Shown in pieces: positions 1-64,000 of a stretch of 64,000 bases of DNA. The stretch spans positions 62,001-126,000 of the forward strand of contig JAFZUW010000066.1 of assembly GCA_017618195.1 (NCBI GenBank). Direction: 5' to 3'. This DNA is from Lachnospiraceae bacterium. GTDB lineage: Bacteria > Bacillota > Clostridia > Lachnospirales > Lachnospiraceae. The stretch's first letter is position 1. Each line of letters begins with the position of its first letter. The notes under the pieces were generated by a model. It saw only the letters and a list, made by a program, of their open reading frames with translations. It did no database searches and had not been told where the DNA came from. Both the position numbers and the translations under genes were made by a program.

Positions 1-2
1 AC

Positions 3-1928
3 GTGTCCCGTGTCGCATTTGTCGCGAAGGGCGCACTGCTCATCAAAGAAGGTTCCAAAAAGGAAGCGGTCAGCAGGGAAAGAGACCATGTGTGTCCCGT
101 ATGCGGACGCGCACTCCGCGGCATGAGCGAATGTCCGAAGTGCAGCGGAAAGCCTTCCGCTTTCCGGAAGTTCCTCGGGTTCTGCGGGCAGTATAAGTGG
201 CTGCTTCTCCTGATTGCGTTTCTGATGCTTGCGACTTCCGCGGTACAGCTCTATATCCCGGAAGTACAGAAGAAGTTTATTGATAAGAATCTGCGTCCGG
301 CCGTCGGTACGACGCAGGAAATCCTTGTTTACGCGCTCACGATGGCGGTGCTTTCCGTATCGCTGATCGGTATTTCGGTAGCAAGGTATTACACCTGTAT
401 GTCGATGGGCACAAGGATCAGCAAGGATCTCAGAAGGCAGCTGTACCATAAGATCCAGAAACTGTCGCTGTCGTTCATTCAGGATCGCCGTCCGGGTGCT
501 CTGATGAACCGGATCACGGGCGATACCGCGCAGATCAGACGGTTCATGGAAGACGGTTTTGCCGGCATGTTCTCCTGTCTGATCACGATGATTTCGGCCG
601 TTGTCGTAATGGTGCGGCTCAGCTGGCAGCTGACGATCATCTGTGTGGCATTTGTCCCGATCGCGCTTGGACTTTCGATTTCGTTCCGGAAGAACATCCA
701 CCGCCGGTTCCACATGCAGTGGCACAAGAGCGACAAGATCAATTCCGGACTGCAGGACGTACTGACCGGCATCCGTGTCGTGAAGTCGTTCGGTACCGAA
801 GAGCAGGAAGCCGAGAACTTCAAGGCGCTTGCGGCTGAGTTCGCGAAGGTGCAGAAAAGGAACGAGGTATTCTGGGCAAAGCTGTTCCCGGTGATTTCGT
901 TCGTAATGGGTCTCGGAATCTATTTCGTAACGTACTTCGGCGGTGTCCGCGTCATCGAAGGACCGCTGACCGTCGGAGAACTGACGCAGTTTATCAGCTA
1001 TTCGTGGATGCTTTACGGACCGCTCGGATGGATGACGTTCCTGCCCCGTATGATCACGCAGCTTATGACGAGTCTGGAGCGTATTTACGACGTTCTCGAC
1101 GAAGAACCGATGATTCAGGACCATGAGAATGCGGTGGAGATAGACGTAAAGGGTGCGGTCGAATTCAAAAACGTAACGTTCGGCTACCACTCCTACGAAC
1201 CGGTTCTTGAGAAGATCAATCTTTCCGTTAAGCCCGGTGAGATGATCGGTCTGGTCGGTGCGTCCGGTACCGGTAAGTCGACGATGATCAATCTGATCAT
1301 GCGTCTTTACGAAGTGGATGACGGACAGATTCTGATAGACGGCACGGACATTAATGATCTGAAGATCGAAAAATACCACTCGCAGATCGGTGTAGTTCTG
1401 CAGGAGAACTTCCTCTTTGCCGGCACCATCTACAACAACCTGAAGTTTGCAAAGCCCGACGCGACCGAAGAGGAGATTATCCGCGCCGCCAAGATGGCCA
1501 ACGCGCACGATTTCATCCTGAAGACGCCCGACGGCTACAATACGTATGTCGGTGAGCACGGATTCAACATCTCGGGCGGTGAGAGACAGCGACTCGCAAT
1601 CGCGAGAGCAATCCTCAACAACCCGAAGATCCTGATCCTCGACGAAGCAACATCCGCGCTCGATACCGAGAGCGAATACCTGATTCAGAAGGCACTTGAG
1701 CGGCTGACGGCCAACTGTACCACATTTGCCATCGCCCACAGACTGTCCACGCTGAAGGATGCGGACCGTCTCGTCGTTATCGACGGACATCAGATCGCGG
1801 AAGTCGGCACGCACAACGAGCTGATGGAGAAGAAGGGTATCTACTACGGACTCGTTACGGCGCAGCTGCAGATGCAGGCGCTCAAGGGCGAGGAAGTAAA
1901 TACGGAAGCCGCTCCGGCAGTCGGCTGA
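3..1928 (+). CDS. ABC exporter, fused membrane and ATPase domains
   Basis: This is a half-size ABC exporter of the MsbA/LmrA type, expected to act as a homodimer or heterodimer in the cytoplasmic membrane; the substrate cannot be read from sequence. The order is an N-terminal segment with two CxxC pairs (CPVC and CPKC, about residues 31-47) that looks like a zinc ribbon, six membrane helices (about 55-330), then the nucleotide-binding domain with Walker A GASGTGKS (about 418-426), signature SGGERQR (about 523) and Walker B LILDEA (about 543). The first usable start is a GTG at base 3, right at the window edge, so the true start may lie upstream and the gene may be 5'-incomplete. The zinc-ribbon extension is not part of the usual fold. 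mutY follows after 63 bases. Confidence 0.9.
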   Translation: MSRVAFVAKGALLIKEGSKKEAVSRERDHVCPVCGRALRGMSECPKCSGKPSAFRKFLGFCGQYKWLLLLIAFLMLATSAVQLYIPEVQKKFIDKNLRPAVGTTQEILVYALTMAVLSVSLIGISVARYYTCMSMGTRISKDLRRQLYHKIQKLSLSFIQDRRPGALMNRITGDTAQIRRFMEDGFAGMFSCLITMISAVVVMVRLSWQLTIICVAFVPIALGLSISFRKNIHRRFHMQWHKSDKINSGLQDVLTGIRVVKSFGTEEQEAENFKALAAEFAKVQKRNEVFWAKLFPVISFVMGLGIYFVTYFGGVRVIEGPLTVGELTQFISYSWMLYGPLGWMTFLPRMITQLMTSLERIYDVLDEEPMIQDHENAVEIDVKGAVEFKNVTFGYHSYEPVLEKINLSVKPGEMIGLVGASGTGKSTMINLIMRLYEVDDGQILIDGTDINDLKIEKYHSQIGVVLQENFLFAGTIYNNLKFAKPDATEEEIIRAAKMANAHDFILKTPDGYNTYVGEHGFNISGGERQRLAIARAILNNPKILILDEATSALDTESEYLIQKALERLTANCTTFAIAHRLSTLKDADRLVVIDGHQIAEVGTHNELMEKKGIYYGLVTAQLQMQALKGEEVNTEAAPAVG

Positions 1929-1991
1929 TCTTAAGAAGCGGTATAACCGCATTACATCACGGCTGCTCCGGCGGCCGGGCAGGAAAATGCT

Positions 1992-3077
1992 ATGAATGTT
2001 TATGAAGAAATGATTCCGTACCTGTTACACTGGTACCGGTATAACGCGAGGGTCCTTCCGTGGCGGGAGGACCCTTCTGCCTACCATGTCTGGATCTCGG
2101 AGATTATGCTCCAGCAGACGAGAGTGGAAGCGGTACGCGCATATTACACACGGTTTTTGGAAGAACTTCCGGACGTGAAGGCGCTTTCGGAGTGCCCGGA
2201 CGACCGGCTTATGAAGCTGTGGGAAGGTCTCGGGTATTATTCCCGTGCGCGCAACTTAAAGAAGGCTGCGCAGGCCGTCTGTGAACAATACGGCGGAACG
2301 CTGCCGGATACGGTAACGGAGCTTCGGAAACTGCCCGGAATCGGCGATTACACGGCCGGGGCGATTGCCTCGATCGCGTTTCATAAGCCCGAGCCGGCGG
2401 TGGACGGAAACGTGCTCCGCGTTCTTTCGAGACTGAGCGGAAGCAGGGCATGCATTGCGCTTCCCGAAGTGAAGAAGGAGATGGCGGCTGAGCTTCGCAA
2501 GGTCATGCCGGCGGAACGGTCCGGCGAGCTGAACCAGGCAATCATGGATATCGGCGCGACGGTGTGCGTTCCGAACGGAAGCCCGCACTGCGAAGAGTGT
2601 CCTTTGATGCATCTTTGCACGGCGTTTCGTGAAGGAACGACTTCGGAGATTCCCGTAAAGGAAGAGAAGAAGGAACGGAGAATCGAAGAACGGACCGTCT
2701 TTTTGATCGAATGCGAAGGTGCGGTTCTTCTTCACAGGCGGCCGGAAAAGGGGCTGCTCGCGGGGCTTTTCGAATACCCGAACGTCCTCGGGAAGCTTTC
2801 CGTAAAGAAGGCCGAAGCTGCCGTATCGGAACTCTTTTCTGAGACGGAATACGGTACGCCTTTCACCGTAAGAAGTATCAAAAAGGCGGACAATGCGAAA
2901 CACATCTTCAGTCATATCGAGTGGCACATGACGGCATACCTTGTAAAGGCGGAGAAGGGTAACGCTTCCCTTCCTGACGATTACGTCTGGGCAGGTCCGG
3001 AAGACCTCCGCACCCGCTATTCGCTTCCGACGGCTTTCGCCAAATGGGACGCCCGCGGCAAGGCGAAGAAGGGCTGA
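1992..3077 (+). CDS. mutY: A/G-specific adenine glycosylase MutY
   Basis: MutY removes adenine mispaired with 8-oxoguanine in base excision repair. The helix-hairpin-helix glycosylase domain contains the catalytic Glu37 (SEIMLQQT) and Asp138 (PAVDGNV), with the HhH motif LPGIGDYTAGAIA at about 114-126. A four-cysteine iron-sulfur loop follows (about 193-211); its first spacing is CX7C instead of the CX6C of E. coli. The C-terminal third (about 228-355) is the Nudix-like domain that recognises 8-oxoG. The length of 361 aa is normal. The ATG at 1992 follows an AGGA ribosome site. It lies between the ABC exporter and a bidirectional terminator, so it may be the last gene of that transcript. Confidence 0.95.
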   Translation: MNVYEEMIPYLLHWYRYNARVLPWREDPSAYHVWISEIMLQQTRVEAVRAYYTRFLEELPDVKALSECPDDRLMKLWEGLGYYSRARNLKKAAQAVCEQYGGTLPDTVTELRKLPGIGDYTAGAIASIAFHKPEPAVDGNVLRVLSRLSGSRACIALPEVKKEMAAELRKVMPAERSGELNQAIMDIGATVCVPNGSPHCEECPLMHLCTAFREGTTSEIPVKEEKKERRIEERTVFLIECEGAVLLHRRPEKGLLAGLFEYPNVLGKLSVKKAEAAVSELFSETEYGTPFTVRSIKKADNAKHIFSHIEWHMTAYLVKAEKGNASLPDDYVWAGPEDLRTRYSLPTAFAKWDARGKAKKG

Positions 3078-3186
3078 GCCGGGCGGCCGGCATGCCTGAC
3101 AACCCGTTACCTTCCGACTGCAAAGGCAGTACGGCGACTGCCGCTGCCGCGGACTGAAGGGAAAAACACAACCGAATAAACACATC

Positions 3187-3233
3187 AAAAAAGGTACCTC
3201 GTCCCGTTTGGCGGAAGGAAGGTACCTTTTCTT
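3187..3233. terminator. Bidirectional intrinsic terminator between mutY and the patatin gene
   Basis: A perfect 10-bp inverted repeat (3189-3198 with 3221-3230, core GGTACC) is flanked by an A-run on the left and a T-run on the right. It can therefore stop transcription arriving from mutY on the + strand and from the convergent lipase gene on the - strand. Confidence 0.8.
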
Positions 3234-3265
3234 GTTTCATTTATCGCTATACGGCAGCGTCTGTT

Positions 3266-4219
3266 TTAAATTCCGTACTTCTTCAAAATGTCGTCGATCT
3301 TGCTGCGGTTTCGGTTGATGCTCTCCACGTGATTCCACATGCGGGCATTCGAAACCGCACGCTCGTAATCCTGTCCGATACGGCGGGTCTTTTCCTCCTC
3401 CGAGGGCGGATTTCCGTTGATTCTACGATCGTAGTATTCAATCGCCCGTATCGTATCGTAATAGCCGATCTGCATGCGGTATGCGGCATTCCGTCCGTCA
3501 AAGTCAAGCGTGCCGGAGATCAGCTTGCCGATGTTGACGCTCGGCGCAATCTCAAGGATTGAATCCGCCTGCGAGAGCAGGTAAGGATCGCACTGCTGGT
3601 TCTGGGAACATTTTACGATGATCAGATCGCGGAGACCGGTCTGAAGCAGCGGACGGATCGGTACGTTATCGAACAGACCGCCGTCGCGGTACATCTGCCC
3701 GTCAATCTCCACGGGGTCGTATACGAGCGGAATCGCAGTCGAAGCGAGCAGGATGTTCGCGATTTCCTCTGAACTTCGTTCATTTACAAGCAGATACTCG
3801 CCGGTGCGGTCGTCGTTGTCCTGGTTGAGGCTCGCGACAGCCGACGTGATCCTGCCCGGAACGGAATCCTGCGCGGGCGACGCGTGCGTTACGCTGATAT
3901 AGGCGGGGATCGGACTCCGCGCAACCTTTTCGAGGCTTATCTTCTCGCGCATCAGCTTCTGAATGCCTTCCCGCGAGCAGTAGCCGTCGGGAACGAGGTC
4001 CAGAAACTGAACCGGGCGGATCTCGGTCCAGATCTTCTCGGCCGCATCGTAGTCACCGTTCAGAAAAAGCATTGCGTTCAACGCGCCCGCGGACGCACCC
4101 GAAACGCCTTTGATCCATTGATCCATCTGTCTTTCGCGGAGCGCTTTCCAGACGCCGATCTGGTAGGCTCCCTTGCCGCCGCCTCCGCAGAGGACGAGGC
4201 CGTAATTCTTTCTCTCCAT
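3266..4219 (-). CDS. Patatin-like phospholipase
   Basis: This is a patatin-family serine acyl hydrolase, a family that includes bacterial RssA-like proteins and lipid acyl hydrolases. The oxyanion loop GGGGKGAYQIG (about 12-22), the nucleophile elbow GASAG with Ser43, and the catalytic Asp179 in DGG are all present, so the Ser-Asp dyad is intact. There is no signal peptide or membrane helix, so it is probably cytoplasmic. The 317 aa cover one domain plus a charged C-terminal extension. The ATG is preceded by GGGAGG. It is the only - strand gene in the first 20 kb and has its own promoter. The lipid substrate is unknown. Confidence 0.88.
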   Translation of the reverse strand: MERKNYGLVLCGGGGKGAYQIGVWKALRERQMDQWIKGVSGASAGALNAMLFLNGDYDAAEKIWTEIRPVQFLDLVPDGYCSREGIQKLMREKISLEKVARSPIPAYISVTHASPAQDSVPGRITSAVASLNQDNDDRTGEYLLVNERSSEEIANILLASTAIPLVYDPVEIDGQMYRDGGLFDNVPIRPLLQTGLRDLIIVKCSQNQQCDPYLLSQADSILEIAPSVNIGKLISGTLDFDGRNAAYRMQIGYYDTIRAIEYYDRRINGNPPSEEEKTRRIGQDYERAVSNARMWNHVESINRNRSKIDDILKKYGI

Positions 4220-4314
4220 AATTATCCTCCCTTACTTCCGCGCTCGGACACACATCCTTTGCCGTACGGCCCGGTGCGCGGATACCGTCTTGCCCGATGT
4301 GTACCCTTTCATCC

Positions 4315-4343
4315 ATTATACCATGACGGAGCATGCTTGACAA
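4315..4343 (-). promoter_or_regulatory. Promoter for the patatin gene
   Basis: On the minus strand, TTGTCA (4338-4343) and TATAAT (4315-4320) are separated by 17 bases, about 95 bases upstream of the patatin start. The rest of the 4220-4532 intergenic stretch holds only this promoter and the divergent one for the DUF624 gene. Confidence 0.7.
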
Positions 4344-4471
4344 CGGGTAGGAGAGCCCGGAAACGCCTGCCCCGACCGCGGAAATCGTCCGGGGCGCCGA
4401 AAAACCGCCTGCGATGGCGGAAAATGCCCGATTTTTCCTGCATTTTCCTTCGTTCGGGATGCATCTTGCAA

Positions 4472-4500
4472 TTGCTTATTATTTCGATATATGTTACAAT
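4472..4500 (+). promoter_or_regulatory. Promoter for the DUF624/glgB transcript
   Basis: TTGCTT (4472-4477) and TACAAT (4495-4500) are spaced by 17 bases, 32 bases before the ATG of the DUF624 gene. It probably drives that gene and the closely following glgB and mscS genes. Confidence 0.65.
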
Positions 4501-4532
4501 AACTATGTATATGCTTAAATCGGAGGACCGAT

Positions 4533-5186
4533 ATGAACAAGATCTTTGATGCGAACAACAAATTCTTTTCGGGACTTTCCAAAGTCTTCGACATGATGGT
4601 GCTGAATTTCCTTTGGCTCGTTACGGTTGTTGCATTTATCGGACCCGCCTGTACCGGAATGTATTATGCGATGGTGAAGAACATCCGCAGAAGCAGAGAC
4701 TATACGGCGAGGTCGTTTTTTCATGCTTTTAAACTTAATTTCAAACCCGCCGCGATCCTCGGAATCATCCAGCTTCTCATCGGCGGCGGACTGGTATGGT
4801 GCTACGAGTTTGCGATCAGTATGAATCCCGACGCGTATGTCGGCCAGGTTTATTACTGGGTCGTGATCGTAATGGCGCTTCTGTTCCTTATGACCAGCGC
4901 TTACATTTACCCGGTATTGTCCCGGTTTGACATGAAGCCGTTTGCGGTTATAAGAATGTCCATGTATCTTTCCATCCGGCACATTCCGACTTCCATAGCG
5001 GGTGCCGCCGGACTGGTTGTATGTTTCTACTGTGCGAATTATATTTTCTCGAGCCCGCTGTTTCTGTTCGTTCCGGTACTGTATACGTTCGTAATCTCTT
5101 TCCCGATGGAAGGAGTGCTCCGCAAATACATGCCGAAGAAGGAAGATGCAGGCGAGAATGAGCAGGAAGCCTGGTACTACGAATAA
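4533..5186 (+). CDS. DUF624 (YesL-like) membrane protein
   Basis: This 217-aa integral membrane protein has the pattern of the DUF624/YesL family: a short N-terminus ending in FSGLSKVFDMMVLNFLW, then about five hydrophobic helices (about 20-45, 77-95, 107-130, 152-172 and 175-195) and a basic C-terminus. Family members usually sit near carbohydrate ABC transporters or glycoside hydrolases in Firmicutes, but their molecular role is unknown. Here the neighbour 51 bases downstream is glgB, which fits a carbohydrate link. GGAGG sits 8 bases before the ATG. No catalytic residues are recognisable, so I assign no reaction. Confidence 0.78.
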   Translation: MNKIFDANNKFFSGLSKVFDMMVLNFLWLVTVVAFIGPACTGMYYAMVKNIRRSRDYTARSFFHAFKLNFKPAAILGIIQLLIGGGLVWCYEFAISMNPDAYVGQVYYWVVIVMALLFLMTSAYIYPVLSRFDMKPFAVIRMSMYLSIRHIPTSIAGAAGLVVCFYCANYIFSSPLFLFVPVLYTFVISFPMEGVLRKYMPKKEDAGENEQEAWYYE

Positions 5187-5237
5187 ACTTCCCCCGGTGC
5201 GAAGGCCGTAAGGAAGAGACGGAAGGAGACCCCCGAC

Positions 5238-7466
5238 ATGAACGAGAATCTGTACAAACTGATGAATTGGCCCGAGATTGAGGCCGTCGTTTATTCGGAA
5301 CATGACAATCCCCATCAGGTTCTGGGACCGAAGGTGACGCCCGACGGCGTCCTGATCGCCGCATTTGACCCCGATGCGAAAGAAGCATTCGCGGTCACCG
5401 GCGCGAAAGAAATTCCGATGGAAAAGGTGGACGAAGGCGGATATTTCGCCGTCCTGATCCCCGGAAAGAAGATCCCGCGCTACACGTTCCGCTTCCTCTA
5501 CGAAGAAGGCGAGCGGACATGCGAGGACGCTTACCGTTTCGCTCCGCAGATCTCGGAGGATGACCTGCATGCGTTCAATGCCGGCATTCACTACACCGTT
5601 TATGAGAAACTCGGCGCGCACCCGATGACCGTTGACGGCGTCGACGGCGTGTACTTTGCCGTATGGGCTCCCAACGTACTCCGCATCAGCGTGGTCGGCG
5701 AGTTCAACCACTGGGACGGCCGCCGCAATCCGATGCGCAGACTCGGCGGAAGCGGCGTATTCGAACTGTTCCTTCCCGAGGCGCAGGTCGGACAACTGTA
5801 TAAATTCGAATTAAAGGTGAAAGGCGGACTGACCTACTTGAAGGCAGACCCGTACGCCAACGCCTCCGAGCTTCGTCCCGGAACGGCAAGCAAGATTGCC
5901 GACCTCCGCGGCTTCAAGTGGACCGACGAAGCATATTTGAAAGCACTCGAGGAGAAGGATTTCAAGAAGTCTCCGATCAACATTTACGAAGTGCATCTCG
6001 GATCGTGGAAGAAGCCCGCGGACGAGAACGGCAGCTTTTACAATTTCCGCGAGCTGGCAGTTATGATTGCGGATTACGTGAAGGAGATGGGCTACACGCA
6101 TATCGAACTGATGCCCGTGATGGAGCATCCGCTCGACGCTTCCTGGGGTTATCAGGTAACCGGATATTACAGTGTTACCGCGCGTTACGGAACGCCCGAA
6201 GACTTCATGTTCTTCATGAACTATATGCATGAGCAGGGCATCGGCGTTATCCTTGACTGGGTGCCGGCGCATTTTCCGAGAGACACGTTCGGCCTTTCGA
6301 ATTTCGACGGAACATGTCTTTATGAGCATCAGGATCCGAGAAAGGGAAGCCACCCGCACTGGGGCACGCTGATCTTCAACTACGGACGTCCGGAGGTTTC
6401 CGACTTCCTGATCGCGGACGCGCTGTTCTGGCTTTCCGTTTACCACGCCGACGGTATCCGCATGGACGCTGTCGCATCGATGCTGTATCTTGATTACGGC
6501 AAGAACGACGGCGAGTGGGTTGCCAACATGTACGGCGGCAACGAGAATCTTGAAGCGATCGAGCTTCTGAAGCATCTGAATTCGATCGTAAAGAAGAGAA
6601 TGCCCGGACGATTGATGATCGCCGAAGAGTCGACCGCATGGCCGAAGATCACCGGAGACCTCAACGACGACGGACTCGGTTTCGACTTCAAATGGAATAT
6701 GGGCTGGATGAACGATTTCACGACCTACATGCGGCAGGATCCGCTGTTCCGCAGAGGCTGCCACGGATCGCTCACATTCAGCATGATTTACGCATACAGC
6801 GAGAATTTCATCCTCGTGTTCTCGCATGACGAGGTTGTTCACGGAAAAGGTTCGATGCTCGGCAAGATGCCCGGCACGTACGAAGAGAAGTTCGCGAACC
6901 TCCGTGTCGCATACAGCTACCTGATGACGCATCCCGGCAAGAAGCTTCTGTTCATGGGCCAGGATATGGCTCCGCTTTCCGAGTGGAACGAAGAGAAGAG
7001 TCTCGAGTGGCACCTCCTGACCGATCCGGTCGAGGGAGACCGCGGCGGCACGCTCAACGCGAAGATCCATCACATGATGAAGGATCTGTTCGCGGTATAC
7101 CGTTCGCATCCGGCTCTTTACGAGCTCGACCAGGATCCGGACGGCTTCGAGTGGATGAGCTGCCTTGACGCGGACCACAGCATTGTAACATTTGTCCGTA
7201 AGACCGAGGACCCGAATGACACGCTTTTCGTAGTGTGCAACTTCACCCCGGTTGTTTATGAGAAGCAGGCGGTCGGAGTGCCGTTCGCCGGCAAATACAA
7301 AGAAATCTTCAACAGTGACGCAGCGGTTTACGGCGGCGCGGGCAACACGAATCCGCGTGCGAAGCAGTCGAAGGCCGTTCGTACGGACGGACGCGACAAC
7401 TCCGTTCAGATCACGATCCCGCCGCTCGGATGCGCAATCTTCACATGCACCCCGGCCGGCAAATAG
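5238..7466 (+). CDS. glgB: 1,4-alpha-glucan branching enzyme GlgB
   Basis: GlgB makes the alpha-1,6 branches of glycogen by cutting and moving alpha-1,4 chains. The 742-aa protein has an N-terminal all-beta region and CBM48 (about 10-220), the GH13 barrel (about 250-630) and a C-terminal beta domain. The GH13 catalytic set is intact: nucleophile Asp in DGIRMDAV (about 410), acid/base Glu in IAEES (about 461) and stabiliser Asp in FSHDEVVHGKG (about 529). HPLDASWGYQ and YFMTHPG-like segments are typical of branching enzymes. A good ribosome site precedes the ATG. mscS follows only 9 bases later. glgA, glgC and glgP are not in the window. Confidence 0.96.
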   Translation: MNENLYKLMNWPEIEAVVYSEHDNPHQVLGPKVTPDGVLIAAFDPDAKEAFAVTGAKEIPMEKVDEGGYFAVLIPGKKIPRYTFRFLYEEGERTCEDAYRFAPQISEDDLHAFNAGIHYTVYEKLGAHPMTVDGVDGVYFAVWAPNVLRISVVGEFNHWDGRRNPMRRLGGSGVFELFLPEAQVGQLYKFELKVKGGLTYLKADPYANASELRPGTASKIADLRGFKWTDEAYLKALEEKDFKKSPINIYEVHLGSWKKPADENGSFYNFRELAVMIADYVKEMGYTHIELMPVMEHPLDASWGYQVTGYYSVTARYGTPEDFMFFMNYMHEQGIGVILDWVPAHFPRDTFGLSNFDGTCLYEHQDPRKGSHPHWGTLIFNYGRPEVSDFLIADALFWLSVYHADGIRMDAVASMLYLDYGKNDGEWVANMYGGNENLEAIELLKHLNSIVKKRMPGRLMIAEESTAWPKITGDLNDDGLGFDFKWNMGWMNDFTTYMRQDPLFRRGCHGSLTFSMIYAYSENFILVFSHDEVVHGKGSMLGKMPGTYEEKFANLRVAYSYLMTHPGKKLLFMGQDMAPLSEWNEEKSLEWHLLTDPVEGDRGGTLNAKIHHMMKDLFAVYRSHPALYELDQDPDGFEWMSCLDADHSIVTFVRKTEDPNDTLFVVCNFTPVVYEKQAVGVPFAGKYKEIFNSDAAVYGGAGNTNPRAKQSKAVRTDGRDNSVQITIPPLGCAIFTCTPAGK

Positions 7467-7475
7467 GAAAGAGAT

Positions 7476-8324
7476 ATGGTTAAGTTTATCGAATTATTGG
7501 AAGAAGGCGACATCAGCGGCGCGGCGGAAATCGTATGGCCGCTCATCTTCAAGCTGATCATGGCCGTGGTGATCTTCATCGCGGGCCGCAAGATCATCCG
7601 CTGGATCCGTAAAATCATCATCAACGCGGTAACGCCCAAGCTGGAACCCGCCGTTGCGGGATTTCTGCAGAGCAGTGCCGGCGTGCTTTTAAATCTGATA
7701 CTGATCTTCGTGATCATCGAGTATCTCGGTTTTTCGACGGCATCGCTTGTGACGATCCTCGGATCGGCCGGACTGGCGATCGGCCTTGCTCTGCAGGGCA
7801 GCCTTTCCAATCTGGCGGGCGGCGTGCTCCTCTTGGTGAATAAGCCGTTTTCAATCGGCGATTACATCATCGTCGGAACGATGGAGGGAACCGTTAAGAA
7901 CATCGGCGTCTGCTATACGAAGCTCAACACTCCGGATAACCGCATGGTTGTGCTTCCGAACGGAACGCTCAGCAACAGCAACCTCATCAACGTGTCGGCG
8001 GAACCGGAGCGGAGAATCGACATGATCATTCCGATCTCCTACAGTGACGACATCCGTTCCGTACGGAGCGTGCTCCTCGATATCGCGGAAGAGCAGACGA
8101 AGATCTTAAAGCACCATTCGGTTGACGTATTGACGAAGGAATTCGGAGCAGACAGCATTAATCTGATATTCCGCTTTTGGGTAAAGAAGGAAGATTACTG
8201 GTCATGTTTCTTTGAAACACAGGAACAGGTCCGGTACGCATTCCTTGAGAACGGATTTACGATTCCGTTCCATCAGATTGACATTGAGATTAAAAATCCC
8301 GCACCGAAAGAAGAGAAGCGGTAG
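7476..8324 (+). CDS. mscS: Small-conductance mechanosensitive channel MscS
   Basis: MscS-type channels open under membrane tension to release solutes during osmotic downshock. The 282-aa protein has three hydrophobic helices (about 20-45, 62-85 and 90-112). The pore-lining TM3 carries the Gly/Ala-rich pattern LGSAGLAIGLALQGSLSN, followed by the beta domain beginning PFSIGDYIIVG and the alpha-beta domain up to about 270. Length matches E. coli MscS (286 aa). The start lies 9 bases after glgB with an AAAGAGAT ribosome site, so the two are probably cotranscribed. Glutamine synthetase follows 19 bases later. Confidence 0.94.
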   Translation: MVKFIELLEEGDISGAAEIVWPLIFKLIMAVVIFIAGRKIIRWIRKIIINAVTPKLEPAVAGFLQSSAGVLLNLILIFVIIEYLGFSTASLVTILGSAGLAIGLALQGSLSNLAGGVLLLVNKPFSIGDYIIVGTMEGTVKNIGVCYTKLNTPDNRMVVLPNGTLSNSNLINVSAEPERRIDMIIPISYSDDIRSVRSVLLDIAEEQTKILKHHSVDVLTKEFGADSINLIFRFWVKKEDYWSCFFETQEQVRYAFLENGFTIPFHQIDIEIKNPAPKEEKR

Positions 8325-8343
8325 AAGATAGATAGGAGTCGAC

Positions 8344-10449
8344 ATGGAGCGTTTAACGGACATATTCGGAATTGATGTCTTTAACGAGACGGTGATGGAA
8401 GAAAGGCTTCCGAAAGAAGCTTTTCTGGCATGGAAGAAAGCAATGGAGGACGGCGAGCCTTTGGATCGTGAAGTCGCGGACGTGATCGCGGGCGCCATGA
8501 AGGAATGGGCAATCGAGCACGGCGCAACGCACTACACGCACTGGTTCCAGCCGCTTACCGGCATTACGGCCGAGAAGCATGACTCGTTCATTACACCGGC
8601 TCCGGGCGGCAAGGTTTTGATGGAATTTTCCGGTAAAGAGCTCATCAAGGGCGAGCCGGACGCATCTTCGTTTCCGAGCGGCGGACTCCGCGCAACGTTC
8701 GAGGCAAGAGGCTATACCGCATGGGACTGCACGTCCCCCGCGTTTTTGAGAGAAGACGCCGCAGGCGTTACGCTCTGCATTCCGACCGCGTTCTGCTCCT
8801 ATACCGGCGAAGCGCTCGATATGAAGACGCCGCTTCTTCGTTCGATGGAAGCAGTCAGCAAGCAGGCGGTCCGCATCGTTCACCTTTTCGGTGCGAGCGA
8901 GGTCAAGAAGGTAGACTGTTCGGTAGGCGCCGAGCAGGAGTATTTCCTCGTTGACCACCGCTCCTACATGCAGAGAGAAGACCTGATCTTTACGGGCAGC
9001 ACGCTGTTCGGCGCGAAGCCTCCGAAAGGACAGGAGATGGATGACCACTACTTCGGTAGCCTGAAGGAACGTGTCGCATCCTTTATGAAGGAACTGAACC
9101 GCGAGCTTTGGAAACTCGGCATTTACGCGAAGACGCAGCACAACGAGGCGGCTCCCGCGCAGCACGAGCTCGCTCCGATTTATACGTCCGTTAACATCGC
9201 GACCGACCATAACCAGCTCATCATGGAGTGCATGAAGAAAGTGGCGAAGCGCCACGGTCTTGAGTGCCTGCTTCACGAGAAGCCGTTCGCGGGCGTGAAC
9301 GGATCCGGTAAGCATAATAACTGGTCGCTAGTGACCGATACCGGCAAGAACCTGTTTAACCCCGGAAAGACACCGAATGAGAACATCCAGTTCCTGCTCT
9401 TCATGGCAGCCGTTCTGGAAGCCGTTGACACACATGCGGATCTGCTTCGTCTTTCCGCTGCCAACCCCGGCAACGACCGCCGTCTCGGCGGCAACGAGGC
9501 GCCTCCGGCAATCGTTTCCGTATTCCTCGGCGAGCAGCTTGACGACGTTGTGACGCAGCTGATCGAGACCGGCGAAGCGGCACGTCTTAAGAAGGTCGGA
9601 CGGCTTTACACGGGTGTTTCGACACTGCCGACGATCGGACGCGACGCGACCGACCGCAACCGCACGAGCCCGTTCGCATTTACCGGCAACAAATTCGAAT
9701 TCCGTTCGGTAGGTTCCTCGATGTCCATCGCGGATGCCAACACCGTTTTGAATACGATCGTTGCGGATACGCTTGAGAAGTTCGCGGACATTCTTGAAAA
9801 GGCTCCCGACTTTGAGCAGGCGGTACACAACCTGATCAAGGATTCGCTTACCGAGCATGAGCGGATCATCTTCAACGGAAACGGCTATGCGAAGGAATGG
9901 GTTGAGGAAGCGGAGCGCAGAGGTCTGCCGAATCTCCGTTCCATGGTGGAAGCAATCCCGGCGCTTACGACCGAGAAGGCGATCACCGTATTTACCCGTC
10001 AGAACGTTCTGACCGAGACCGAGCTTCGGAGCCGGTCCGAGATTTATTACGAGAATTATGCGAAGGAGATCAACATCGAAGCAAGAACGATGATCTCCAT
10101 GGCATCCACGAAATTCATTCCTGCCGTGATCAAGTATCTGAAGAACGTGGCTTCTTCGATGAACGAAGTGAAGCTCGCGTGCCCGGATGCGGACGTCAGC
10201 GTACAGGAAGACCTGATCCGCAGAACGTCGGATCTTCTGAAGAAGGCGCAGACCGCTCTTGCCACGCTGAAAGCGCTTGACGACGAAGCCGGAAAGAAAC
10301 AGGAAGGCAGAGAGATGGCGGTATTCTTCCGCGAGAAGGTAGTACCGGTTATGGATCAGCTCAGAGAGCCCGTTGACGAGCTCGAGACGATCGTGGATCA
10401 TGACCTCTGGCCGATCCCGACCTACGGCGAGATGCTTTACGAGATTTAA
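8344..10449 (+). CDS. glnN: Glutamine synthetase, type III (GSIII)
   Basis: This enzyme condenses glutamate and ammonia into glutamine with ATP. At 701 aa it is far longer than type I (about 450 aa) and matches GSIII of Bacteroides and Clostridia. Recognisable blocks include [20 protein letters not shown] (about 98-117), [10 protein letters not shown] (about 196), the substrate loop [14 protein letters not shown] (about 266) and the ATP/glutamate region [10 protein letters not shown] (about 319), with a long helical GSIII-specific C-terminus. GSIII enzymes lack the adenylylation loop of type I-beta enzymes. It follows mscS by 19 bases with a GGAG ribosome site; no GlnR box or PII gene was seen nearby. 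Confidence 0.95.
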
Positions 10450-10465
10450 GAAACGATAAGGGAAG

Positions 10466-10502
10466 CCGGACGGGGCGCTTCTTTGTGAGGCGCCCTGCCC
10501 GG
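10466..10502 (+). terminator. GC-rich hairpin after glutamine synthetase
   Basis: A hairpin with arms GGGCGC (10473-10478) and GCGCCC (10490-10495), extended by outer CCGG arms, lies between GSIII and the ABC-F gene. It has no clear T-run, so it may be a weak terminator or an RNA-processing or stabilising element. Confidence 0.4.
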
Positions 10503-10528
10503 ATAAACTTTTGAATGGAGAGGAATTT

Positions 10529-12163
10529 ATGATACAGGCATGCAATGTAACTCTGCGCATCGGAAAGAAAGCACTCTTTGAAGATGTAAACATCAAGTTC
10601 ACGGAAGGAAACTGCTACGGAATCATCGGTGCGAACGGCGCCGGAAAGTCCACTTTCCTGAAGATTCTGAACGGACAGCTTGAGCCCAGCAAGGGCGAGG
10701 TTGTCATCACCCCCGGACAGAGACTTTCCTTCCTGCAGCAGGATCACTTCAAATACGACGCGTACAACGTTCTCGATACGGTCATCATGGGCAACAAGCG
10801 CCTTTATGACATTATGCAGGAAAAGGACGCAATCTACGCAAAGGAAGAGTTCACCGAGGAAGACGGAATCAAGGCGAGCGAGCTCGAGACCGAATTTGCC
10901 GAGCTGAACGGATGGGAAGCGGAGTCCGACGCGGCTACGCTTTTGAACGGTCTCGGAATCGATACCGACATGCATTATGAGATGATGAGCGAGCTGAACG
11001 GCAACGACAAAGTTAAGGTTCTGCTTGCGCAGGCACTGTTCGGAAACCCCGACATCCTGCTTCTCGACGAGCCTACCAACCACCTCGACCTCGACGCGAT
11101 CAGCTGGCTCGAAGAGTTCCTGATCAATTTCGACAATACCGTCATCGTTGTCAGCCATGACCGTTACTTCCTCAATAAGGTATGTACGCACATCGCCGAC
11201 ATCGATTATTCGAAGATTCAGTTGTACGCCGGAAACTACGACTTCTGGTACGAGTCCAGCCAGCTGATGATCCGTCAGATGAAGGAAGCCAACCGTAAGA
11301 AAGAGGAGAAGATCAAGGAACTGCAGGAATTCATCCAGCGCTTCTCCGCAAACGCTTCGAAATCCAAGCAGGCGACTTCCCGTAAGCGTGCCCTTGAGAA
11401 GATCGAGCTTGACGACATCCGTCCTTCAAGCCGTAAATATCCTTATATCGATTTCCGTCCGGCGCGTGAGATCGGAAACGAAGTGCTGACGGTTTCGCAC
11501 GTATCGAAGACGATCGACGGAGTAAAGCTTCTCGACGATATTTCGTTCGTTGCGGGACGTGAAGACAAGATTGCATTTGTCGGCGGCAATACGCTTGCGA
11601 CAACGGCGCTCTTTAAGATTTTGGCGGGCGAAATGGAGCCCGATTCCGGTGAAGTCAAATGGGGCGTTACGACGACACAGGCATACTTCCCGAAGGACAA
11701 TACCGAGCTGTTCCGCGGAAGCGAGTCGATCGTTGACTTCCTGATGCCGTTCTCTCCCGAAAAGGATGTAACTTATGTCCGCGGATTCCTCGGACGTATG
11801 CTCTTCGCAGGCGATGATGGCGTGAAGCCGGTTAACGTACTTTCCGGAGGCGAGCGCGTGCGCGTTATGCTTTCGAAGATGATGATCATGGGCGCGAACG
11901 TTCTGATTCTTGACGAGCCTACCAACCACCTTGACATGGAATCGATCACGGCACTCAACAACGGCCTGATCAAGTTCCCGGGCGTTGCGCTTTTCACCGC
12001 GCTTGACCACCAGTTCATTCAGACGGTAGCGAACCGTATCATGGAAATCATTCCGGACGGGACGCTGATCGATAAGGTAACCACATACGATGAGTATCTC
12101 GCAAACGACGAGATGGCAAGAAAGCGTCAGAAACTTGTTGTAAATGCGGAAGAGGACGACTAG
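10529..12163 (+). CDS. ABC-F family ATPase (YbiT/YkpA type)
   Basis: ABC-F proteins have two ATPase domains and no membrane part; they bind ribosomes and act in translation or, in some branches, antibiotic protection. Domain 1 has Walker A GANGAGKST (about 36-44) and the signature replaced by SELNGNDKVKV; Walker B is ILLLDEPTNHLD (about 183). A basic linker (about 250-315) joins to domain 2, whose Walker A reads GGNTLATTA (about 353), degenerate, followed by signature LSGGERVRVML and a second LDEPTNHLD. The degenerate second Walker A and the SELNG signature are also seen in YkpA-type members. I chose the ATG at 10529, directly after GGAGAGGA, over a TTG 18 bases upstream. Confidence 0.92.
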   Translation: MIQACNVTLRIGKKALFEDVNIKFTEGNCYGIIGANGAGKSTFLKILNGQLEPSKGEVVITPGQRLSFLQQDHFKYDAYNVLDTVIMGNKRLYDIMQEKDAIYAKEEFTEEDGIKASELETEFAELNGWEAESDAATLLNGLGIDTDMHYEMMSELNGNDKVKVLLAQALFGNPDILLLDEPTNHLDLDAISWLEEFLINFDNTVIVVSHDRYFLNKVCTHIADIDYSKIQLYAGNYDFWYESSQLMIRQMKEANRKKEEKIKELQEFIQRFSANASKSKQATSRKRALEKIELDDIRPSSRKYPYIDFRPAREIGNEVLTVSHVSKTIDGVKLLDDISFVAGREDKIAFVGGNTLATTALFKILAGEMEPDSGEVKWGVTTTQAYFPKDNTELFRGSESIVDFLMPFSPEKDVTYVRGFLGRMLFAGDDGVKPVNVLSGGERVRVMLSKMMIMGANVLILDEPTNHLDMESITALNNGLIKFPGVALFTALDHQFIQTVANRIMEIIPDGTLIDKVTTYDEYLANDEMARKRQKLVVNAEEDD

Positions 12164-12201
12164 TCCGCACAATCAGACGATTCTTTAGGGAAGGAAAGCT
12201 G

Positions 12202-14178
12202 ATGAAAGTACTCGGGGATTACAAGATTACAGTTGCCGCCGGCGACCCGTCCGTACTCGGAACGACCGTTTCCGGGAAGTACGTGAACTATGCGGTTGCG
12301 GTGCCGTCCGTTTCGGAAGTGCTGCTGCATGTTTACGACGGGGAAGGCAGAACGCCTTTATACACGATCCGTCTTGGGGAAGAGGATCGTTACGGCGACA
12401 TATTTTCCGTAAAGGTTGCCGATACGGCGAAGGACCGCACATACCTGTACGAAGCCAAAGGAGAACGCTTCCTGGACCCGTACTCGAAGCTTGTGCTCGG
12501 CCGCGGCGTATTCGGACACAAACTGTCGCAGAAGGAGCGCAGATCGCTCCGTTCGCTTGTTGCCTTCCATGATTTTTCGTGGCAGGAGGACCGTCATCCG
12601 GCGATTCCGTACACGGACATGGTGCTTTATAAGCTGCATGTGCGCGGATTTACGATGGAGGCCGGCGTTTCGCATAAAGGCACGTATCTCGGCGTCGCAG
12701 AGAAGGCGGACTACCTGAAGGAACTCGGCGTCAACGCGGTACTCTTAATGCCGTGTACCGAGTTTAACGAAATCGACGAGCCGGAGGAAAATGAGGACAT
12801 TCCTGCCTTTTTCTCCTCGACATTCTACAGAAGTAGTACATACAAAAACATGGTAGAACAGGCATCAACGGAGGCAGATGCTCCCGAGGATGTCCGTAAG
12901 TACCGCATCAATTACTGGGGCTATACGAACCACTATTTCTTCTTCGCTCCGAAGGCCGGCTACGCTTCAAAACCGGAGCGTGCGGATGCGGAGTTCAAGA
13001 CGATGGTGAAGAAACTCCATGAGCGCGGAATCGAAGTGCTGACGGAGATGAACATTCCGGTCGGAACGAACAGGTGCATGCTTGTGGACGCTCTCCGTTT
13101 CTGGGTCAAGGAATACCATGTGGACGGTTTCCGGATCAATCTCGAGCAGACCGATCCGCTGCTTCTTGCAGGAGACCCGTACCTGTCCGGAACGAAGCTG
13201 ATCGGATGGGGATGGGACATTCCCGCAATCTATCCGAAAGACCGTGTTCCGACGACGGTTACATTGGCGGAATTCCACGACGGCTTCCGGACCGATGCGA
13301 GAAAATTCCTCAAGGGAGACGAAGGAATGGCGGGCGCATTTGCCTCACGCGTGATACGCCGTCCGGACCGCTCCTCGGTGATCAATTACATAACGGACCA
13401 TAACGGCTTTACGCTCAACGACCTTTACATGTATGACGTGAAGCATAACGAAGCAAACGGCGAGCGCGGGCTCGACGGAAGCGATTACAACTACGGCTGG
13501 AACTGCGGAAGCGAAGGACCGGACCGCAGGAAGAGGATCCGCGATTTGCGGCTTAAGATGCGCAAGAACGCGTTTCTTGCGATGTTCCTTTCGCAGGGCG
13601 TGCCGATGATCCTTGCGGGCGACGAGTTCGGCAACACGCAGGACGGTAACAACAATGCCTATTGTCAGGACAATCCGGTCGGCTGGGTTTCCTGGAAGGA
13701 AGCAAGAAAGAATACGGAACTGACCGCGTTTGTGAAGCGCATGGCGGAGCTTCGGGCAAAGCACCCGGCACTGCACAATCCGCTCGGACTGCGCGGAACC
13801 GATTACCTTTCGTGCGGATGCCCGGACGTATCCGTACACAGCAAGACCGCATGGCGCCCGGACGAAAGCCCGTATAACCGAAGCGTCGGGATATTGCTCG
13901 GCGGTGAATTTGCCCTGCGCGGCAAGGCCGAACACGACGATTCTTTTTACCTGATTTTTAATATGTATTGGGAAGAGCAGGTTTTCGAAATTCCTCATCT
14001 TTCCGGCGGCAGAACGTGGAAGGTTGTTCTTGCGAGTGACCCCGGCATGAAAGAGGGACCGCTCACGGATGCAAGACTTGCGGTTGCGCCGCGAACGATA
14101 GCAGTACTTCAAAGTGAGGAGAATCATGTCACAGAACAACTTAAGCGAAAGAAAACAAAAGCTCCGGAAGCAGAATAA
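12202..14178 (+). CDS. GlgX/isoamylase-like GH13 protein lacking all catalytic residues
   Basis: By overall order this is a glycogen-debranching (GlgX/isoamylase) relative: an N-terminal CBM48-like domain (about 1-115), a GH13-like barrel (about 130-530) with KHNEANGE and DEFGNTQDGNNNAYCQDN, and a short C-terminal beta domain. Yet the three catalytic residues are gone. The nucleophile in FRFD is Asn313 (DGFRIN), the acid/base region AEPWD reads GWGWD with Trp336 in place of Glu, and the stabiliser in HDGFTL is Asn401 (DHNGFTL). Region I also lacks its usual NH. The reading frame is intact over 658 aa, so this looks like a maintained pseudoenzyme, perhaps a glucan-binding or regulatory protein. 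It overlaps the next gene by 53 bases. Confidence 0.85.
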   Translation: MKVLGDYKITVAAGDPSVLGTTVSGKYVNYAVAVPSVSEVLLHVYDGEGRTPLYTIRLGEEDRYGDIFSVKVADTAKDRTYLYEAKGERFLDPYSKLVLGRGVFGHKLSQKERRSLRSLVAFHDFSWQEDRHPAIPYTDMVLYKLHVRGFTMEAGVSHKGTYLGVAEKADYLKELGVNAVLLMPCTEFNEIDEPEENEDIPAFFSSTFYRSSTYKNMVEQASTEADAPEDVRKYRINYWGYTNHYFFFAPKAGYASKPERADAEFKTMVKKLHERGIEVLTEMNIPVGTNRCMLVDALRFWVKEYHVDGFRINLEQTDPLLLAGDPYLSGTKLIGWGWDIPAIYPKDRVPTTVTLAEFHDGFRTDARKFLKGDEGMAGAFASRVIRRPDRSSVINYITDHNGFTLNDLYMYDVKHNEANGERGLDGSDYNYGWNCGSEGPDRRKRIRDLRLKMRKNAFLAMFLSQGVPMILAGDEFGNTQDGNNNAYCQDNPVGWVSWKEARKNTELTAFVKRMAELRAKHPALHNPLGLRGTDYLSCGCPDVSVHSKTAWRPDESPYNRSVGILLGGEFALRGKAEHDDSFYLIFNMYWEEQVFEIPHLSGGRTWKVVLASDPGMKEGPLTDARLAVAPRTIAVLQSEENHVTEQLKRKKTKAPEAE

Positions 14179-15151
14179 GAACCGGCCGAATCCGAACGAG
14201 AACGTTCCGAAGAAGGTCTCCAAAGACCAGATCAAAAAGGAACGTCAGCGCGAGAGAGAAGCGGCGGTTGTTCCGGAGGAGCGGAAGAAGCGGAAGATCG
14301 CGGTTACGGCCGTTATGCTTAAGACCATGCTGACGCTGACAACGGCGATCGGCGTATACGCAATCGTGTTCCATAATCCGGACACACAGATGCGCCAGGT
14401 GCTCCGAGGCGTTGCGGCCATGGGCATCCCGCTCGCGATCTATCTTACCGTGGAGGCGTTTTACAAGACGTCAAGCCGTGGCCGGTATTTCGGAAGGCTT
14501 ATGCTCGGGGCGATTCTCGCACAGTTTCCGATGCATTTTCTGGCTTATTACGATAACGCGCGGAATGCCGCAATGCGGAAAGAGTATTTTGAAGGACTCG
14601 GGGAGATGGAGCAGGTGGAATACCTCCTTAAGTGGCGGGAGTTCCCGATGCTCAACTACCTGTTCACGATCATCTTCGCGCTGTTCTTTATCTGGCTGTT
14701 AAACCTTGTGTTTTCAAAGTTTATGTCTCCGGACACGAACATGGCGTGGAAGGGCTTCTACGGAGCCTGCATGGTATTGATCCTCGTGCTCGGTATCGTG
14801 GCCGGCGTATTCTTACAGACGCTTAAGATCATTGAGGCTCCGGTATTTACCGTCATGCTCGTATTTGCCTGCGTGCTTTTAAGAGGCAAGGCGGAATTGC
14901 TTTCGATCGTGCTCGGCATTATCGGCGTCACGTTCGGTCTGATTGCGGGACCGGACAACGGAAAGCCTTATTTCGCGATCGGCGCGGCTTTGGCAGCGTT
15001 TCTGATCCGCTTTTATCAGGGCCGGCTCGGCTATGATAAGGAGAAATACCCTCGCGTAAAATATTGGTTTTATCTTATTTATCTGTCGGTTCTGGCAGCC
15101 GCATGCGTTGCCGGCATGTACGTGTATGTACAGACTTACGGCGGAAATTAA
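14126..15151 (+). CDS. TraX-like polytopic membrane protein
   Basis: This 341-aa protein has a very basic N-terminal tail of about 60 residues and then eight or so membrane helices. The C-terminal pattern IRFYQGRLGYDKEKYPRVKY followed by a final helix resembles the YNGKRG...KYFFY segment of TraX-family proteins, which include the F-plasmid pilin acetylase and many chromosomal Firmicute proteins of unknown function. I treat this as a distant family match, not a function. The ATG at 14126 follows GAGGAG and lies inside the end of the preceding GH13-like gene, which suggests translational coupling. The CIRCE palindrome downstream could act as its terminator. Confidence 0.6.
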   Translation: MSQNNLSERKQKLRKQNKNRPNPNENVPKKVSKDQIKKERQREREAAVVPEERKKRKIAVTAVMLKTMLTLTTAIGVYAIVFHNPDTQMRQVLRGVAAMGIPLAIYLTVEAFYKTSSRGRYFGRLMLGAILAQFPMHFLAYYDNARNAAMRKEYFEGLGEMEQVEYLLKWREFPMLNYLFTIIFALFFIWLLNLVFSKFMSPDTNMAWKGFYGACMVLILVLGIVAGVFLQTLKIIEAPVFTVMLVFACVLLRGKAELLSIVLGIIGVTFGLIAGPDNGKPYFAIGAALAAFLIRFYQGRLGYDKEKYPRVKYWFYLIYLSVLAAACVAGMYVYVQTYGGN

Positions 15152-15168
15152 CGGACAAATGTGAATTA

Positions 15169-15195
15169 TTAGCACTCGGCGCCGCTGAGTGCTAA
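15169..15195. promoter_or_regulatory. CIRCE element (HrcA operator), also terminator-shaped
   Basis: TTAGCACTC, nine bases, GAGTGCTAA: an exact 18/18 match to the CIRCE consensus bound by the HrcA heat-shock repressor. It lies 7 bases upstream of the htpG -35 box, whereas CIRCE usually overlaps or follows the start site. A run of six T follows immediately, so on the + strand the same palindrome has the form of an intrinsic terminator for the upstream transcript. Confidence 0.92.
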
Positions 15196-15202
15196 TTTTT
15201 TA

Positions 15203-15231
15203 TTGACATTTGTCTTTTATAAGATTATACT
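15203..15231 (+). promoter_or_regulatory. htpG promoter
   Basis: TTGACA (15203-15208), 17 bases, TATACT (15226-15231): a near-consensus vegetative promoter directly downstream of CIRCE. The predicted leader to the htpG ATG is about 60 bases and contains a short CCGG-flanked hairpin around 15242-15257. Confidence 0.85.
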
Positions 15232-15299
15232 TGTCTTGCTGCCGGAAAGAACCGGCAGGATTATATGCCGGAAGGCAGAAGACAGGAGTGCGAATAATA

Positions 15300-17294
15300 A
15301 TGAAACAGGGTAGTTTATCCATTAATTCCGAGAACATATTTCCGATCATTAAAAAGTGGCTTTATTCGGACCACGACATCTTCGCGAGAGAGCTTGTTTC
15401 AAACGGCTGTGATGCGGTTACGAAGCTCAAAAAGCTTGCGCTGATCGGAGAGGCGGAGCTTCCCGAGGACAACGAGTGGAAGATCACGGTCCGCACCAAT
15501 CCGGAGGAGAAGACGATCACCTTTATCGATAACGGAATCGGTATGACCGCGGACGAGGTTGAGGAGTACATCAACCAGATCGCATTTTCCGGAGCGGCCG
15601 ATTTCCTTGAAAAGTATAAGGACAAAGCCAACGAGGATCAGATCATCGGTCACTTCGGTCTGGGCTTTTACAGTGCGTTCATGGTAGCCCACAAGGTTAC
15701 GATTGACACGCTTTCCTTTAAGCCGGGCGCGAAGGCCGTTCACTGGGAGTCCGAAGAGGGTATGGAGTTCGTCATGGACGATTCCGACCGTACGGAGCGC
15801 GGTACCGAGATCACGCTTTATCTGAACGAGGACAGTTACGAGTTCTCGAACGAGTACCGTATTAAGGGCGTACTTGAGAAGTACTGCTCGTTCATGCCGG
15901 TGCCGATCTTCTTCGAGGACGAGGTAAAGATGCAGAAGGAAGCCGAAGAGGCTGCAAAGAAGGCTGCCGAGAAGAAGGATGACGACAAGAAGGATGAGGA
16001 GAAGGAGCCGAAGAAGCCCGAGCCCGTCAACGACGTATTCCCGCTCTTCTTACATAATCCGAGCGAGTGCAAGGAGGATGAGTATAAGGAGTTCTACCGC
16101 AAGGTATTCCATGATTACAAAGAGCCTCTGTTCTGGATCCATCTGAATATGGATTATCCGTTCAATTTGAAGGGCATCTTGTATTTTCCGAAGATCAACA
16201 CGGAGTACGACAGCATCGAAGGAACGATTAAACTTTACAACAACCAGGTATTTATCGCCGACAACATCAAGGAAGTCATTCCGGAGTTCCTGATGCTTCT
16301 GAAGGGCGTTATCGACTGCCCGGATATCCCGCTGAACGTCTCAAGAAGCGCGCTGCAGAATGACGGCTTCGTAAAGAAGATCAGCGATTACATCTCAAAG
16401 AAGGTTGCCGACAAGCTGTCCGGCATGTATAAGACCGAGCGTGAGGCGTACGAGAAGTGCTGGGATGACATCTGCCCGTTCATTAAGTTCGGCTGCCTGA
16501 AGGATACGAAATTCCGCGACAAGATGAAGGATTTCATCATCTTCAAGAACCTCGAAGGCAAATACATCACGCTTCCTGAGTACCTTGAGAAGGCTGCCGC
16601 GCCGAAAGCCGAAGCAGAGGGCACCGAGGAGACAAAGGAGCCGTCCGATACGCCGATCACCGATGCCGAGGAGGCGAAGGAAAAGGCGAAGAAGATTGTT
16701 TACTACGTAACCGACGAGCGTCAGCAGAGTCAGTACATCAACATGTTTAAAGAGACCGGTACCGATGCGCTTATCATGACGCACAACATCGATCAGCCGT
16801 TCATCACGCAGCTTGAGCAGGACAACGATACGTGCCGGTTCATGCGTATTGACGCGGATGTTACCGAGGCATTTAAGGAGGAGACCGACGCGGACGAGCT
16901 GAAGGGCGAAACCGACGCTTTGACCGCATTGTTCCGCAGAGTCCTTGCGAACGACAAGCTCGAGGTGAAGGTTGATAAGCTGAAAAATGCCGGCATCGCT
17001 TCGGTGGTAACGCTTTCCGAGGAAAGCCGCCGTATGCAGGATATGATGAAGATGTACGGTATGGGCGGTATGGACGACGCGTTCAAGCCCGAAGTAACGC
17101 TTGTACTGAATGCCAACAACAGTCTCGTGAAGTTTGTTTTCGAGAACCCGAATGACGCGAACACCGATATGATCTGCGAACAGCTCTTTGATTTGGCAAT
17201 GCTTGCGCACGCGCCTCTCGCACCCGACGCGATGACGAAGTTCATGGAGCGAAGCAACAAGATTATGGGATTGCTTGTCGGAGAGAAGAATTAA
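15300..17294 (+). CDS. htpG: Hsp90-family chaperone HtpG
   Basis: HtpG is the bacterial Hsp90, a dimeric cytoplasmic ATP-dependent chaperone. The GHKL ATPase domain (about 1-215) has ELVSNGCDAVTKL, the DNGIGM motif and the lid GHFGLGFYSAFM. The middle domain (about 255-500) includes LPLNVSRS-like IPLNVSRSALQ, and a C-terminal dimerisation domain ends the 664 aa. Between the first two domains lies a highly charged Lys/Glu/Asp linker of about 35 residues, longer than in E. coli HtpG and recalling the eukaryotic Hsp90 linker. The ATG at 15300 follows AGGAG; a longer frame upstream would start in the promoter. Control by HrcA is indicated by the CIRCE site. Confidence 0.96.
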   Translation: MKQGSLSINSENIFPIIKKWLYSDHDIFARELVSNGCDAVTKLKKLALIGEAELPEDNEWKITVRTNPEEKTITFIDNGIGMTADEVEEYINQIAFSGAADFLEKYKDKANEDQIIGHFGLGFYSAFMVAHKVTIDTLSFKPGAKAVHWESEEGMEFVMDDSDRTERGTEITLYLNEDSYEFSNEYRIKGVLEKYCSFMPVPIFFEDEVKMQKEAEEAAKKAAEKKDDDKKDEEKEPKKPEPVNDVFPLFLHNPSECKEDEYKEFYRKVFHDYKEPLFWIHLNMDYPFNLKGILYFPKINTEYDSIEGTIKLYNNQVFIADNIKEVIPEFLMLLKGVIDCPDIPLNVSRSALQNDGFVKKISDYISKKVADKLSGMYKTEREAYEKCWDDICPFIKFGCLKDTKFRDKMKDFIIFKNLEGKYITLPEYLEKAAAPKAEAEGTEETKEPSDTPITDAEEAKEKAKKIVYYVTDERQQSQYINMFKETGTDALIMTHNIDQPFITQLEQDNDTCRFMRIDADVTEAFKEETDADELKGETDALTALFRRVLANDKLEVKVDKLKNAGIASVVTLSEESRRMQDMMKMYGMGGMDDAFKPEVTLVLNANNSLVKFVFENPNDANTDMICEQLFDLAMLAHAPLAPDAMTKFMERSNKIMGLLVGEKN

Positions 17295-17336
17295 GAAATC
17301 GGGTAAAGAAGATTCGCTCCGGGAGAACCGGATATG

Positions 17337-17371
17337 GAAAGGAGTTCTGCATTTGCGGAGCTCCTTTTTTA
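17337..17371 (+). terminator. Intrinsic terminator after htpG
   Basis: Arms AAAGGAGTTCTGC and GCGGAGCTCCTTT (with two G-T pairs) form a hairpin closed by a CATTT-type loop and followed by a run of T. Confidence 0.85.
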
Positions 17372-17388
17372 ATATTTTAACAAAGTGC

Positions 17389-17417
17389 TTGACACCGATG
17401 GAGACCCATGGTATTAT
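17389..17417 (+). promoter_or_regulatory. Promoter for the YD-repeat-like gene
   Basis: TTGACA (17389-17394), 17 bases, TATTAT (17412-17417), 52 bases before the ATG. It begins a separate transcript just after the htpG terminator. Confidence 0.8.
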
Positions 17418-17469
17418 TGCGTAAATGAGATTTACGGTAAATCGATTTGTACAGGAGGGGGAAAACAAT

Positions 17470-18747
17470 ATGAAAAAGAAGACTTTATTCATGGTAATCA
17501 CCGCAGTCGTTTTGACGATAGCGGCAGGAGCCGGATTCCTGTTCTTCAAATCAAGGCCGCCGAAGGCACCGAAGGGAACGGGAAGCTTTCTCGCAAAGCA
17601 GTATTATATTGAAAACGGGAAGAAGATACTGGTGTCGGTGACAAGGGTGTATTTTGATGAGCGGGGCAACATGATTTATGCAAATGACCGTATACCCGGC
17701 GGGGAGAATCTCGTTTACCGCTTCGAGTATGATGATCTTAACCGGATCACCGTGCAGAAAGAGATGAAGAAAACACTGTTCGGGGAGGTACTTGTTGAAG
17801 CCGTTTACAAAAAGTATGACGGAGATTCGGAGAGGGTGTCGGAATCGAAAACCGTTACCAGAGACAGGAGTACCGTGTGGACATATCAATATGATGAAGA
17901 GGGACGTTGCGTTAATTCCAAGTGCGGTACCGATTACAGTGAGGAGTCGGAATACAATGAAAAAGGCGTAGAGATTTCCAAAGTCATTCATGACAAAGAT
18001 CTCGTATTGACCGAGAAGGAATACAATGAAGAAACGCGTGAAATCTCATGTTATGAAAGTTACTCTCACGATCGGAAGGATTATTCAAACGGAAAGACCG
18101 GAAATCTGTGCGGCATCATCCGGCTCCGTGAGGACGGCAGAATTGCCGACACGACGGAATACTGGATCGCATGGGACTCGGACGGAATTCCGGCACCATA
18201 TAAAAAAATCGTTTATAATTACTTAGACGATGGGGAATTGGATCATGAAGAGAATAGTTATGACACGGAAGGGGTTTTAATTCAGCAGAGGGTCGTTGAT
18301 AAAAATGGAAGGGAGGTCATCTGCCGCGAGTACGAAAACGGCGCGGAGGTGAAATGCGTTGTAACGGAGTATGATGCGGAACGTCCCGAATATCCGAAGC
18401 AAAAGGTGGAAATAACGAAGGTTTATCGGTGCGATGAAAACGGAGAGGAAGTTCTGTTTTCCGAGAGCCATTTGTGGCGTTCCGGTACGAATTATCCTGT
18501 CCAGACGGTTATTTCCGCAGAGAAAAACCGCCTGGTAGTCCGCTGGGACAAGGCGGAAAGCGGAACGTCGGTAGACAGTGTGTTCTCCGATGACGGAACG
18601 CTTAAGGAATGGCGGACTTATGATACTGACGGAAATAAGAAGGTAAATAATTATTATGACCGGAACGGAAATTGGATTAAAGGGGAGGAATACGATTCGG
18701 ATGGGAAGATTACCTGCGAGTATGAGGTGGAGTATAAGTATTATTAG
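17470..18747 (+). CDS. Membrane-anchored or secreted YD-repeat-like protein
   Basis: The 425-aa product starts MKKKTLFMVITAVV with one hydrophobic N-terminal segment (about 5-25) that could be a signal peptide or an anchor; no lipobox cysteine was seen. The rest is a long run of beta-hairpin units of the YD/RHS type, such as YDDLNRITVQKE, YQYDEEGRCVN, YDTDGNKKVNNYYDRNGN and YDSDGKITCEYE, spaced about 20-25 residues apart. There is no RHS core-end motif or toxin tail, so it is not a full RHS toxin. It is probably an extracytoplasmic protein of unknown function. The ATG at 17470 follows AGGAGGGGG. Codon use has more A+T than the flanking housekeeping genes. Confidence 0.7.
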   Translation: MKKKTLFMVITAVVLTIAAGAGFLFFKSRPPKAPKGTGSFLAKQYYIENGKKILVSVTRVYFDERGNMIYANDRIPGGENLVYRFEYDDLNRITVQKEMKKTLFGEVLVEAVYKKYDGDSERVSESKTVTRDRSTVWTYQYDEEGRCVNSKCGTDYSEESEYNEKGVEISKVIHDKDLVLTEKEYNEETREISCYESYSHDRKDYSNGKTGNLCGIIRLREDGRIADTTEYWIAWDSDGIPAPYKKIVYNYLDDGELDHEENSYDTEGVLIQQRVVDKNGREVICREYENGAEVKCVVTEYDAERPEYPKQKVEITKVYRCDENGEEVLFSESHLWRSGTNYPVQTVISAEKNRLVVRWDKAESGTSVDSVFSDDGTLKEWRTYDTDGNKKVNNYYDRNGNWIKGEEYDSDGKITCEYEVEYKYY

Positions 18748-18848
18748 GTGATCCGTACTTCCGGCTGAGAAATTCCGTTTCCCTTCGCGGGAATGAAAAG
18801 TGCGGCAAATGGTTTTTTCGGCAAGTGTGAAAAAATCCATTTTCACGC

Positions 18849-18877
18849 TTGACAATTCCGGATTTTTGTTGCATAAT
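18849..18877 (+). promoter_or_regulatory. Promoter of the tRNA cluster
   Basis: TTGACA (18849-18854), 17 bases, CATAAT (18872-18877), predicted start near 18884. The -35 box overlaps the right arm of an upstream hairpin (AAGTGTGAAAA with TTTTCACGCTT, 18825-18851) that may end the preceding transcript. Confidence 0.8.
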
Positions 18878-18906
18878 AGTCGAGCATGCAAAATGTATGC
18901 TCGACT
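18878..18906. promoter_or_regulatory. Perfect palindrome over the tRNA-cluster start site
   Basis: AGTCGAGCAT and ATGCTCGACT form a perfect 10-bp inverted repeat around nine bases, followed by a T-rich stretch. Because transcription should start inside the left arm, the RNA would not carry the whole hairpin from this promoter. An operator, or a terminator for upstream read-through, are both possible. Confidence 0.6.
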
Positions 18907-18920
18907 TGTTTTTTCATGTT

Positions 18921-18994
18921 CGAGGCGTGGCTCAGTTTGGTAGAGCGCTGCGTTCGGGACGCAGAGGTCGTGGGTTCGAATCCCGTCGCCTCGA
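18921..18994 (+). tRNA. tRNA-Pro (anticodon CGG)
   Basis: A 74-nt cloverleaf: acceptor CGAGGCG/CGCCTCG, D arm GCTC/GAGC, anticodon stem CTGCG/CGCAG with loop TTCGGGA (anticodon CGG, G37), T loop TTCGAAT and discriminator A. CCA is not encoded. It is the first gene of the cluster. Confidence 0.95.
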
Positions 18995-18996
18995 CT

Positions 18997-19273
18997 CAGG
19001 TCATCCATCCGCTTCGCGGATACATGACAAGAAGGAGCACATCGCATTAGAAATCGGCTTCGCCGATGCGATGCGCGCAGGTCATCCATCTGCTCCGCAG
19101 ATACATGACAAGAAGGAGCACATCGCATCAGAAATCGGCTTCGCCGATGCGATGCGCGCAGGTCATCCATCCGCTTCGCGGATACATGACAAGAAGGAGC
19201 ACATCGCATTAGAAATCGGCTTCGCCGATGCGATGCGCGCAGGTCATCCATCCGCTTCGCGGATACATGACAA
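18997..19273 (+). repeat. 81-bp tandem repeat, three full units and a partial fourth
   Basis: Units start at 18997, 19078, 19159 and 19240 (the last stops at 19273). Each full unit has two hairpins. Hairpin A (19000-19028 in unit 1) has core arms ATCCGC/GCGGAT; hairpin B (19040-19073) has inner arms ATCGGC/GCCGAT and outer arms CATCGC/GCGATG. In unit 2 the core of hairpin A is ATCTGC/GCAGAT, a paired change that keeps the stem. The repeat fills the gap between tRNA-Pro(CGG) and tRNA-Thr and should be in the same precursor RNA. Because 81 is a multiple of three, both strands stay open and give false reading frames. Confidence 0.95.
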
Positions 19274-19275
19274 AT

Positions 19276-19348
19276 GCTGGAATAGCTCAGCCGGTAGAGC
19301 ACTTCACTCGTAATGAAGGGGTCGTCAGTTCAAATCTGATTTCCAGCT
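19276..19348 (+). tRNA. tRNA-Thr (anticodon CGT)
   Basis: A 73-nt cloverleaf: acceptor GCTGGAA/TTCCAGC, anticodon stem CTTCA/TGAAG with loop CTCGTAA (anticodon CGT), T arm GTCAG/CTGAT and discriminator T. CCA is not encoded. It starts two bases after the last partial 81-bp unit. Confidence 0.95.
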
Positions 19349-19370
19349 TTCCCGTATGGGTTAATATTTT

Positions 19371-19444
19371 CGAGGCGTGGCTCAGTTTGGTAGAGCACCA
19401 CGTTAGGGACGTGGGGGTCGCGTGTTCAAGTCACGTCGCCTCGA
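19371..19444 (+). tRNA. tRNA-Pro (anticodon AGG)
   Basis: A 74-nt cloverleaf whose first 26 bases are identical to the Pro-CGG gene of this cluster. The anticodon stem is CCACG/CGTGG with loop TTAGGGA, giving anticodon AGG with G37, T arm GCGTG/CACGT and discriminator A. A34 in a proline tRNA is uncommon in bacteria. CCA is not encoded. Confidence 0.92.
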
Positions 19445-19446
19445 TG

Positions 19447-19477
19447 AAACTGCCGTTTTATTGACGGCAGTTTTTTT
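19447..19477 (+). terminator. Terminator of the tRNA cluster
   Basis: Arms AAACTGCCGT and ACGGCAGTTT around TTTATTG, followed by more T. It ends the Pro-Thr-Pro tRNA transcript. Confidence 0.9.
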
Positions 19478-19534
19478 GTTACTTTTTTACAAAACGCCGG
19501 CGGCATTTTCTACAGCACGGCGGGTGGTTTCCGA

Positions 19535-19563
19535 TTGCGCATGCAGCCGGAAAATGCTACGAT
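19535..19563 (+). promoter_or_regulatory. Likely promoter of the DUF5688 gene
   Basis: TTGCGC (19535-19540), 17 bases, TACGAT (19558-19563) with an extended -10 TGC. It leaves a leader of about 175 bases before the ATG at 19747. That leader contains two perfect small hairpins: CGGGG/CCCCG at 19597-19611 and GTCCGG/CCGGAC at 19617-19631. Confidence 0.5.
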
Positions 19564-19746
19564 GATTGTGTCGGTTGACAAGCTCTTTTATCTGATCGGG
19601 GATCATCCCCGTCTGTGTCCGGTAACCGGACGTCTGTCGTTTCTGCTCCGTTCACGCAGGAATCGGAATCATAAGATTCGGCATTTTCAGCAATTAGAAG
19701 AAGGACGGTCTGTTTTGCAGGCGGTCTTTAAAACGGAGGTATACTT

Positions 19747-20748
19747 ATGGAATCATTATGCCCGAATTCAGGGGAGAACTATGTCGTTTTGGATTTTACG
19801 AATTTCTGCGAAGAGTTGAAGCGCAGGGTGGAAGAGCAGGTTGAAGGCTGCGAGGCGGAGCTTCGGAGCATTGTCAAGAATAACGGAACGGAGTTCCGAA
19901 GCATCACGATCCGAAAAGCGGGAGAAACGGTGCTTCCGACCATTTATCTGGAAGCGTTCTACCGTGAATACAAGCGCGGGATGCCGCTCGGAAAGGTCGT
20001 TGAGGAACTGGTTGAAGTATATGAGAAGAACCGCAATCCGTGGCCGGAGGGGCTGGATTTTTCATTTGGGGGAATACGGGACAAGATCGGTTTCCGCGTC
20101 GTGAATTACGAGAAGAACCGGAAAATGCTGGAAACCATGCCGTATCTGAAATTGGATGAGTGGGCGGTCTGCTTTGAGTGTGTCGTCTCGAGGGAAGGCG
20201 GAAACGTCGGTGCGGTCCGTGTTGACGAACGCATGCAGAAGGAGTGGAACATTTCAACGGAACAGCTGACAGGTCTTGCCGTAAAGAACACGTTTCGTCT
20301 GATACCGTCAAAGGTGGAGCCGATCGAGGACGTGCTTGCGGGGCTGCTGCTTTCGGAGGTAAGCGGGCAGTGTGAAGACGGAGAAGACAGCGAAGAGAAG
20401 GCCCGGGAGCTGGTGGATACGGTGCTTGATCAGAAGAACCGGAAGGGGCTCCCGATGTATGTGCTTTCAAACATCCTGAATCACTACGGCGCAACCTCTA
20501 TCCTGAACATCCCGTTTATGGATAAGGTGCGGGAGAAGCTGAAAGAGGATTTCTATATCCTTCCGTCAAGCGTTCACGAACTGATCCTTATCCCTGTTTC
20601 GGAAGCACCGTGCGAGGAGAAGCTTTTAAACATGGTCCGGGAAGTCAACATGAAGGAAGTGCCCGAGGAGGATTTTCTTGCGGACGGCGTGTACCGCTAC
20701 GGTACGCTCCGGTCAAAGATGACCGCCTTGATGGGACTTTGCGGATAA
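19747..20748 (+). CDS. DUF5688 family protein
   Basis: The 333-aa soluble protein has the layout of the DUF5688 family, common in Lachnospiraceae and of unknown function: a start such as FTNFCEELKRRVEE, the block IVKNNGTEFRSITIRKAG followed by PTIYLEAFYREYKRG, a middle GIRDKIGFRVVNYEKN, and EWAVCFECVVSREGG. No enzyme motif, signal peptide or membrane helix is visible. GGAGG lies 7 bases before the ATG. It stands alone between the tRNA cluster and the opposed tRNA-Arg gene. Members often occur in several copies per genome; only one is in this window. Confidence 0.75.
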   Translation: MESLCPNSGENYVVLDFTNFCEELKRRVEEQVEGCEAELRSIVKNNGTEFRSITIRKAGETVLPTIYLEAFYREYKRGMPLGKVVEELVEVYEKNRNPWPEGLDFSFGGIRDKIGFRVVNYEKNRKMLETMPYLKLDEWAVCFECVVSREGGNVGAVRVDERMQKEWNISTEQLTGLAVKNTFRLIPSKVEPIEDVLAGLLLSEVSGQCEDGEDSEEKARELVDTVLDQKNRKGLPMYVLSNILNHYGATSILNIPFMDKVREKLKEDFYILPSSVHELILIPVSEAPCEEKLLNMVREVNMKEVPEEDFLADGVYRYGTLRSKMTALMGLCG

Positions 20749-20781
20749 AAGAAAAACCGGCGTATGTCTGACATACGCCGG
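20747..20781 (-). terminator. Terminator of tRNA-Arg (minus strand)
   Basis: A perfect 11-bp stem, CCGGCGTATGT with ACATACGCCGG around three bases (20757-20781), followed on the minus strand by TTTTTCTTTT. It lies just past the DUF5688 stop and may also affect that convergent transcript. Confidence 0.9.
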
Positions 20782-20809
20782 ATTACCGGGACCTCGCGGT
20801 CCTCTGCCG

Positions 20810-20883
20810 TGCACCTGAAGGGATTCGAACCCCCGACCATCAGCTTCGGAAGCTGCTACTCTATCCAGCTGAGCTACAAGTGC
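20810..20883 (-). tRNA. tRNA-Arg (anticodon CCG)
   Basis: On the minus strand a 74-nt cloverleaf: acceptor GCACTTG/CAGGTGC, D arm GCTC/GAGT, anticodon stem GCAGC/GCTGA (one mismatch at the base) with loop TTCCGAA (anticodon CCG), T loop TTCGAAT, discriminator A. CCA is not encoded. Confidence 0.94.
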
Positions 20884-20896
20884 AGAAGCGAACTTT

Positions 20897-20925
20897 ATTA
20901 TACAATGATAAGTCCGGAAATGCAA
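20897..20925 (-). promoter_or_regulatory. Promoter of tRNA-Arg
   Basis: On the minus strand TTGCAT (20920-20925), 17 bases, TATAAT (20897-20902), ending 14 bases before the mature tRNA 5' end. Confidence 0.8.
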
Positions 20926-21034
20926 GAGCAAAAGCTCGGAATGTTAAAGCAGGGAAGCGGGAGCGTTATCGCCGGAAAGCCCGCACCGGGAAAGCGGAGC
21001 GGTTCGGGATGCGGAGCCGGAAGAGTCTTCAATC

Positions 21035-21063
21035 TTGTCCGCACGTCCGGTTCATGATATAAT
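21035..21063 (+). promoter_or_regulatory. Promoter of the Nudix gene
   Basis: TTGTCC (21035-21040), 17 bases, TATAAT (21058-21063) with extended -10 TGA. The transcript would start near 21070, before a small CCGGT/ACCGG hairpin. Confidence 0.7.
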
Positions 21064-21103
21064 TCCGGTATATCAGAACCGGAAGCGGTACGGAGGAAGG
21101 ATC

Positions 21104-21595
21104 ATGGAAAAAACACCCGAACTCACAACCTTATGTTATCTCGAGAAGGACGGACAGTATCTGATGCTGTACCGCGTAAAGAAAGAGGCCGACATCAACC
21201 GGGATAAGTACATCGGAGTCGGCGGGCATTTTCTGTACGGAGAGAGCCCCGATGAGTGCCTGTGCCGCGAAGTGTGTGAAGAGACCGGATTAACCCTTAC
21301 GTCGTATCGGGCACGCGGCATCGTGACATTTGTCTACGGAGAGGACGTCGTAGAATACATGCATCTTTATACGGCCGACGGATGGACGGGAGAGATGCGT
21401 GAGTGCGACGAGGGCGAGCTTAAGTGGATTCCGAAGGAACGCGTCTGTGAACTGCCGGTTTGGGAGGGAGATAAGGTGTTCTTCAAACTGCTGAACGAAG
21501 ACGAGCCCTTTTTCTCCCTGAAACTCGTTTATACGAAGGATGACCGGCTTACGGAAGTAATGCTGAACGGACGAAGCGTTCCGGTTACCATTTGA
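21104..21595 (+). CDS. Nudix hydrolase (MutT/8-oxo-dGTPase-like)
   Basis: Nudix enzymes hydrolyse nucleoside diphosphates linked to another group. The 163-aa protein is a single domain with a full Nudix box, GHFLYGESPDECLC followed by REVCEETGL (about 41-63), matching GX5EX7REUXEEXGU. The ending PVWEGDKVFFKLLNEDEPFFSLKLVY is typical of Firmicute 8-oxo-dGTP diphosphatase-like proteins, but the substrate is not certain. The ATG at 21104 follows GGAGGAAGG; a GTG upstream would start inside the promoter. Its last 11 bases overlap the end of the convergent minus-strand gene. Confidence 0.88.
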   Translation: MEKTPELTTLCYLEKDGQYLMLYRVKKEADINRDKYIGVGGHFLYGESPDECLCREVCEETGLTLTSYRARGIVTFVYGEDVVEYMHLYTADGWTGEMRECDEGELKWIPKERVCELPVWEGDKVFFKLLNEDEPFFSLKLVYTKDDRLTEVMLNGRSVPVTI

Positions 21596-22616
21596 GATCG
21601 GAACCTTTTAATACAAGGACGCCGTCCCCGCGGTCAACATAGTAGACAATGCAGCTTGCGGAAGAATCGCCGCGGTTCAGAAGCGTTTTCTGAACGGTTT
21701 TATACCGGCCGTCTGCGTCTGCCGCCGACGTTTCGACAACCAGGAAGGCAGCATCGGGACTTACGGCGTATTCGTCCGGGATCGTGTCCGGGGTATAGAC
21801 GTTCTTCTTTATGAGATTCATGTTTCCGTCATACTGCGCCGCAATGATTTCGGCAGTCGGATTCATACGCTTTACGTTGATCTTGACCGATCCGCCCTGA
21901 GACGTTTCGGAAGAGCGGTAATCCCCCGAAGAATTACTGAAGAATTGGCTTTCGGTCCGGGATTCGTCCATCGCGTAAGATGTTGTGTCGGAGTATTCGG
22001 AAAGCGCCATGGCTTGCCCCGGAAGGGCGTAAACGGCCCCGTCCGAATCCTGATAAACCGGGTTGAAGTAGAGAATGCAGTTATCGGGTGAGCCGCCCTC
22101 CTTCATGAAATGGACATCGGTAAGGGCAAGCGTTCCTTCCAGGTGTATGGACAGCGTGTCGTCGTTATCCGAATGGCAGTGAACCAGATCCGCCCGGACA
22201 GTGTCGGTATAAGTCATGTACGAGTAAGAATAACCTTTCTCCTCGTCATAAATCTGAGGCAGAAAGAACGGAATTCCGTCCACGCCTTCAAATACGTATT
22301 TCCGTCCGTCATATCCGGATTCGTAACCGGAAACGTCCTTGTCGGTCAGCGTCGCAAATACCCGCTCATCGATGCGGTCGCTTAAGGATTCCTTCTCGCT
22401 GCCGGTCTTTTCACGGACATAGTCCGCGATTTTCTCGCTGTAGTCATAGTCATGGAGCGGCCGGAACGTGATCAGCACGCCGATCAGACGCGACTCGGGC
22501 TCGGGCTGTTTCGCCCAGCTTTCCGGCGGCAGCCTCAGGATGCCGATCGCGCCGAGCAGGAAAGCAATTAAAAAGATTCCGGGCACAATAATCAATAGTT
22601 TTTTCTCAGTCTTCAT
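21585..22616 (-). CDS. Single-pass membrane protein of unknown function
   Basis: I do not recognise this 343-aa protein. It has one N-terminal hydrophobic segment (about 6-28) after MKTEKK, so most of it should lie outside the membrane. The outer part is rich in acidic, Tyr and Ser residues and appears to be all-beta. It is the last gene of a minus-strand operon whose first two genes encode a DUF2975-like membrane protein and a small HTH regulator; its start overlaps the HTH stop by 11 bases, with GGAGGAG as ribosome site, so translation is probably coupled. That position suggests it works with the DUF2975-like protein, but no function can be named. Confidence 0.7.
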   Translation of the reverse strand: MKTEKKLLIIVPGIFLIAFLLGAIGILRLPPESWAKQPEPESRLIGVLITFRPLHDYDYSEKIADYVREKTGSEKESLSDRIDERVFATLTDKDVSGYESGYDGRKYVFEGVDGIPFFLPQIYDEEKGYSYSYMTYTDTVRADLVHCHSDNDDTLSIHLEGTLALTDVHFMKEGGSPDNCILYFNPVYQDSDGAVYALPGQAMALSEYSDTTSYAMDESRTESQFFSNSSGDYRSSETSQGGSVKINVKRMNPTAEIIAAQYDGNMNLIKKNVYTPDTIPDEYAVSPDAAFLVVETSAADADGRYKTVQKTLLNRGDSSASCIVYYVDRGDGVLVLKGSDLKW

Positions 22617-22833
22617 TTTTCTCCTCCGGATTTCCGTCAAATTTCAGGATGTCCCCCACATCACACTGCAAATAGAAACAGATCTTATTAATGGTCTCAA
22701 ACCGGATACCTTTGGCCTTTCCGCTCCGAAGAATGGACATGTTGGCTTCGGTGATTCCGATTTTCGCGCAAAGCTCCTTGGAAGTCATTCCGCGGGCTTT
22801 CAGCACGTCTTCCAAATGTACCAATATCGCCAT
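22606..22833 (-). CDS. Small XRE/Cro-type transcriptional regulator (YozG-like)
   Basis: This 75-aa protein is almost only a helix-turn-helix domain: LEDVLKARGMTSKELCAKIG, then ITEANMSILRSGKAKGIRFETI and INKICFYLQCDVGDIL. It matches the short HTH_26/YozG-type regulators that sit beside DUF2975 (YoaS) membrane proteins in Firmicutes. The likely role is repression of its own operon, whose promoter carries an 8-bp inverted repeat. It is 13 bases downstream of the DUF2975-like gene and overlaps the next gene by 11 bases. Confidence 0.88.
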   Translation of the reverse strand: MAILVHLEDVLKARGMTSKELCAKIGITEANMSILRSGKAKGIRFETINKICFYLQCDVGDILKFDGNPEEKNED

Positions 22834-22846
22834 CGCCGACCTCCGA

Positions 22847-23824
22847 TCAGATAAACAGGTTATTGTCGTCCTGCAGCTTACGGTTCTCTTTCACGAGGTG
22901 CAGGATCAGCAGAATCGTTACGGCAAATACAAGGCTGTCAACGGGAAGCTGGAAATGGAATTCCGCGTTGACCGGATAGGTATGCGTGTAGTAGCGGCGC
23001 AGGTATACCATGATGTAAAGCGTCAGATTCGAGAGCGCCGTTTCGGCCGCGGTCAGTCCGAGCGACAGACGGCACAGACGGCTGATCCGTGCGGAAGAAT
23101 GGGACAGCTCGTCCTCTTCCGCCTCCGGAGATAACGCAAGAAAATCGATCACGCTGAAGAATACCGCGACAACGAGCAGATACGGAAGCGGATGGATCAG
23201 CGTAAGGATCGCCGTTACCTTGTTCTCTGCGCTTTGGGCAGCAAAATGCTGCAGCGCATCGGTCTTCCCGAGAAGCGTCATGAAAAAGTGTCCGGTATAG
23301 ATAATGCAGCATACGGTGAGAAGAATGCGCAGATACCGGCGCAGCTGCTCTTTGTTTCCGTTACGGATCTTGCGGACGATGAAGAAAACGAGGAAGAGGA
23401 ACACGATTCCCCAGATCGTCATGGAGCCGAAGAACATTTCGGTGTTCAAAGGAAAGAGAAGGCCGCCCCACCAGAACGCGGTGTCCTCAACGGTCGGATC
23501 CATACACGGCATGCAGCGCAGAATGAAAAGGAGTGCTCCGGAAAGAAACAGAAGCGTGACGCATTCCGGAATGACTTCCTTTTCGCGTTTGTAAAAAAGG
23601 ATGAAAACCGACGGAAGCAGCGAGACGGTAATCCAGGCCGCAACGGCAAGACCCTGCCCGATCACTCCTTTGGATAACAGAAAGCAGAACAGTATCCTGA
23701 GAGGCGCAATCGGAAATGCCATAACATTGCCGGGCAGTTTCGGATAAGCCCTGCACAGACAGTAAAATGCGATGAGAATCACCGCTTCGACCAGTAAAAC
23801 AAGGATCAGTCTTTTTTTCTTCAT
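22847..23824 (-). CDS. DUF2975-like polytopic membrane protein
   Basis: The 325-aa protein has about eight hydrophobic helices spread over its length. Its ending, VTILLILHLVKENRKLQDDNNLFI, resembles the last helix and ...LQEENDLTI tail of DUF2975 (YoaS-like) proteins, and the HTH partner gene downstream is the usual neighbour of that family. DUF2975 proteins are normally about 160-200 aa, so this one is nearly twice as long and may carry an extra membrane domain. Its function is unknown. I start it at the ATG at 23824 after GGGGGGAG; a GTG 15 bases upstream is less likely. Confidence 0.62.
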   Translation of the reverse strand: MKKKRLILVLLVEAVILIAFYCLCRAYPKLPGNVMAFPIAPLRILFCFLLSKGVIGQGLAVAAWITVSLLPSVFILFYKREKEVIPECVTLLFLSGALLFILRCMPCMDPTVEDTAFWWGGLLFPLNTEMFFGSMTIWGIVFLFLVFFIVRKIRNGNKEQLRRYLRILLTVCCIIYTGHFFMTLLGKTDALQHFAAQSAENKVTAILTLIHPLPYLLVVAVFFSVIDFLALSPEAEEDELSHSSARISRLCRLSLGLTAAETALSNLTLYIMVYLRRYYTHTYPVNAEFHFQLPVDSLVFAVTILLILHLVKENRKLQDDNNLFI

Positions 23825-23858
23825 AAATACTCCCCCCACACGGTGAAATTATTGTTTT

Positions 23859-23895
23859 ACGATAATCAGCATAGCACAAAATTATCGTTTGTCAA
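23859..23895 (-). promoter_or_regulatory. Promoter and operator of the DUF2975/HTH operon
   Basis: On the minus strand TTGACA (23890-23895), 16 bases, TATGCT (23868-23873). A perfect inverted repeat ACGATAAT/ATTATCGT (23881-23888 and 23859-23866, 14 bases between) brackets the -10 box. It is the obvious candidate site for the HTH regulator encoded by the operon. Confidence 0.72.
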
Positions 23896-23942
23896 TAATT
23901 TTTTTGTTTTTTCTGAAAAATCCGTGTTCTGACGGCGCTTGC

Positions 23943-23971
23943 TTGCGGCAGGGGGCGGAATGTGGTATAAT
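23943..23971 (+). promoter_or_regulatory. Promoter of the cyclophilin gene
   Basis: TTGCGG (23943-23948), 17 bases, TATAAT (23966-23971) with an extended -10 TGG, 32 bases before the ATG at 24004. Confidence 0.75.
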
Positions 23972-24003
23972 ATGATTGAAATTATGTGGTTAAGGAAGAC
24001 GGC

Positions 24004-24825
24004 ATGAAAACGGGTATTTTCGCACAAAGGAGACGGCGCAGGGTATTGTTCTTACTGACAATGCTTTTTGTCTGTGCTCTTCTTGGTTCCTGTAAGAAGA
24101 ATAAGAACACGCCGACGCCTACTCCGACACCTACGCCCGTAGAGAACCGCGGCGGCTCAAGGGAAGCATCCCAGACGGACGACGCGCAGAAGATATACCA
24201 GTTTGCCGCTCCCCAGACCGGCGATATTCTCGTGAAGATTACCGTAAAGAAGTACGGAACGATCACCTTGAAGCTGTTTCCGAACGAAGCTCCGAAGGCG
24301 GTCGAGAACTTCAAGTCGCTTGTGGAGCAGGGCTGCTACGACAACGTGAAATTCGCGCGTGTCGTTGCCGATTATATGATCCAGTCCGGAACGGCACAGG
24401 GATACACCTCAAGCATATACGGCGGCGGATTTGAAGTCGAAACATCCGACAAGCTGATGCCGGTCCGCGGAGCCCTCTGCATGGCGGATGCGGGAGAGGA
24501 CGGGACCAACACGAGTTCGTTCTTCATCGTGCAGACGAAGGCTTCCGTGCTGAAAAGCTTAAGCGAACCGCTGGACGCCCGCTATCAGATGACATTTTCC
24601 GACTATTTAAAAGAAGCATATAATACGAAACTGACCGATCAGGAACTGGAATTCTATTATAAGTACGGCGGCGCCCCGTGGCTCTACGGACACCAGACGG
24701 TATTCGGACAGGTAATCGACGGGTTCGATGTGCTGGACCTGATCAGCGAGGCAAAGGTGACCTCGCAGTGTGTTCCGAATCCGGGCATCTTTATCGAATC
24801 AATCCGCGTGGAAACCGTGCAGTAA
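24004..24825 (+). CDS. Cyclophilin-type peptidyl-prolyl isomerase lipoprotein
   Basis: This isomerase catalyses cis-trans proline isomerisation and probably helps folding outside the membrane. The 273-aa precursor has a basic start, a hydrophobic core and a lipobox ending LLGSC (about residue 35), then a Thr-Pro repeat spacer and the cyclophilin domain (about 75-270) with the core TITLKLFPNEAPKAVENF, VADYMIQSGTAQG and NTSSFFIVQ; the usual arginine of FHRVI is replaced in FARVV. I chose the ATG at 24004, after GGAAG, over a GTG 18 bases upstream close to the transcription start. A two-component system follows 106 bases later. Confidence 0.9.
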   Translation: MKTGIFAQRRRRRVLFLLTMLFVCALLGSCKKNKNTPTPTPTPTPVENRGGSREASQTDDAQKIYQFAAPQTGDILVKITVKKYGTITLKLFPNEAPKAVENFKSLVEQGCYDNVKFARVVADYMIQSGTAQGYTSSIYGGGFEVETSDKLMPVRGALCMADAGEDGTNTSSFFIVQTKASVLKSLSEPLDARYQMTFSDYLKEAYNTKLTDQELEFYYKYGGAPWLYGHQTVFGQVIDGFDVLDLISEAKVTSQCVPNPGIFIESIRVETVQ

Positions 24826-24931
24826 CGGGCGTTTCGCAGATTGTTCCGCCGTTGTTCACAGTTTAAACATAGGCATTGATTATCTTTTATTTCAATATAC
24901 AGAGCAGGTTGTCTGCAGGAAGGAGTTTGGC

Positions 24932-25600
24932 ATGGACGAGATACGCGTTCTTGTTGTGGATGATGAAGCCCGAATGAGAAAACTGGTTTGCGACTTTCTG
25001 CAGAAGCGCGGATATGTCACGATCGAGGCGGAGGACGGCGAGCGCGCCGTGGAATTGTTTTTCGAGAAAAAGAATATCGACCTTGTTCTGCTGGACGTCA
25101 TGATGCCCAAGATGGACGGATGGGAAGTCTGCAAGGAGATCCGGCAGTACTCCAAGGTTCCGATCATCATGCTGACCGCCAAATCCGAAGAGAGAGACGA
25201 ACTGCTCGGGTTTAAGCTCGGTGTGGACGAGTATGTATCAAAGCCGTTCAGCCCGAAGATACTGATGGCGAGAGTTGATGCGATTTTACGCCGTACTACT
25301 ACTGTAGAAGAAAACTGTGAGGCGGGCGGAATCGTCATTGATAAGACCGCGCATCAGGTTACGATCGACGGCAAGCCGATCGAGCTCAGCGTAAAGGAAT
25401 TCGAGTTGCTTTCGTATTTCGTAACGAACCGGGGAGTTGCCCTTTCCCGCGAGAAGATCTTAAACAACGTTTGGAATTACGATTATTTCGGGGATGCGAG
25501 AACAATCGATACCCACGTTAAGAAGCTTCGGAACAAGCTCGGCGAAAAAGGAGAATACATTAAAACAATCTGGGGGATGGGATACAAGTTCGATTATTGA
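24932..25600 (+). CDS. OmpR-family response regulator
   Basis: The 222-aa protein has a receiver domain (about 3-115) with acidic pocket Asp10/Asp11, phosphorylation site Asp55 (LLDVMMP) and Lys in SKPFSP, then a winged-helix DNA-binding domain (about 128-222) with SVKEFELLSYF and RTIDTHVKKLRNKLG. It is the DNA-binding partner of the histidine kinase encoded next. The ATG at 24932 follows AGGAAGGAG; the same frame is open further upstream, but that would run into the end of the cyclophilin gene. Target genes are unknown. Confidence 0.93.
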   Translation: MDEIRVLVVDDEARMRKLVCDFLQKRGYVTIEAEDGERAVELFFEKKNIDLVLLDVMMPKMDGWEVCKEIRQYSKVPIIMLTAKSEERDELLGFKLGVDEYVSKPFSPKILMARVDAILRRTTTVEENCEAGGIVIDKTAHQVTIDGKPIELSVKEFELLSYFVTNRGVALSREKILNNVWNYDYFGDARTIDTHVKKLRNKLGEKGEYIKTIWGMGYKFDY

Positions 25601-25613
25601 TTCCTGAAACCTT

Positions 25614-25644
25614 GTTTTGCCCTGTTGAAAAGCAGGGCATTTTC
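25614..25644 (+). terminator. Hairpin with T-run between regulator and kinase genes
   Basis: TGCCCTG (25618-25624) and CAGGGCA (25633-25639) followed by TTTTCG form a short intrinsic-terminator-like hairpin. It may lower kinase expression relative to the regulator. Confidence 0.65.
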
Positions 25645-25712
25645 GATTTATAAAGAGCATGCGGTTAAGGGGCGGAAACGCATCCCGAAAGGCCGCCGGA
25701 AAGGCAGAAGCA

Positions 25713-27317
25713 ATGCAAAAAGCCCGCTATAAAACACTTCGCGTGAAGATGGTAGTCGCATTTGTCCTCGTAACCTGCGCAATGCTTGTTGCGACGTGGC
25801 TGATGACGAAATTCGTACTTCCGAAAGTGTATCTGAAATCGAAGATCAACGACCTGACGAGCACTTATGAAACCGTGAAGATGATCCTCGACCAGAATGA
25901 CGAATTCACCGATGACACGGTGTCCAGTCTGAACAGTCTTCTGGTCGGGAAGAACATTCTGCTTGTCGTGATGGACGGAAGGAAGGCAATCTTCGCGGAT
26001 CCGCTTTACACGAACGGAACGAAGCGCGTGAAGGACCGGCTTTCCGAAGTGATCACGCTTGATAACCGGTTTGCGGTCGACCGCGAAGGAAACTGGGAGA
26101 AGAAGCTGATCCATCGGACCGACGCGTTTGAGATCTACGAGATGACGGAACGCGAAAAGGATTCCGAGGACGCTCCGGTGTCTTATACCGGAAGTGAGAC
26201 GGACATTGTTAAGCACCGCGAGAAGACGCAGGGCGGAACATACATCGATCTGGTCGGCGACCGGAGCGGAAGGTACATCATATACTTAAGCATCGATTAC
26301 GAGAGCATCTCAAGGGCGACCAATATCGCCACGAACTTCCAGTTCAAAGTCGCTCTCGGCATTCTTTTCATCGCCGCATTTGTGATCTTCCTGATGTGCA
26401 AGATTATCACAAAGCCGATTGAAGACATGTCTCAGGCGGCCGAAAGAATGTGTAAGCTCGATTTTAACGCGCACTGTCCGGAAGACCGCAACGATGAGAT
26501 CGGTGAACTCGGACGGTCGTTGAACGTCATGTCCGAGCGGCTTGAGAAGACAATCGGAGACCTGAAGCAGGCCAATAACGAACTCGAACGCGACATCAAG
26601 AAGAAAGAAGAGATCGAGTCGATGCGGCGCGACTTTATTTCCAACGTGTCGCACGAGCTGAAGACGCCGATCGCGCTGATCCAAGGCTATGCGGAAGGCC
26701 TTCAGGACAACGTTAATGACGACGCGGAAAGCCGCAACTACTACTGCGACGTTATCATCGACGAAGCGGGCAAGATGAACAGCATCGTCCGCAAACTGCT
26801 GTCGCTGAACCAGCTTGAGTACGGCGAGCAGACGCTCGAGTACGACCGCTTTGACATATACGACGTCTTAAGAGGCGTTCTCAGAGATACGGAAATCCTT
26901 GAAAAACAGCAGAATGTGAAGGTGTGTCTGTACGGTGAGGGACCCTGCTACGTATGGGCTGACGAATACCGGATCGAGGAAGTCGTTACCAACTACATCA
27001 GCAACGCGTTCCATCACGTGAGCCGTTCGAAAGAGATCGCGGTTTCCGTAAAAAAAACAGATGCAGTCGTGCGCGTTTCCGTGTATAATACAGGAGAGCC
27101 TATTCCCGAAGAAGATATCGATAAAATCTGGATCAAGTTCTACAAGGTGGATAAGGCGAGAACGAGAGAATACGGCGGGACCGGAATCGGTCTTTCAGTC
27201 GTCAAGGCGGTTATGGATGCCCACAACCAGAAATGCGGCGTGATCAATCACGAAGGCGGCGTGGAGTTCTGGTTTGAAATGGAATCGGCGGACAACGACC
27301 CGCAGAAGAAGCAGTGA
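25713..27317 (+). CDS. Membrane sensor histidine kinase
   Basis: The 534-aa kinase has a first membrane helix (about 11-31), an extracytoplasmic sensor region of about 180 residues, a second helix (about 211-233), a HAMP domain (about 234-285), a HisKA domain with the phospho-accepting His in VSHELKTPIALIQGYAEG (about 313), and a HATPase domain ending in GGTGIGLSVVKAVMDAH. It should phosphorylate the response regulator encoded 112 bases upstream. The stimulus is unknown. The start is uncertain: the ATG at 25713 has a modest GGAAAGG site, while an ATG at 25659 would add 18 mostly basic residues. Confidence 0.9.
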   Translation: MQKARYKTLRVKMVVAFVLVTCAMLVATWLMTKFVLPKVYLKSKINDLTSTYETVKMILDQNDEFTDDTVSSLNSLLVGKNILLVVMDGRKAIFADPLYTNGTKRVKDRLSEVITLDNRFAVDREGNWEKKLIHRTDAFEIYEMTEREKDSEDAPVSYTGSETDIVKHREKTQGGTYIDLVGDRSGRYIIYLSIDYESISRATNIATNFQFKVALGILFIAAFVIFLMCKIITKPIEDMSQAAERMCKLDFNAHCPEDRNDEIGELGRSLNVMSERLEKTIGDLKQANNELERDIKKKEEIESMRRDFISNVSHELKTPIALIQGYAEGLQDNVNDDAESRNYYCDVIIDEAGKMNSIVRKLLSLNQLEYGEQTLEYDRFDIYDVLRGVLRDTEILEKQQNVKVCLYGEGPCYVWADEYRIEEVVTNYISNAFHHVSRSKEIAVSVKKTDAVVRVSVYNTGEPIPEEDIDKIWIKFYKVDKARTREYGGTGIGLSVVKAVMDAHNQKCGVINHEGGVEFWFEMESADNDPQKKQ

Positions 27318-27387
27318 CGGTCCGGTGCGTACCGCAGAAGAAACGGAACCGTTTTAAGAATAATATCGACCGGTCAGGAGAGGGAAA

Positions 27388-27993
27388 ATGATAGCAATAA
27401 TCGATTATGATGCCGGAAACATCCGAAGCGTGGAACATGCCCTTGCGGCGCTCAAGTTCCCTGCAGCAGTGACACGTGACCCGGCTGTGATCAGAAAAGC
27501 CGACAAGGTAATCCTTCCGGGCGTCGGTGCATTCGGCGACGCAATGGAGAAGCTTGAGTCGTACGGACTTACCGAAGTGATCCGCGAGGTTGTTGCGGCA
27601 GGCAAGCCGTTTCTCGGCATATGCCTCGGACTGCAGCTGATGTTTGACGAGAGCGAAGAGACGTCGGGCGTTAAAGGGCTTTCGCTCCTTCCCGGACGGA
27701 TCGTACGGATTCCCGAAGGGGACGGCCGCAAGATCCCGCATATCGGCTGGAACGACTTGTCCTTCCCGAAGAAGAGCCGTCTGTTTGAAGGCATTCCGGA
27801 AGGCAGCTATGTGTATTTCGTCCACTCGTATTATCTCGAGGCAAAGGACCCGGGCGACGTTGCGGCAACGACCGAATACGGCGCACACATCCATGCTTCG
27901 GTGGAGCACGGAAACCTGTTCGCATGCCAGTTCCATCCGGAGAAGAGCGGCGATGTGGGACTCCGCATCCTGACCAATTTCTGCAATCTGTAG
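27388..27993 (+). CDS. hisH: Imidazole glycerol phosphate synthase, glutaminase subunit HisH
   Basis: HisH releases ammonia from glutamine for HisF in histidine synthesis. The 201-aa class I amidotransferase has the nucleophile Cys in GICLGLQLMF (about 79) and the His-Glu pair in FHPEKSG (about 183-185), plus the oxyanion-side GVGAFGDAM. The ATG follows a GAGAGGG site. hisF is 54 bases downstream, making the usual complex pair. No other his genes are in the window. Confidence 0.96.
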   Translation: MIAIIDYDAGNIRSVEHALAALKFPAAVTRDPAVIRKADKVILPGVGAFGDAMEKLESYGLTEVIREVVAAGKPFLGICLGLQLMFDESEETSGVKGLSLLPGRIVRIPEGDGRKIPHIGWNDLSFPKKSRLFEGIPEGSYVYFVHSYYLEAKDPGDVAATTEYGAHIHASVEHGNLFACQFHPEKSGDVGLRILTNFCNL

Positions 27994-28047
27994 GACGATA
28001 ATGAATAAGATCCGGCGCATACCCGGTGCCGGAAAGAGGATAAGAGA

Positions 28048-28806
28048 ATGTTTACGAAAAGGATTATTCCCTGTCTCGATGTACACAACGGACGGGTTGT
28101 AAAAGGTATTAATTTTGTGAATCTCCGGGATGCCGGCGACCCGGTCGAGGTCGGACGGGCATACGGTGAGGCGGATGCGGACGAGCTTGTGTTTCTCGAT
28201 ATCACGGCTTCCTCGGACGCCCGCGAGATCCGTGCGGAGATGGTAAGAAGAGTTGCCGAGACGGTATTCATTCCGTTTACCGTCGGAGGCGGAATCCGGA
28301 CCGTGGACGACTTCCGGATGATCCTCCGCGAGGGCGCCGACAAGGTTGCCGTAAACTCGGCGGCCATCATGGATCCGGAACTCATAAGCCGTGCGGCGGA
28401 CAAGTTCGGAAGCCAGTGCGTGGTATGCGCGATCGATGCGAAACGCTCGGATGACGGCACGTTCCACGTATTCAAAAACGGCGGCCGCATTGACATGGGG
28501 CTGGATGCGATCGAGTGGGCGAAGAAGGCGGAACGTCTCGGCGCCGGCGAGATCCTTTTAACCAGCATGGACTGCGACGGCACGAAGGACGGGTACGATC
28601 TCGAACTGACCCGCAAGGTTGCGGATGCCGTTAAGATCCCGGTTATCGCTTCGGGCGGAGCCGGCAAGATGGAACACTTTTATGACGCGCTTACCGTCGG
28701 CGGAGCGGATGCCGCTCTGGCCGCAACGCTGTTCCACTACAAGGAGATGGAGATCGACCAGCTGAAGGAATACCTGCGCGGAAGAGGCGTAAGCGTCCGA
28801 TTATAA
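28048..28806 (+). CDS. hisF: Imidazole glycerol phosphate synthase, cyclase subunit HisF
   Basis: HisF uses ammonia from HisH to turn PRFAR into imidazole glycerol phosphate and AICAR. The 252-aa beta-alpha barrel has catalytic Asp11 ([14 protein letters not shown]), the second catalytic Asp at about 130 (CAIDAKR) and phosphate-binding glycines in VGGGIRT and [10 protein letters not shown]. It follows hisH closely and ung begins 20 bases after it, so these three may share a transcript. Confidence 0.97.
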
Positions 28807-28826
28807 ATCCGAAAGGAGAATCACAC

Positions 28827-29498
28827 ATGGGACCGATCGATGAATGGCTTCCGGCCATCGGCGGAGAGTTTTCGAAGGACTATTACCGGAAACTCGGACG
28901 GATCGTAAACGGCGAGTATGCCAAGTACACCGTCTATCCGGCCAAAGAAGACATCTTTACCGCATTCCGGCTGAGCCCGCTTTCAAAAGTGAAGGTCGTG
29001 ATTCTCGGGCAGGATCCGTATCATGAGCCGGGACAGGCGCACGGGCTTTGCTTCTCGGTAAAGCCGGGTGTGGACATCCCGCCTTCTTTAAGAAACATCT
29101 ATCAGGAACTGCATGACGAGCTCGGATGCGAAATCCCGAATAACGGCTATCTCGTTAAATGGGCCGAGCAGGGCGTGCTTCTTCTCAATACGGTGCTTAC
29201 CGTGCGGGCGCACCAGGCATTTTCCCACCGCGACATCGGATGGGAGACGTTCACGGACGCGGTCATCGCAGCGTTAAACAAAGAGGATCGGCCGATCGTG
29301 TTCCTGCTTTGGGGCAGTCCCGCGCAGCGAAAAGCGGCGATGCTCAACAACCCGAACCACCTAATCCTGAAGGCGCCTCACCCGAGTCCGCTTTCGGCGT
29401 ACCGGGGCTTCTTCGGATGCGGGCATTTCGTTCAGACGAACCGCTTTTTAACGGAACACGGACTTACGCCGATCGATTGGCAGATCGAAAATATATAG
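28827..29498 (+). CDS. ung: Uracil-DNA glycosylase, family 1
   Basis: Ung removes uracil from DNA. The 223-aa protein has the water-activating motif GQDPYH with Asp63, LLLNTVLTV, and the DNA-intercalation motif HPSPLSAYRGFFGCGHF (about 187-203). Length is typical. GAAAGGAG precedes the ATG. It follows hisF by 20 bases and is followed by an AraC regulator 18 bases later. Confidence 0.97.
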   Translation: MGPIDEWLPAIGGEFSKDYYRKLGRIVNGEYAKYTVYPAKEDIFTAFRLSPLSKVKVVILGQDPYHEPGQAHGLCFSVKPGVDIPPSLRNIYQELHDELGCEIPNNGYLVKWAEQGVLLLNTVLTVRAHQAFSHRDIGWETFTDAVIAALNKEDRPIVFLLWGSPAQRKAAMLNNPNHLILKAPHPSPLSAYRGFFGCGHFVQTNRFLTEHGLTPIDWQIENI

Positions 29499-29516
29499 AG
29501 CAGAGAGGGATATCAC

Positions 29517-30380
29517 ATGGCGGAAATTTATTCGGACATTTCTTATCAGGACCTGCACCCTACCATCTGGTACGCAAGCCGCGTGCATGACTCGCGTTTT
29601 GCACATTATCATTCGCACAAGTGCATCGAGATCGCATTTGTCCTCGCCGGCAAAGGCCAGTACTTTGTGGACGGCCGGACATATGACGTCAAGCAGGGCG
29701 ACCTTCTCGTGTGCAACCCCGGCGTGATGCACCAGAGCATCATCACGGATCCGAACGATCCGACACTCGAATTCGTATGCGGATTTTCCGATATCCATCT
29801 GCATGACATGCCGGAAAATACGATCGTTGCGCCGGGCACTTCGCCGCTTCTGACGCTTTCGAGCGAGAATAAGAGAGAGGTCAGCCGCTGCTGCTACGAA
29901 ATCATCGAAGAGTACAATTCGTCTGAACCCGGACGCTATTACATGATCCAGGCGCAGATGATGCGCATGCTTGTAATCATATTCCGCACGCTTTACGGAA
30001 ACCGCAAGAGCAGCGACACCGAAGGAATGAACTTCGAGAGCTATTCGAAGGGATACGTGGTGAAGAACATTCTCGAGTATCTGAACGAGAATTACTCGCA
30101 GCACATTTCGCTTGACCAGATCGCCAAGAACATGTACTTAAGCCCGGTTTACATCTCGAAGATATTCAAAGAGAAGACGGGCGATTCGCCGATCAACTAC
30201 CTGATCAACGTCCGGCTTGAGAAGGCAAAGGACATGCTTGAGGACGGACGCGGAAGCATCCGGAGCATTTCCGCGATGGTCGGTTATGACGACGTATATC
30301 ATTTCAGCAAACTGTTCAAGAAGCATTTCGGTGTTTCGCCGATGCATTACCGCAAGAAGATCATGGACGAGGATGACTGA
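29517..30380 (+). CDS. AraC-family transcriptional regulator
   Basis: The 287-aa protein has an N-terminal cupin-like sensing domain (about 10-150) with HYHSHKCIEIAFVLAG and GDLLVCNPGVMH, and a C-terminal double helix-turn-helix (about 185-285) with ISLDQIAKNMYLSPVYISKIFKE and ISAMVGYDDVYHFSKLFKK. Such regulators usually sense a small molecule, often a sugar. No sugar operon lies beside it; the neighbours are ung and a sirtuin gene 17 bases downstream, so the target is unclear. Confidence 0.92.
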   Translation: MAEIYSDISYQDLHPTIWYASRVHDSRFAHYHSHKCIEIAFVLAGKGQYFVDGRTYDVKQGDLLVCNPGVMHQSIITDPNDPTLEFVCGFSDIHLHDMPENTIVAPGTSPLLTLSSENKREVSRCCYEIIEEYNSSEPGRYYMIQAQMMRMLVIIFRTLYGNRKSSDTEGMNFESYSKGYVVKNILEYLNENYSQHISLDQIAKNMYLSPVYISKIFKEKTGDSPINYLINVRLEKAKDMLEDGRGSIRSISAMVGYDDVYHFSKLFKKHFGVSPMHYRKKIMDEDD

Positions 30381-30397
30381 CGGAAAGGAGAGAAACG

Positions 30398-31138
30398 ATG
30401 AACGGAGACATTAAAACACTTACCGAATGGCTGAAGGAATCGGACAACATTGTATTTTTCGGCGGAGCCGGTGTGTCGACGGCGAGCAACATTCCGGATT
30501 TCCGGAGCTCGAACGGCTTGTATGTACGCAAGCTGAACCGCCAGTGTTCTCCCGAAGAAATGGTTTCGCACACCTTCCTCGTGCGTCATACCGAGGACTT
30601 CTTTGACTTTTACAAAAAATATCTTGTCTATCCGGAGGCAAAGCCGAACGCGGCGCATTACGCTCTGGCGGAACTCGAGCAGATGGGCAAGCTGAAAGCG
30701 ATCGTGACACAGAACATCGACGGCCTTCACCAGATGGCCGGATCGAAGGAAGTGTATGAGATTCACGGAACCGTGCACAAGAACTACTGTACCAATTGCG
30801 GGAAGCAGTTCGATGCGGATTATGTGATGAATTGCGACGGCGTTCCGAAGTGCGACGTATGCGGACACATGGTGCGTCCGGACGTCGTATTGTACGAGGA
30901 AGGGCTGTCGGACTGGCTGATGAGCAAGAGCGTCCGCGCGATCCGCGACGCCGACATGCTGATCATCGGCGGTACCTCGCTTGTCGTTTATCCGGCAGCG
31001 GGACTCATTCAGTATTTCCGCGGAAAGAGGCTCGTGTTGATCAACAAGAGCGAGACGCCGGCGGATTCCATGGCGGGGCTTGTCATCCACGACGATATCG
31101 CGAAGGTTCTTCGTGAAGCGGTGGACGGACTCAAATAG
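30398..31138 (+). CDS. cobB: NAD-dependent protein deacylase (sirtuin)
   Basis: Sirtuins remove acyl groups from lysines with NAD. The 246-aa protein has the NAD-binding motif GAGVSTASNIPDFRS (about 23-37), TQNIDGLH (about 104-111), catalytic His123 and a structural zinc site of Cys131, Cys134, Cys152 and Cys155. Length and order fit the CobB/Sir2 class common in Clostridia. It starts 17 bases after the AraC gene with AAAGGAGAG as ribosome site. Substrate proteins are unknown. Confidence 0.93.
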   Translation: MNGDIKTLTEWLKESDNIVFFGGAGVSTASNIPDFRSSNGLYVRKLNRQCSPEEMVSHTFLVRHTEDFFDFYKKYLVYPEAKPNAAHYALAELEQMGKLKAIVTQNIDGLHQMAGSKEVYEIHGTVHKNYCTNCGKQFDADYVMNCDGVPKCDVCGHMVRPDVVLYEEGLSDWLMSKSVRAIRDADMLIIGGTSLVVYPAAGLIQYFRGKRLVLINKSETPADSMAGLVIHDDIAKVLREAVDGLK

Positions 31139-31182
31139 AAAGTTTTACGGGGGAGAAAATAACTTAATCAAGGAGGCGCAAC

Positions 31183-33111
31183 GTGGAAGATAATTCCAAC
31201 AACAAGAAGAGCGGAAATGATAATGACCGCAAGAAGGGTACGATCGTCAGGATCATCTCGACCGTAATCGTGTTCTTCCTGGTCATCGGCGCATATATCA
31301 TGATCCGGGACTATACGGATTCGCTGAAGCACAAGGAAATCACTTACAACGAATTCAAGCAGATGGTCGAGGACGGAAACGTCAAGGAGGTTGAGCTCCA
31401 GACGGATTACGACCGTATCGTCATCATTCCCGTGAAGCCGAAGGAAGAGGATGCGATGGTGGAGTCATATTACACCGGCATTGTCGGTGATGACACCCTT
31501 CCGTCCTATCTCCTCGAGCACAATGTTACTTTTAAACGAAAGATCATCGATAAGAGCACGACTCTGATCGATTTTCTGATCGCATACATCCTTCCGTTCG
31601 CGCTGATCTACCTGATGATGTGGGCAGTATTCCGCGCCATCTCCAAGAACGGCGGAATCGGCGGCGTCGGCGGTGTCGGCAAGAGCCGCGCGAAGATGTA
31701 TGTGGAAAATGAAACCGGTGTCACATTCAAGGATGTGGCAGGTCAGGAAGAAGCCAAGGACTCCGTTATGGAACTTGTGGACTTCCTGCATGATCCGTCC
31801 AAGTACACGAGAATCGGAGCGAAGCTTCCGAAGGGCGCACTGCTCGTCGGACCTCCCGGAACCGGTAAGACGCTTCTTGCAAAAGCGGTTGCCGGCGAAG
31901 CGCACGTACCGTTCTTCTCCCTGTCCGGTTCGGACTTCGTGGAGATGTTCGTCGGTGTCGGCGCATCCCGTGTAAGAGATCTCTTCAAACAGGCGCAGCA
32001 GGCCGCTCCGTGCATCATCTTCATCGATGAGATCGACGCGATCGGTAAGAGCCGCGACAGCCGTTACGGCGGCGGAAACGACGAGCGCGAGCAGACGCTT
32101 AACCAATTGCTTGCCGAGATGGACGGTTTCGATACTTCAAAGGGTGTTGTCATCCTGGCGGCGACCAACCGTCCGGAAGTGCTTGATAAAGCATTGTTAA
32201 GACCCGGCCGTTTCGACCGCCGGATCATTGTCGACAAGCCCGATCTGAAGGGAAGACTTGCCGTTTTGAAGGTACATGCGAAGAACGTTCTGATGCATGA
32301 TTCCGTTAACCTTGAGGAAATCGCTCTCGCAACGAGCGGTGCGGTCGGCTCCGACCTCGCCAACATCATTAACGAGGCGGCTATCCTTGCGGTTAAGGAA
32401 GGACGTACGGTTGTAAAGCAGTCCGATCTGATGGAGTCGGTGGAAGTCGTATTTGCCGGCAAAGAGAAGAAGGACCGCATCCTCGGCAAAGAGGAGAAGA
32501 AGATTGTTGCATTCCACGAGGTCGGCCATGCATTGGTTGCATGTCTTGAAAAGAATGCCGAACCCGTGCAGAAGATTACGATCGTGCCCCGTACCATGGG
32601 TGCGCTCGGATACACGATGCAGGTTCCCGAAGAAGAGAAGTACTTGGAGTCGAAGGAAGAGATCCTGACGATGATCCGTACCTTCTGCGGCGGACGTGCG
32701 GCGGAGGACGTAATCTTCGGTTCGATCACGACCGGTGCAAGCAACGACATTGAGCGCGCGACGCGGCTGGCGCGTCAGATGATCACGATGTACGGCATGT
32801 CCGACGAGTTCGGCATGGTCGCGCTCGAGACCGTCGAAAGCCAGTATCTGGAAGGCCGTTCCGTTTTGAACTGCAGCGATGAGACTGCTGCCAAAGTGGA
32901 CGAGGCCGTCCGCCGTGTGATGAAAGACTGCTATGAGCAGGCAAAGGCGATGCTTCTCGAGAACCGCGAGATTCTGGAGAAGGCTGCGGAGTTCCTGATC
33001 GAGAAGGAAACTATCACCGGCAAACAGTTTATGGAGATTTTCCGCGCGGTAAAGGAACCTGCGGCGGAAACGGGAGAAAATATTGTTTTAGACATGGAGA
33101 AAGAGATTTGA
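31183..33111 (+). CDS. ftsH: ATP-dependent zinc metalloprotease FtsH
   Basis: FtsH is a hexameric membrane-bound AAA+ protease that removes damaged membrane proteins and some regulators. The 642-aa protein has a first membrane helix (about 23-43), a short extracytoplasmic part, a second helix (about 128-150), an AAA module with GPPGTGKT (about 222) and [11 protein letters not shown] arginines in RPGRFDRR, and the zinc motif HEVGH (about 445), in which the usual Ala is Val; the HExxH core is intact. The start is a GTG at 31183 after AAGGAGG. The next gene starts inside its stop codon. Confidence 0.97.
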
Positions 33112-34856
33112 GTAAGTCAGTTAAGAAATTGATTGTAACAATCGGGGCTCTTGCCGTATGCTTCGCGCTGTTCGGCTGTACCCCCAAGAATCCTGGAAGC
33201 GGAGAGGAGCATCCGACCCTCACGGAAAATGTAACCCCGACCCCTACGATGACGTCGACCCCGACGCCCTCGCCGAGCCCAACGCCGACGCCGACTCCGA
33301 CGCCGATTCCGACGCCCCAGCTGAATCCGTACGCGATCTTCAGCGGAGATTACGACACCTATTGGCTTGTATGGGATGAACCCGGGGAGTATACCGTCCC
33401 GAGCTGGGAGAAAACCAAGTTTGAAAAGAACGAGCGGGTACTGTGGTTCCATGAAGGACAGATGACGGTATATCCGATCAGCGGAAAACACTTTACGTTC
33501 CCGAACGCAGCGGATATCCGCAAGTATCTCGGAAATAACGCAAAGCAGGTTACGTACGATCTTACGGAAGTGTTCATCCATCTGGATGAGCGGCAGTACT
33601 GTACGGCAGCCGGTTATGACGCACCCTCGATCCTTACGGAATACGTGCTGATCCCGAACCGGAATATTGTTGAGAAGAAGGGTGTCAAAGCAAACGAATA
33701 CTATGAGGAAGACTACTTCCTGCTTCCTTTATGCAATCCCGAGCTGATCACCAACGAGGCGGAGGAAGCCGAGGAGAAGACGCAGTATCCGAGCTTCGGA
33801 AAGACTACGTCTTACACCACGCGTATGGTATACATTCCGGATCCGGACAACCCGATCGAACTTCCGGTAATGCCCGAGAGACTGGTTACGGACGAACGCT
33901 ATGACGACGGCGGCTTCCAAAAGGAACTGGACAAATGGGTCTCGAATTATACCCCGGTTTACAGCATTTGGAGCGAGTTCGGAAACAAAACGCAGGTGCT
34001 TCTTTGGGACGAGACGCACGGCCGGTATGTCATGAATTATGACTGGGGCGAAGACTATGTTGTTCCGAGATACCGGCAGGAAGTTTATTTCAGTTTACTT
34101 TATGCACCTATGGCATGGTATAAGAAATACGAGATAACAGTGGTAAAGAACCCGAATGAATTTATAGGCGAAAAGAAAAAGAGTCTGGACTGCATTGTTG
34201 TCAATGGATACGATTTTACTTCAACCATTTTTTATAAAGAAAACTGTCCGGTGGCGTCTGTCGACAGCACAAGGAACATCACTTTTCCGAACGGTTATCC
34301 GGATTCGGCGTATTTCAAAGCCGCAGGCGGAGATGATATCCGTTATAAATCCGTAATCCGGGACGAGCACGGGATCTGTTTTGAAGGATTTGAGGAGCTG
34401 AATTCGCAATACACGCCCTGCATCGTCCGCAAAGGCGGCTTCCTTCCGACCAGTACGGATGCAAAAGCATACACGGGAACGTTCAAGGTGCATGACCTCG
34501 ATCTGACAAAATGGTACAACGGAATACTGAAAGAAGCAAAGGCGAACCCTGACGAGGAACGTACATGGCATGTAAAAGCCGTCGTCACCGCCGATAAGAA
34601 AAAAATGGCGGACGGCAGCGGTACTTTGGTCACCGCTTATCACGGCAAACTCATTGAGGAGAAAGACTTTGACGATTTTCAGGCAGACGACGATTTCTCT
34701 GCGGAAATCATTGTGCACCTGATTCCTTCGGAAGAAGAGGGATCCCCCGCAACATTAGAGTATGAAATCACGTATTCCTTCGGACACATATTTAAAGTCG
34801 GCAACGCTAAGGCATGGAATACCCTGCAGTTAAAAGAAGAGTGGAAAGCCTCCTGA
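33108..34856 (+). CDS. Lipoprotein with Thr-Pro spacer, translationally coupled to ftsH
   Basis: I do not recognise the main domain of this 582-aa lipoprotein. The signal peptide starts [16 protein letters not shown] and ends at lipobox ALFGC (about 24). A spacer of Thr-Pro/Ser-Pro repeats (about 40-70) follows, then about 500 residues rich in Tyr, Trp and acidic residues, probably beta-rich and outside the cell. The start is a TTG at 33108 whose last two bases form part of the ftsH TGA; a GGAGAAAGAG site and the signal peptide support it, since no other start keeps the basic N-terminus. The coupling suggests expression tied to FtsH, but no functional link can be proved here. Confidence 0.8.
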   Translation: MSKSVKKLIVTIGALAVCFALFGCTPKNPGSGEEHPTLTENVTPTPTMTSTPTPSPSPTPTPTPTPIPTPQLNPYAIFSGDYDTYWLVWDEPGEYTVPSWEKTKFEKNERVLWFHEGQMTVYPISGKHFTFPNAADIRKYLGNNAKQVTYDLTEVFIHLDERQYCTAAGYDAPSILTEYVLIPNRNIVEKKGVKANEYYEEDYFLLPLCNPELITNEAEEAEEKTQYPSFGKTTSYTTRMVYIPDPDNPIELPVMPERLVTDERYDDGGFQKELDKWVSNYTPVYSIWSEFGNKTQVLLWDETHGRYVMNYDWGEDYVVPRYRQEVYFSLLYAPMAWYKKYEITVVKNPNEFIGEKKKSLDCIVVNGYDFTSTIFYKENCPVASVDSTRNITFPNGYPDSAYFKAAGGDDIRYKSVIRDEHGICFEGFEELNSQYTPCIVRKGGFLPTSTDAKAYTGTFKVHDLDLTKWYNGILKEAKANPDEERTWHVKAVVTADKKKMADGSGTLVTAYHGKLIEEKDFDDFQADDDFSAEIIVHLIPSEEEGSPATLEYEITYSFGHIFKVGNAKAWNTLQLKEEWKAS

Positions 34857-34882
34857 CCGTTTCATGAGGAAGGATAATCAAA

Positions 34883-36727
34883 GTGAAAGAATTTGATCTG
34901 AAAAAGGAGTTGAAACAGCTTCCCGACCGCCCCGGCGTGTATTTAATGCACGACGCGGGCGATCAGATCATTTATGTCGGAAAAGCGAAGATCCTGAAGA
35001 ACCGCGTCCGGCAGTATTTTCAGACGGGAGTCCGGCGGACGGCTAAAATCGAGATGATGGTCAGCAAGATCGCATGGTTTGAATACATCGTCGTGGATTC
35101 CGAACTGGAGGCGCTGATCCTAGAGAACAATCTGATCAAGGAACACACCCCCAAATACAATACGCTCTTAAAGGACGGCAAAACATACCCTTACATCAAG
35201 GTGACGGTCGATGAGGATTTCCCGCGCGTCTTGATGACGAGAGAGCAGAAGAAAGACCGTGCAAGGTATTTCGGCCCGTACGCCATGATCGGTTCCGTGA
35301 GCAATATCATCGAACTGATCCGCAAACTGTTCCGGATCCGTACCTGCAACCGTTCCCTGCCGAAGGAGATCGGCAAGGGGCGTCCGTGTCTATATTTTCA
35401 GCTCGGGCAGTGTGACGCTCCCTGTATGGGCAGCATAACGAAAGAACAATATCGGGAAACGGTGGACAAGGTCCTCCGTTTCCTTTCCCATGATTATGAG
35501 GAAGTAAGAAGGACGCTTCGCGATAAGATGATGGAGGCGAGTGATGCACTCGACTTTGAGAAGGCAGCGGAGTACCGCGACCTGATCCGTCAGGTGGAGG
35601 CGCTTCACGCGGAGCAGAAGGCCGACGACTCGCACACCGAGGAGCGCGACATTATCGCTTACGCGACGGAAAAGGGGAATACGGTCATTTCCGTTTTCAT
35701 CGAACGGAACGGACGGCTGATCGGACGCGAACACCATTATCTCGAGCAGACCGAAGGACAGGACAGTTCGGAACTGCTCGGCGAGTTCTTGAAACAGTTT
35801 TACGACGGAATCCCGTATATTCCGAAGGAAGTCGTCGTTGAGGAAGAGCCCGAGGACCGCGAACTTTTGGAAGAATGGCTCAGCGGCAAACGCGGCCGCA
35901 ACGTTCATATCCGCGTTCCGAAGATCGGCGGCAAGGAGCACCTTATTAAGCTTGCGAAGCAGAACGCCGAGATGGTTTTAAGACAGGATCTTGATAAGAT
36001 TGCGAGAGAAGAGCGCCGTACCCGCGGAGCAGCCACGGAAATTGCGGAACTGCTCGGCCTTACGGACGTGCACCGCATGGAATCATACGATATCAGCAAC
36101 ATCAGCGGTTTTCTGAGTGTCGGTTCGATGGTCGTATTTGCCGATGGAAAGCCGCGTAAGAGCGAGTACCGGAAGTTCCGCATCAAGAGCGTGGAAGGAC
36201 CGAACGACTACGCCTCCATGGAGGAAGTGCTGACGAGACGGTTCCGCCACGGAATGGAAGAACGCGAAGCCAACAAGGAATCGAGCTTTACGAGATATCC
36301 GGACCTGATCCTGATGGACGGCGGCAAAGGACAGGTACACATCGCGGAGGAAGTGCTTAACCGGCTGGGGCTTTCGATTCCGGTTGCCGGCATGGTGAAG
36401 GACGATAATCACCGTACGAGAGGGCTTTATTTCCGCGACGAAGAACTGCCGATCAACGTAAAGGGCGAGGGATTTGCCCTCTTAACGAGAATCCAGGACG
36501 AGACGCACCGGTTCGCGATCGAGTACCATAAGAGCCTCCGATCAAAGACGCAGGTAAGATCCGGGCTCGAGGACATCCCCGGAGTCGGCCCGACGAGAAG
36601 AAAAACGCTTTTACGGTACTACGACAGCATCGAGAGTCTTCGAAAGGCGGAGGCTTCGGAAATCGCGGCATTGCCCGGCATGAACGCGGCGGTCGCGAAA
36701 CAGATTGTGGATTATTTGAAGAAATAG
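34883..36727 (+). CDS. uvrC: Excinuclease ABC subunit C
   Basis: UvrC makes the two incisions of nucleotide excision repair. The 614-aa protein has the GIY-YIG domain (PGVYLMHD and IIYVGKA, about 17-35), a cysteine-rich patch CLYFQLGQCDAPCMG (about 171), the UVR motif that binds UvrB (KMMEASDALDFEKAAEYRD, about 217-235), the RNase H-like nuclease with DISNISG and LMDGGKGQ, and a C-terminal helix-hairpin-helix pair. hprK follows 103 bases later from its own promoter. Confidence 0.97.
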   Translation: MKEFDLKKELKQLPDRPGVYLMHDAGDQIIYVGKAKILKNRVRQYFQTGVRRTAKIEMMVSKIAWFEYIVVDSELEALILENNLIKEHTPKYNTLLKDGKTYPYIKVTVDEDFPRVLMTREQKKDRARYFGPYAMIGSVSNIIELIRKLFRIRTCNRSLPKEIGKGRPCLYFQLGQCDAPCMGSITKEQYRETVDKVLRFLSHDYEEVRRTLRDKMMEASDALDFEKAAEYRDLIRQVEALHAEQKADDSHTEERDIIAYATEKGNTVISVFIERNGRLIGREHHYLEQTEGQDSSELLGEFLKQFYDGIPYIPKEVVVEEEPEDRELLEEWLSGKRGRNVHIRVPKIGGKEHLIKLAKQNAEMVLRQDLDKIAREERRTRGAATEIAELLGLTDVHRMESYDISNISGFLSVGSMVVFADGKPRKSEYRKFRIKSVEGPNDYASMEEVLTRRFRHGMEEREANKESSFTRYPDLILMDGGKGQVHIAEEVLNRLGLSIPVAGMVKDDNHRTRGLYFRDEELPINVKGEGFALLTRIQDETHRFAIEYHKSLRSKTQVRSGLEDIPGVGPTRRKTLLRYYDSIESLRKAEASEIAALPGMNAAVAKQIVDYLKK

Positions 36728-36762
36728 GCCGGAATATGGCGTGAAATTTGCCGTATTTGCCG

Positions 36763-36791
36763 TTGCATCCGCGGAAAATGTCAAGTATACT
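36763..36791 (+). promoter_or_regulatory. Promoter of hprK
   Basis: TTGCAT (36763-36768), 17 bases, TATACT (36786-36791), 39 bases before the hprK start. Confidence 0.72.
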
Positions 36792-36830
36792 ATATTAGGA
36801 TTCGCGGCAGGACCGCGTATGGAGGTTTTT

Positions 36831-37766
36831 ATGTATACAGTTGAATTAACAAAAATGGTTGAGAGAATGCATCTGACCAACCTTACCCCGGAAATCGATA
36901 TTACAGGAAGACTGATCTCCACACCCGAGATTAACCGTCCGGCTCTTCAGCTGGCAGGTTTTTTCAGCGATTTTGATCCCGAGCGCGTGCAGCTGATCGG
37001 TAACGTGGAATATGCTTATATGTATCACAACGAGATGACTTCGGAGCAGCGCCACGAGTGCTTTTCAAAGCTGATGGGCTTCGGCGTTCCGTGTATCATC
37101 TTCTGCCGGAATCTGCCGGTCAGTGAGGGAATGAAGAAGCTTGCGATTGAGAAGGGCGTTCCGCTTTTCGGCTGCGCGATGGAGACGACGGCACTCGTTG
37201 CCGATCTCGTAAGATGGCTGCAGGTTGAGCTTGCTCCGCGTATTTCCATTCACGGCGTTCTGGTTGACGTTTTCGGTGAGGGCGTGCTGATCACCGGCGA
37301 GAGCGGCATCGGTAAGAGTGAGGCCGCACTTGAGCTGATTAAGAGAGGACACCGTCTTGTAAGCGACGACGTTGTCGAAATCAAGAAGGTCAGCGACGAA
37401 ACGCTTGTCGGAACCGCACCGGACGTAACGAGACATCTGATCGAACTCCGCGGTATCGGCATTATCGACGTAAAGACGCTGTACGGCGTACAGAGCGTTA
37501 AGGAAACCCAGTCCATCAACCTTGTGATCCGTCTGGAGGAATGGGACCGCGAGAAGGACTACGACCGCTTCGGTCTTGAGGACAACTACACCGAGTTCCT
37601 CGGAAACCGCGTTGTCTGCAATGACATCCCGATCCGTCCCGGCCGTAACCTTGCGATCATCTGCGAGGCGGCTGCGATCAACTACCGTCAGAAGAAGATG
37701 GGCTACAATGCGGCGAAGGAGCTTCACAACCGCGTTATGAACAACTTAAAGAAGAGCATGCAGTAA
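36831..37766 (+). CDS. hprK: HPr kinase/phosphorylase
   Basis: HprK phosphorylates HPr or Crh on Ser46 and also reverses the reaction, controlling catabolite repression in Firmicutes. The 311-aa protein has the N-terminal HprK domain (about 5-130) and the kinase domain with His141, Walker A GESGIGKS (156-163), catalytic Asp pair SDD (about 178-180) and the signature ELRGIGIIDVKTLYG. The ATG at 36831 follows GGAGG; the longer frame would begin upstream of the promoter. Its likely substrate, an HPr-like protein with Ser46 but no His15, is encoded 3 kb downstream. Confidence 0.97.
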   Translation: MYTVELTKMVERMHLTNLTPEIDITGRLISTPEINRPALQLAGFFSDFDPERVQLIGNVEYAYMYHNEMTSEQRHECFSKLMGFGVPCIIFCRNLPVSEGMKKLAIEKGVPLFGCAMETTALVADLVRWLQVELAPRISIHGVLVDVFGEGVLITGESGIGKSEAALELIKRGHRLVSDDVVEIKKVSDETLVGTAPDVTRHLIELRGIGIIDVKTLYGVQSVKETQSINLVIRLEEWDREKDYDRFGLEDNYTEFLGNRVVCNDIPIRPGRNLAIICEAAAINYRQKKMGYNAAKELHNRVMNNLKKSMQ

Positions 37767-37847
37767 GAAGACTGCAGCCTGAAACAGGTATCCCGCGCTC
37801 TGCGGAGGCGGGGCATGGGATAAACAAGCGTATGTAAGGAGAAGACC

Positions 37848-38783
37848 ATGAAGTATTTATTCGGAATCGATATCGGCGGAACGACGGTAAAGTGCGGTTT
37901 GTTTACCGAGGACGGCAAGCTTACGGACAAATGGGAAATCCCGACCGACCGTACCGACAAGGGCGCAAACATCCTGCGCGACGTCGTGAAGGCGATCCGC
38001 GACAAGGCGGCCGAGAAGAAGATTGAGGAAAAGGACATTATCGGTATCGGTATGGGCGTGCCCGGACCGGTGCTTGCGGACGGAACGGTCAACTACTGCC
38101 CGAACCTCGGCTGGGAGATCGTTAACGTTAAGAAGGTTATGGCGGAGATGATCAGCGTACCGGTGGCGGTCGGCAACGACGCCAACGTTGCGGCGCTCGG
38201 CGAAGCGGTATTCGGCGGCGGACGCGGCTACGACAGCATTCTGATGGTAACGCTCGGAACGGGTGTCGGCGGCGGACTCGTGATCAACCGTAAGATCGTA
38301 TGCGGCAGCAACGGCGCGGCAGCGGAGATCGGACACATCATCGTTAATCCCGAAGAGACCGCGGTATGCGGCTGCGGCGGACACGGACACCTTGAGCAGT
38401 ATGCTTCGGCAACCGGAATCGTACGTCTTGCAAAGAAGAAGCTGCTTGATGAGACGCTCGAGTCCACGCTTCGCACATTTGTCCCGCTTACGGCAAAGGA
38501 CATCTTTGACGAAGCCAAGAAGGGCGACAAGGTTGCCATTGAGCTTACCGAGGAACTCGGAAAATATCTGGCGCTTGCACTGACGCATGTGGCAGCAGTG
38601 GCGGACCCGCAGGCATTTGTCATCGGAGGCGGCGTTAGCCGTGCCGGCGTGATCCTGACGGAGACGATCGAGAGACATTACAACGAAAACATCCTGCGTG
38701 CACTGAAGGGCAAGAAGTTCATGCTTGCCGAACTCGGCAACGATGCCGGAATTTACGGTGCGATGAGCATGATTGAGAAGTAG
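37848..38783 (+). CDS. glk: ROK-family glucokinase
   Basis: This enzyme phosphorylates glucose with ATP. The 311-aa protein has the ROK ATP-binding DIGGTTVKCGLF motif (about 6-17), catalytic Asp in GNDANVAALGE (about 107), and the zinc-binding motif CGCGGHGHLEQYAS (about 177) in which His and three Cys are preserved. A ROK repressor would carry an N-terminal HTH, which is missing here. It lies between hprK and murB in a conserved Clostridial cluster and, with pfkA further on, fits intake of unphosphorylated glucose. Confidence 0.93.
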   Translation: MKYLFGIDIGGTTVKCGLFTEDGKLTDKWEIPTDRTDKGANILRDVVKAIRDKAAEKKIEEKDIIGIGMGVPGPVLADGTVNYCPNLGWEIVNVKKVMAEMISVPVAVGNDANVAALGEAVFGGGRGYDSILMVTLGTGVGGGLVINRKIVCGSNGAAAEIGHIIVNPEETAVCGCGGHGHLEQYASATGIVRLAKKKLLDETLESTLRTFVPLTAKDIFDEAKKGDKVAIELTEELGKYLALALTHVAAVADPQAFVIGGGVSRAGVILTETIERHYNENILRALKGKKFMLAELGNDAGIYGAMSMIEK

Positions 38784-38910
38784 AACCGGTGCTTCCGGGC
38801 AGCCGGCAGACGAGCCGGACGGGCATCACTGATCCGTCCGGGTATTCAGGCAAAACAATGATTCTACTTTCGTAGTACAGAATATCAAACAAGCATTTCA
38901 GAGGAAACAA

Positions 38911-39831
38911 ATGGCACAGTCGGACTGGAAAACCGCAATACAATCGATACATCCGTCGGAGAGACTTTTCTTCGATGAGCCGATGGCAAAGCATACGACG
39001 TTCCGCATCGGCGGACCGGCGGAGTGTTATGCCGTTACGGACGACGGAAACGAGGTCCGCGCGCTTGTTTCTTTCTGTAAGGAACAGGGAGTTCCTTATC
39101 ACATTATCGGAAACGGAAGCAACCTTCTTGTGTCGGATGACGGGATTGAAGGACTCGTGATCCGAATGGAAGGAAGCCGCATCAGCGAAGAGCCCGGTGC
39201 GGACGGCAAGGTGCATTTTCGCGTATCGGCCGGAACGCTTCTTTCGGGGTTTGCGAAGGGCGTATGCAAGGACGGTTATACCGGACTTGAGTTCGCAACC
39301 GGAATCCCCGGATCGGTCGGCGGAGCGGTCGTGATGAACGCCGGCGCGTACGGCGGTGAGATCAAGGACCGGCTCGTCAGCGCGGACGTGCTCACAAAGG
39401 ACGGCGGGGTGTTAACCCTGACCGGTCCCGAGCTGGAGCTTTCCTACCGGCACAGCAACGTGACGGAGCGGGAATATATCGTGCTTTCGGCGGAATTTGC
39501 CCTCGAAAAGGGAGACCCCGAAGCAATCAAAGAAACGGTCGACGAGCTTTCCGGAAAGCGGAAGGACAAGCAGCCGCTTGAATATCCGAGCGCGGGCAGC
39601 ACGTTCAAACGCCCGGAAGGATATTTCGCCGGCAAATTGATCGATGACTGCGGACTCCGCGGATTTACGGTCGGCGGGGCGCAGGTTTCGGAAAAGCACT
39701 GCGGGTTTGTCATTAACCGCGGCGGCGCGACGGCAGAGGACGTCCTCGGCCTGATCGGAGCCGTACAGAAGACGGTGCTTGACCGTTTCGGCATTCTTTT
39801 GGAACCGGAAGTCAGGTTTCTCGGGTTTTAA
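38911..39831 (+). CDS. murB: UDP-N-acetylenolpyruvoylglucosamine reductase MurB
   Basis: MurB makes UDP-N-acetylmuramate, an early step in peptidoglycan synthesis, using FAD and NADPH. The 306-aa protein has the FAD domain (TTFRIGGPAE, NGSNLLVSDDG, GLEFATGIPGSVGGAVVMNAGAYGGE in three blocks, about 30-145) and the substrate domain with the catalytic Ser in PSAGSTFKRP (about 228) and Glu near the end (LEPEVRFLG). It is a type II enzyme. The 127-base gap before it holds a CCGGACGG/CCGTCCGG hairpin without a T-run. whiA begins 13 bases later. Confidence 0.96.
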   Translation: MAQSDWKTAIQSIHPSERLFFDEPMAKHTTFRIGGPAECYAVTDDGNEVRALVSFCKEQGVPYHIIGNGSNLLVSDDGIEGLVIRMEGSRISEEPGADGKVHFRVSAGTLLSGFAKGVCKDGYTGLEFATGIPGSVGGAVVMNAGAYGGEIKDRLVSADVLTKDGGVLTLTGPELELSYRHSNVTEREYIVLSAEFALEKGDPEAIKETVDELSGKRKDKQPLEYPSAGSTFKRPEGYFAGKLIDDCGLRGFTVGGAQVSEKHCGFVINRGGATAEDVLGLIGAVQKTVLDRFGILLEPEVRFLGF

Positions 39832-39844
39832 CGGGAGGTAACGC

Positions 39845-40771
39845 ATGTCATTTGCCGCGGATGTAAAAGAAGAACTGATCGCGAAAATGCCGTCGGCCGC
39901 GCATTGCAGAAAAGCCGAACTGTGCGGGTATCTGGCATATCGCGGAAACATCCTGCCGGATATGAGTGTCGAATTTGTTACCGAACAGGATGCAATCGCA
40001 AAAAAGGTCTTTACTTTTTTGAAAAAGTCATTTAATATTGGTCTTGTTTCCGTGAAACGTAAAGTGGAAGGGCATTCAAAGACGGAACATGTGGTCCGCG
40101 TGCCCGACCCCGAAGAAGCGTCTCAGCTTCTGAAAGGGCTTTCCCTCGGAGTGAATTTTCAGAGGGAAGGAAAGCTTTCGATCCTCTCGGAAGACATATT
40201 TTCACAGAGCTGCTGCAAAAGAAGTTTTCTGCGGGCCGCGTTCTGTATGGGCGGAACGATGAATGACCCGAAGAAATCTTATCATTTCGAGATCGCAGTA
40301 CCGGACGAACAGACCGGCAGGATTATCGCCGATCACATGAGTTCCTTCGGGTGCGTGCCGAAATGGACCGAGCGCCGCGGCAATCCGTGTCTGTACCTGA
40401 AAGACGGCAACGGAATATCGGATATGCTGAACGTGATGGAGGCCCACGGATCGCTGCTCCGCTATGAAAGCGAGCGGGCGTACCGCGAAGTGCGGGGGAA
40501 CATCAACCGCAAGGTCAACATCGAAGTCGCCAACATCGAAAAGGCGGCGCGTGCATCGGAGAAGCAGATCAGAGATATTGAACTGATCCGCGATACGATA
40601 GGATTTGGGGCCCTGTCGGAGGATCTTAAAAATACGGCAATACTCCGGCTTACTCATCCGGAGGCAACGCTGGGGGAATTGGGCGAGTTGTCGAAGCCGC
40701 CTCTCGGGAGGTCGGGAGTCAACCATCGTCTGCAGAAACTGTGTAACATTGCGGAAGGTTTACGTTCTTGA
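39845..40771 (+). CDS. whiA: DNA-binding protein WhiA
   Basis: WhiA is a conserved Gram-positive DNA-binding protein linked to cell division and, in some groups, to sporulation. The 308-aa protein starts SFAADVKEELIAKMP, has the LAGLIDADG-homing-endonuclease-like fold (two halves, about 20-200; FLRAAFCMGGTMNDPKKSYHFE in two parts) and a C-terminal HTH with HPEATLGELGELSKPPLG and SGVNHRLQKL. In Bacillus the order is rapZ-yvcK-whiA-crh; here murB is directly upstream and neither rapZ nor yvcK lies between them. The Crh-like gene follows as in Bacillus. Confidence 0.96.
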   Translation: MSFAADVKEELIAKMPSAAHCRKAELCGYLAYRGNILPDMSVEFVTEQDAIAKKVFTFLKKSFNIGLVSVKRKVEGHSKTEHVVRVPDPEEASQLLKGLSLGVNFQREGKLSILSEDIFSQSCCKRSFLRAAFCMGGTMNDPKKSYHFEIAVPDEQTGRIIADHMSSFGCVPKWTERRGNPCLYLKDGNGISDMLNVMEAHGSLLRYESERAYREVRGNINRKVNIEVANIEKAARASEKQIRDIELIRDTIGFGALSEDLKNTAILRLTHPEATLGELGELSKPPLGRSGVNHRLQKLCNIAEGLRS

Positions 40772-40826
40772 ATAGTTGCGCGATACTTTCCCGTGTTGCG
40801 TATGGTCGAACCAAGGAGGACATTAT

Positions 40827-41081
40827 ATGATTTCGAAGGACATGACAATCCGCATTCCGAGCGGTCTGGAAGCCAGACCAGTGGCACTTCTCGTACAGGT
40901 TGCCAGCCGTTATGACTCCAGCATTTACGTCGAGTGCGGAAACAAGAAGGTTAACGCAAAGAGCATCATGGGTATGATGAGCCTTGCTATCCCCGCAGGA
41001 ACGAATATCACGGTTACCGCTGACGGTGCCGATGAGCAGGCTGCGATGAAGGGAATCGAGGATTTCCTTTGCGGCCGATAG
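40827..41081 (+). CDS. Crh-like HPr protein with Glu in place of His15
   Basis: HPr normally passes phosphate from enzyme I to sugar permeases through His15, and is phosphorylated on Ser46 by HprK to signal carbon status. In this 84-aa protein position 15 is Glu (SGLEARPVALL) while Ser46 and its surroundings are intact (NAKSIMGMMSL). It should therefore be unable to act as a phosphocarrier but able to serve HprK and CcpA. B. subtilis Crh, which has Gln15, plays that role and is also encoded right after whiA. The ATG at 40827 follows AAGGAGG. A terminator follows. I would call it Crh-like and leave the symbol open. Confidence 0.92.
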   Translation: MISKDMTIRIPSGLEARPVALLVQVASRYDSSIYVECGNKKVNAKSIMGMMSLAIPAGTNITVTADGADEQAAMKGIEDFLCGR

Positions 41082-41115
41082 AAGCGTTTTAACAACCGGC
41101 ATGGAATGAAATCGG

Positions 41116-41155
41116 AATACCGAGTGCGGACACACCGCGTTCGGTATTTCTTTTG
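41116..41155 (+). terminator. Terminator after the Crh-like gene
   Basis: Arms AATACCGA (41116-41123) and TCGGTATT (41141-41148) with an inner GCGG/CCGC stem, followed by TTTCTTTT. Confidence 0.85.
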
Positions 41156-41208
41156 CGAAAAAACGCCCTTCCGCGCAGAAAAATTCCCTTTATGATTTAC
41201 GGAAAATG

Positions 41209-41217
41209 TGATATGAT
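41209..41217 (+). promoter_or_regulatory. Extended -10 promoter of dnaE
   Basis: TGATATGAT forms an extended -10 element about 70 bases before the dnaE start; the -35 region (TTTATG at 41189-41194, 17 bases upstream) is weak. Confidence 0.5.
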
Positions 41218-41287
41218 AAAATTCGGGTAAAAATGGGTGCATTTTCATGCACCGAAGGCGGAAACAGACTGGAATCAGGGGTTTAGT

Positions 41288-44200
41288 ATGGGCTTTACAC
41301 ATTTGCATTTGCATACGGAATACAGTTTGCTGGACGGTTCGGGCAAGATCAAAGAGATGGTGCTTCGGGCGAAGGAGCTCGGCATGACCTCGCTTGCCAT
41401 AACCGATCACGGCGTAATGTACGGTGCGATCAATTTTTATAAGGCCTGCCGGGATGCGGGCATCCGTCCGATCATCGGCTGCGAGGTGTATGTTGCGCCC
41501 GGTTCCCGTTTCGACCGCGAAAGCTCGGTCAACGACCGGCGGTATTACCATCTTGTGCTGCTCGCGGAGAACAACACGGGATACCGCAATCTGATGAAGA
41601 TCGTTTCGCGCGGATTCACGGAAGGCTTCTATTACCGCCCGCGTGTTGATTATGAAGTACTGCAGGAATACCACGAAGGAATCATCGCGCTTTCGGCCTG
41701 TCTTGCGGGCGAGGTGGCGACCTCGCTTCGGATGCATCTTTACGATGAGGCAAAGGACAGGGCGCTTCATCTGCAGTCCATCTTCGGGGAAGGAAACTTC
41801 TTCCTTGAGATGCAGGACCACGGTATTCCGGACCAGAAGGTTGTCAACCAGGGAATCTTAATGCTCCACAAAGAGACCGGCATTCCGATGGTTGTCACCA
41901 ACGACGTGCATTATATTACGGCCGACGATGCGGCAATCCACGATGTGCTCCTCTGCATCCAGACGCAGGCGAAGGTGAGCGATGAGGACCGCATGCGCTA
42001 TGACGGCGGCCAGTATTACTTAAAGACCGAAGAAGAGATGCGCACGCTTTTCCCGTATGCGGAAGAGGCAATCGACAATACCGAAAAGATTGCGGAACGG
42101 TGCAACATCGAAATCGAGTTCGGTCATTACAAGCTGCCGAGATTTGACGTTCCGGACGGAAAGAGCGCATTTGACTACCTGCGCGAGCTCTGCGGGGACG
42201 GTATCAAAAAGCGTTATCCCGACACCTGGCAGCAGCATACGGAAAGACTCGAGTATGAGCTCGGAGTCATCCGCGACATGGGATTTGTCGACTACTTCCT
42301 GATCGTATGGGATTTTATCCGCTACGCGAAGGAGAACGACATTCCGGTCGGCCCCGGACGAGGCAGCGGAGCCGGAAGCATTGTCGCGTACAGTTTAAGA
42401 ATCACGGACATCGATCCGATCCGTTACAACCTCATTTTCGAGCGTTTCCTGAACCCGGAACGTGTAACGATGCCCGATATCGATATCGACTTCTGTTACG
42501 AAAGAAGACAGGAAGTCATTGATTATGTAAACCGCAAATACGGCAAGGAGCAGGTCGTGCAGATCGTGACGTTCGGAACGATGGGAGCGAAGCTTGTAAT
42601 CCGCGACGTGGCGCGTGCGCTTGACATGCCTTACGCCCGTGCGGACGCGGTTGCGAAGATGATCCCGAACGAACTCGACATGACAATCGACAAGGCGCTC
42701 ACGGTCAACCAGGAGCTTGCCGAGCTGGTCGAGAGCGATCCCGAGGTCGGCGAACTGATCCGCATCTCAAGAAGGCTTGAAGGGCTTCCGAGACACACAT
42801 CGATGCATGCGGCGGGCGTCGTTATTTCAAACGCTCCGGTCGATGAGTATGTCCCGCTTTCGTGTAACCCCGACGGCGTTGTGACGACACAGTATACGAT
42901 GACGACGATCGAGGAGCTCGGTCTTTTGAAGATGGACTTTCTGGGTCTTCGTACGCTGACCGTTATCAAGGACGCCGAAGACCTTGTAAAACGCAGAATT
43001 CCGGATTTCCGGATGGACGATATTTCCTATGACGACCCCGAGGTTTACGCGCTGATCGCGTCCGGTAAGACGGACGGCGTGTTCCAGCTTGAAAGCGGCG
43101 GCATGAAGAGTTTCATGAAGGAACTGAAGCCGAAGAATCTCGAGGAAGTCATCGCCGGCATAAGCCTTTACCGGCCCGGCCCGATGGATTTCATTCCGCA
43201 GTATATCGCCGGCAAGGAGCACCCCGCGGAAGTGACTTATGACTGTCCGCAGCTCGAGCCGATCCTTGAGCCGACATACGGCTGTATCGTATACCAGGAG
43301 CAGGTTATGCAGATCGTTCGGGACCTCGCCGGATACAGCATGGGCCGAAGCGACCTCGTACGCCGTGCCATGAGTAAGAAGAAAGCCGAAGTAATGGCGA
43401 AGGAACGCGTCTACTTCATCGAAGGAAACGAAGCGGCGGGCGTTCCCGGCTGTAAGGCGAACGGCATTTCGGAAGAGACCGCCAACCGGATCTTCGACCG
43501 CATGACCGATTTCGCCAAATACGCCTTCAACAAATCCCACGCGGCATGCTACGCGGTGGTTGCATACCGGACGGCTTACCTGAAACGGTATTATCCGGTT
43601 GAGTTCATGGCCGCACTGATGACTTCGGTGCTGCATGACTCCGGCAAATTAGCCGGCTACATCTTGAACCTGAAGCCGATGAACGTTTCCCTGATGCTTC
43701 CCGACATCAACAAGGGCGAGAGCAAATTCGGCGTCAGCGAGAACGAAAAGGGCGAGCTCGCGATCGTGTACGCGCTTTCCGCGGTTAAGGGAATCGGACG
43801 TCCGATCATCGACGCGGTTGCCGAGGAAAGAAAGTACGGCGGACCGTTTACGGACCTGAAGGATTTCATTAAGCGCATGTCCTCGAAGGGCGTCAACAAG
43901 CGTGCCATCGAAAACCTCATAAAGGCGGGCGCATTTGACAGCCTGCCCGGTACGAGAAAGCAGAAGATGCAGGTTTACAACAGCATCATGGACGGCGTTG
44001 CTTTCGAACTGAAGAAAAATGTGGAAGGGCAGCTGTCCTTCTTCGATATGATGGAGCCCGAGAACCGGCCCGAAGAAGTCGTATTTCCCGACTGCGGAGA
44101 CTTCCTTCCCGAGGAGCGGCTGGCGTTTGAAAAGGAAGTGCTCGGCGTATACATCAGCGGTCATCCGATGCAGGAGTATCTGCCGCTCTTACGGAAGAAC

Positions 44201-44794
44201 TCCACCTGCAGTTCGGCGGATTTCGAACCCGGTCCGGACGGCGTTCCGGAGGTCAAGGACCAGGCTCTGGTCGTGATCGGCGGAATGATCACCCAGAAGC
44301 AGGTGAAGACGACAAGGAACAATGCAATGATGGCGATCCTCACGTTCGAGGATATGGTCGGGACGATCGAAGTGCTCGTATTCCCGAAGGATTTCGAGCG
44401 CCTCAGGCTGAAACTGAACCCGGATGCGAAGATGTTTATCCGCGGACGCGTTTCGGTGGAAGAGGACAAAGCAGCGAAACTGCTTCTTTCGGACGTTGTT
44501 TTATTTGACGAAATCCCTGCGGATGTGTATATTATGTTCCAAAACGCGGAAGCGTTCCAAAACGGAAAGGAGCATCTTGAAGAGCTGCTCCGTCAGGGCG
44601 AAGGAACGAGCCGTGTGGTTGCCTATCTGAGTGATGAGAAAAAATTATATCAGATGCCGCAGAATCTGTGCATTACAAGAGACCAGGCGTTTCTTGACCG
44701 CCTGCGGGAGGAATACGGAGCGGACCGTGTCGCGTTAAAGTATCACGAGGTGCGTTTCGCAAAGCCCGGCGGATTCGGCGAAAGACGATATTAA
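41288..44794 (+). CDS. dnaE: DNA polymerase III alpha subunit DnaE
   Basis: DnaE is a C-family replicative polymerase; in Firmicutes it works beside PolC, mainly extending primers. The 1168-aa protein begins with the PHP domain (THLHLHTEYSLLDG), then the palm with catalytic aspartates in PDIDIDF (about 397-403), fingers with YQEQVMQI and FNKSHAACYAVVAY, a helix-hairpin-helix (about 830-880) and an OB fold (about 1000-1090). The ATG at 41288 agrees with the family start; the frame is open 17 codons further but without a ribosome site. pfkA follows after 147 bases, a common order in Clostridia. Confidence 0.97.
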   Translation: MGFTHLHLHTEYSLLDGSGKIKEMVLRAKELGMTSLAITDHGVMYGAINFYKACRDAGIRPIIGCEVYVAPGSRFDRESSVNDRRYYHLVLLAENNTGYRNLMKIVSRGFTEGFYYRPRVDYEVLQEYHEGIIALSACLAGEVATSLRMHLYDEAKDRALHLQSIFGEGNFFLEMQDHGIPDQKVVNQGILMLHKETGIPMVVTNDVHYITADDAAIHDVLLCIQTQAKVSDEDRMRYDGGQYYLKTEEEMRTLFPYAEEAIDNTEKIAERCNIEIEFGHYKLPRFDVPDGKSAFDYLRELCGDGIKKRYPDTWQQHTERLEYELGVIRDMGFVDYFLIVWDFIRYAKENDIPVGPGRGSGAGSIVAYSLRITDIDPIRYNLIFERFLNPERVTMPDIDIDFCYERRQEVIDYVNRKYGKEQVVQIVTFGTMGAKLVIRDVARALDMPYARADAVAKMIPNELDMTIDKALTVNQELAELVESDPEVGELIRISRRLEGLPRHTSMHAAGVVISNAPVDEYVPLSCNPDGVVTTQYTMTTIEELGLLKMDFLGLRTLTVIKDAEDLVKRRIPDFRMDDISYDDPEVYALIASGKTDGVFQLESGGMKSFMKELKPKNLEEVIAGISLYRPGPMDFIPQYIAGKEHPAEVTYDCPQLEPILEPTYGCIVYQEQVMQIVRDLAGYSMGRSDLVRRAMSKKKAEVMAKERVYFIEGNEAAGVPGCKANGISEETANRIFDRMTDFAKYAFNKSHAACYAVVAYRTAYLKRYYPVEFMAALMTSVLHDSGKLAGYILNLKPMNVSLMLPDINKGESKFGVSENEKGELAIVYALSAVKGIGRPIIDAVAEERKYGGPFTDLKDFIKRMSSKGVNKRAIENLIKAGAFDSLPGTRKQKMQVYNSIMDGVAFELKKNVEGQLSFFDMMEPENRPEEVVFPDCGDFLPEERLAFEKEVLGVYISGHPMQEYLPLLRKNSTCSSADFEPGPDGVPEVKDQALVVIGGMITQKQVKTTRNNAMMAILTFEDMVGTIEVLVFPKDFERLRLKLNPDAKMFIRGRVSVEEDKAAKLLLSDVVLFDEIPADVYIMFQNAEAFQNGKEHLEELLRQGEGTSRVVAYLSDEKKLYQMPQNLCITRDQAFLDRLREEYGADRVALKYHEVRFAKPGGFGERRY

Positions 44795-44941
44795 GGGGCG
44801 CGCAGCGGACTGAGGAGGAAGACCCGGAGAAACCTGAAAAGGCGGAAACGGCACGGACTCCCGGCAAGGGCTGCAGACCCATAAAAGAGAACTTCAGAAA
44901 GGAGCGGATCCGGAATATGTTATTTCGGATCGTACTAGAGA

Positions 44942-45934
44942 ATGGCTTTTTTGAAAGGGAAAACAACCGATATCAAACAGATCGCAGTGCTTACGAGCGG
45001 CGGTGACGCGCCCGGCATGAATGCCGCAATCCGAGGCGTTGTGCGTACGGCGGTTGTAAACGGATTGAAGGTTAAGGGTATCCGAAGAGGATACACCGGA
45101 CTTCTTGAGGAAGACTTCATCGATATGGATGCACGGAGCACGTCCGACATCATCCAGCACGGCGGCACCATTCTTTACACCGCGCGCTGCGCCGAGATGA
45201 TGCACAAGGAAGGCGTTGTGAGAGCAGCCGAGATTCTTAAGAAAAACGCAATCGACGGTCTTGTCGTGATCGGCGGAGACGGTTCCTACCGCGGCGCGAG
45301 AGCGCTTGCGGAAGAGGGCGCCAACGTTGTCGGAGTTCCGGGCACGATCGATCTCGATATCGCCTGCACCGATTACTCGATCGGATTTGACACTGCATTG
45401 AACACTGCTATGGAGTGTATCGACCGCGTGCGTGATACGTCCGCGTCGCATGAGCGCTGCAGCATCATCGAGGTTATGGGCCGTAAGGCCGGACACATCG
45501 CACTCTGGTGCGGTATCGCGAACGGCGCCGAGGAAATTCTCGTGCCGGAGCGTTACGACTATGAAGAGCAGTCAATCATCGACCGTATCGCTTTACGTAA
45601 GCGTCTCGGTAAGAAGCTGCACATCATTATCAATGCCGAAGGTATCGGGGACTCCAACGGCATGGCAAAGCGTATTGAGGAAGCGACCGGACTTGAGACG
45701 AGAGCGACCATCATCGGCTACATCCAGCGCGGCGGAAGCCCTACCTGCAGAGACCGCGTATTTGCCTCCGTAATGGGATCGAAGGCAGTGGACATTCTGG
45801 TAAGCGGCGGCCGGAACCGTGTCGTATGCTACCGCGACGGCAAATTCACCGACCTTGACATTTTCGAAGCACTTGAAATGCAGAAGGATTTGGACAACTC
45901 CCTTTGGGAGATTTCGAGAAAACTCTGCCGATAA
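44942..45934 (+). CDS. pfkA: ATP-dependent 6-phosphofructokinase
   Basis: PfkA phosphorylates fructose 6-phosphate in glycolysis. The 330-aa protein has GGDAPGMNA (about 20-28), GGDGSYRGA, whose Gly after GGD marks ATP and not pyrophosphate use, the catalytic block PGTIDLDI in which the usual Asn between the two Asp residues is Leu, and MGRKAGHIAL. The N-terminus is extended by about 12 residues relative to B. subtilis PfkA. Start context is weak (GAGA before ATG). It opens a run of close genes leading to the tsa cluster. Confidence 0.94.
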   Translation: MAFLKGKTTDIKQIAVLTSGGDAPGMNAAIRGVVRTAVVNGLKVKGIRRGYTGLLEEDFIDMDARSTSDIIQHGGTILYTARCAEMMHKEGVVRAAEILKKNAIDGLVVIGGDGSYRGARALAEEGANVVGVPGTIDLDIACTDYSIGFDTALNTAMECIDRVRDTSASHERCSIIEVMGRKAGHIALWCGIANGAEEILVPERYDYEEQSIIDRIALRKRLGKKLHIIINAEGIGDSNGMAKRIEEATGLETRATIIGYIQRGGSPTCRDRVFASVMGSKAVDILVSGGRNRVVCYRDGKFTDLDIFEALEMQKDLDNSLWEISRKLCR

Positions 45935-45949
45935 GAGCAGGAGAGAGCC

Positions 45950-46501
45950 ATGTACAAGCCGAAGAATTACAAAGCAAATTGTCAGGTGGAGATTCCGGAA
46001 GGGTTACTGAATGGGCAGGCCTGCGGGAATCTTGCACAGCTGAAATACGGACGCACCACGATTGCGGATTCCGGTTGCGGTCCTTTGGCTGTTTATAACA
46101 TGATGAAATATCTCGGGCGCAGGATTTCGCTTCCCGAGGTAATCCGGGAGCTTGAGATTTATGCGGCGCCGTTAGGCGGCGTATTCGGCTCCTCTGCGAT
46201 TTTGATGACGATCTTCTATTGGCGGCACCATATCAAGTTCCGTTTGGTCCGCAAAATAAAGAAGATTGACCGAAGCCGTGCAGGTATGTTATTGTACTGG
46301 ACAAAACGCCCGGTATTCTCGGGCTCGCATTTTGTATTTTACTGCAAGGGCGACGACGGCAGGATTCACGTGTATAACCGCTTCAGCAACAGCGAGGACA
46401 TACACATCTATAATTCTATCGGCGACGCAATCCCGCAGAAAAGAATATGTATGGGTTTTGCATTGAAAAATAAGAATTTTGGGGAAGTAAAGGAGAAATA
46501 A
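45950..46501 (+). CDS. C39-like peptidase-fold protein
   Basis: The 183-aa protein resembles the C39-like papain-fold family: a potential nucleophile Cys in DSGCGPLAVYNMMKYLG (about 40-56) and a His in GSHFVFY (about 126) with a following Asn/Asp-rich strand. There is no signal peptide, so it is predicted to be cytoplasmic, unlike most secreted C39 proteins. Glycine and cysteine spacing supports an active enzyme, but no substrate can be named. It lies 15 bases after pfkA, and its stop codon overlaps the start of the RibU-like gene (TAATG), so the two are probably coupled. Confidence 0.7.
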   Translation: MYKPKNYKANCQVEIPEGLLNGQACGNLAQLKYGRTTIADSGCGPLAVYNMMKYLGRRISLPEVIRELEIYAAPLGGVFGSSAILMTIFYWRHHIKFRLVRKIKKIDRSRAGMLLYWTKRPVFSGSHFVFYCKGDDGRIHVYNRFSNSEDIHIYNSIGDAIPQKRICMGFALKNKNFGEVKEK

Positions 46502-47172
46502 TGAACAGTACACAGGAAGCTGAAGTAACGGTAGTCAGAGAGGGCGGAAAGAAAAAAACCGCCACATTTGTCCGCGTATACCGGATCGCTTTGATCGGTA
46601 TTCTTTCCGCGGCGGCATTCGGATTGATGATGCTTGATTTCCCGCTTGTATGGATCGCTCCCGATTTTTACAAGTTTGATTTCAGCGAGCTCCCGGTTAT
46701 TATCGGCGCATTTGCCCTCGGACCGGTTGCCGGAGTTGTCATTGAGTTTTTGAAGAACGTGCTTCACATCATTACCGCACCGTCACCGACGGTCGGCGTG
46801 GGAGAATTCGCAAACTTCGCAATGGGCGTATGCTACGTCCTTCCCGCTTCCCTTATATACTACTTTAAGAAGACCAAGCGCAGAGCCGTTATCGGACTGA
46901 CAATATCCACGATCAGCTGCGTAATTCTCGGTTCCTGCCTGAACGCATTCGTTCTGCTGCCGATGTACTGCAGAGTAAGTGCCAATCTGACCATGGATAT
47001 TATTATCAGCGCGGGACATGCCGTGCATAAGATCATCAATGACCTTCCGACCTTTATCTTCTTCGCGGTTGCACCGTTTAACCTGCTGAAGTACGGTGTG
47101 GCTTCGATCATCACGATGCTGATTTATAAGCAGATCAGCCGTGTTCTGAAAAATCCGATGGAGAGAGTGTAA
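46501..47172 (+). CDS. ECF transporter S component, RibU-like
   Basis: S components capture a vitamin and pair with a shared energising module (EcfA/A'/T) encoded elsewhere. The 223-aa protein has six hydrophobic helices and the RibU-type block FDFSELPVIIGAFALGPVAG with IEFLKNVLH (about 58-88), which points to riboflavin. No FMN riboswitch precedes it, which is unusual for ribU, so the substrate stays open. Its start overlaps the stop of the C39-like gene, and its stop overlaps the start of the next gene. Confidence 0.82.
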   Translation: MNSTQEAEVTVVREGGKKKTATFVRVYRIALIGILSAAAFGLMMLDFPLVWIAPDFYKFDFSELPVIIGAFALGPVAGVVIEFLKNVLHIITAPSPTVGVGEFANFAMGVCYVLPASLIYYFKKTKRRAVIGLTISTISCVILGSCLNAFVLLPMYCRVSANLTMDIIISAGHAVHKIINDLPTFIFFAVAPFNLLKYGVASIITMLIYKQISRVLKNPMERV

Positions 47173-47801
47173 TGGATCCGAACGAGAAGAACAATCAGGA
47201 GGAAGAAATCCTGCAGGCGGAAAATGCCGATGAGGTCGTGCTTTCGGAACAAGCCGAGGCTGAGTCAACAGGCACCGATCCGCAGGAAGCCGCTTCCGGG
47301 CCGGAGTTCGAGCATGAAGAGGGAGAGGTGCGGCTTTGCGGGCCGCTTCGCTTCCGCGATCTTTTTGCGTTTCGCGTGAAGTATTCCTATTTCAGCTTGA
47401 ACAGTCTGGCGTACTGGATTGTTACGCTGCTGATCGCGGGCTGCCTGATCGGATACTGGGGAAGCTATGAAACCAAGACCAAGGTGCTCCTGTTCGTGCT
47501 TCTCGGGATTCTGGTCATCTATCTGCCGTTTAATGCCGCATTGAGGACGCTTCAATATACGGCGACGCTGAAGGCGGAGGGCGTCGAAGTCGAGTACGTT
47601 GTCAACCGGAACGGAATCCTTGTCCGTCAGGGCGACCGGAGCGAAGTGCTCAGCTGGGAGATGATCCGCAAGGTAAAGGAAACCGGCAAGCGGTTCTACC
47701 TTTACGTGATGAAGAACTCGGCATTTGTCTTCGGAAAGGACCTTTTAGGGGATCAGACCGAAGCGCTCCGCGGCTACATTAAAGGCGCGGGGAAGATGTA
47801 A
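47172..47801 (+). CDS. Membrane protein with YcxB-like C-terminal domain
   Basis: The 209-aa protein has a long acidic N-terminal tail (about 1-60), two membrane helices (about 78-95 and 100-120) and a C-terminal region with NRNGILVRQGDRSEVLSWEM and KRFYLYVMKNSAFVFGKD, the pattern of the YcxB-like domain in which a PH-like sheet follows two helices. The function is not known. The start overlaps the RibU-like stop (TAATG), so it is cotranslated with it. tsaE follows 26 bases later. Confidence 0.65.
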   Translation: MDPNEKNNQEEEILQAENADEVVLSEQAEAESTGTDPQEAASGPEFEHEEGEVRLCGPLRFRDLFAFRVKYSYFSLNSLAYWIVTLLIAGCLIGYWGSYETKTKVLLFVLLGILVIYLPFNAALRTLQYTATLKAEGVEVEYVVNRNGILVRQGDRSEVLSWEMIRKVKETGKRFYLYVMKNSAFVFGKDLLGDQTEALRGYIKGAGKM

Positions 47802-47827
47802 CGCCTGACCGTTTTGTGAGGTAAGCT

Positions 47828-48247
47828 ATGGTTATGGAAAGTTATTCGGCGGAAGAAACCTTCCGTCTCGGAGAGATGACCGGCGGCAGGTTAAAGCCCG
47901 GCGCTGTAATCTGTCTCGACGGAGACCTCGGTGCCGGCAAGACCGTATTTGTCAAAGGAGTTGCGAAGGGACTCGGCATTACCGATACCGTGTGCAGCCC
48001 GACGTTTACGATTCTGCAGGAGTACCGGGACGGGCGTATGCCGCTCTATCATTTTGACGTATACCGGATCGAAGACCCGGAGGAAATGTACGAGATCGGA
48101 TTTGACGAGTACCTGTATGGGGAAGGCGTGTGTCTGATCGAGTGGGCGAAGAACGTTTCGGAACTGATTCCGGAAGGTGCGATCCGCATCACGATCACGA
48201 AGGATCTTTCGAAGGGCTTGTCTTACCGGAAGATCAGTATTGAGTAA
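47828..48247 (+). CDS. tsaE: tRNA t6A synthesis ATPase TsaE
   Basis: TsaE is the ATPase that drives cycling of the TsaB-TsaD complex making N6-threonylcarbamoyl-adenosine at position 37 of ANN-decoding tRNAs. The 139-aa P-loop protein has Walker A GDLGAGKTVFVKG (about 38-50), SPTFTILQEY and the DVYRI/EWAKN segments typical of the family. It opens a tsaE-tsaB-rimI-rnz-tsaD gene run. Start at ATG 47828 after GAGGT. Confidence 0.95.
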   Translation: MVMESYSAEETFRLGEMTGGRLKPGAVICLDGDLGAGKTVFVKGVAKGLGITDTVCSPTFTILQEYRDGRMPLYHFDVYRIEDPEEMYEIGFDEYLYGEGVCLIEWAKNVSELIPEGAIRITITKDLSKGLSYRKISIE

Positions 48248-48271
48248 GCGTGTAACGAAGTAGGTGAGAGT

Positions 48272-48988
48272 ATGAAGATTCTTGCAGTCGACAGCTCGGG
48301 GCAGGTTGCATCGGTGGCGATCGTCACGGATGATGCGGTGCTCGCGGAGTATTCGGTGAATTATAAGAAGACGCATTCGCAGACGCTTCTGCCGATGGTG
48401 GAGGAGGTCATGAAGATGACCGGAACCGAGGGGAAGGATCTGGATGCCGTTGCGGTAACGAACGGACCGGGTTCCTACACGGGACTCAGGATCGGTTCCT
48501 CGACCGTGAAGGGGCTAGCTTTGATCTGGGATAAGCCGATCATTCCGGTACCGACGGTCGATACGCTTGCGGCCAATTATGCGGATTACGGCGGGCTGAT
48601 CTGTCCGCTGATGGATGCAAGACGCGGCCAGGTGTATACCGGCCTCTACCGGTTTACGGACGGAAAGCTTACGGCAGTCGTGCCGCAGGTGTGCACATTG
48701 CTTGACGACATATTGGCAAAGGTTAACGAGTGTGGGGAGGATGTGATATTCCTCGGCGACGGCGTGCCGGTTCACAGACAGGCGATTGCCGCGGGAGTGA
48801 GCGTGCCGTACACATTTGCCCCGATGCACCGCTCCGTGCAGAGCGCGGCATCGCTCGGGTATCTTGCTTGCACGTATCTGCGGGAAGGGAAGACGGTGAC
48901 GGCAACCGAACTGGTGCCCGAGTACCTGCGTCTTTCCCAGGCGGAACGCGAACGGGAGGAACGGCTTGAACATCGTAACGATGACTGA
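48272..48988 (+). CDS. tsaB: tRNA t6A synthesis protein TsaB
   Basis: TsaB is a Kae1/ASKHA-fold scaffold that binds TsaD and TsaE. The 238-aa protein starts MKILAVDSSGQVASVAI and contains VTNGPGSYTGLRIG (about 66-79), PLMDARRGQVYTG (about 111) and no metal-binding histidines, as expected for TsaB. It overlaps the start of rimI by 23 bases, indicating coupled translation. Confidence 0.95.
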   Translation: MKILAVDSSGQVASVAIVTDDAVLAEYSVNYKKTHSQTLLPMVEEVMKMTGTEGKDLDAVAVTNGPGSYTGLRIGSSTVKGLALIWDKPIIPVPTVDTLAANYADYGGLICPLMDARRGQVYTGLYRFTDGKLTAVVPQVCTLLDDILAKVNECGEDVIFLGDGVPVHRQAIAAGVSVPYTFAPMHRSVQSAASLGYLACTYLREGKTVTATELVPEYLRLSQAEREREERLEHRNDD

Positions 48989-49406
48989 ACAATGGGTTCC
49001 CGCGGTGGCGGATCTGGAGCGGAGGTGTTTCTCGGAACCGTGGAGCGAAGAGTCGCTTACGGACGTGCTCGGAAGACCGGAGTTTCGTTATCTGATCGCA
49101 TGCGAAGGAGATAAGATGCTCGGCTACGGCGGGTTCTATGTCGCTGCGGACGAGGCGTCGATCACCAATATCGCAACCGAGCCCGAGGCACGCGGCAGAG
49201 GAGTCGCGGGCAACGTTATCGAGGCGATTATCAAAGAAGCTGCCGGTATGGGAGCGCAGACGATATACCTCGAGGTCCGCGCGGGCAACGAGAAAGCAAT
49301 CCGTGTCTACGAACGGTGCGGATTTGAGAGGCTCGGGGTCCGGAAGGGCTTTTACGATAAGCCGAAGGAAGATGCATACATTTACGGTTACCGGATCGAA
49401 CGGTAA
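48966..49406 (+). CDS. rimI: Ribosomal protein S18 N-acetyltransferase RimI
   Basis: RimI is a GNAT enzyme that acetylates the N-terminus of S18 in E. coli and is regularly found with tsaB. The 146-aa protein has the FSEPWSEESL start pattern, the acetyl-CoA loop EPEARGRGVAGNVIEAII (about 76-93), EVRAGNEKAIRVYERCGFE (about 104-122), and YDKPKEDAYIY. Its start lies inside the end of tsaB. Confidence 0.93.
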   Translation: MNIVTMTEQWVPAVADLERRCFSEPWSEESLTDVLGRPEFRYLIACEGDKMLGYGGFYVAADEASITNIATEPEARGRGVAGNVIEAIIKEAAGMGAQTIYLEVRAGNEKAIRVYERCGFERLGVRKGFYDKPKEDAYIYGYRIER

Positions 49407-49481
49407 CGCATTGCGGGCTTTTTGGAAGGCCCGGTGATACACATAAGCCGCAGAGTGCGGCGGAAAGGTTCGGAGGTTTCT

Positions 49482-50393
49482 ATGCTGGAAGTAACACTGC
49501 TCGGAACCGGCGGCATGATGCCGCTGCCCGGGCGCTTTCTTACATCCTGTATGACGCGGTTCAACGGAAGCGGTCTTCTGATTGATTGCGGAGAAGGAAC
49601 GCAGGTTGCGCTTCGTAAGAGCGGTCTCAGCTGTCATGATATCGACACGATCTGCTTTACCCACTACCACGGCGACCATATCAGCGGTCTTCCGGGGCTG
49701 CTCCTTTCAATCGGCAATTCCGAGCGTACCGAGCCTGTCACGCTGATCGGACCGCCGGGACTTGAGACGGTTGTGAACGCGCTTCGGATCATTGCGCCGG
49801 AGCTTCCTTTTGAACTGAATTTCATCGAATTGAAGGAGCCGGTCGTATCCCTTGAACTGCACGGATACCGGCTGGAAGCATTTAAGGCAAGACATAACGT
49901 AACCTGTTACGGCTACTCGCAGCTGATCTCGCGTGCAGGCAAATTCGACCCCGACAAAGCGAAGAAGAACAATGTTCCGATGTGCTGTTGGAGCAGACTG
50001 CAGAAGGGGCAGGTTGTCGAATACGAAGGACGCACCTTTACGCAGGACATGATCCTCGGACCCGAGCGGAAGGGACTCAAGCTGACGTACTGCACCGACT
50101 CGAGACCGACCAAGCTGATCACCGAAAAGGCGGGCGGTTCGGATCTGTTCATTTGCGAAGGCATGTACGGCGAGAAGGGCTCTGAGGCAAAGGCAAAGGA
50201 ACACAGCCATATGAACTACGCCGAGGCCGCGACGATTGCGAAGAACGCGGGCGTGAAGGAACTGTGGCTGACGCATTACAGTCCGTCGCTTGTGCGGCCG
50301 GAGGAGTTTATCGACAGCGCGAGGGAGATATTCCCCAACACGAAGACGTGTAAGGACGGGCGGACCGTGACGCTGCATTTTGAAGAGGAGTAA
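49482..50393 (+). CDS. rnz: Ribonuclease Z
   Basis: RNase Z cuts tRNA precursors at the 3' end, needed when CCA is not encoded, as for all six tRNA genes here. The 303-aa protein is a metallo-beta-lactamase fold with THYHGDHISGL (about 62-72) and further ligands near CTDSRPT, CEGMYG and WLTHYSPS. The ATG at 49482 follows CGGAGG; an in-frame start 20 codons upstream has no ribosome site. It sits between rimI and tsaD. Confidence 0.94.
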   Translation: MLEVTLLGTGGMMPLPGRFLTSCMTRFNGSGLLIDCGEGTQVALRKSGLSCHDIDTICFTHYHGDHISGLPGLLLSIGNSERTEPVTLIGPPGLETVVNALRIIAPELPFELNFIELKEPVVSLELHGYRLEAFKARHNVTCYGYSQLISRAGKFDPDKAKKNNVPMCCWSRLQKGQVVEYEGRTFTQDMILGPERKGLKLTYCTDSRPTKLITEKAGGSDLFICEGMYGEKGSEAKAKEHSHMNYAEAATIAKNAGVKELWLTHYSPSLVRPEEFIDSAREIFPNTKTCKDGRTVTLHFEEE

Positions 50394-50414
50394 CGGCTTT
50401 CAGGAGCTATTGTT

Positions 50415-51533
50415 ATGAAGGGAACATACATACTTGCAATTGAATCATCGTGCGACGAGACGGCCGCAGCGGTAGTGAAGAACGGACGGGAAGTTCTCTC
50501 GAACGTGATCTCCTCGCAGATCGCGCTTCATACGCTGTACGGCGGCGTGGTACCGGAGATCGCATCCCGCAAGCACATCGAGAAGGTTATCCCGGTTGTG
50601 CAGGAAGCACTCTCGGGAGCCCGCATGAGCATTGACGAGATCGACGCGGTTGCCGTAACGTACGGACCGGGACTCGTCGGATGTCTTCTCGTCGGCGTCG
50701 GGACGGCAAAGGCGATCGCTTACGCGGCGCAGAAACCGCTGATCGGCGTGCATCACATCGAAGGGCATGTCGCGGCCAATTACATATGCCATCCGGATCT
50801 CGAACCGCCGTTTTTATGCCTGATCGTTTCGGGCGGACACACGCACATCGTCGTAGTGGAAGACTACGGAACATACCGGATCATCGGACGCACGCATGAC
50901 GACGCGGCGGGCGAGGCATTTGACAAAATCGCGCGCGCCATCGGACTCGGCTATCCGGGCGGTCCGAAGCTTGACAAACTTGCAAAGGAAGGCAATCCGG
51001 ACGCTATCGCTTTTCCGCGGGCGCACATTGACGGATGCCCTTACGATTTCAGTTTCAGCGGCGTGAAGTCGGCTGTTCTGAACTACTTAAATACCGAGAA
51101 GATGAAGGTCAGAGACGCAGCTTCGAAAGATACCGAAGTGCTGCAGAGGCACGGCGTTCCGACCGGCGGTGACGCGGAAGGGACGGAGTTCTGTCCCGAC
51201 GTATTCTCGGACGGCATCACGAAAGCGGACCTCGCGGCATCGTTCCAGGCTTCCGTTGTGGACGTGCTGGTGACGAGAACGATTGCGGCGGCCGACGCGC
51301 TCGGCATGGACAAAGTCGCGATCGCGGGGGGCGTTGCGTGCAACAGTGCACTTCGCGCGAAGATGCGTGAAGTCGGCGAAGCGGCAGGCAAGAAGATTTA
51401 CTATCCGGATCCGATCCTGTGCACTGACAATGCGGCAATGATCGGCTCGGCGGCATACTACGAGTATCTCGCCGGACATACCGCGGACTGGACGTTAAAT
51501 GCGGTTCCGAACCTGAAACTCGGGGAACGGTAA
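50415..51533 (+). CDS. tsaD: tRNA threonylcarbamoyltransferase TsaD
   Basis: TsaD transfers the threonylcarbamoyl group to A37 of tRNA. The 372-aa protein has ASKHA motifs [17 protein letters not shown] (about 6-22), metal ligands in [10 protein letters not shown] (about 115-124), [13 protein letters not shown], and CTDNAAMIG near the end (about 336). It is longer than E. coli TsaD (337 aa) because of an insertion of about 30 residues (about 230-262, around [13 protein letters not shown]) that keeps the frame. The promoter and tRNA-Ser genes follow. Confidence 0.96.
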
Positions 51534-51572
51534 GAAAGCAGTAAACAGTTGCCTTCAGCGGAAAAGTTTGTA

Positions 51573-51601
51573 TTGACAGATTTTTCGGCAGGTGTTAATA
51601 T
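51573..51601 (+). promoter_or_regulatory. Promoter of the tRNA-Ser pair
   Basis: TTGACA (51573-51578), 17 bases, TAATAT (51596-51601) with an extended -10 TGT, about 60 bases before the first mature tRNA. Confidence 0.65.
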
Positions 51602-51667
51602 GATATCCGTCGCTGATGCGTTGCACGGCGGCCGTGAGTGTGAGATTCATATTTCGGGCACTGTCTT

Positions 51668-51753
51668 GGAGAGGTATCGAAGTGGCTATAACGAGGCGGT
51701 CTTGAAAACCGTTTGTCCGCAAGGGCGCATGGGTTCGAATCCCATCCTCTCCG
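51668..51753 (+). tRNA. tRNA-Ser (anticodon TGA)
   Basis: An 86-nt tRNA with acceptor GGAGAGG/CCTCTCC, anticodon stem GCGGT/ACCGT with loop CTTGAAA (anticodon TGA), the long variable arm typical of Ser, T loop TTCGAAT and discriminator G. CCA is not encoded. Confidence 0.95.
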
Positions 51754-51815
51754 TATTTGTCAGAAGATTCTTTTGGCATAACAACTTAATATCTCATCTG
51801 AGATTCAGGCATTTT

Positions 51816-51904
51816 GGAGAAGTACCCAAGAGGCTGAAGGGACACCCCTGGAAAGGGTGCAGGTCGTTAATAGCGGCGCGAGGGTTCAAATCCCTCCTTC
51901 TCCG
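51816..51904 (+). tRNA. tRNA-Ser (anticodon GGA)
   Basis: An 89-nt tRNA with acceptor GGAGAAG/CTTCTCC, anticodon stem CACCC/GGGTG with loop CTGGAAA (anticodon GGA), a long variable arm, T loop TTCAAAT and discriminator G. CCA is not encoded. It is 62 bases after the TGA isoacceptor. Confidence 0.95.
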
Positions 51905-51912
51905 TACGAAAG

Positions 51913-51940
51913 ATTGTCGGTTTTACCGGCAATTTTTTTT
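51913..51940 (+). terminator. Terminator of the tRNA-Ser pair
   Basis: ATTGTCGG and CCGGCAAT around TTTTA, followed by eight T in a row. Confidence 0.9.
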
Positions 51941-52012
51941 ATCCTTTTCCGTCCGTTTTATGGTATGATGAGGAGAGGATAAGACTCTGACGGAAAAGGA
52001 GATTAAAGGCAA

Positions 52013-52537
52013 ATGCAGACGCGGATCATGATCATTTCGGATATTCACGGAGGACTTTACAATCTGGAAAAGGTGCTTGCCATATACGAGGAGGAGCATT
52101 TTGACCGGCTGTTCGTACTCGGAGACCTGTTCGGATTCTCGGATGATTCGACCGAGGACCGGATCTTGGAGCTTCTGAACGGAATCAAAGACTGCGTCAT
52201 GGTGAAAGGAAACTGCGATCCGCTGTCGCTTCGCTGCGAGGACGTCCGCCGCCTTACAATCGAGGGCGTAAAGATCACGCTGTCACACGGCCACAGGTTC
52301 GGTCTGTTCAGTCTCCTCAGAGAAGATGCCGATCTCATTTGCCTCGGGCATACGCACCGTCCGTCCATTTCCACCGGAGCGAAGAGGACCATCCTGAATC
52401 CGGGTTCCGTGGCCAAGTCGCGGAGCGGCCCGAACAGTTTTGCAACGATCGAGGACGGATACATCTATCTGAAGTCAATTGATAACGAAGTTTTGGAGAA
52501 GGTCAAGATGCCGGAAAACTTCGGGCAGAACGGCTGA
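52013..52537 (+). CDS. yfcE: YfcE-type metallophosphoesterase
   Basis: The 174-aa protein is a small calcineurin-like phosphodiesterase of the YfcE/MJ0936 family, which act on phosphodiesters with manganese; the natural substrate is unknown. Metal-binding motifs are SDIHGG (about 9-14), GDLFGF (about 38), KGNCD (about 65), LSHGH (about 87) and GHTH (about 109). AAAGGAG lies upstream of the ATG, and an extended -10 TGGTATGAT at 51961-51969 could be its promoter. sbcD follows 24 bases later. Confidence 0.88.
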   Translation: MQTRIMIISDIHGGLYNLEKVLAIYEEEHFDRLFVLGDLFGFSDDSTEDRILELLNGIKDCVMVKGNCDPLSLRCEDVRRLTIEGVKITLSHGHRFGLFSLLREDADLICLGHTHRPSISTGAKRTILNPGSVAKSRSGPNSFATIEDGYIYLKSIDNEVLEKVKMPENFGQNG

Positions 52538-52561
52538 TACATAATCGGAGAGGGTTAATAT

Positions 52562-53707
52562 ATGATTTTACTGCATACATCGGACTGGCATCTCGGGATG
52601 ATGCTTCGTGGAGGGGTGACTTACGGCGCCGACCAGAGGTTTTTCATTCGTGAGATCTGCCGTATTGCCGAAGAGGAAAAGGTGGACGGAATCCTTCTCG
52701 CAGGAGATGTTTTTGATAAAGGAATCGCCTCGCAGGAGGGGCTTCAGATTTATGACCGCGCAATGACGACCATCTGTAAAACGATGGGTATTCAGGTGTA
52801 TCTGATTGCCGGAAATCATGACGGCGCGGAGCGTCTTTCCCAGTGTTATGAGCTGCTCCGGGACAGCGGGCTGCATATCGCGGGAGCTTTGACGGAACAG
52901 GTGTATAAGGAAAATGCCGGTGATACGGATATCTACCTTCTTCCGTGGATCAGTACAGACAAGGTGCGTTCCGTGTATCCGGAAGAGGCGGAGAAAATCA
53001 ATAATCTTGAGGATGCTTACCGTGTCGTACTTGACCGTTATCGGGAATCTTTTACGCCGGGACACAGGAACATCCTTGTTTCGCACGCCTATATTGTTGA
53101 CGCGGAAACAAGCGTCAGCGACCGCGCTGCCGAAGTCGGGAGGGCGGCAATGGTTCCGGCTTCGCTGTTTGATGGATTTGATTATGTCGCTTTAGGACAT
53201 CTGCACGGTCCGCAGAATGTCAGTGAGAAGATCCGCTACAGCGGTACGCCTATGGCATACTCATTCGGTAAAGAGGAAAAGCAGAAGAAAAGCGTTACAA
53301 TCATCGATACGGAGACGATGTCCCGGAAGATTGTAGAGGTTCCGCAGCTTCATAAAAGAACAACGCTGACCGGAACCTATGAGGAACTGATAAAAGCGGA
53401 TTATCCGGAGGATGTGCGGAAAGGCTACGTGCGTCTTGATGTGACGGACCATTATGTCGGGATTGAAATGATGTCGGCTTTCCGCGAGAGGTATCCGAAT
53501 CTGATTGAAGTAAGCGGTAAGACTTATGACCGCGAGGACGCGAAGATCACGATGTCGATCGAGGAACTGGAACAGGCAGACAATAATCCTGAGGTTGTAT
53601 TTGAACGTTATTGCAGAGATATACTGGCGGATACGCCCGGCGACCGGCTGATGACGCTGTTCCGCAACGCCGTTTCGGCATATGAGAAGGAGGTGACCGA
53701 AGAATGA
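52562..53707 (+). CDS. sbcD: Nuclease SbcCD subunit D (Mre11-like)
   Basis: SbcD is the nuclease half of the SbcCD complex, which opens hairpin and protein-blocked DNA ends. The 381-aa protein has the Mre11 phosphoesterase motifs SDWHLG (about 7-12), AGDVFDKG (about 47), AGNHDGAERL (about 82), SHAYIVDAE, and GHLHGPQ, followed by a capping domain. Its stop overlaps the sbcC start by four bases (ATGA), so the pair is coupled. Confidence 0.96.
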   Translation: MILLHTSDWHLGMMLRGGVTYGADQRFFIREICRIAEEEKVDGILLAGDVFDKGIASQEGLQIYDRAMTTICKTMGIQVYLIAGNHDGAERLSQCYELLRDSGLHIAGALTEQVYKENAGDTDIYLLPWISTDKVRSVYPEEAEKINNLEDAYRVVLDRYRESFTPGHRNILVSHAYIVDAETSVSDRAAEVGRAAMVPASLFDGFDYVALGHLHGPQNVSEKIRYSGTPMAYSFGKEEKQKKSVTIIDTETMSRKIVEVPQLHKRTTLTGTYEELIKADYPEDVRKGYVRLDVTDHYVGIEMMSAFRERYPNLIEVSGKTYDREDAKITMSIEELEQADNNPEVVFERYCRDILADTPGDRLMTLFRNAVSAYEKEVTEE

Positions 53708-56355
53708 AACCGTTAAAAGTGGAATTCGGAGCCTTCGGACCTTATGCAGGCAATGAGTCGGTTGATTTTGAAAAACTGGGAAGCAAAGGGCTTTTTCTGA
53801 TTTGCGGAAAGACCGGCATCGGTAAGACGATGGTGTTGGACGCGATGACATTTGCCCTCTATGGAAAGAGCAGCGGACACGGGCGCGATGAATTTGCCGA
53901 AATGCGCTGCACCAGAGCGGACTTCGGTGCTCCAACCTACGTCCGGTTTGAGTTTGAAAACCAGGGAATCGTGTATCGTTTTGAGCGCAGGCTGGATCGC
54001 AAGCAGAAGAATCTGTCGAAATCGTGCAGTCTGATGCGGAAAGAGGAAGACGGTGTGTTCCGCACCATGTTGGAGAACCCGAAAGATACGGTTCTTAATG
54101 CAAAGGCAGAGGAGATAATCGGTCTCAGTTACGAGCAGTTCTGTCAGGTAATAATCCTTCCGCAGGGTAAGTTCGAGCAGCTGCTGACGTCCAAATCCGA
54201 GGACAAGGAGAAGATTCTTACGAGTATTTTCGGTGCGGAGCAATGGAGGCGGTTCGCGGAGATTTTCTATTCGGAAGCATCCAAACGCCTGAATGAGCTT
54301 TCGGATGTGAGGGACCGGATCAGACGCAGTCTCAATGATGAAAAATGCGAGACGATAGCCGATCTTGACCGTATCATTTTCGAAAAGAACGAATCAATCG
54401 ATACTCTGACGAAAGCTTTTGAGAGCCGTGATTATGCAAAGGTCATTAACGAGCAGCAGGAACTGCTGACGATAGCGAAGCGATTTGAGGACCTTCACAG
54501 GGCTGAGAAGAAAGCAGCGGAGCTTGAATCAGAGAAGAAGAATCAGGATGGCCGGATCAAGCGGTCAAAGGATGCCTTGAGAGCGGAAAATGTAAGAACC
54601 CTGCTTGAGGCTTCGCGTAACGCGAAACAGGCTCTTGCCGGCAGAGAGAACGATGTAACGAAAGCGGAGAAGGCTGCCGCGGACGCAAGAATCAAAGCGG
54701 ACAGCGCGGATAAAAACCTGAAAGACCATATCGCGAAGGAATCGGAAGCGGAGGCGGAAAAGAGTCAGATCACGCTGTATGAAAGTCTTCGTGAAGAGTA
54801 CACCGGACTCGATGAAGCCCGAAATGATCTGAAGAATAAGACGGCGGCCGTGAAGGAAGCTGTTGAAGCGGAAACTGCCGCAAAGAAAACAGATGACAAT
54901 CTGAAGAAAGCCGCGAAGCAGCTTGAGGAGGATTACCGGAGCCTTCAGCAGAAACACGCGGAGTGTCTGAATGCATACATGTCAGGCATCACCGGAGAAC
55001 TTGCCGGAAAGCTTCGTGACGGCGAGCCGTGCCCTGTATGCGGAAGTACGGAACACCCGCACAAGGCGCCTGTTAACCCGAACAGCGTTACCAAAAAAGA
55101 TGTGGATGACGCCAAAGATGCCGCGGACGGAAAGTATACGGAACTGCAGGAGAAGCTGACGGAGCAGGAGAAAGCAAAGCAGGAACTCGATAAGAAACAT
55201 AAAGCAGCCGAGGATGCCGAACGGGCCAGGCTCAAGGCGGAGAATATACTGGAGGGAAAGCAGAAGAAGCTTGTTACCGGGATCACAAGTCTTCACGAAC
55301 TTGAAACGGAGATCGTCAAGCTCAGAAACAGTGTGAAAGCATACGGCGAAACAAGAGAGATTCTCTCGAAGGCAAAGGATACCGCATCGGAAGCACTCAC
55401 GAAAGCAGACGCGGCGCTGACGGCTGCAAAGAAGGAATGCGAGACTGCCGGGAAACTCAGCGCAGAGGCAGACGAGGCCTTGACAAAGGGACTTTCGGAT
55501 AACGGTTTCCGTTCCGAAGAAGAAGCGGAAAATCTTATGCTCTCCGCCCCGGAACGTGAGAGAATCGGTAAGGAAATCGCGCAGTATGATGCGGACGTGA
55601 AAGCAGCAGCACAGAGTATTAAGGATATCAAAGCTGAACTGAAAGGCAGGGAAGAACCCGACACGGATCAGTGCCGAACATTGATGGACGCGGCAAGTAC
55701 GGCAATTACGGAATATGAGACACAGAAGGCCATTCTGAAAAACGAAGAGGAGAGACTCAGGGCTAAGGCCGAGAGCCTTAAGGCGGAAGGCGAAGGCATC
55801 GAGGATAAAATCCGTGAAGCCGAGGAGGACCATGCATTTGCCAAAAAACTCCGCGGCGATACCGGAACCGGACTGCAGAGATATGTGCTCGGAATCATGT
55901 TTTCGACCGTTATCGCTGCTGCCAATAAGATGCTTGAGAAGGTTCACGGCGGACGTTACCGTCTGTTCCGTTCGGACGATAAGATGGCGGGCTCCAATAA
56001 GCGCGGTCTCGATCTGAAAGTTTATGACCGTGAAAGCGCGGAGCATGAAGGACGTTTCGTGAATACGCTTTCGGGCGGCGAAAAGTTCCTTGTTTCGCTT
56101 GCGCTTTCCATCGGTATGTCGACCATTGCGCAGAAGAGCGGCATCCGGATTGAAGCGCTCTTCATCGATGAAGGATTCGGTTCGCTTGACGAGGATTCCA
56201 TTGATGACGCCATGGATATTCTGAACAGCATCCAGAAAGCCAACGGAATCGTCGGCATCATTTCGCATGTCAAGATTCTGCAGGAGCAGATACCGTCCAA
56301 GCTGAGCGTTTCGGCGACGGAAAGCGGAAGTCATATCACTTCAAGCGTCGGTTAA
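53704..56355 (+). CDS. sbcC: Nuclease SbcCD subunit C (Rad50-like ATPase)
   Basis: SbcC is the SMC/Rad50-type ATPase that binds DNA ends with SbcD. The 883-aa protein has an N-terminal Walker A GKTGIGKTM (about 36), long coiled coils on both sides of a zinc hook GEPCPVCGS (about 441-449), and a C-terminal signature LSGGEKFLVSLALS with Walker B ALFIDEGFGSLDEDS. The coils are rich in Lys, Glu and Ala. Length is within the Firmicute range (E. coli SbcC is 1048). The T-box leader begins about 30 bases after the stop. Confidence 0.96.
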   Translation: MKPLKVEFGAFGPYAGNESVDFEKLGSKGLFLICGKTGIGKTMVLDAMTFALYGKSSGHGRDEFAEMRCTRADFGAPTYVRFEFENQGIVYRFERRLDRKQKNLSKSCSLMRKEEDGVFRTMLENPKDTVLNAKAEEIIGLSYEQFCQVIILPQGKFEQLLTSKSEDKEKILTSIFGAEQWRRFAEIFYSEASKRLNELSDVRDRIRRSLNDEKCETIADLDRIIFEKNESIDTLTKAFESRDYAKVINEQQELLTIAKRFEDLHRAEKKAAELESEKKNQDGRIKRSKDALRAENVRTLLEASRNAKQALAGRENDVTKAEKAAADARIKADSADKNLKDHIAKESEAEAEKSQITLYESLREEYTGLDEARNDLKNKTAAVKEAVEAETAAKKTDDNLKKAAKQLEEDYRSLQQKHAECLNAYMSGITGELAGKLRDGEPCPVCGSTEHPHKAPVNPNSVTKKDVDDAKDAADGKYTELQEKLTEQEKAKQELDKKHKAAEDAERARLKAENILEGKQKKLVTGITSLHELETEIVKLRNSVKAYGETREILSKAKDTASEALTKADAALTAAKKECETAGKLSAEADEALTKGLSDNGFRSEEEAENLMLSAPERERIGKEIAQYDADVKAAAQSIKDIKAELKGREEPDTDQCRTLMDAASTAITEYETQKAILKNEEERLRAKAESLKAEGEGIEDKIREAEEDHAFAKKLRGDTGTGLQRYVLGIMFSTVIAAANKMLEKVHGGRYRLFRSDDKMAGSNKRGLDLKVYDRESAEHEGRFVNTLSGGEKFLVSLALSIGMSTIAQKSGIRIEALFIDEGFGSLDEDSIDDAMDILNSIQKANGIVGIISHVKILQEQIPSKLSVSATESGSHITSSVG

Positions 56356-56384
56356 GCAGGATGAAAATGCGTATTATTTTTCCG

Positions 56385-56413
56385 TTGACAAAGCCCGGAT
56401 TCGGAAGTATACT
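56385..56413 (+). promoter_or_regulatory. Promoter of the trp T-box leader
   Basis: TTGACA (56385-56390), 17 bases, TATACT (56408-56413): near-consensus, with start expected near 56420. Confidence 0.88.
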
Positions 56414-56419
56414 TGCACC

Positions 56420-56713
56420 AAACAATTTTATAACCCAAACCGTTGAAGCGGAAGTAAAGATGTTCACGATCTCACAGAGAGCCTTTGAGGATGAGAATAA
56501 GGCAGTATACGGATCATCATAATGGGCCGCTGAGGGTACAGTCAAAGGAGCATGCTCCGAGTATCTGTAACGTGACGCATACGTTAGTTGCGAGGGATAT
56601 GTCAGTATCCTGCAGAGGCAGCACGGCTTGTCGTGAATCAAGGTGGCACCGCGGATTTTTCAGTGAATTCGTCCTTGAGCAGAAATCGTATTTTCTGCTC
56701 AAGGATTTTTTAT
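56420..56713 (+). promoter_or_regulatory. T-box leader, tryptophan specifier (TGG)
   Basis: T-box leaders sense uncharged tRNA and then block a terminator. Stem I has a lower helix GCGG/CCGC, the AGTA-containing 5' side of the specifier loop, GATG/CATC, and the specifier TGG at 56523-56525 on the 3' side, matching tRNA-Trp. The conserved T-box AAGGTGGCACCGCGGA is at 56640-56655. The terminator is a perfect 13-bp stem (56673-56685 with 56692-56704) followed by a T-run. It should raise trpDCFBA expression when tryptophan is short. It explains the 381-base gap between sbcC and trpD. Confidence 0.95.
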
Positions 56714-56736
56714 TTTACTCAAAAGGAGAATGAACC

Positions 56737-57762
56737 ATGATCAAAGAAGCAATTATCAAAATCGTAAACAAAGAGGACCTCACTTTCGAGGAAGCGTACA
56801 CCGTAATGAACGAAATCATGAACGGCGAGACGACGCAGACACAGAATGCCGCTTTCCTGGCAGCCCTTTCCGCAAAGAGCGCGAAGGCCGAGACCATCGA
56901 TGAAATCTCCGGCTGTGCACAGGCAATGCGCGAGCATGCGACCGCGGTTCCGCATCCCGGAATGGAGGTTTTGGAAATCGTAGGAACCGGCGGAGACCGC
57001 GCGGGCAGCTTCAACATTTCGACGACGTCCGCATTTGTCATCGCCGCCGCAGGCGTAAAGGTGGCAAAGCACGGCAACCGCGCGGCATCCTCGAAGAGCG
57101 GCACGGCGGACTGCCTTGAGGCGCTCGGCGCCAACATCAACCTGGATCCCGAGCAGTGCGTACGCCTTCTTGAGGAGACCGGTTTCTGCTTCTTCTTCGC
57201 ACAGAAGTATCATGCTTCGATGAAATATGTCGGCGCGATTCGCAAGGAGCTCGGCTTCCGTACCGTGTTCAACATTCTCGGACCGCTTACGAACCCTTCG
57301 ACTCCCGAGTACTTCCTGCTCGGCGTATACGACGAGTATCTCGTTGAGGTAGTCGCACACGTACTCGGTTCGCTTGGTGTAAAGCGCGCGCTTGTCGTAT
57401 ACGGCGCCGACAAATTGGACGAAATCTCCGGAAGCGAGGAGACGACCGTTTGCGAGCTCAATAACGGAACTTACAAGAAGTATCACATCAAGCCCGAGGA
57501 ATTCGGTCTTGTACGCGGAACGAAAGCCGAGATTGTCGGCGGTACGCCTGAGGAGAATGCGCAGGTTACAAGAGACATCCTCGCCGGCAGGATTACCGGC
57601 ACCCGCCGCAACGTCGTATTGATGAATGCCGGCGCAGCCATCTATGTCGGCGGTAAAGCGGATTCCATCGCGGAAGGCGTGAAGATCGCCGCAGAGATGA
57701 TCGACAGCGGAGAGGCTCTCCGCCGCATGGAGAAGTTCATCGCATTGTCAAACGAAGTGTAA
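56737..57762 (+). CDS. trpD: Anthranilate phosphoribosyltransferase TrpD
   Basis: TrpD joins anthranilate with PRPP. The 341-aa protein has the PRPP and substrate motifs [14 protein letters not shown] (about 82-95), [18 protein letters not shown] (about 109-126), [10 protein letters not shown] (about 184) and the C-terminal [10 protein letters not shown]. The first residue after GTGGD is Arg-Ala instead of the common Gly-Ala. It is the first structural gene after the T-box leader; trpE and trpG are not upstream. AAAGGAG precedes the ATG. Confidence 0.96.
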
Positions 57763-57859
57763 GTCGGTATATGACGGTGAAACCCGCCGCATGCGGGGCG
57801 GAAAGGCCGGTCCTTGTAAGGTTCCCGGCCGTGATGGAAGGTTTCTGTGAGGTGAAACA

Positions 57860-58630
57860 GTGAGTGACATACTGATTACGATAGCCGACTACGCGAAGGA
57901 ACGCGTGAAGGAAGCGAAGAAGAGGATTCCGCTGCCGGTGATCCGCGAAGAAGCGCTCCGGCTTGCGGAAGCGGACGCAGAGCGGCATTTCGCATTTGAG
58001 AAGGCGCTTCGAAAAGAAGGAATGAGCTATATCCTCGAATGCAAGAAGGCATCCCCCTCAAAGGGCGTCATCAAGGAAGATTTCAACTATCTCGAAATCG
58101 CGAAGAATTATGAGCAGGCCGGCGCTTCGGCAATCTCGGTGCTGACGGAGCCGAAATGGTTCCTCGGAGACATCCGGTATCTTCGCGAGATTTCGGAAAC
58201 GGTTTCGATTCCGTGCTTACGGAAGGATTTCACCGTGGATGAATATATGATCTATGAGGCAAAGGTCAACGGCGCGGGCGCGGTGCTTCTGATCTGCTCG
58301 ATCCTAACGAAGGAGCAGCTGAAAGAATACCATGACCTGTGTGACCGGCTCGGGCTTTCCGCTTTGGTGGAAGCGCATGATCAAAGCGAAGTCGAAGCGG
58401 CGCTTGAAGCAGGCGCAAGGATCATCGGCGTAAACAACCGGAACCTGCGCGATTTCAGTGTGGATCCGCTCAACTGCCTGAGGCTTCGGGAATACGTGCC
58501 GAAGGACGTCGTATTTGTCGCGGAAAGCGGCATCAAGTCAAAGGAGGACATTAACCGTCTTCTTGAAAACGGCGTTGACGCGGCATTGATCGGAGAAGCG
58601 GCAATGAAAGGGCTGTTCAGCTTATCATAA
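57860..58630 (+). CDS. trpC: Indole-3-glycerol phosphate synthase TrpC
   Basis: TrpC closes the indole ring. The 256-aa barrel has the catalytic Lys/Glu set in ECKKASPSKG (about 53-62), LTEPKWFLGD (about 93), LRKDFTVDEYMIYEAK (about 117-132), GVNNRNLRDF and AESGIKS. The start is a GTG at 57860 after GAGGTG. The 97-base gap after trpD contains a GGCCGG/CCGGCC hairpin. Confidence 0.95.
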   Translation: MSDILITIADYAKERVKEAKKRIPLPVIREEALRLAEADAERHFAFEKALRKEGMSYILECKKASPSKGVIKEDFNYLEIAKNYEQAGASAISVLTEPKWFLGDIRYLREISETVSIPCLRKDFTVDEYMIYEAKVNGAGAVLLICSILTKEQLKEYHDLCDRLGLSALVEAHDQSEVEAALEAGARIIGVNNRNLRDFSVDPLNCLRLREYVPKDVVFVAESGIKSKEDINRLLENGVDAALIGEAAMKGLFSLS

Positions 58631-58745
58631 TGCCGATGCTAAAGAGGCACCGGGAAAGGCAACGTTAATGCCTGAGAGACACCGGCGTTAACACCGGAAC
58701 GAGAATGTCGGAGAGGACGAGCATATCACCGGAAAGGAGGACGGA

Positions 58746-59384
58746 ATGGGCTGTCTTTTGAAAATATGCGGACTGACGCGGGAAGCGGATGCGCTGGCGT
58801 GCAACGCTTACCGACCGGATTATGCGGGACTGGTCTTCTGGGAGCGGAGCAAACGGTACGTAACCGTCACGCAGGCCGTGAAGCTGAGAAGCATTCTGGA
58901 TCCTTCCGTTAAGACCGTCGGCGTATATGTGGATCCGCCGATCGGGGAAGTCGTAAAAGCCGCGCAAAGCGGCGCGATCGACATCGTCCAGCTGCACGGG
59001 CAGGAAGACGAAGACTATATCCGGGAACTCCGGAAGGTATGCGGACTCCCGATCATGAAAGCGTTCCGTATCTCGCCCGAAACGGATTTTGAACGGATCA
59101 ACCGTTCGGAAGCCGACATGATCCTGATCGATTCGGGTGCCGGAACGGGCAGGACATTTGACTGGGAAGTATTAAAGAAGGTTAAAAGACCGTTCTTCCT
59201 TGCGGGAGGATTATCGCCCGACAACGCGGCCGATGCGATGCGGACCGGGGCGTGGGCGCTCGACGTGAGTTCCGGGGTGGAAACCGACGGAAGCAAAGAC
59301 CCCGAAAAGATTCGGTTAATGACAGAGATTGTAAGAAACGGTCACAAGGCAGACGATGTGCCGGAACAGGAGAGAAAAATATGA
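58746..59384 (+). CDS. trpF: Phosphoribosylanthranilate isomerase TrpF
   Basis: TrpF carries out the Amadori rearrangement between TrpD and TrpC. The 212-aa barrel has the catalytic Cys in [10 protein letters not shown] (about 6-15), [23 protein letters not shown] (about 82), the catalytic Asp in [15 protein letters not shown] (about 123-137), and LAGGLSPDN and [19 protein letters not shown] precedes the ATG. It overlaps the trpB start by four bases. Confidence 0.95.
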
Positions 59385-60571
59385 GTAATCAAAAAGGACG
59401 GTTCGGTATTCACGGCGGACAGTATATTCCCGAGACATTGATGAATGCCGTGCTCGAGCTCGAAGCGGCTTACAACCATTATAAGGACGATCCCGGGTTT
59501 AACCGGGAACTGACCGATCTGTTAAATAATTACGCGGGCCGGCCGTCGCTTCTTTACTATGCGGAGAAGATGACGAAGGACCTCGGCGGCGCGAAGATTT
59601 ATCTGAAGCGTGAGGACCTGAACCATACCGGTTCCCATAAGATCAACAACGTGCTCGGGCAGGCGCTTCTTGCGAAGAAAATGGGTAAGACCCGTCTGAT
59701 CGCGGAGACCGGCGCGGGACAGCACGGCGTTGCAACCGCGACCGCCGCAGCGCTTCTCGGCATGGAGTGCGTCGTATTTATGGGCGAAGAGGACACGAAG
59801 CGTCAGGCTTTAAACGTATACCGTATGAAGCTTCTCGGAGCGGACGTTATTCCGGTTAAGACCGGCACGGCCACCCTGAAGGATGCCGTTTCGGAAGCAA
59901 TGCGCGAGTGGACTTCGCGGATTGACGATACGCATTACTGCCTCGGTTCGGTCATGGGACCGCATCCGTTCCCGACCATCGTTCGGGATTTTCAGGCAGT
60001 GATTTCAAAAGAGATCAAGGAGCAGATGCTTACCTTGGAGGGACGGCTTCCCGACGCCGTACTGGCGTGCTGCGGAGGCGGATCCAACGCGATCGGTTCC
60101 TTCTACAATTTCATCAATGATCCGGGCGTACGGCTGATCGGCTGCGAGGCGGCCGGCAGAGGAATCGAAACGTTCGAGACCGCGGCAACGATCAACACCG
60201 GAAAGCTCGGCATATTCCACGGCATGAAGTCGTATTTCTGCCAGAACGAGTACGGCCAGATCGCGCCGGTTTATTCGATTTCCGCGGGACTTGACTATCC
60301 GGGCATCGGACCGGAACATGCGATGCTTCACGATATCGGAAGAGCCGAGTACGTTGCCGTTACCGATGACGAGGCCGTGAACGCGTTTGAGTATCTGTCG
60401 CGGACGGAGGGAATCATCCCCGCGATCGAGTCCGCGCATGCCGTAGCTTACGCGATGAAGCTTGCACCGGCCATGGCAAAGGATCAGATCATGGTCATCA
60501 CCATTTCCGGCCGCGGCGATAAGGACTGCGCCGCGATCGCAAGATACAGAGGAGAGGAAATCTATGAGTAA
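59381..60571 (+). CDS. trpB: Tryptophan synthase beta subunit
   Basis: TrpB condenses indole with serine using PLP. The 396-aa protein has the PLP lysine in [19 protein letters not shown] (about 81-99; Lys in HKIN), the catalytic Glu in AETGAGQHG (about 108), the phosphate cup [10 protein letters not shown] (about 230) and GRGDKD near the end. I use the ATG at 59381, which overlaps the trpF stop (ATGA) and gives the family N-terminus; the longer open frame upstream lies inside trpF. Confidence 0.97.
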
Positions 60572-61349
60572 GATAAAAAGTGCTTTTGAAAACGGCAAAG
60601 CGTTCATCCCCTTCGTGACGTGCGGAGATCCCGATGCGGAGACGACCGAAGCGATCATCCGCGAGATGGAGCGTAACGGCGCGGATCTTGTGGAGATCGG
60701 CATTCCGTTCTCCGATCCCACGGCGGAGGGGCCGGTCATTCAGGAGGCAAATATCCGCGCGCTGGCAGCAGGCATTACGACCGATAAGGTTTTCGACGTT
60801 GTTACTAACCTTCGAAGCGGAGCGGATGCGGTTAAGATTCCGCTTGTGTTTATGACGTACGCGAACGTCGTATTTTCCTACGGAGCGGAGCGGTTCTTCG
60901 CGCGCTGTAAGGAAGTCGGCATTGACGGCGTGATCCTTCCCGACGTGCCGTACGAAGAGAAGGAGGAATTTGCCGTTCCCGCCCGAAAGTCCGGCATCGA
61001 TTTCATCTCGCTGATCGCGCCTACCTCGCAGGACCGCATCGGAACGATCGCAGCCGACGCGGAAGGTTTTGTTTACATCGTATCGAGTCTCGGCGTTACC
61101 GGCGTCCGCGACAGCATCACGACCGACATCGGAGCGCTCAGCAGAAGCATCAAGGCTAACACATCGATCCCGTGCGCGGTCGGCTTCGGCATCTCGACGC
61201 CCGAGCAGGCGGCAGCCGCCGCAAAGCATGCGGACGGAGCCATCGTCGGTTCCGCGATCATGCGTCTGATCGCGGCAAATGGGAAGCAGAGTGCCCCTGT
61301 TGTCGGAGCATATGTAAAGAGCATGAAGGATGCGCTCAGAGGACTTTAA
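60564..61349 (+). CDS. trpA: Tryptophan synthase alpha subunit
   Basis: TrpA splits indole-3-glycerol phosphate and channels indole to TrpB. The 261-aa barrel keeps the catalytic Glu44 ([11 protein letters not shown]), but the second catalytic residue, Asp60 in Salmonella numbering, is Glu55 (PTAEGP). Phosphate-binding segments VTGVR and GFGIST are intact. The ATG at 60564 follows GGAGAGGAAA and overlaps the trpB end by eight bases. Confidence 0.95.
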
Positions 61350-61358
61350 GAAATGATT

Positions 61359-61395
61359 CGCCCCGGCCCGTTTGGAGACAGACGGAACCGGGGCG
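61359..61395 (+). terminator. GC-rich hairpin after the trp operon
   Basis: CGCCCCGG (61359-61366) and CCGGGGCG (61388-61395) form a strong stem with an inner pairing region; the following TTGCTATTCTATTTT is only partly T-rich and also holds the next -35 box. Confidence 0.65.
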
Positions 61396-61396
61396 C

Positions 61397-61425
61397 TTGC
61401 TATTCTATTTTAAAAAAGGTATAAT
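61397..61425 (+). promoter_or_regulatory. Promoter of the CotH-type gene
   Basis: TTGCTA (61397-61402), 17 bases, TATAAT (61420-61425), with transcription expected to start near 61432. Confidence 0.75.
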
Positions 61426-61438
61426 AGTTAAGGCGTAT

Positions 61439-61556
61439 GTAATAAGTGAGGATGCTTATTACCTGCGGAAACGGGCAGTATCGAAGTTTCCGCAGCCTTA
61501 TAAAATGGGAAGGATGGCCGCTTTTCCGTGCATGATCCGCACAGGAAACAGCGGCC
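61439..61556 (+). promoter_or_regulatory. Structured 5' leader with three hairpins
   Basis: Hairpin 1 (61439-61462) has arms GTAATAAG/CTTATTAC. Hairpin 2 (61463-61495) abuts it with arms CTGCGGAAAC/GTTTCCGCAG. Hairpin 3 (61516-61556) has arms GGCCGCT/AGCGGCC, TTTCC/GGAAA and GTGC/GCAC with two single-base bulges. A short UAAGG/CCUUA helix could close the first two, though its 5' side lies at the expected start of the RNA. It matches no riboswitch class I know. Confidence 0.7.
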
Positions 61557-61567
61557 GGTATAATATT

Positions 61568-63940
61568 ATGAAACGTATTCTTGCAATCCTCCTTCTGCTT
61601 TGCCTCGGGTGCAGCCTGATCGCATGCGGGAAGGACACACACGCGGACATTCCGGATCCCGACGACTCTTCGCACGGAATCAATCCTACGGGCGGCGCGA
61701 CAGTCGATCCCTCGGGAACGGCCGCGGGCGATTATGACCTGTACATAAGCGAAGCGATGGCGGACAACCGGAAGCTGTATCTGAATACCGATGCGGACTG
61801 GATCGAGATCGGAAGCCATGAGGAGAACGTCGTATCCCTGAACGGCTATTATCTGACCGATGATATGGATGAACCGCATGCGTTTCCGCTTGCGGGCAAC
61901 GTGATTGACCAGAACGGATACGTCGTTGTGCTGCTGCCGAAGGAGGCGCCGTTCCACTTAAGCGGCGAAGGCGAGACCATCTATCTGGTAAGGAACAACG
62001 AGGTTGCCGACAGCCTTACCTATACCGACGAAATCGGCGACCGCTCGGTTTCGAAGGACGGCGTACTGCCTTATGCCACACCCGGATATGCCAATACGCA
62101 GGAAGGGTTAGAGGCTTATCAGGCACAGGTGAAGCTGCCGGAACTGATCTTCACGGAAGCCATGTCCGACAACTCGAAGTACAGCCCCGTCGGAGGCGCG
62201 TATTATGATTTCGTGGAATTAAAGAATAACAGCGATCATGCCGTAAATCTTGCGGACTACTATATTTCGGACAAGCGCAGCAATCTGACAAAGTACCGTC
62301 TTCCGGACCGCGAACTCGGCGCCGGAGAGTACCTTGTCATCTATTGCTCCGGTCTCGAAGCCGACGGACACGCGCCGTTTAAGATCTCCGGAGGCGGCGA
62401 GGCGGTTTACCTTACGGACGGCACGAACCTGATCGATATGATCGATGTTCCCGCCGACCTTGAGAAGGATAAGAGCTACGGCCGGAACGACAACCGGTGG
62501 GTTTATATGGAAGACCCCACGCCCGGCACCGCGAACAATAGCGGCTTTGAGGCCCGTGTTGCGGCACCTGTTTCGGATGTGAAAACCGGTGTTTATGAGT
62601 CGGCAGTGAACGTTACCTTAAGCGGGGAAGGAACCATCTATTATACGACCGACGGCAGCATGCCGACCCTTTCCTCGAAAACCTATACCGGAGCCATTAA
62701 CGTAACGGGTGTGACGACAATCCGTGCGATTGCCGTGAAGGACGGACGCCAGAGTTCACCGGCTTCGTTTACCTATGTGATCAACCAAAACCATACCCTT
62801 CCGATTCTTGTCGTGAACGGACCGCGGGACGGCATTCTCGGGGACAACGGCGTGGTCAAGCAGATTTCAAAACGCGAACTCGAAGCGCAGGCCATGATGA
62901 CGTTAATTGAAAACGGTGAAGAAAAATTCTCCGTTCCCTGCGGAATCAAACTGCACGGCAATGACAGCCGTAAGATGGCGAAGCAGAATTTTACGGTGCA
63001 TTTCCGCTCTTCGTATGGCGCCAGCAAGCTGAAGTACAAGCTGTTTGACGATACGGATATTGACTCCTTCAACTCCATCCTGTTAAAGGGCGGCAGCGAG
63101 CGCTACCGGGAAGGCATCATTGAAGACGAGTTCATGACGCATATGGTGCTCGGCAATACGAACCTGAGCGCACAGGCCAGCAAGCCGGTGGTATTATACC
63201 TGTGCGGCGAGTTCTGGGGAATCTACTTCATGCGTGAGCGTTTCAGCGCCGATTATGTTGCGGATCATTTTGATGTTTCAAAGGATACGGTCAATCTGAT
63301 CAACGGCTACGGCAGTTATGCAGAGGCCGAGAACGGTAGCCGGAAGGATTATGACGCGCTTGTGTCATTTGCCAAAACCAATGACCTGAACAAGGACGAG
63401 AACTATGATTATCTGGCAAGCCGGATTGATCTGAACAGCCTGTTCGACTGGTACATATGCCGCGGATACTACGGCGATTCTGATCTGGCCAATATCCGGT
63501 ACTTTGCCGCGCCGGACGGAGACAATAAGTGGCGCTGGATGTTCTTCGACCTTGACTGGGGATTCTGTGTGCAGTCCCATGCAATCTCGACGGCACTTAA
63601 GAACGACGGAAACCATGTACTTGCCTGGAAGATCACACACAGCAAGCGCGGGCAGGATGCATTCCTGAAGCGTGTTGATTATCTGTTGGATACGATCCTC
63701 AATGAGGAATATATTACAAAGGAAATCAATTCGTGGAAGGCAATTCTCGAACCGGAGATTGCCGGGGAGCGTTCCCGCTGGGGCGGATCGGTTAACGGCT
63801 GGAATTCCAGTCTGAATGTTTTATACAATTACGTTAAAGACAACAAGCGGGATATGGCAGTGCTTAAGGATCTTAAGAGCATGTTCGGGCTTACCGATGC
63901 GCAGATGAAGGAGTATTTCGGAAGTCACTGGGCACAGTGA
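61568..63940 (+). CDS. CotH-family surface lipoprotein with lamin-tail domains
   Basis: The 790-aa lipoprotein starts MKRILAILLLLCLGCSLIAC, with a lipobox at SLIAC. Two lamin-tail-like domains follow (about 55-175 and 190-315; LYISEAMADNRK and LIFTEAMSDNSK mark their starts), then a chitobiase-C-like beta domain (about 330-405; GTIYYTTDGSMPT) and a CotH-kinase domain (about 410-770) with CGIKLHGNDSRK, the GEFWGIYFMRERFSADYV block and metal-binding DLDWGF. CotH proteins are atypical kinases known from spore coats and, in Clostridia, cellulosome-like surfaces. The ATG at 61568 has no visible Shine-Dalgarno; an earlier start would break the signal peptide. Confidence 0.88.
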   Translation: MKRILAILLLLCLGCSLIACGKDTHADIPDPDDSSHGINPTGGATVDPSGTAAGDYDLYISEAMADNRKLYLNTDADWIEIGSHEENVVSLNGYYLTDDMDEPHAFPLAGNVIDQNGYVVVLLPKEAPFHLSGEGETIYLVRNNEVADSLTYTDEIGDRSVSKDGVLPYATPGYANTQEGLEAYQAQVKLPELIFTEAMSDNSKYSPVGGAYYDFVELKNNSDHAVNLADYYISDKRSNLTKYRLPDRELGAGEYLVIYCSGLEADGHAPFKISGGGEAVYLTDGTNLIDMIDVPADLEKDKSYGRNDNRWVYMEDPTPGTANNSGFEARVAAPVSDVKTGVYESAVNVTLSGEGTIYYTTDGSMPTLSSKTYTGAINVTGVTTIRAIAVKDGRQSSPASFTYVINQNHTLPILVVNGPRDGILGDNGVVKQISKRELEAQAMMTLIENGEEKFSVPCGIKLHGNDSRKMAKQNFTVHFRSSYGASKLKYKLFDDTDIDSFNSILLKGGSERYREGIIEDEFMTHMVLGNTNLSAQASKPVVLYLCGEFWGIYFMRERFSADYVADHFDVSKDTVNLINGYGSYAEAENGSRKDYDALVSFAKTNDLNKDENYDYLASRIDLNSLFDWYICRGYYGDSDLANIRYFAAPDGDNKWRWMFFDLDWGFCVQSHAISTALKNDGNHVLAWKITHSKRGQDAFLKRVDYLLDTILNEEYITKEINSWKAILEPEIAGERSRWGGSVNGWNSSLNVLYNYVKDNKRDMAVLKDLKSMFGLTDAQMKEYFGSHWAQ

Positions 63941-63944
63941 CCGG

Positions 63945-63963
63945 AAGCGGTATTCCGCTTTTC
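63945..63963 (+). terminator. Short terminator-like hairpin after the CotH gene
   Basis: AAGCGG and CCGCTT around TATT, followed by TTC. The T-run is short, so this is weak. Confidence 0.45.
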
Positions 63964-64000
63964 GAATAAATATGGAATCATTCGGGGAGAATGAAGGAAG

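Follow-up and report, generated by a model that had tools for sequence, protein, structure and literature searches.

The locus and its neighbourhood

The window analysed here is a stretch of 64,000 nucleotides from the genome of a Lachnospiraceae bacterium, and it contains a gene for a protein of the GH13/isoamylase type that has lost its catalytic triad, which we call pseudo-GlgX (protein P0001, Table 1). The frame is intact, as the initial annotation had stated: its 658 codons run without interruption from an ATG, which is preceded by a good ribosome-binding site. The nearest NCBIfam family is TIGR02100 (GlgX), which P0001 matches at 346 bits without reaching the curated cut-off of 640.9, a strict value that is passed by 27 of the 48 genomes counted below as carriers of active GlgX. 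Among the sequences of solved structures, P0001 matches plant isoamylase 1 at 251–266 bits, bacterial and archaeal GlgX/TreX at 204–245 bits and plant isoamylase 2 at 126–138 bits. It is 35–39% identical to the active rows of our alignment A2 and can be aligned with them over nearly its whole length, and beyond the triad it keeps the isoamylase-type sequence with its signature blocks. These blocks include the two fold landmarks that had been reported as kept, KHNEANGE at residues 414–421 and NNNAYCQDN at residues 483–491. A CBM48 match (E up to 0.01) was found in 8 of 28 members of the clade described below, with none in P0001 itself.

Table 1 Positions of genes, sites and residues at the pseudo-GlgX locus (window coordinates)
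Feature	Position	Strand	Remarks
glgB (branching enzyme)	5238..7466	+	GH13 catalytic motifs present
ABC-F ATPase gene	10511..12163	+	nearest model PRK15064 (below cut-off); 38 nt upstream of pseudo-GlgX
Probable ribosome-binding site AGGGAAGGAAAG	12187..12198	+	precedes the pseudo-GlgX ATG; from reading the sequence
Pseudo-GlgX gene (GH13/isoamylase type, catalytic triad lost)	12202..14178	+	658 aa, protein P0001
W239-G-Y241	12916..12924	+	equivalents of S. venezuelae Trp222/Tyr224; W in 76/76, Y in 69/76, F in 7/76 pseudo rows
Region I remnant, residues 281–291	13042..13074	+	active-site His lost; about 44 residues fewer than in GlgX
Asn313	13138..13140	+	nucleophile (Asp) position, by alignment
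Trp336	13207..13209	+	acid/base (Glu) position, by alignment
Asn401	13402..13404	+	transition-state stabiliser (Asp) position, by alignment
Residues 405–520	13414..13761	+	nearly as conserved in pseudo as in active rows; mean entropy 1.46 vs 1.31 bits
Glu421	13462..13464	+	equivalent of S. venezuelae Glu470 (sugar contact); Glu in 76/76 pseudo rows
Asn485, Tyr487	13654..13662	+	equivalents of S. venezuelae Asn534/Tyr536 (sugar contacts); N in 75/76, Y in 72/76 pseudo rows
Membrane protein gene, distant TraX family	14126..15151	+	start overlaps the pseudo-GlgX end by 53 nt

The gene had been described as lying beside glgB, which is a loose reading: glgB is about 4.7 kb upstream on the same strand, and mscS, a type-III glutamine synthetase gene and the ABC-F gene separate the two. 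Within the genus the order glgB–mscS–glnA(III)–ABC-F–pseudo-GlgX–membrane gene–htpG holds as far as the stretches reach, save that mscS was not found in one locus (L064), and glgB lies within the same stretch in nine of the ten genus loci with long flanks (the exception is L067). Outside the genus the neighbours are gltX, uvrD, DUF1292, DUF5662, trpS and ABC-F genes, and a glgA, glgB, glgC or glgP match occurs in the fetched flanks of 1 of 55 loci, so that a glg operon was rejected as the general context. That one locus (L102) belongs to Oribacterium; its pseudo-GlgX (5959–8568) has 863 residues and ends in a long low-complexity tail in which ITASAND-like repeats occur, and glgB (8564–10804) starts right at its end.

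The membrane protein encoded immediately downstream has no Pfam TraX match by itself. A profile was built from 12 downstream genes of other genera, among them one with a score of 172 bits against Pfam TraX. It matches each of the 20 genus rows, which come from 19 genomes, with scores from 137 down to 26 bits and E-values of 3e-42 to 4e-8 for a file of 78 sequences; the window protein is the weakest match at 25.6 bits. A TraX-family gene lies within about 70 nt of the pseudo-GlgX end in all 19 testable genus genomes (G002, whose locus is cut by a contig end, is outside this count) and in 12 of the 55 other loci, and the pair occurs in two wider contexts, an ABC-F side and a gltX–uvrD side. No TraX-like frame was seen in the fetched stretches, some of them short, of 46 live-GlgX loci. 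Relatives of TraX include membrane acyltransferases.

In the remaining 43 of the 55 non-genus loci, some of which end close to pseudo-GlgX, no TraX gene was found at the downstream place. Pseudo-GlgX is instead followed directly by a DUF5662 gene in 23 of these 55 loci, recognized by its HDLSKY and HH motifs and, for one member, by Pfam (L045, L046, L047, L050, L056, L082–L084, L086, L087, L089, L090, L092–L095, L097, L100, L104, L116, L129, L138 and L155). Elsewhere in the window there are four tRNA genes (Pro, Thr, Pro, Arg; 18921–20883) around a DUF5688 gene (19747–20748), and a CotH kinase-domain protein with Lamin Tail Domain and Fn3-associated parts (61172–63940).

Loss of the catalytic residues and of region I

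The initial annotation had named Asn313, Trp336 and Asn401 as the replacements of the GH13 triad, and a 42-row alignment assigns the same columns. Ten of its rows bear the triad, namely E. coli K-12 GlgX (L070), Peptoclostridium GlgX (L071) and eight other relatives, and since these give identical columns we rejected a misplacement of the triad. The reported loss of region I is likewise seen: where active enzymes have DVVxNH, P0001 reads LTEMNIPVG, and the following residues, about 44 of them, are absent, which leaves a loop of 11 residues vs 52–57 in the triad-bearing relatives.

This loop divides 122 aligned rows into two classes, with 10–11 residues in 76 and 52–57 residues in 46. The complete Asp/Glu/Asp triad is found in 45 of the 46 long-loop rows and in none of the 76 short-loop rows, a pattern beyond chance, where the active rows span many phyla and the pseudo rows one family, with 21 of the 76 coming from one genus and one (L078) apparently being the same locus as another (L011). 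Orthologues with a normal triad, which would have contradicted the idea of a pseudoenzyme, were looked for, and there are none among the 76 clade rows read. Most short-loop rows (58) retain no triad residue, while 16 retain one and two (L035 and L083) retain two, both of the latter without the nucleophile. The nucleophile Asp is kept in a single short-loop row (L045), which is without the other two triad residues; position 313 is otherwise N, M, I, V, L, K and others. Position 336 accepts nearly any residue (Glu in 12 of 76) and position 401 is mostly Asn (Asp in 7 of 76). The equivalent of S. venezuelae His271 is His in none of 60 dead forms (genus thinned), and the W338 and H400 positions also drift. 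The initial annotation had proposed to test whether the three substitutions are shared by orthologues. As such they are not: the exact replacement residues vary, and the clade has in common the loss of the set together with the region-I deletion. The sole long-loop row without a full triad, from a Prevotella record (L111, 3598–5667), is missing the very region-IV stretch that carries the stabiliser Asp; the cause may be a faulty assembly, or this may be a second type of inactive GlgX.

Because the Asp/Glu/Asp triad is general in GH13, we take its loss as derived. From these residues, it is very probable that pseudo-GlgX would be unable to hydrolyse its substrate by the GH13 mechanism.

Distribution and selection

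A tree of 49 of the 76 short-loop and 28 of the 46 long-loop rows, computed with the loop and triad columns excluded, splits the two classes by one branch with an SH-aLRT support of 100. Of 21 other genomes searched in the same genus, 19 have a homologue of pseudo-GlgX, one copy being split by a contig end, and the two genomes without it are 82% (G020) and 79% (G021) complete. A scan of named genomes with the clade profile returned at least 80 loci, and the best matches are mostly Lachnospiraceae.

In a survey of 150 genomes of the family (149 genera, completeness at least 95%), whose named members are Lachnospiraceae, the dead form is found in 124 and normal GlgX in 48, as judged by score: both forms occur in 46 genomes, the dead form alone in 78, the live form alone in two (G025, G185) and neither in 24. 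A genome was classed as a pseudo-GlgX carrier above 440 bits with profile A1 and as an active-GlgX carrier at 455 bits or more with TIGR02100, and the TIGR02100 family matches listed fall into two groups with none between 268 and 455 bits. Direct reading of the triad positions of the dead form covers 10 of these genomes (G000, G002 in part, G024, G026, G028, G029, G030, G033, G035 and G036). The active-GlgX call of G078 rests on a fragment at 455.6 bits, G133 counts as a carrier on a 450-bit partial match, and G146, whose match of 341 bits lies in a frame of 759 aa, was assigned to neither class. The dead form is commoner in genomes with live GlgX (46 of 48) than in those without it (78 of 102; Fisher p 0.0025, a value that ignores kinship).

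Across a class-wide sample of 293 genomes, 11 have a match in the dead-form score range, all of the same family, and at least two further genomes of the family have none among the genomes listed. The profile search, with matches to E 1e-80, found no dead form in the approximately 280 class genomes outside the family; six of these do match, all in the live-GlgX range by score (283–389 bits).

The initial annotation had proposed to test for a low dN/dS, and comparison of the window gene with four genus members gave 0.054, 0.101, 0.106 and 0.133 by the NG86 method, with dS near or above 1 in the more distant pairs. These values lie within the range of five neighbouring genes in the same genomes (glgB, mscS, glutamine synthetase, ABC-F and htpG; 0.018–0.140). 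Pseudo-GlgX is under strong purifying selection in the genus, less tight than that on ABC-F or glgB. With family-wide orthologues, a single clade and purifying selection, the earlier proposal of a maintained pseudoenzyme is well supported.

Residues kept around the old cleft

The structure of S. venezuelae GlgX, an enzyme under c-di-GMP control, with acarbose offers a guide to the sugar-binding residues: contacts described for the −1 sugar are Trp222, Tyr224, His271, Asp342, Glu378, Trp380 and His449, and those to other sugars are Arg212, Glu470, Asn534 and Tyr536 (PMC9530166). We mapped the contacts to P0001 via another Streptomyces GlgX (L158), at an offset of 13–14 residues, and placed all but Arg212.

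The contacts kept in the pseudo rows are listed in Table 1; the exceptions to Asn485 are one gap, and those to Tyr487 are three Trp and one gap. When the 658 positions are ranked by entropy, the six lost −1 and catalytic positions fall at percentiles 39–83, and E421, N485 and Y487 at percentiles 0–8. The segment of residues 284–345, which holds two of the catalytic positions, is far looser in pseudo rows than in live GlgX (2.27 vs 0.85 bits), in contrast to residues 405–520. At position 421 the 46 active rows have Glu in 23, Trp in 22 and Tyr in one, and since live GlgX carries either Glu or Trp there, the Glu of the pseudo rows is not forced by the fold. This Glu/Trp split in live GlgX is a possible specificity marker in its own right.

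The pattern is indirect evidence, and it is what would be expected if the protein had given up catalysis and retained the ability to bind sugars at the rim. Some of the conservation of the cleft residues may be structural and serve the fold. On balance the retained contacts suggest that pseudo-GlgX probably still binds glucan.

Other glucan enzymes of the genome and family

In its own genome pseudo-GlgX is the sole GlgX-like gene, and there is no active GlgX. A search of this genome for type I pullulanase at E 1e-90 gave nothing, and there is no GDE_C match either (GH133 was sought in 26 genomes). The genome has one glycogen synthase match, two GlgB-type genes and one neopullulanase-like gene with catalytic motifs. 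The second GlgB-type gene, on contig 78 (L058, 8240–11380), encodes a protein 38% identical to the window GlgB. Neopullulanases can cut alpha-1,6 bonds, and the neopullulanase-like GH13 on contig 31 (L057, 6212–8341), whose motifs are intact, may be the chief enzyme acting on such bonds in genomes that lack GlgX.

Within the family sample the neopullulanase-like gene occurs in 142 of 150 genomes, including all 78 pseudo-GlgX carriers without GlgX; the four carriers that are without it all have active GlgX. Type I pullulanase is absent from 57 of those 78 carriers, all 57 of which have the neopullulanase-like gene, and a link between pseudo-GlgX and type I pullulanase was rejected (32 of 124 carriers vs 7 of 26 non-carriers, p = 1). 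One carrier from outside the sample (G001, 98% complete) shows two PF00128 matches only, the better of which is GlgB (7.5e-14), and neither is in the neopullulanase range. A glycogen synthase family match is found in 149 of the 150 genomes, the exception being a pseudo-GlgX carrier (G078), and because all 26 genomes without pseudo-GlgX have such a match, glycogen synthesis does not need this protein.

Comparison with known non-catalytic relatives

Pseudo-GlgX resembles GlgX/TreX (TIGR02100; GH13_11) in its near-full-length alignment, its KHNEANGE and GNNNAYCQDN blocks and its contact residues for the outer sugars, and differs in the catalytic Asp, Glu and Asp, the region-I His and the roughly 44 residues that it lacks, as well as in a family score of 346 vs 640.9 bits. 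Proteins of GH13 type without enzyme activity are known in animals, where 4F2hc and rBAT are transporter subunits with no link to glucan; they share with pseudo-GlgX a GH13-type fold without catalysis, but they are unlike it in being subunits of animal transporters.

Non-catalytic homologues of isoamylase are already known, the plant ISA2 being the closest parallel. It is described as varying at four or more of five catalytic residues and as having an extra N-terminal beta-sandwich (PMC12510319); it joins ISA1 (PMC12892837, PMC12510319, PMC3787081) and in rice raises ISA1 activity (PMC12892837). Like the bacterial clade, it is an isoamylase paralogue without catalytic residues, the nucleophile among them, with one old origin, under selection and in a lineage that stores alpha-glucan (PMC12510319). 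The two differ in that profile A1 is nearer, by score, to land-plant ISA1 (414–427 bits) than to ISA2 (211–227 bits), and in that P0001 has no room for the beta-sandwich, because the ISA1 match begins at its residue 12 in one comparison and at profile position 7 in the other. Furthermore, 78 of the 124 carriers have no active GlgX. The bacterial clade plausibly works like ISA2, by analogy, but is not a member of it and would have a separate origin. Among bacterial glycogen enzymes, GlgD is described as a non-catalytic partner and regulatory relative of GlgC (PMC10395257); GlgD and pseudo-GlgX are both non-catalytic but unrelated, so that the likeness is one of analogy only.

Possible functions of pseudo-GlgX

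We propose that a relative of GlgX and isoamylase lost alpha-1,6 hydrolysis, that this form became fixed early in the Lachnospiraceae, and that it may now hold branched alpha-glucan along the rim of the former cleft and serve glycogen metabolism in an accessory or regulatory role. This whole reading, a non-catalytic glucan-binding protein with such a role, has in our judgement about an even chance of being right. That pseudo-GlgX would have a glycogen enzyme, or glycogen, as its target could likewise go either way. A role in glycogen metabolism is supported by the retained sugar-contact residues and by the near-universal glycogen synthase, and weakened by the fact that closeness to glgB is limited to the genus and one Oribacterium locus. 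Against it also stand the 26 non-carriers, all of which keep glycogen synthase, and a gene context that is mostly not related to glycogen. A more specific version, in which an independent counterpart of ISA2 would bind glycogen, set its branching or mobilisation and, in some members of the family, be coupled to a TraX-type membrane acyltransferase through which the stored glucan would be sensed at the membrane, we regard as doubtful.

The plant precedent (PMC12892837, PMC12510319, PMC3787081) raises the alternative that pseudo-GlgX is an ISA2-like subunit and forms a heteromer with a single active enzyme for alpha-1,6 bonds, which would be GlgX where present and otherwise the neopullulanase-like GH13 (contig 31 in this genome) or GlgB. 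The presence of pseudo-GlgX in 46 of the 48 active-GlgX genomes is in keeping with this, and so is the neopullulanase-like gene in every GlgX-less carrier, with GlgX in the four carriers that do without that gene. However, 78 of 124 carriers have no GlgX, on which ground an obligate GlgX partner was rejected; with 142 of 150 genomes carrying the neopullulanase-like gene in any case, its presence says little, and the pattern was found post hoc; and carrier G001, at 98% completeness, shows no match in the neopullulanase range. We consider such a heteromer unlikely. Somewhat less likely still is a partnership with the downstream TraX-family protein, for instance as the cytosolic, glucan-responsive partner of a membrane acyltransferase, with a role not mainly in glycogen turnover. 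The pairing throughout the testable genus genomes and in 12 other loci, across two wider contexts, speaks for it, as does the lack of a TraX-like frame in the fetched stretches, some short, of the 46 active-GlgX loci, but inherited gene order could explain the pair, no TraX gene was found there in 43 of the 55 other loci, some of them ending close by (23 have DUF5662 instead), and the window protein matches weakly, at 25.6 bits and without Pfam TraX.

Two further readings have much lower probability. If pseudo-GlgX were still an enzyme, with another mechanism or substrate, it could help to account for the 57 GlgX-less carriers that are also without type I pullulanase and have few known debranching enzymes left. 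We hold this to be very improbable, as the clade has no conserved substitute acid at the site, its pocket positions are variable, and all 57 have the neopullulanase-like gene, whose copy in this genome has intact motifs. Triad loss would also fit a decaying copy limited to the source strain, a reading that we rejected as next to impossible, given the gene in 19 of 21 other genus genomes and 124 of 150 family genomes and a dN/dS of 0.05–0.13. An accessory or regulatory protein that would bind glucan without cleaving it is the explanation we prefer.

Implications

Among the titles listed by our search of an open-access library, none concerns a catalytically dead bacterial GlgX clade. In this family the commonest GlgX-like protein, present in 124 of 150 genomes vs 48 for the live form, is by its sequence not a debranching enzyme. 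Where reconstructions of glycogen pathways in gut bacteria rely on counting GlgX homologues, they may therefore be in error; two glgX homologues, for example, are given for Blautia obeum (PMC10395257). If pseudo-GlgX does bind glucan, a non-catalytic isoamylase would have arisen separately in plants and in the Lachnospiraceae, and the bacterial version could be tested in isolates.
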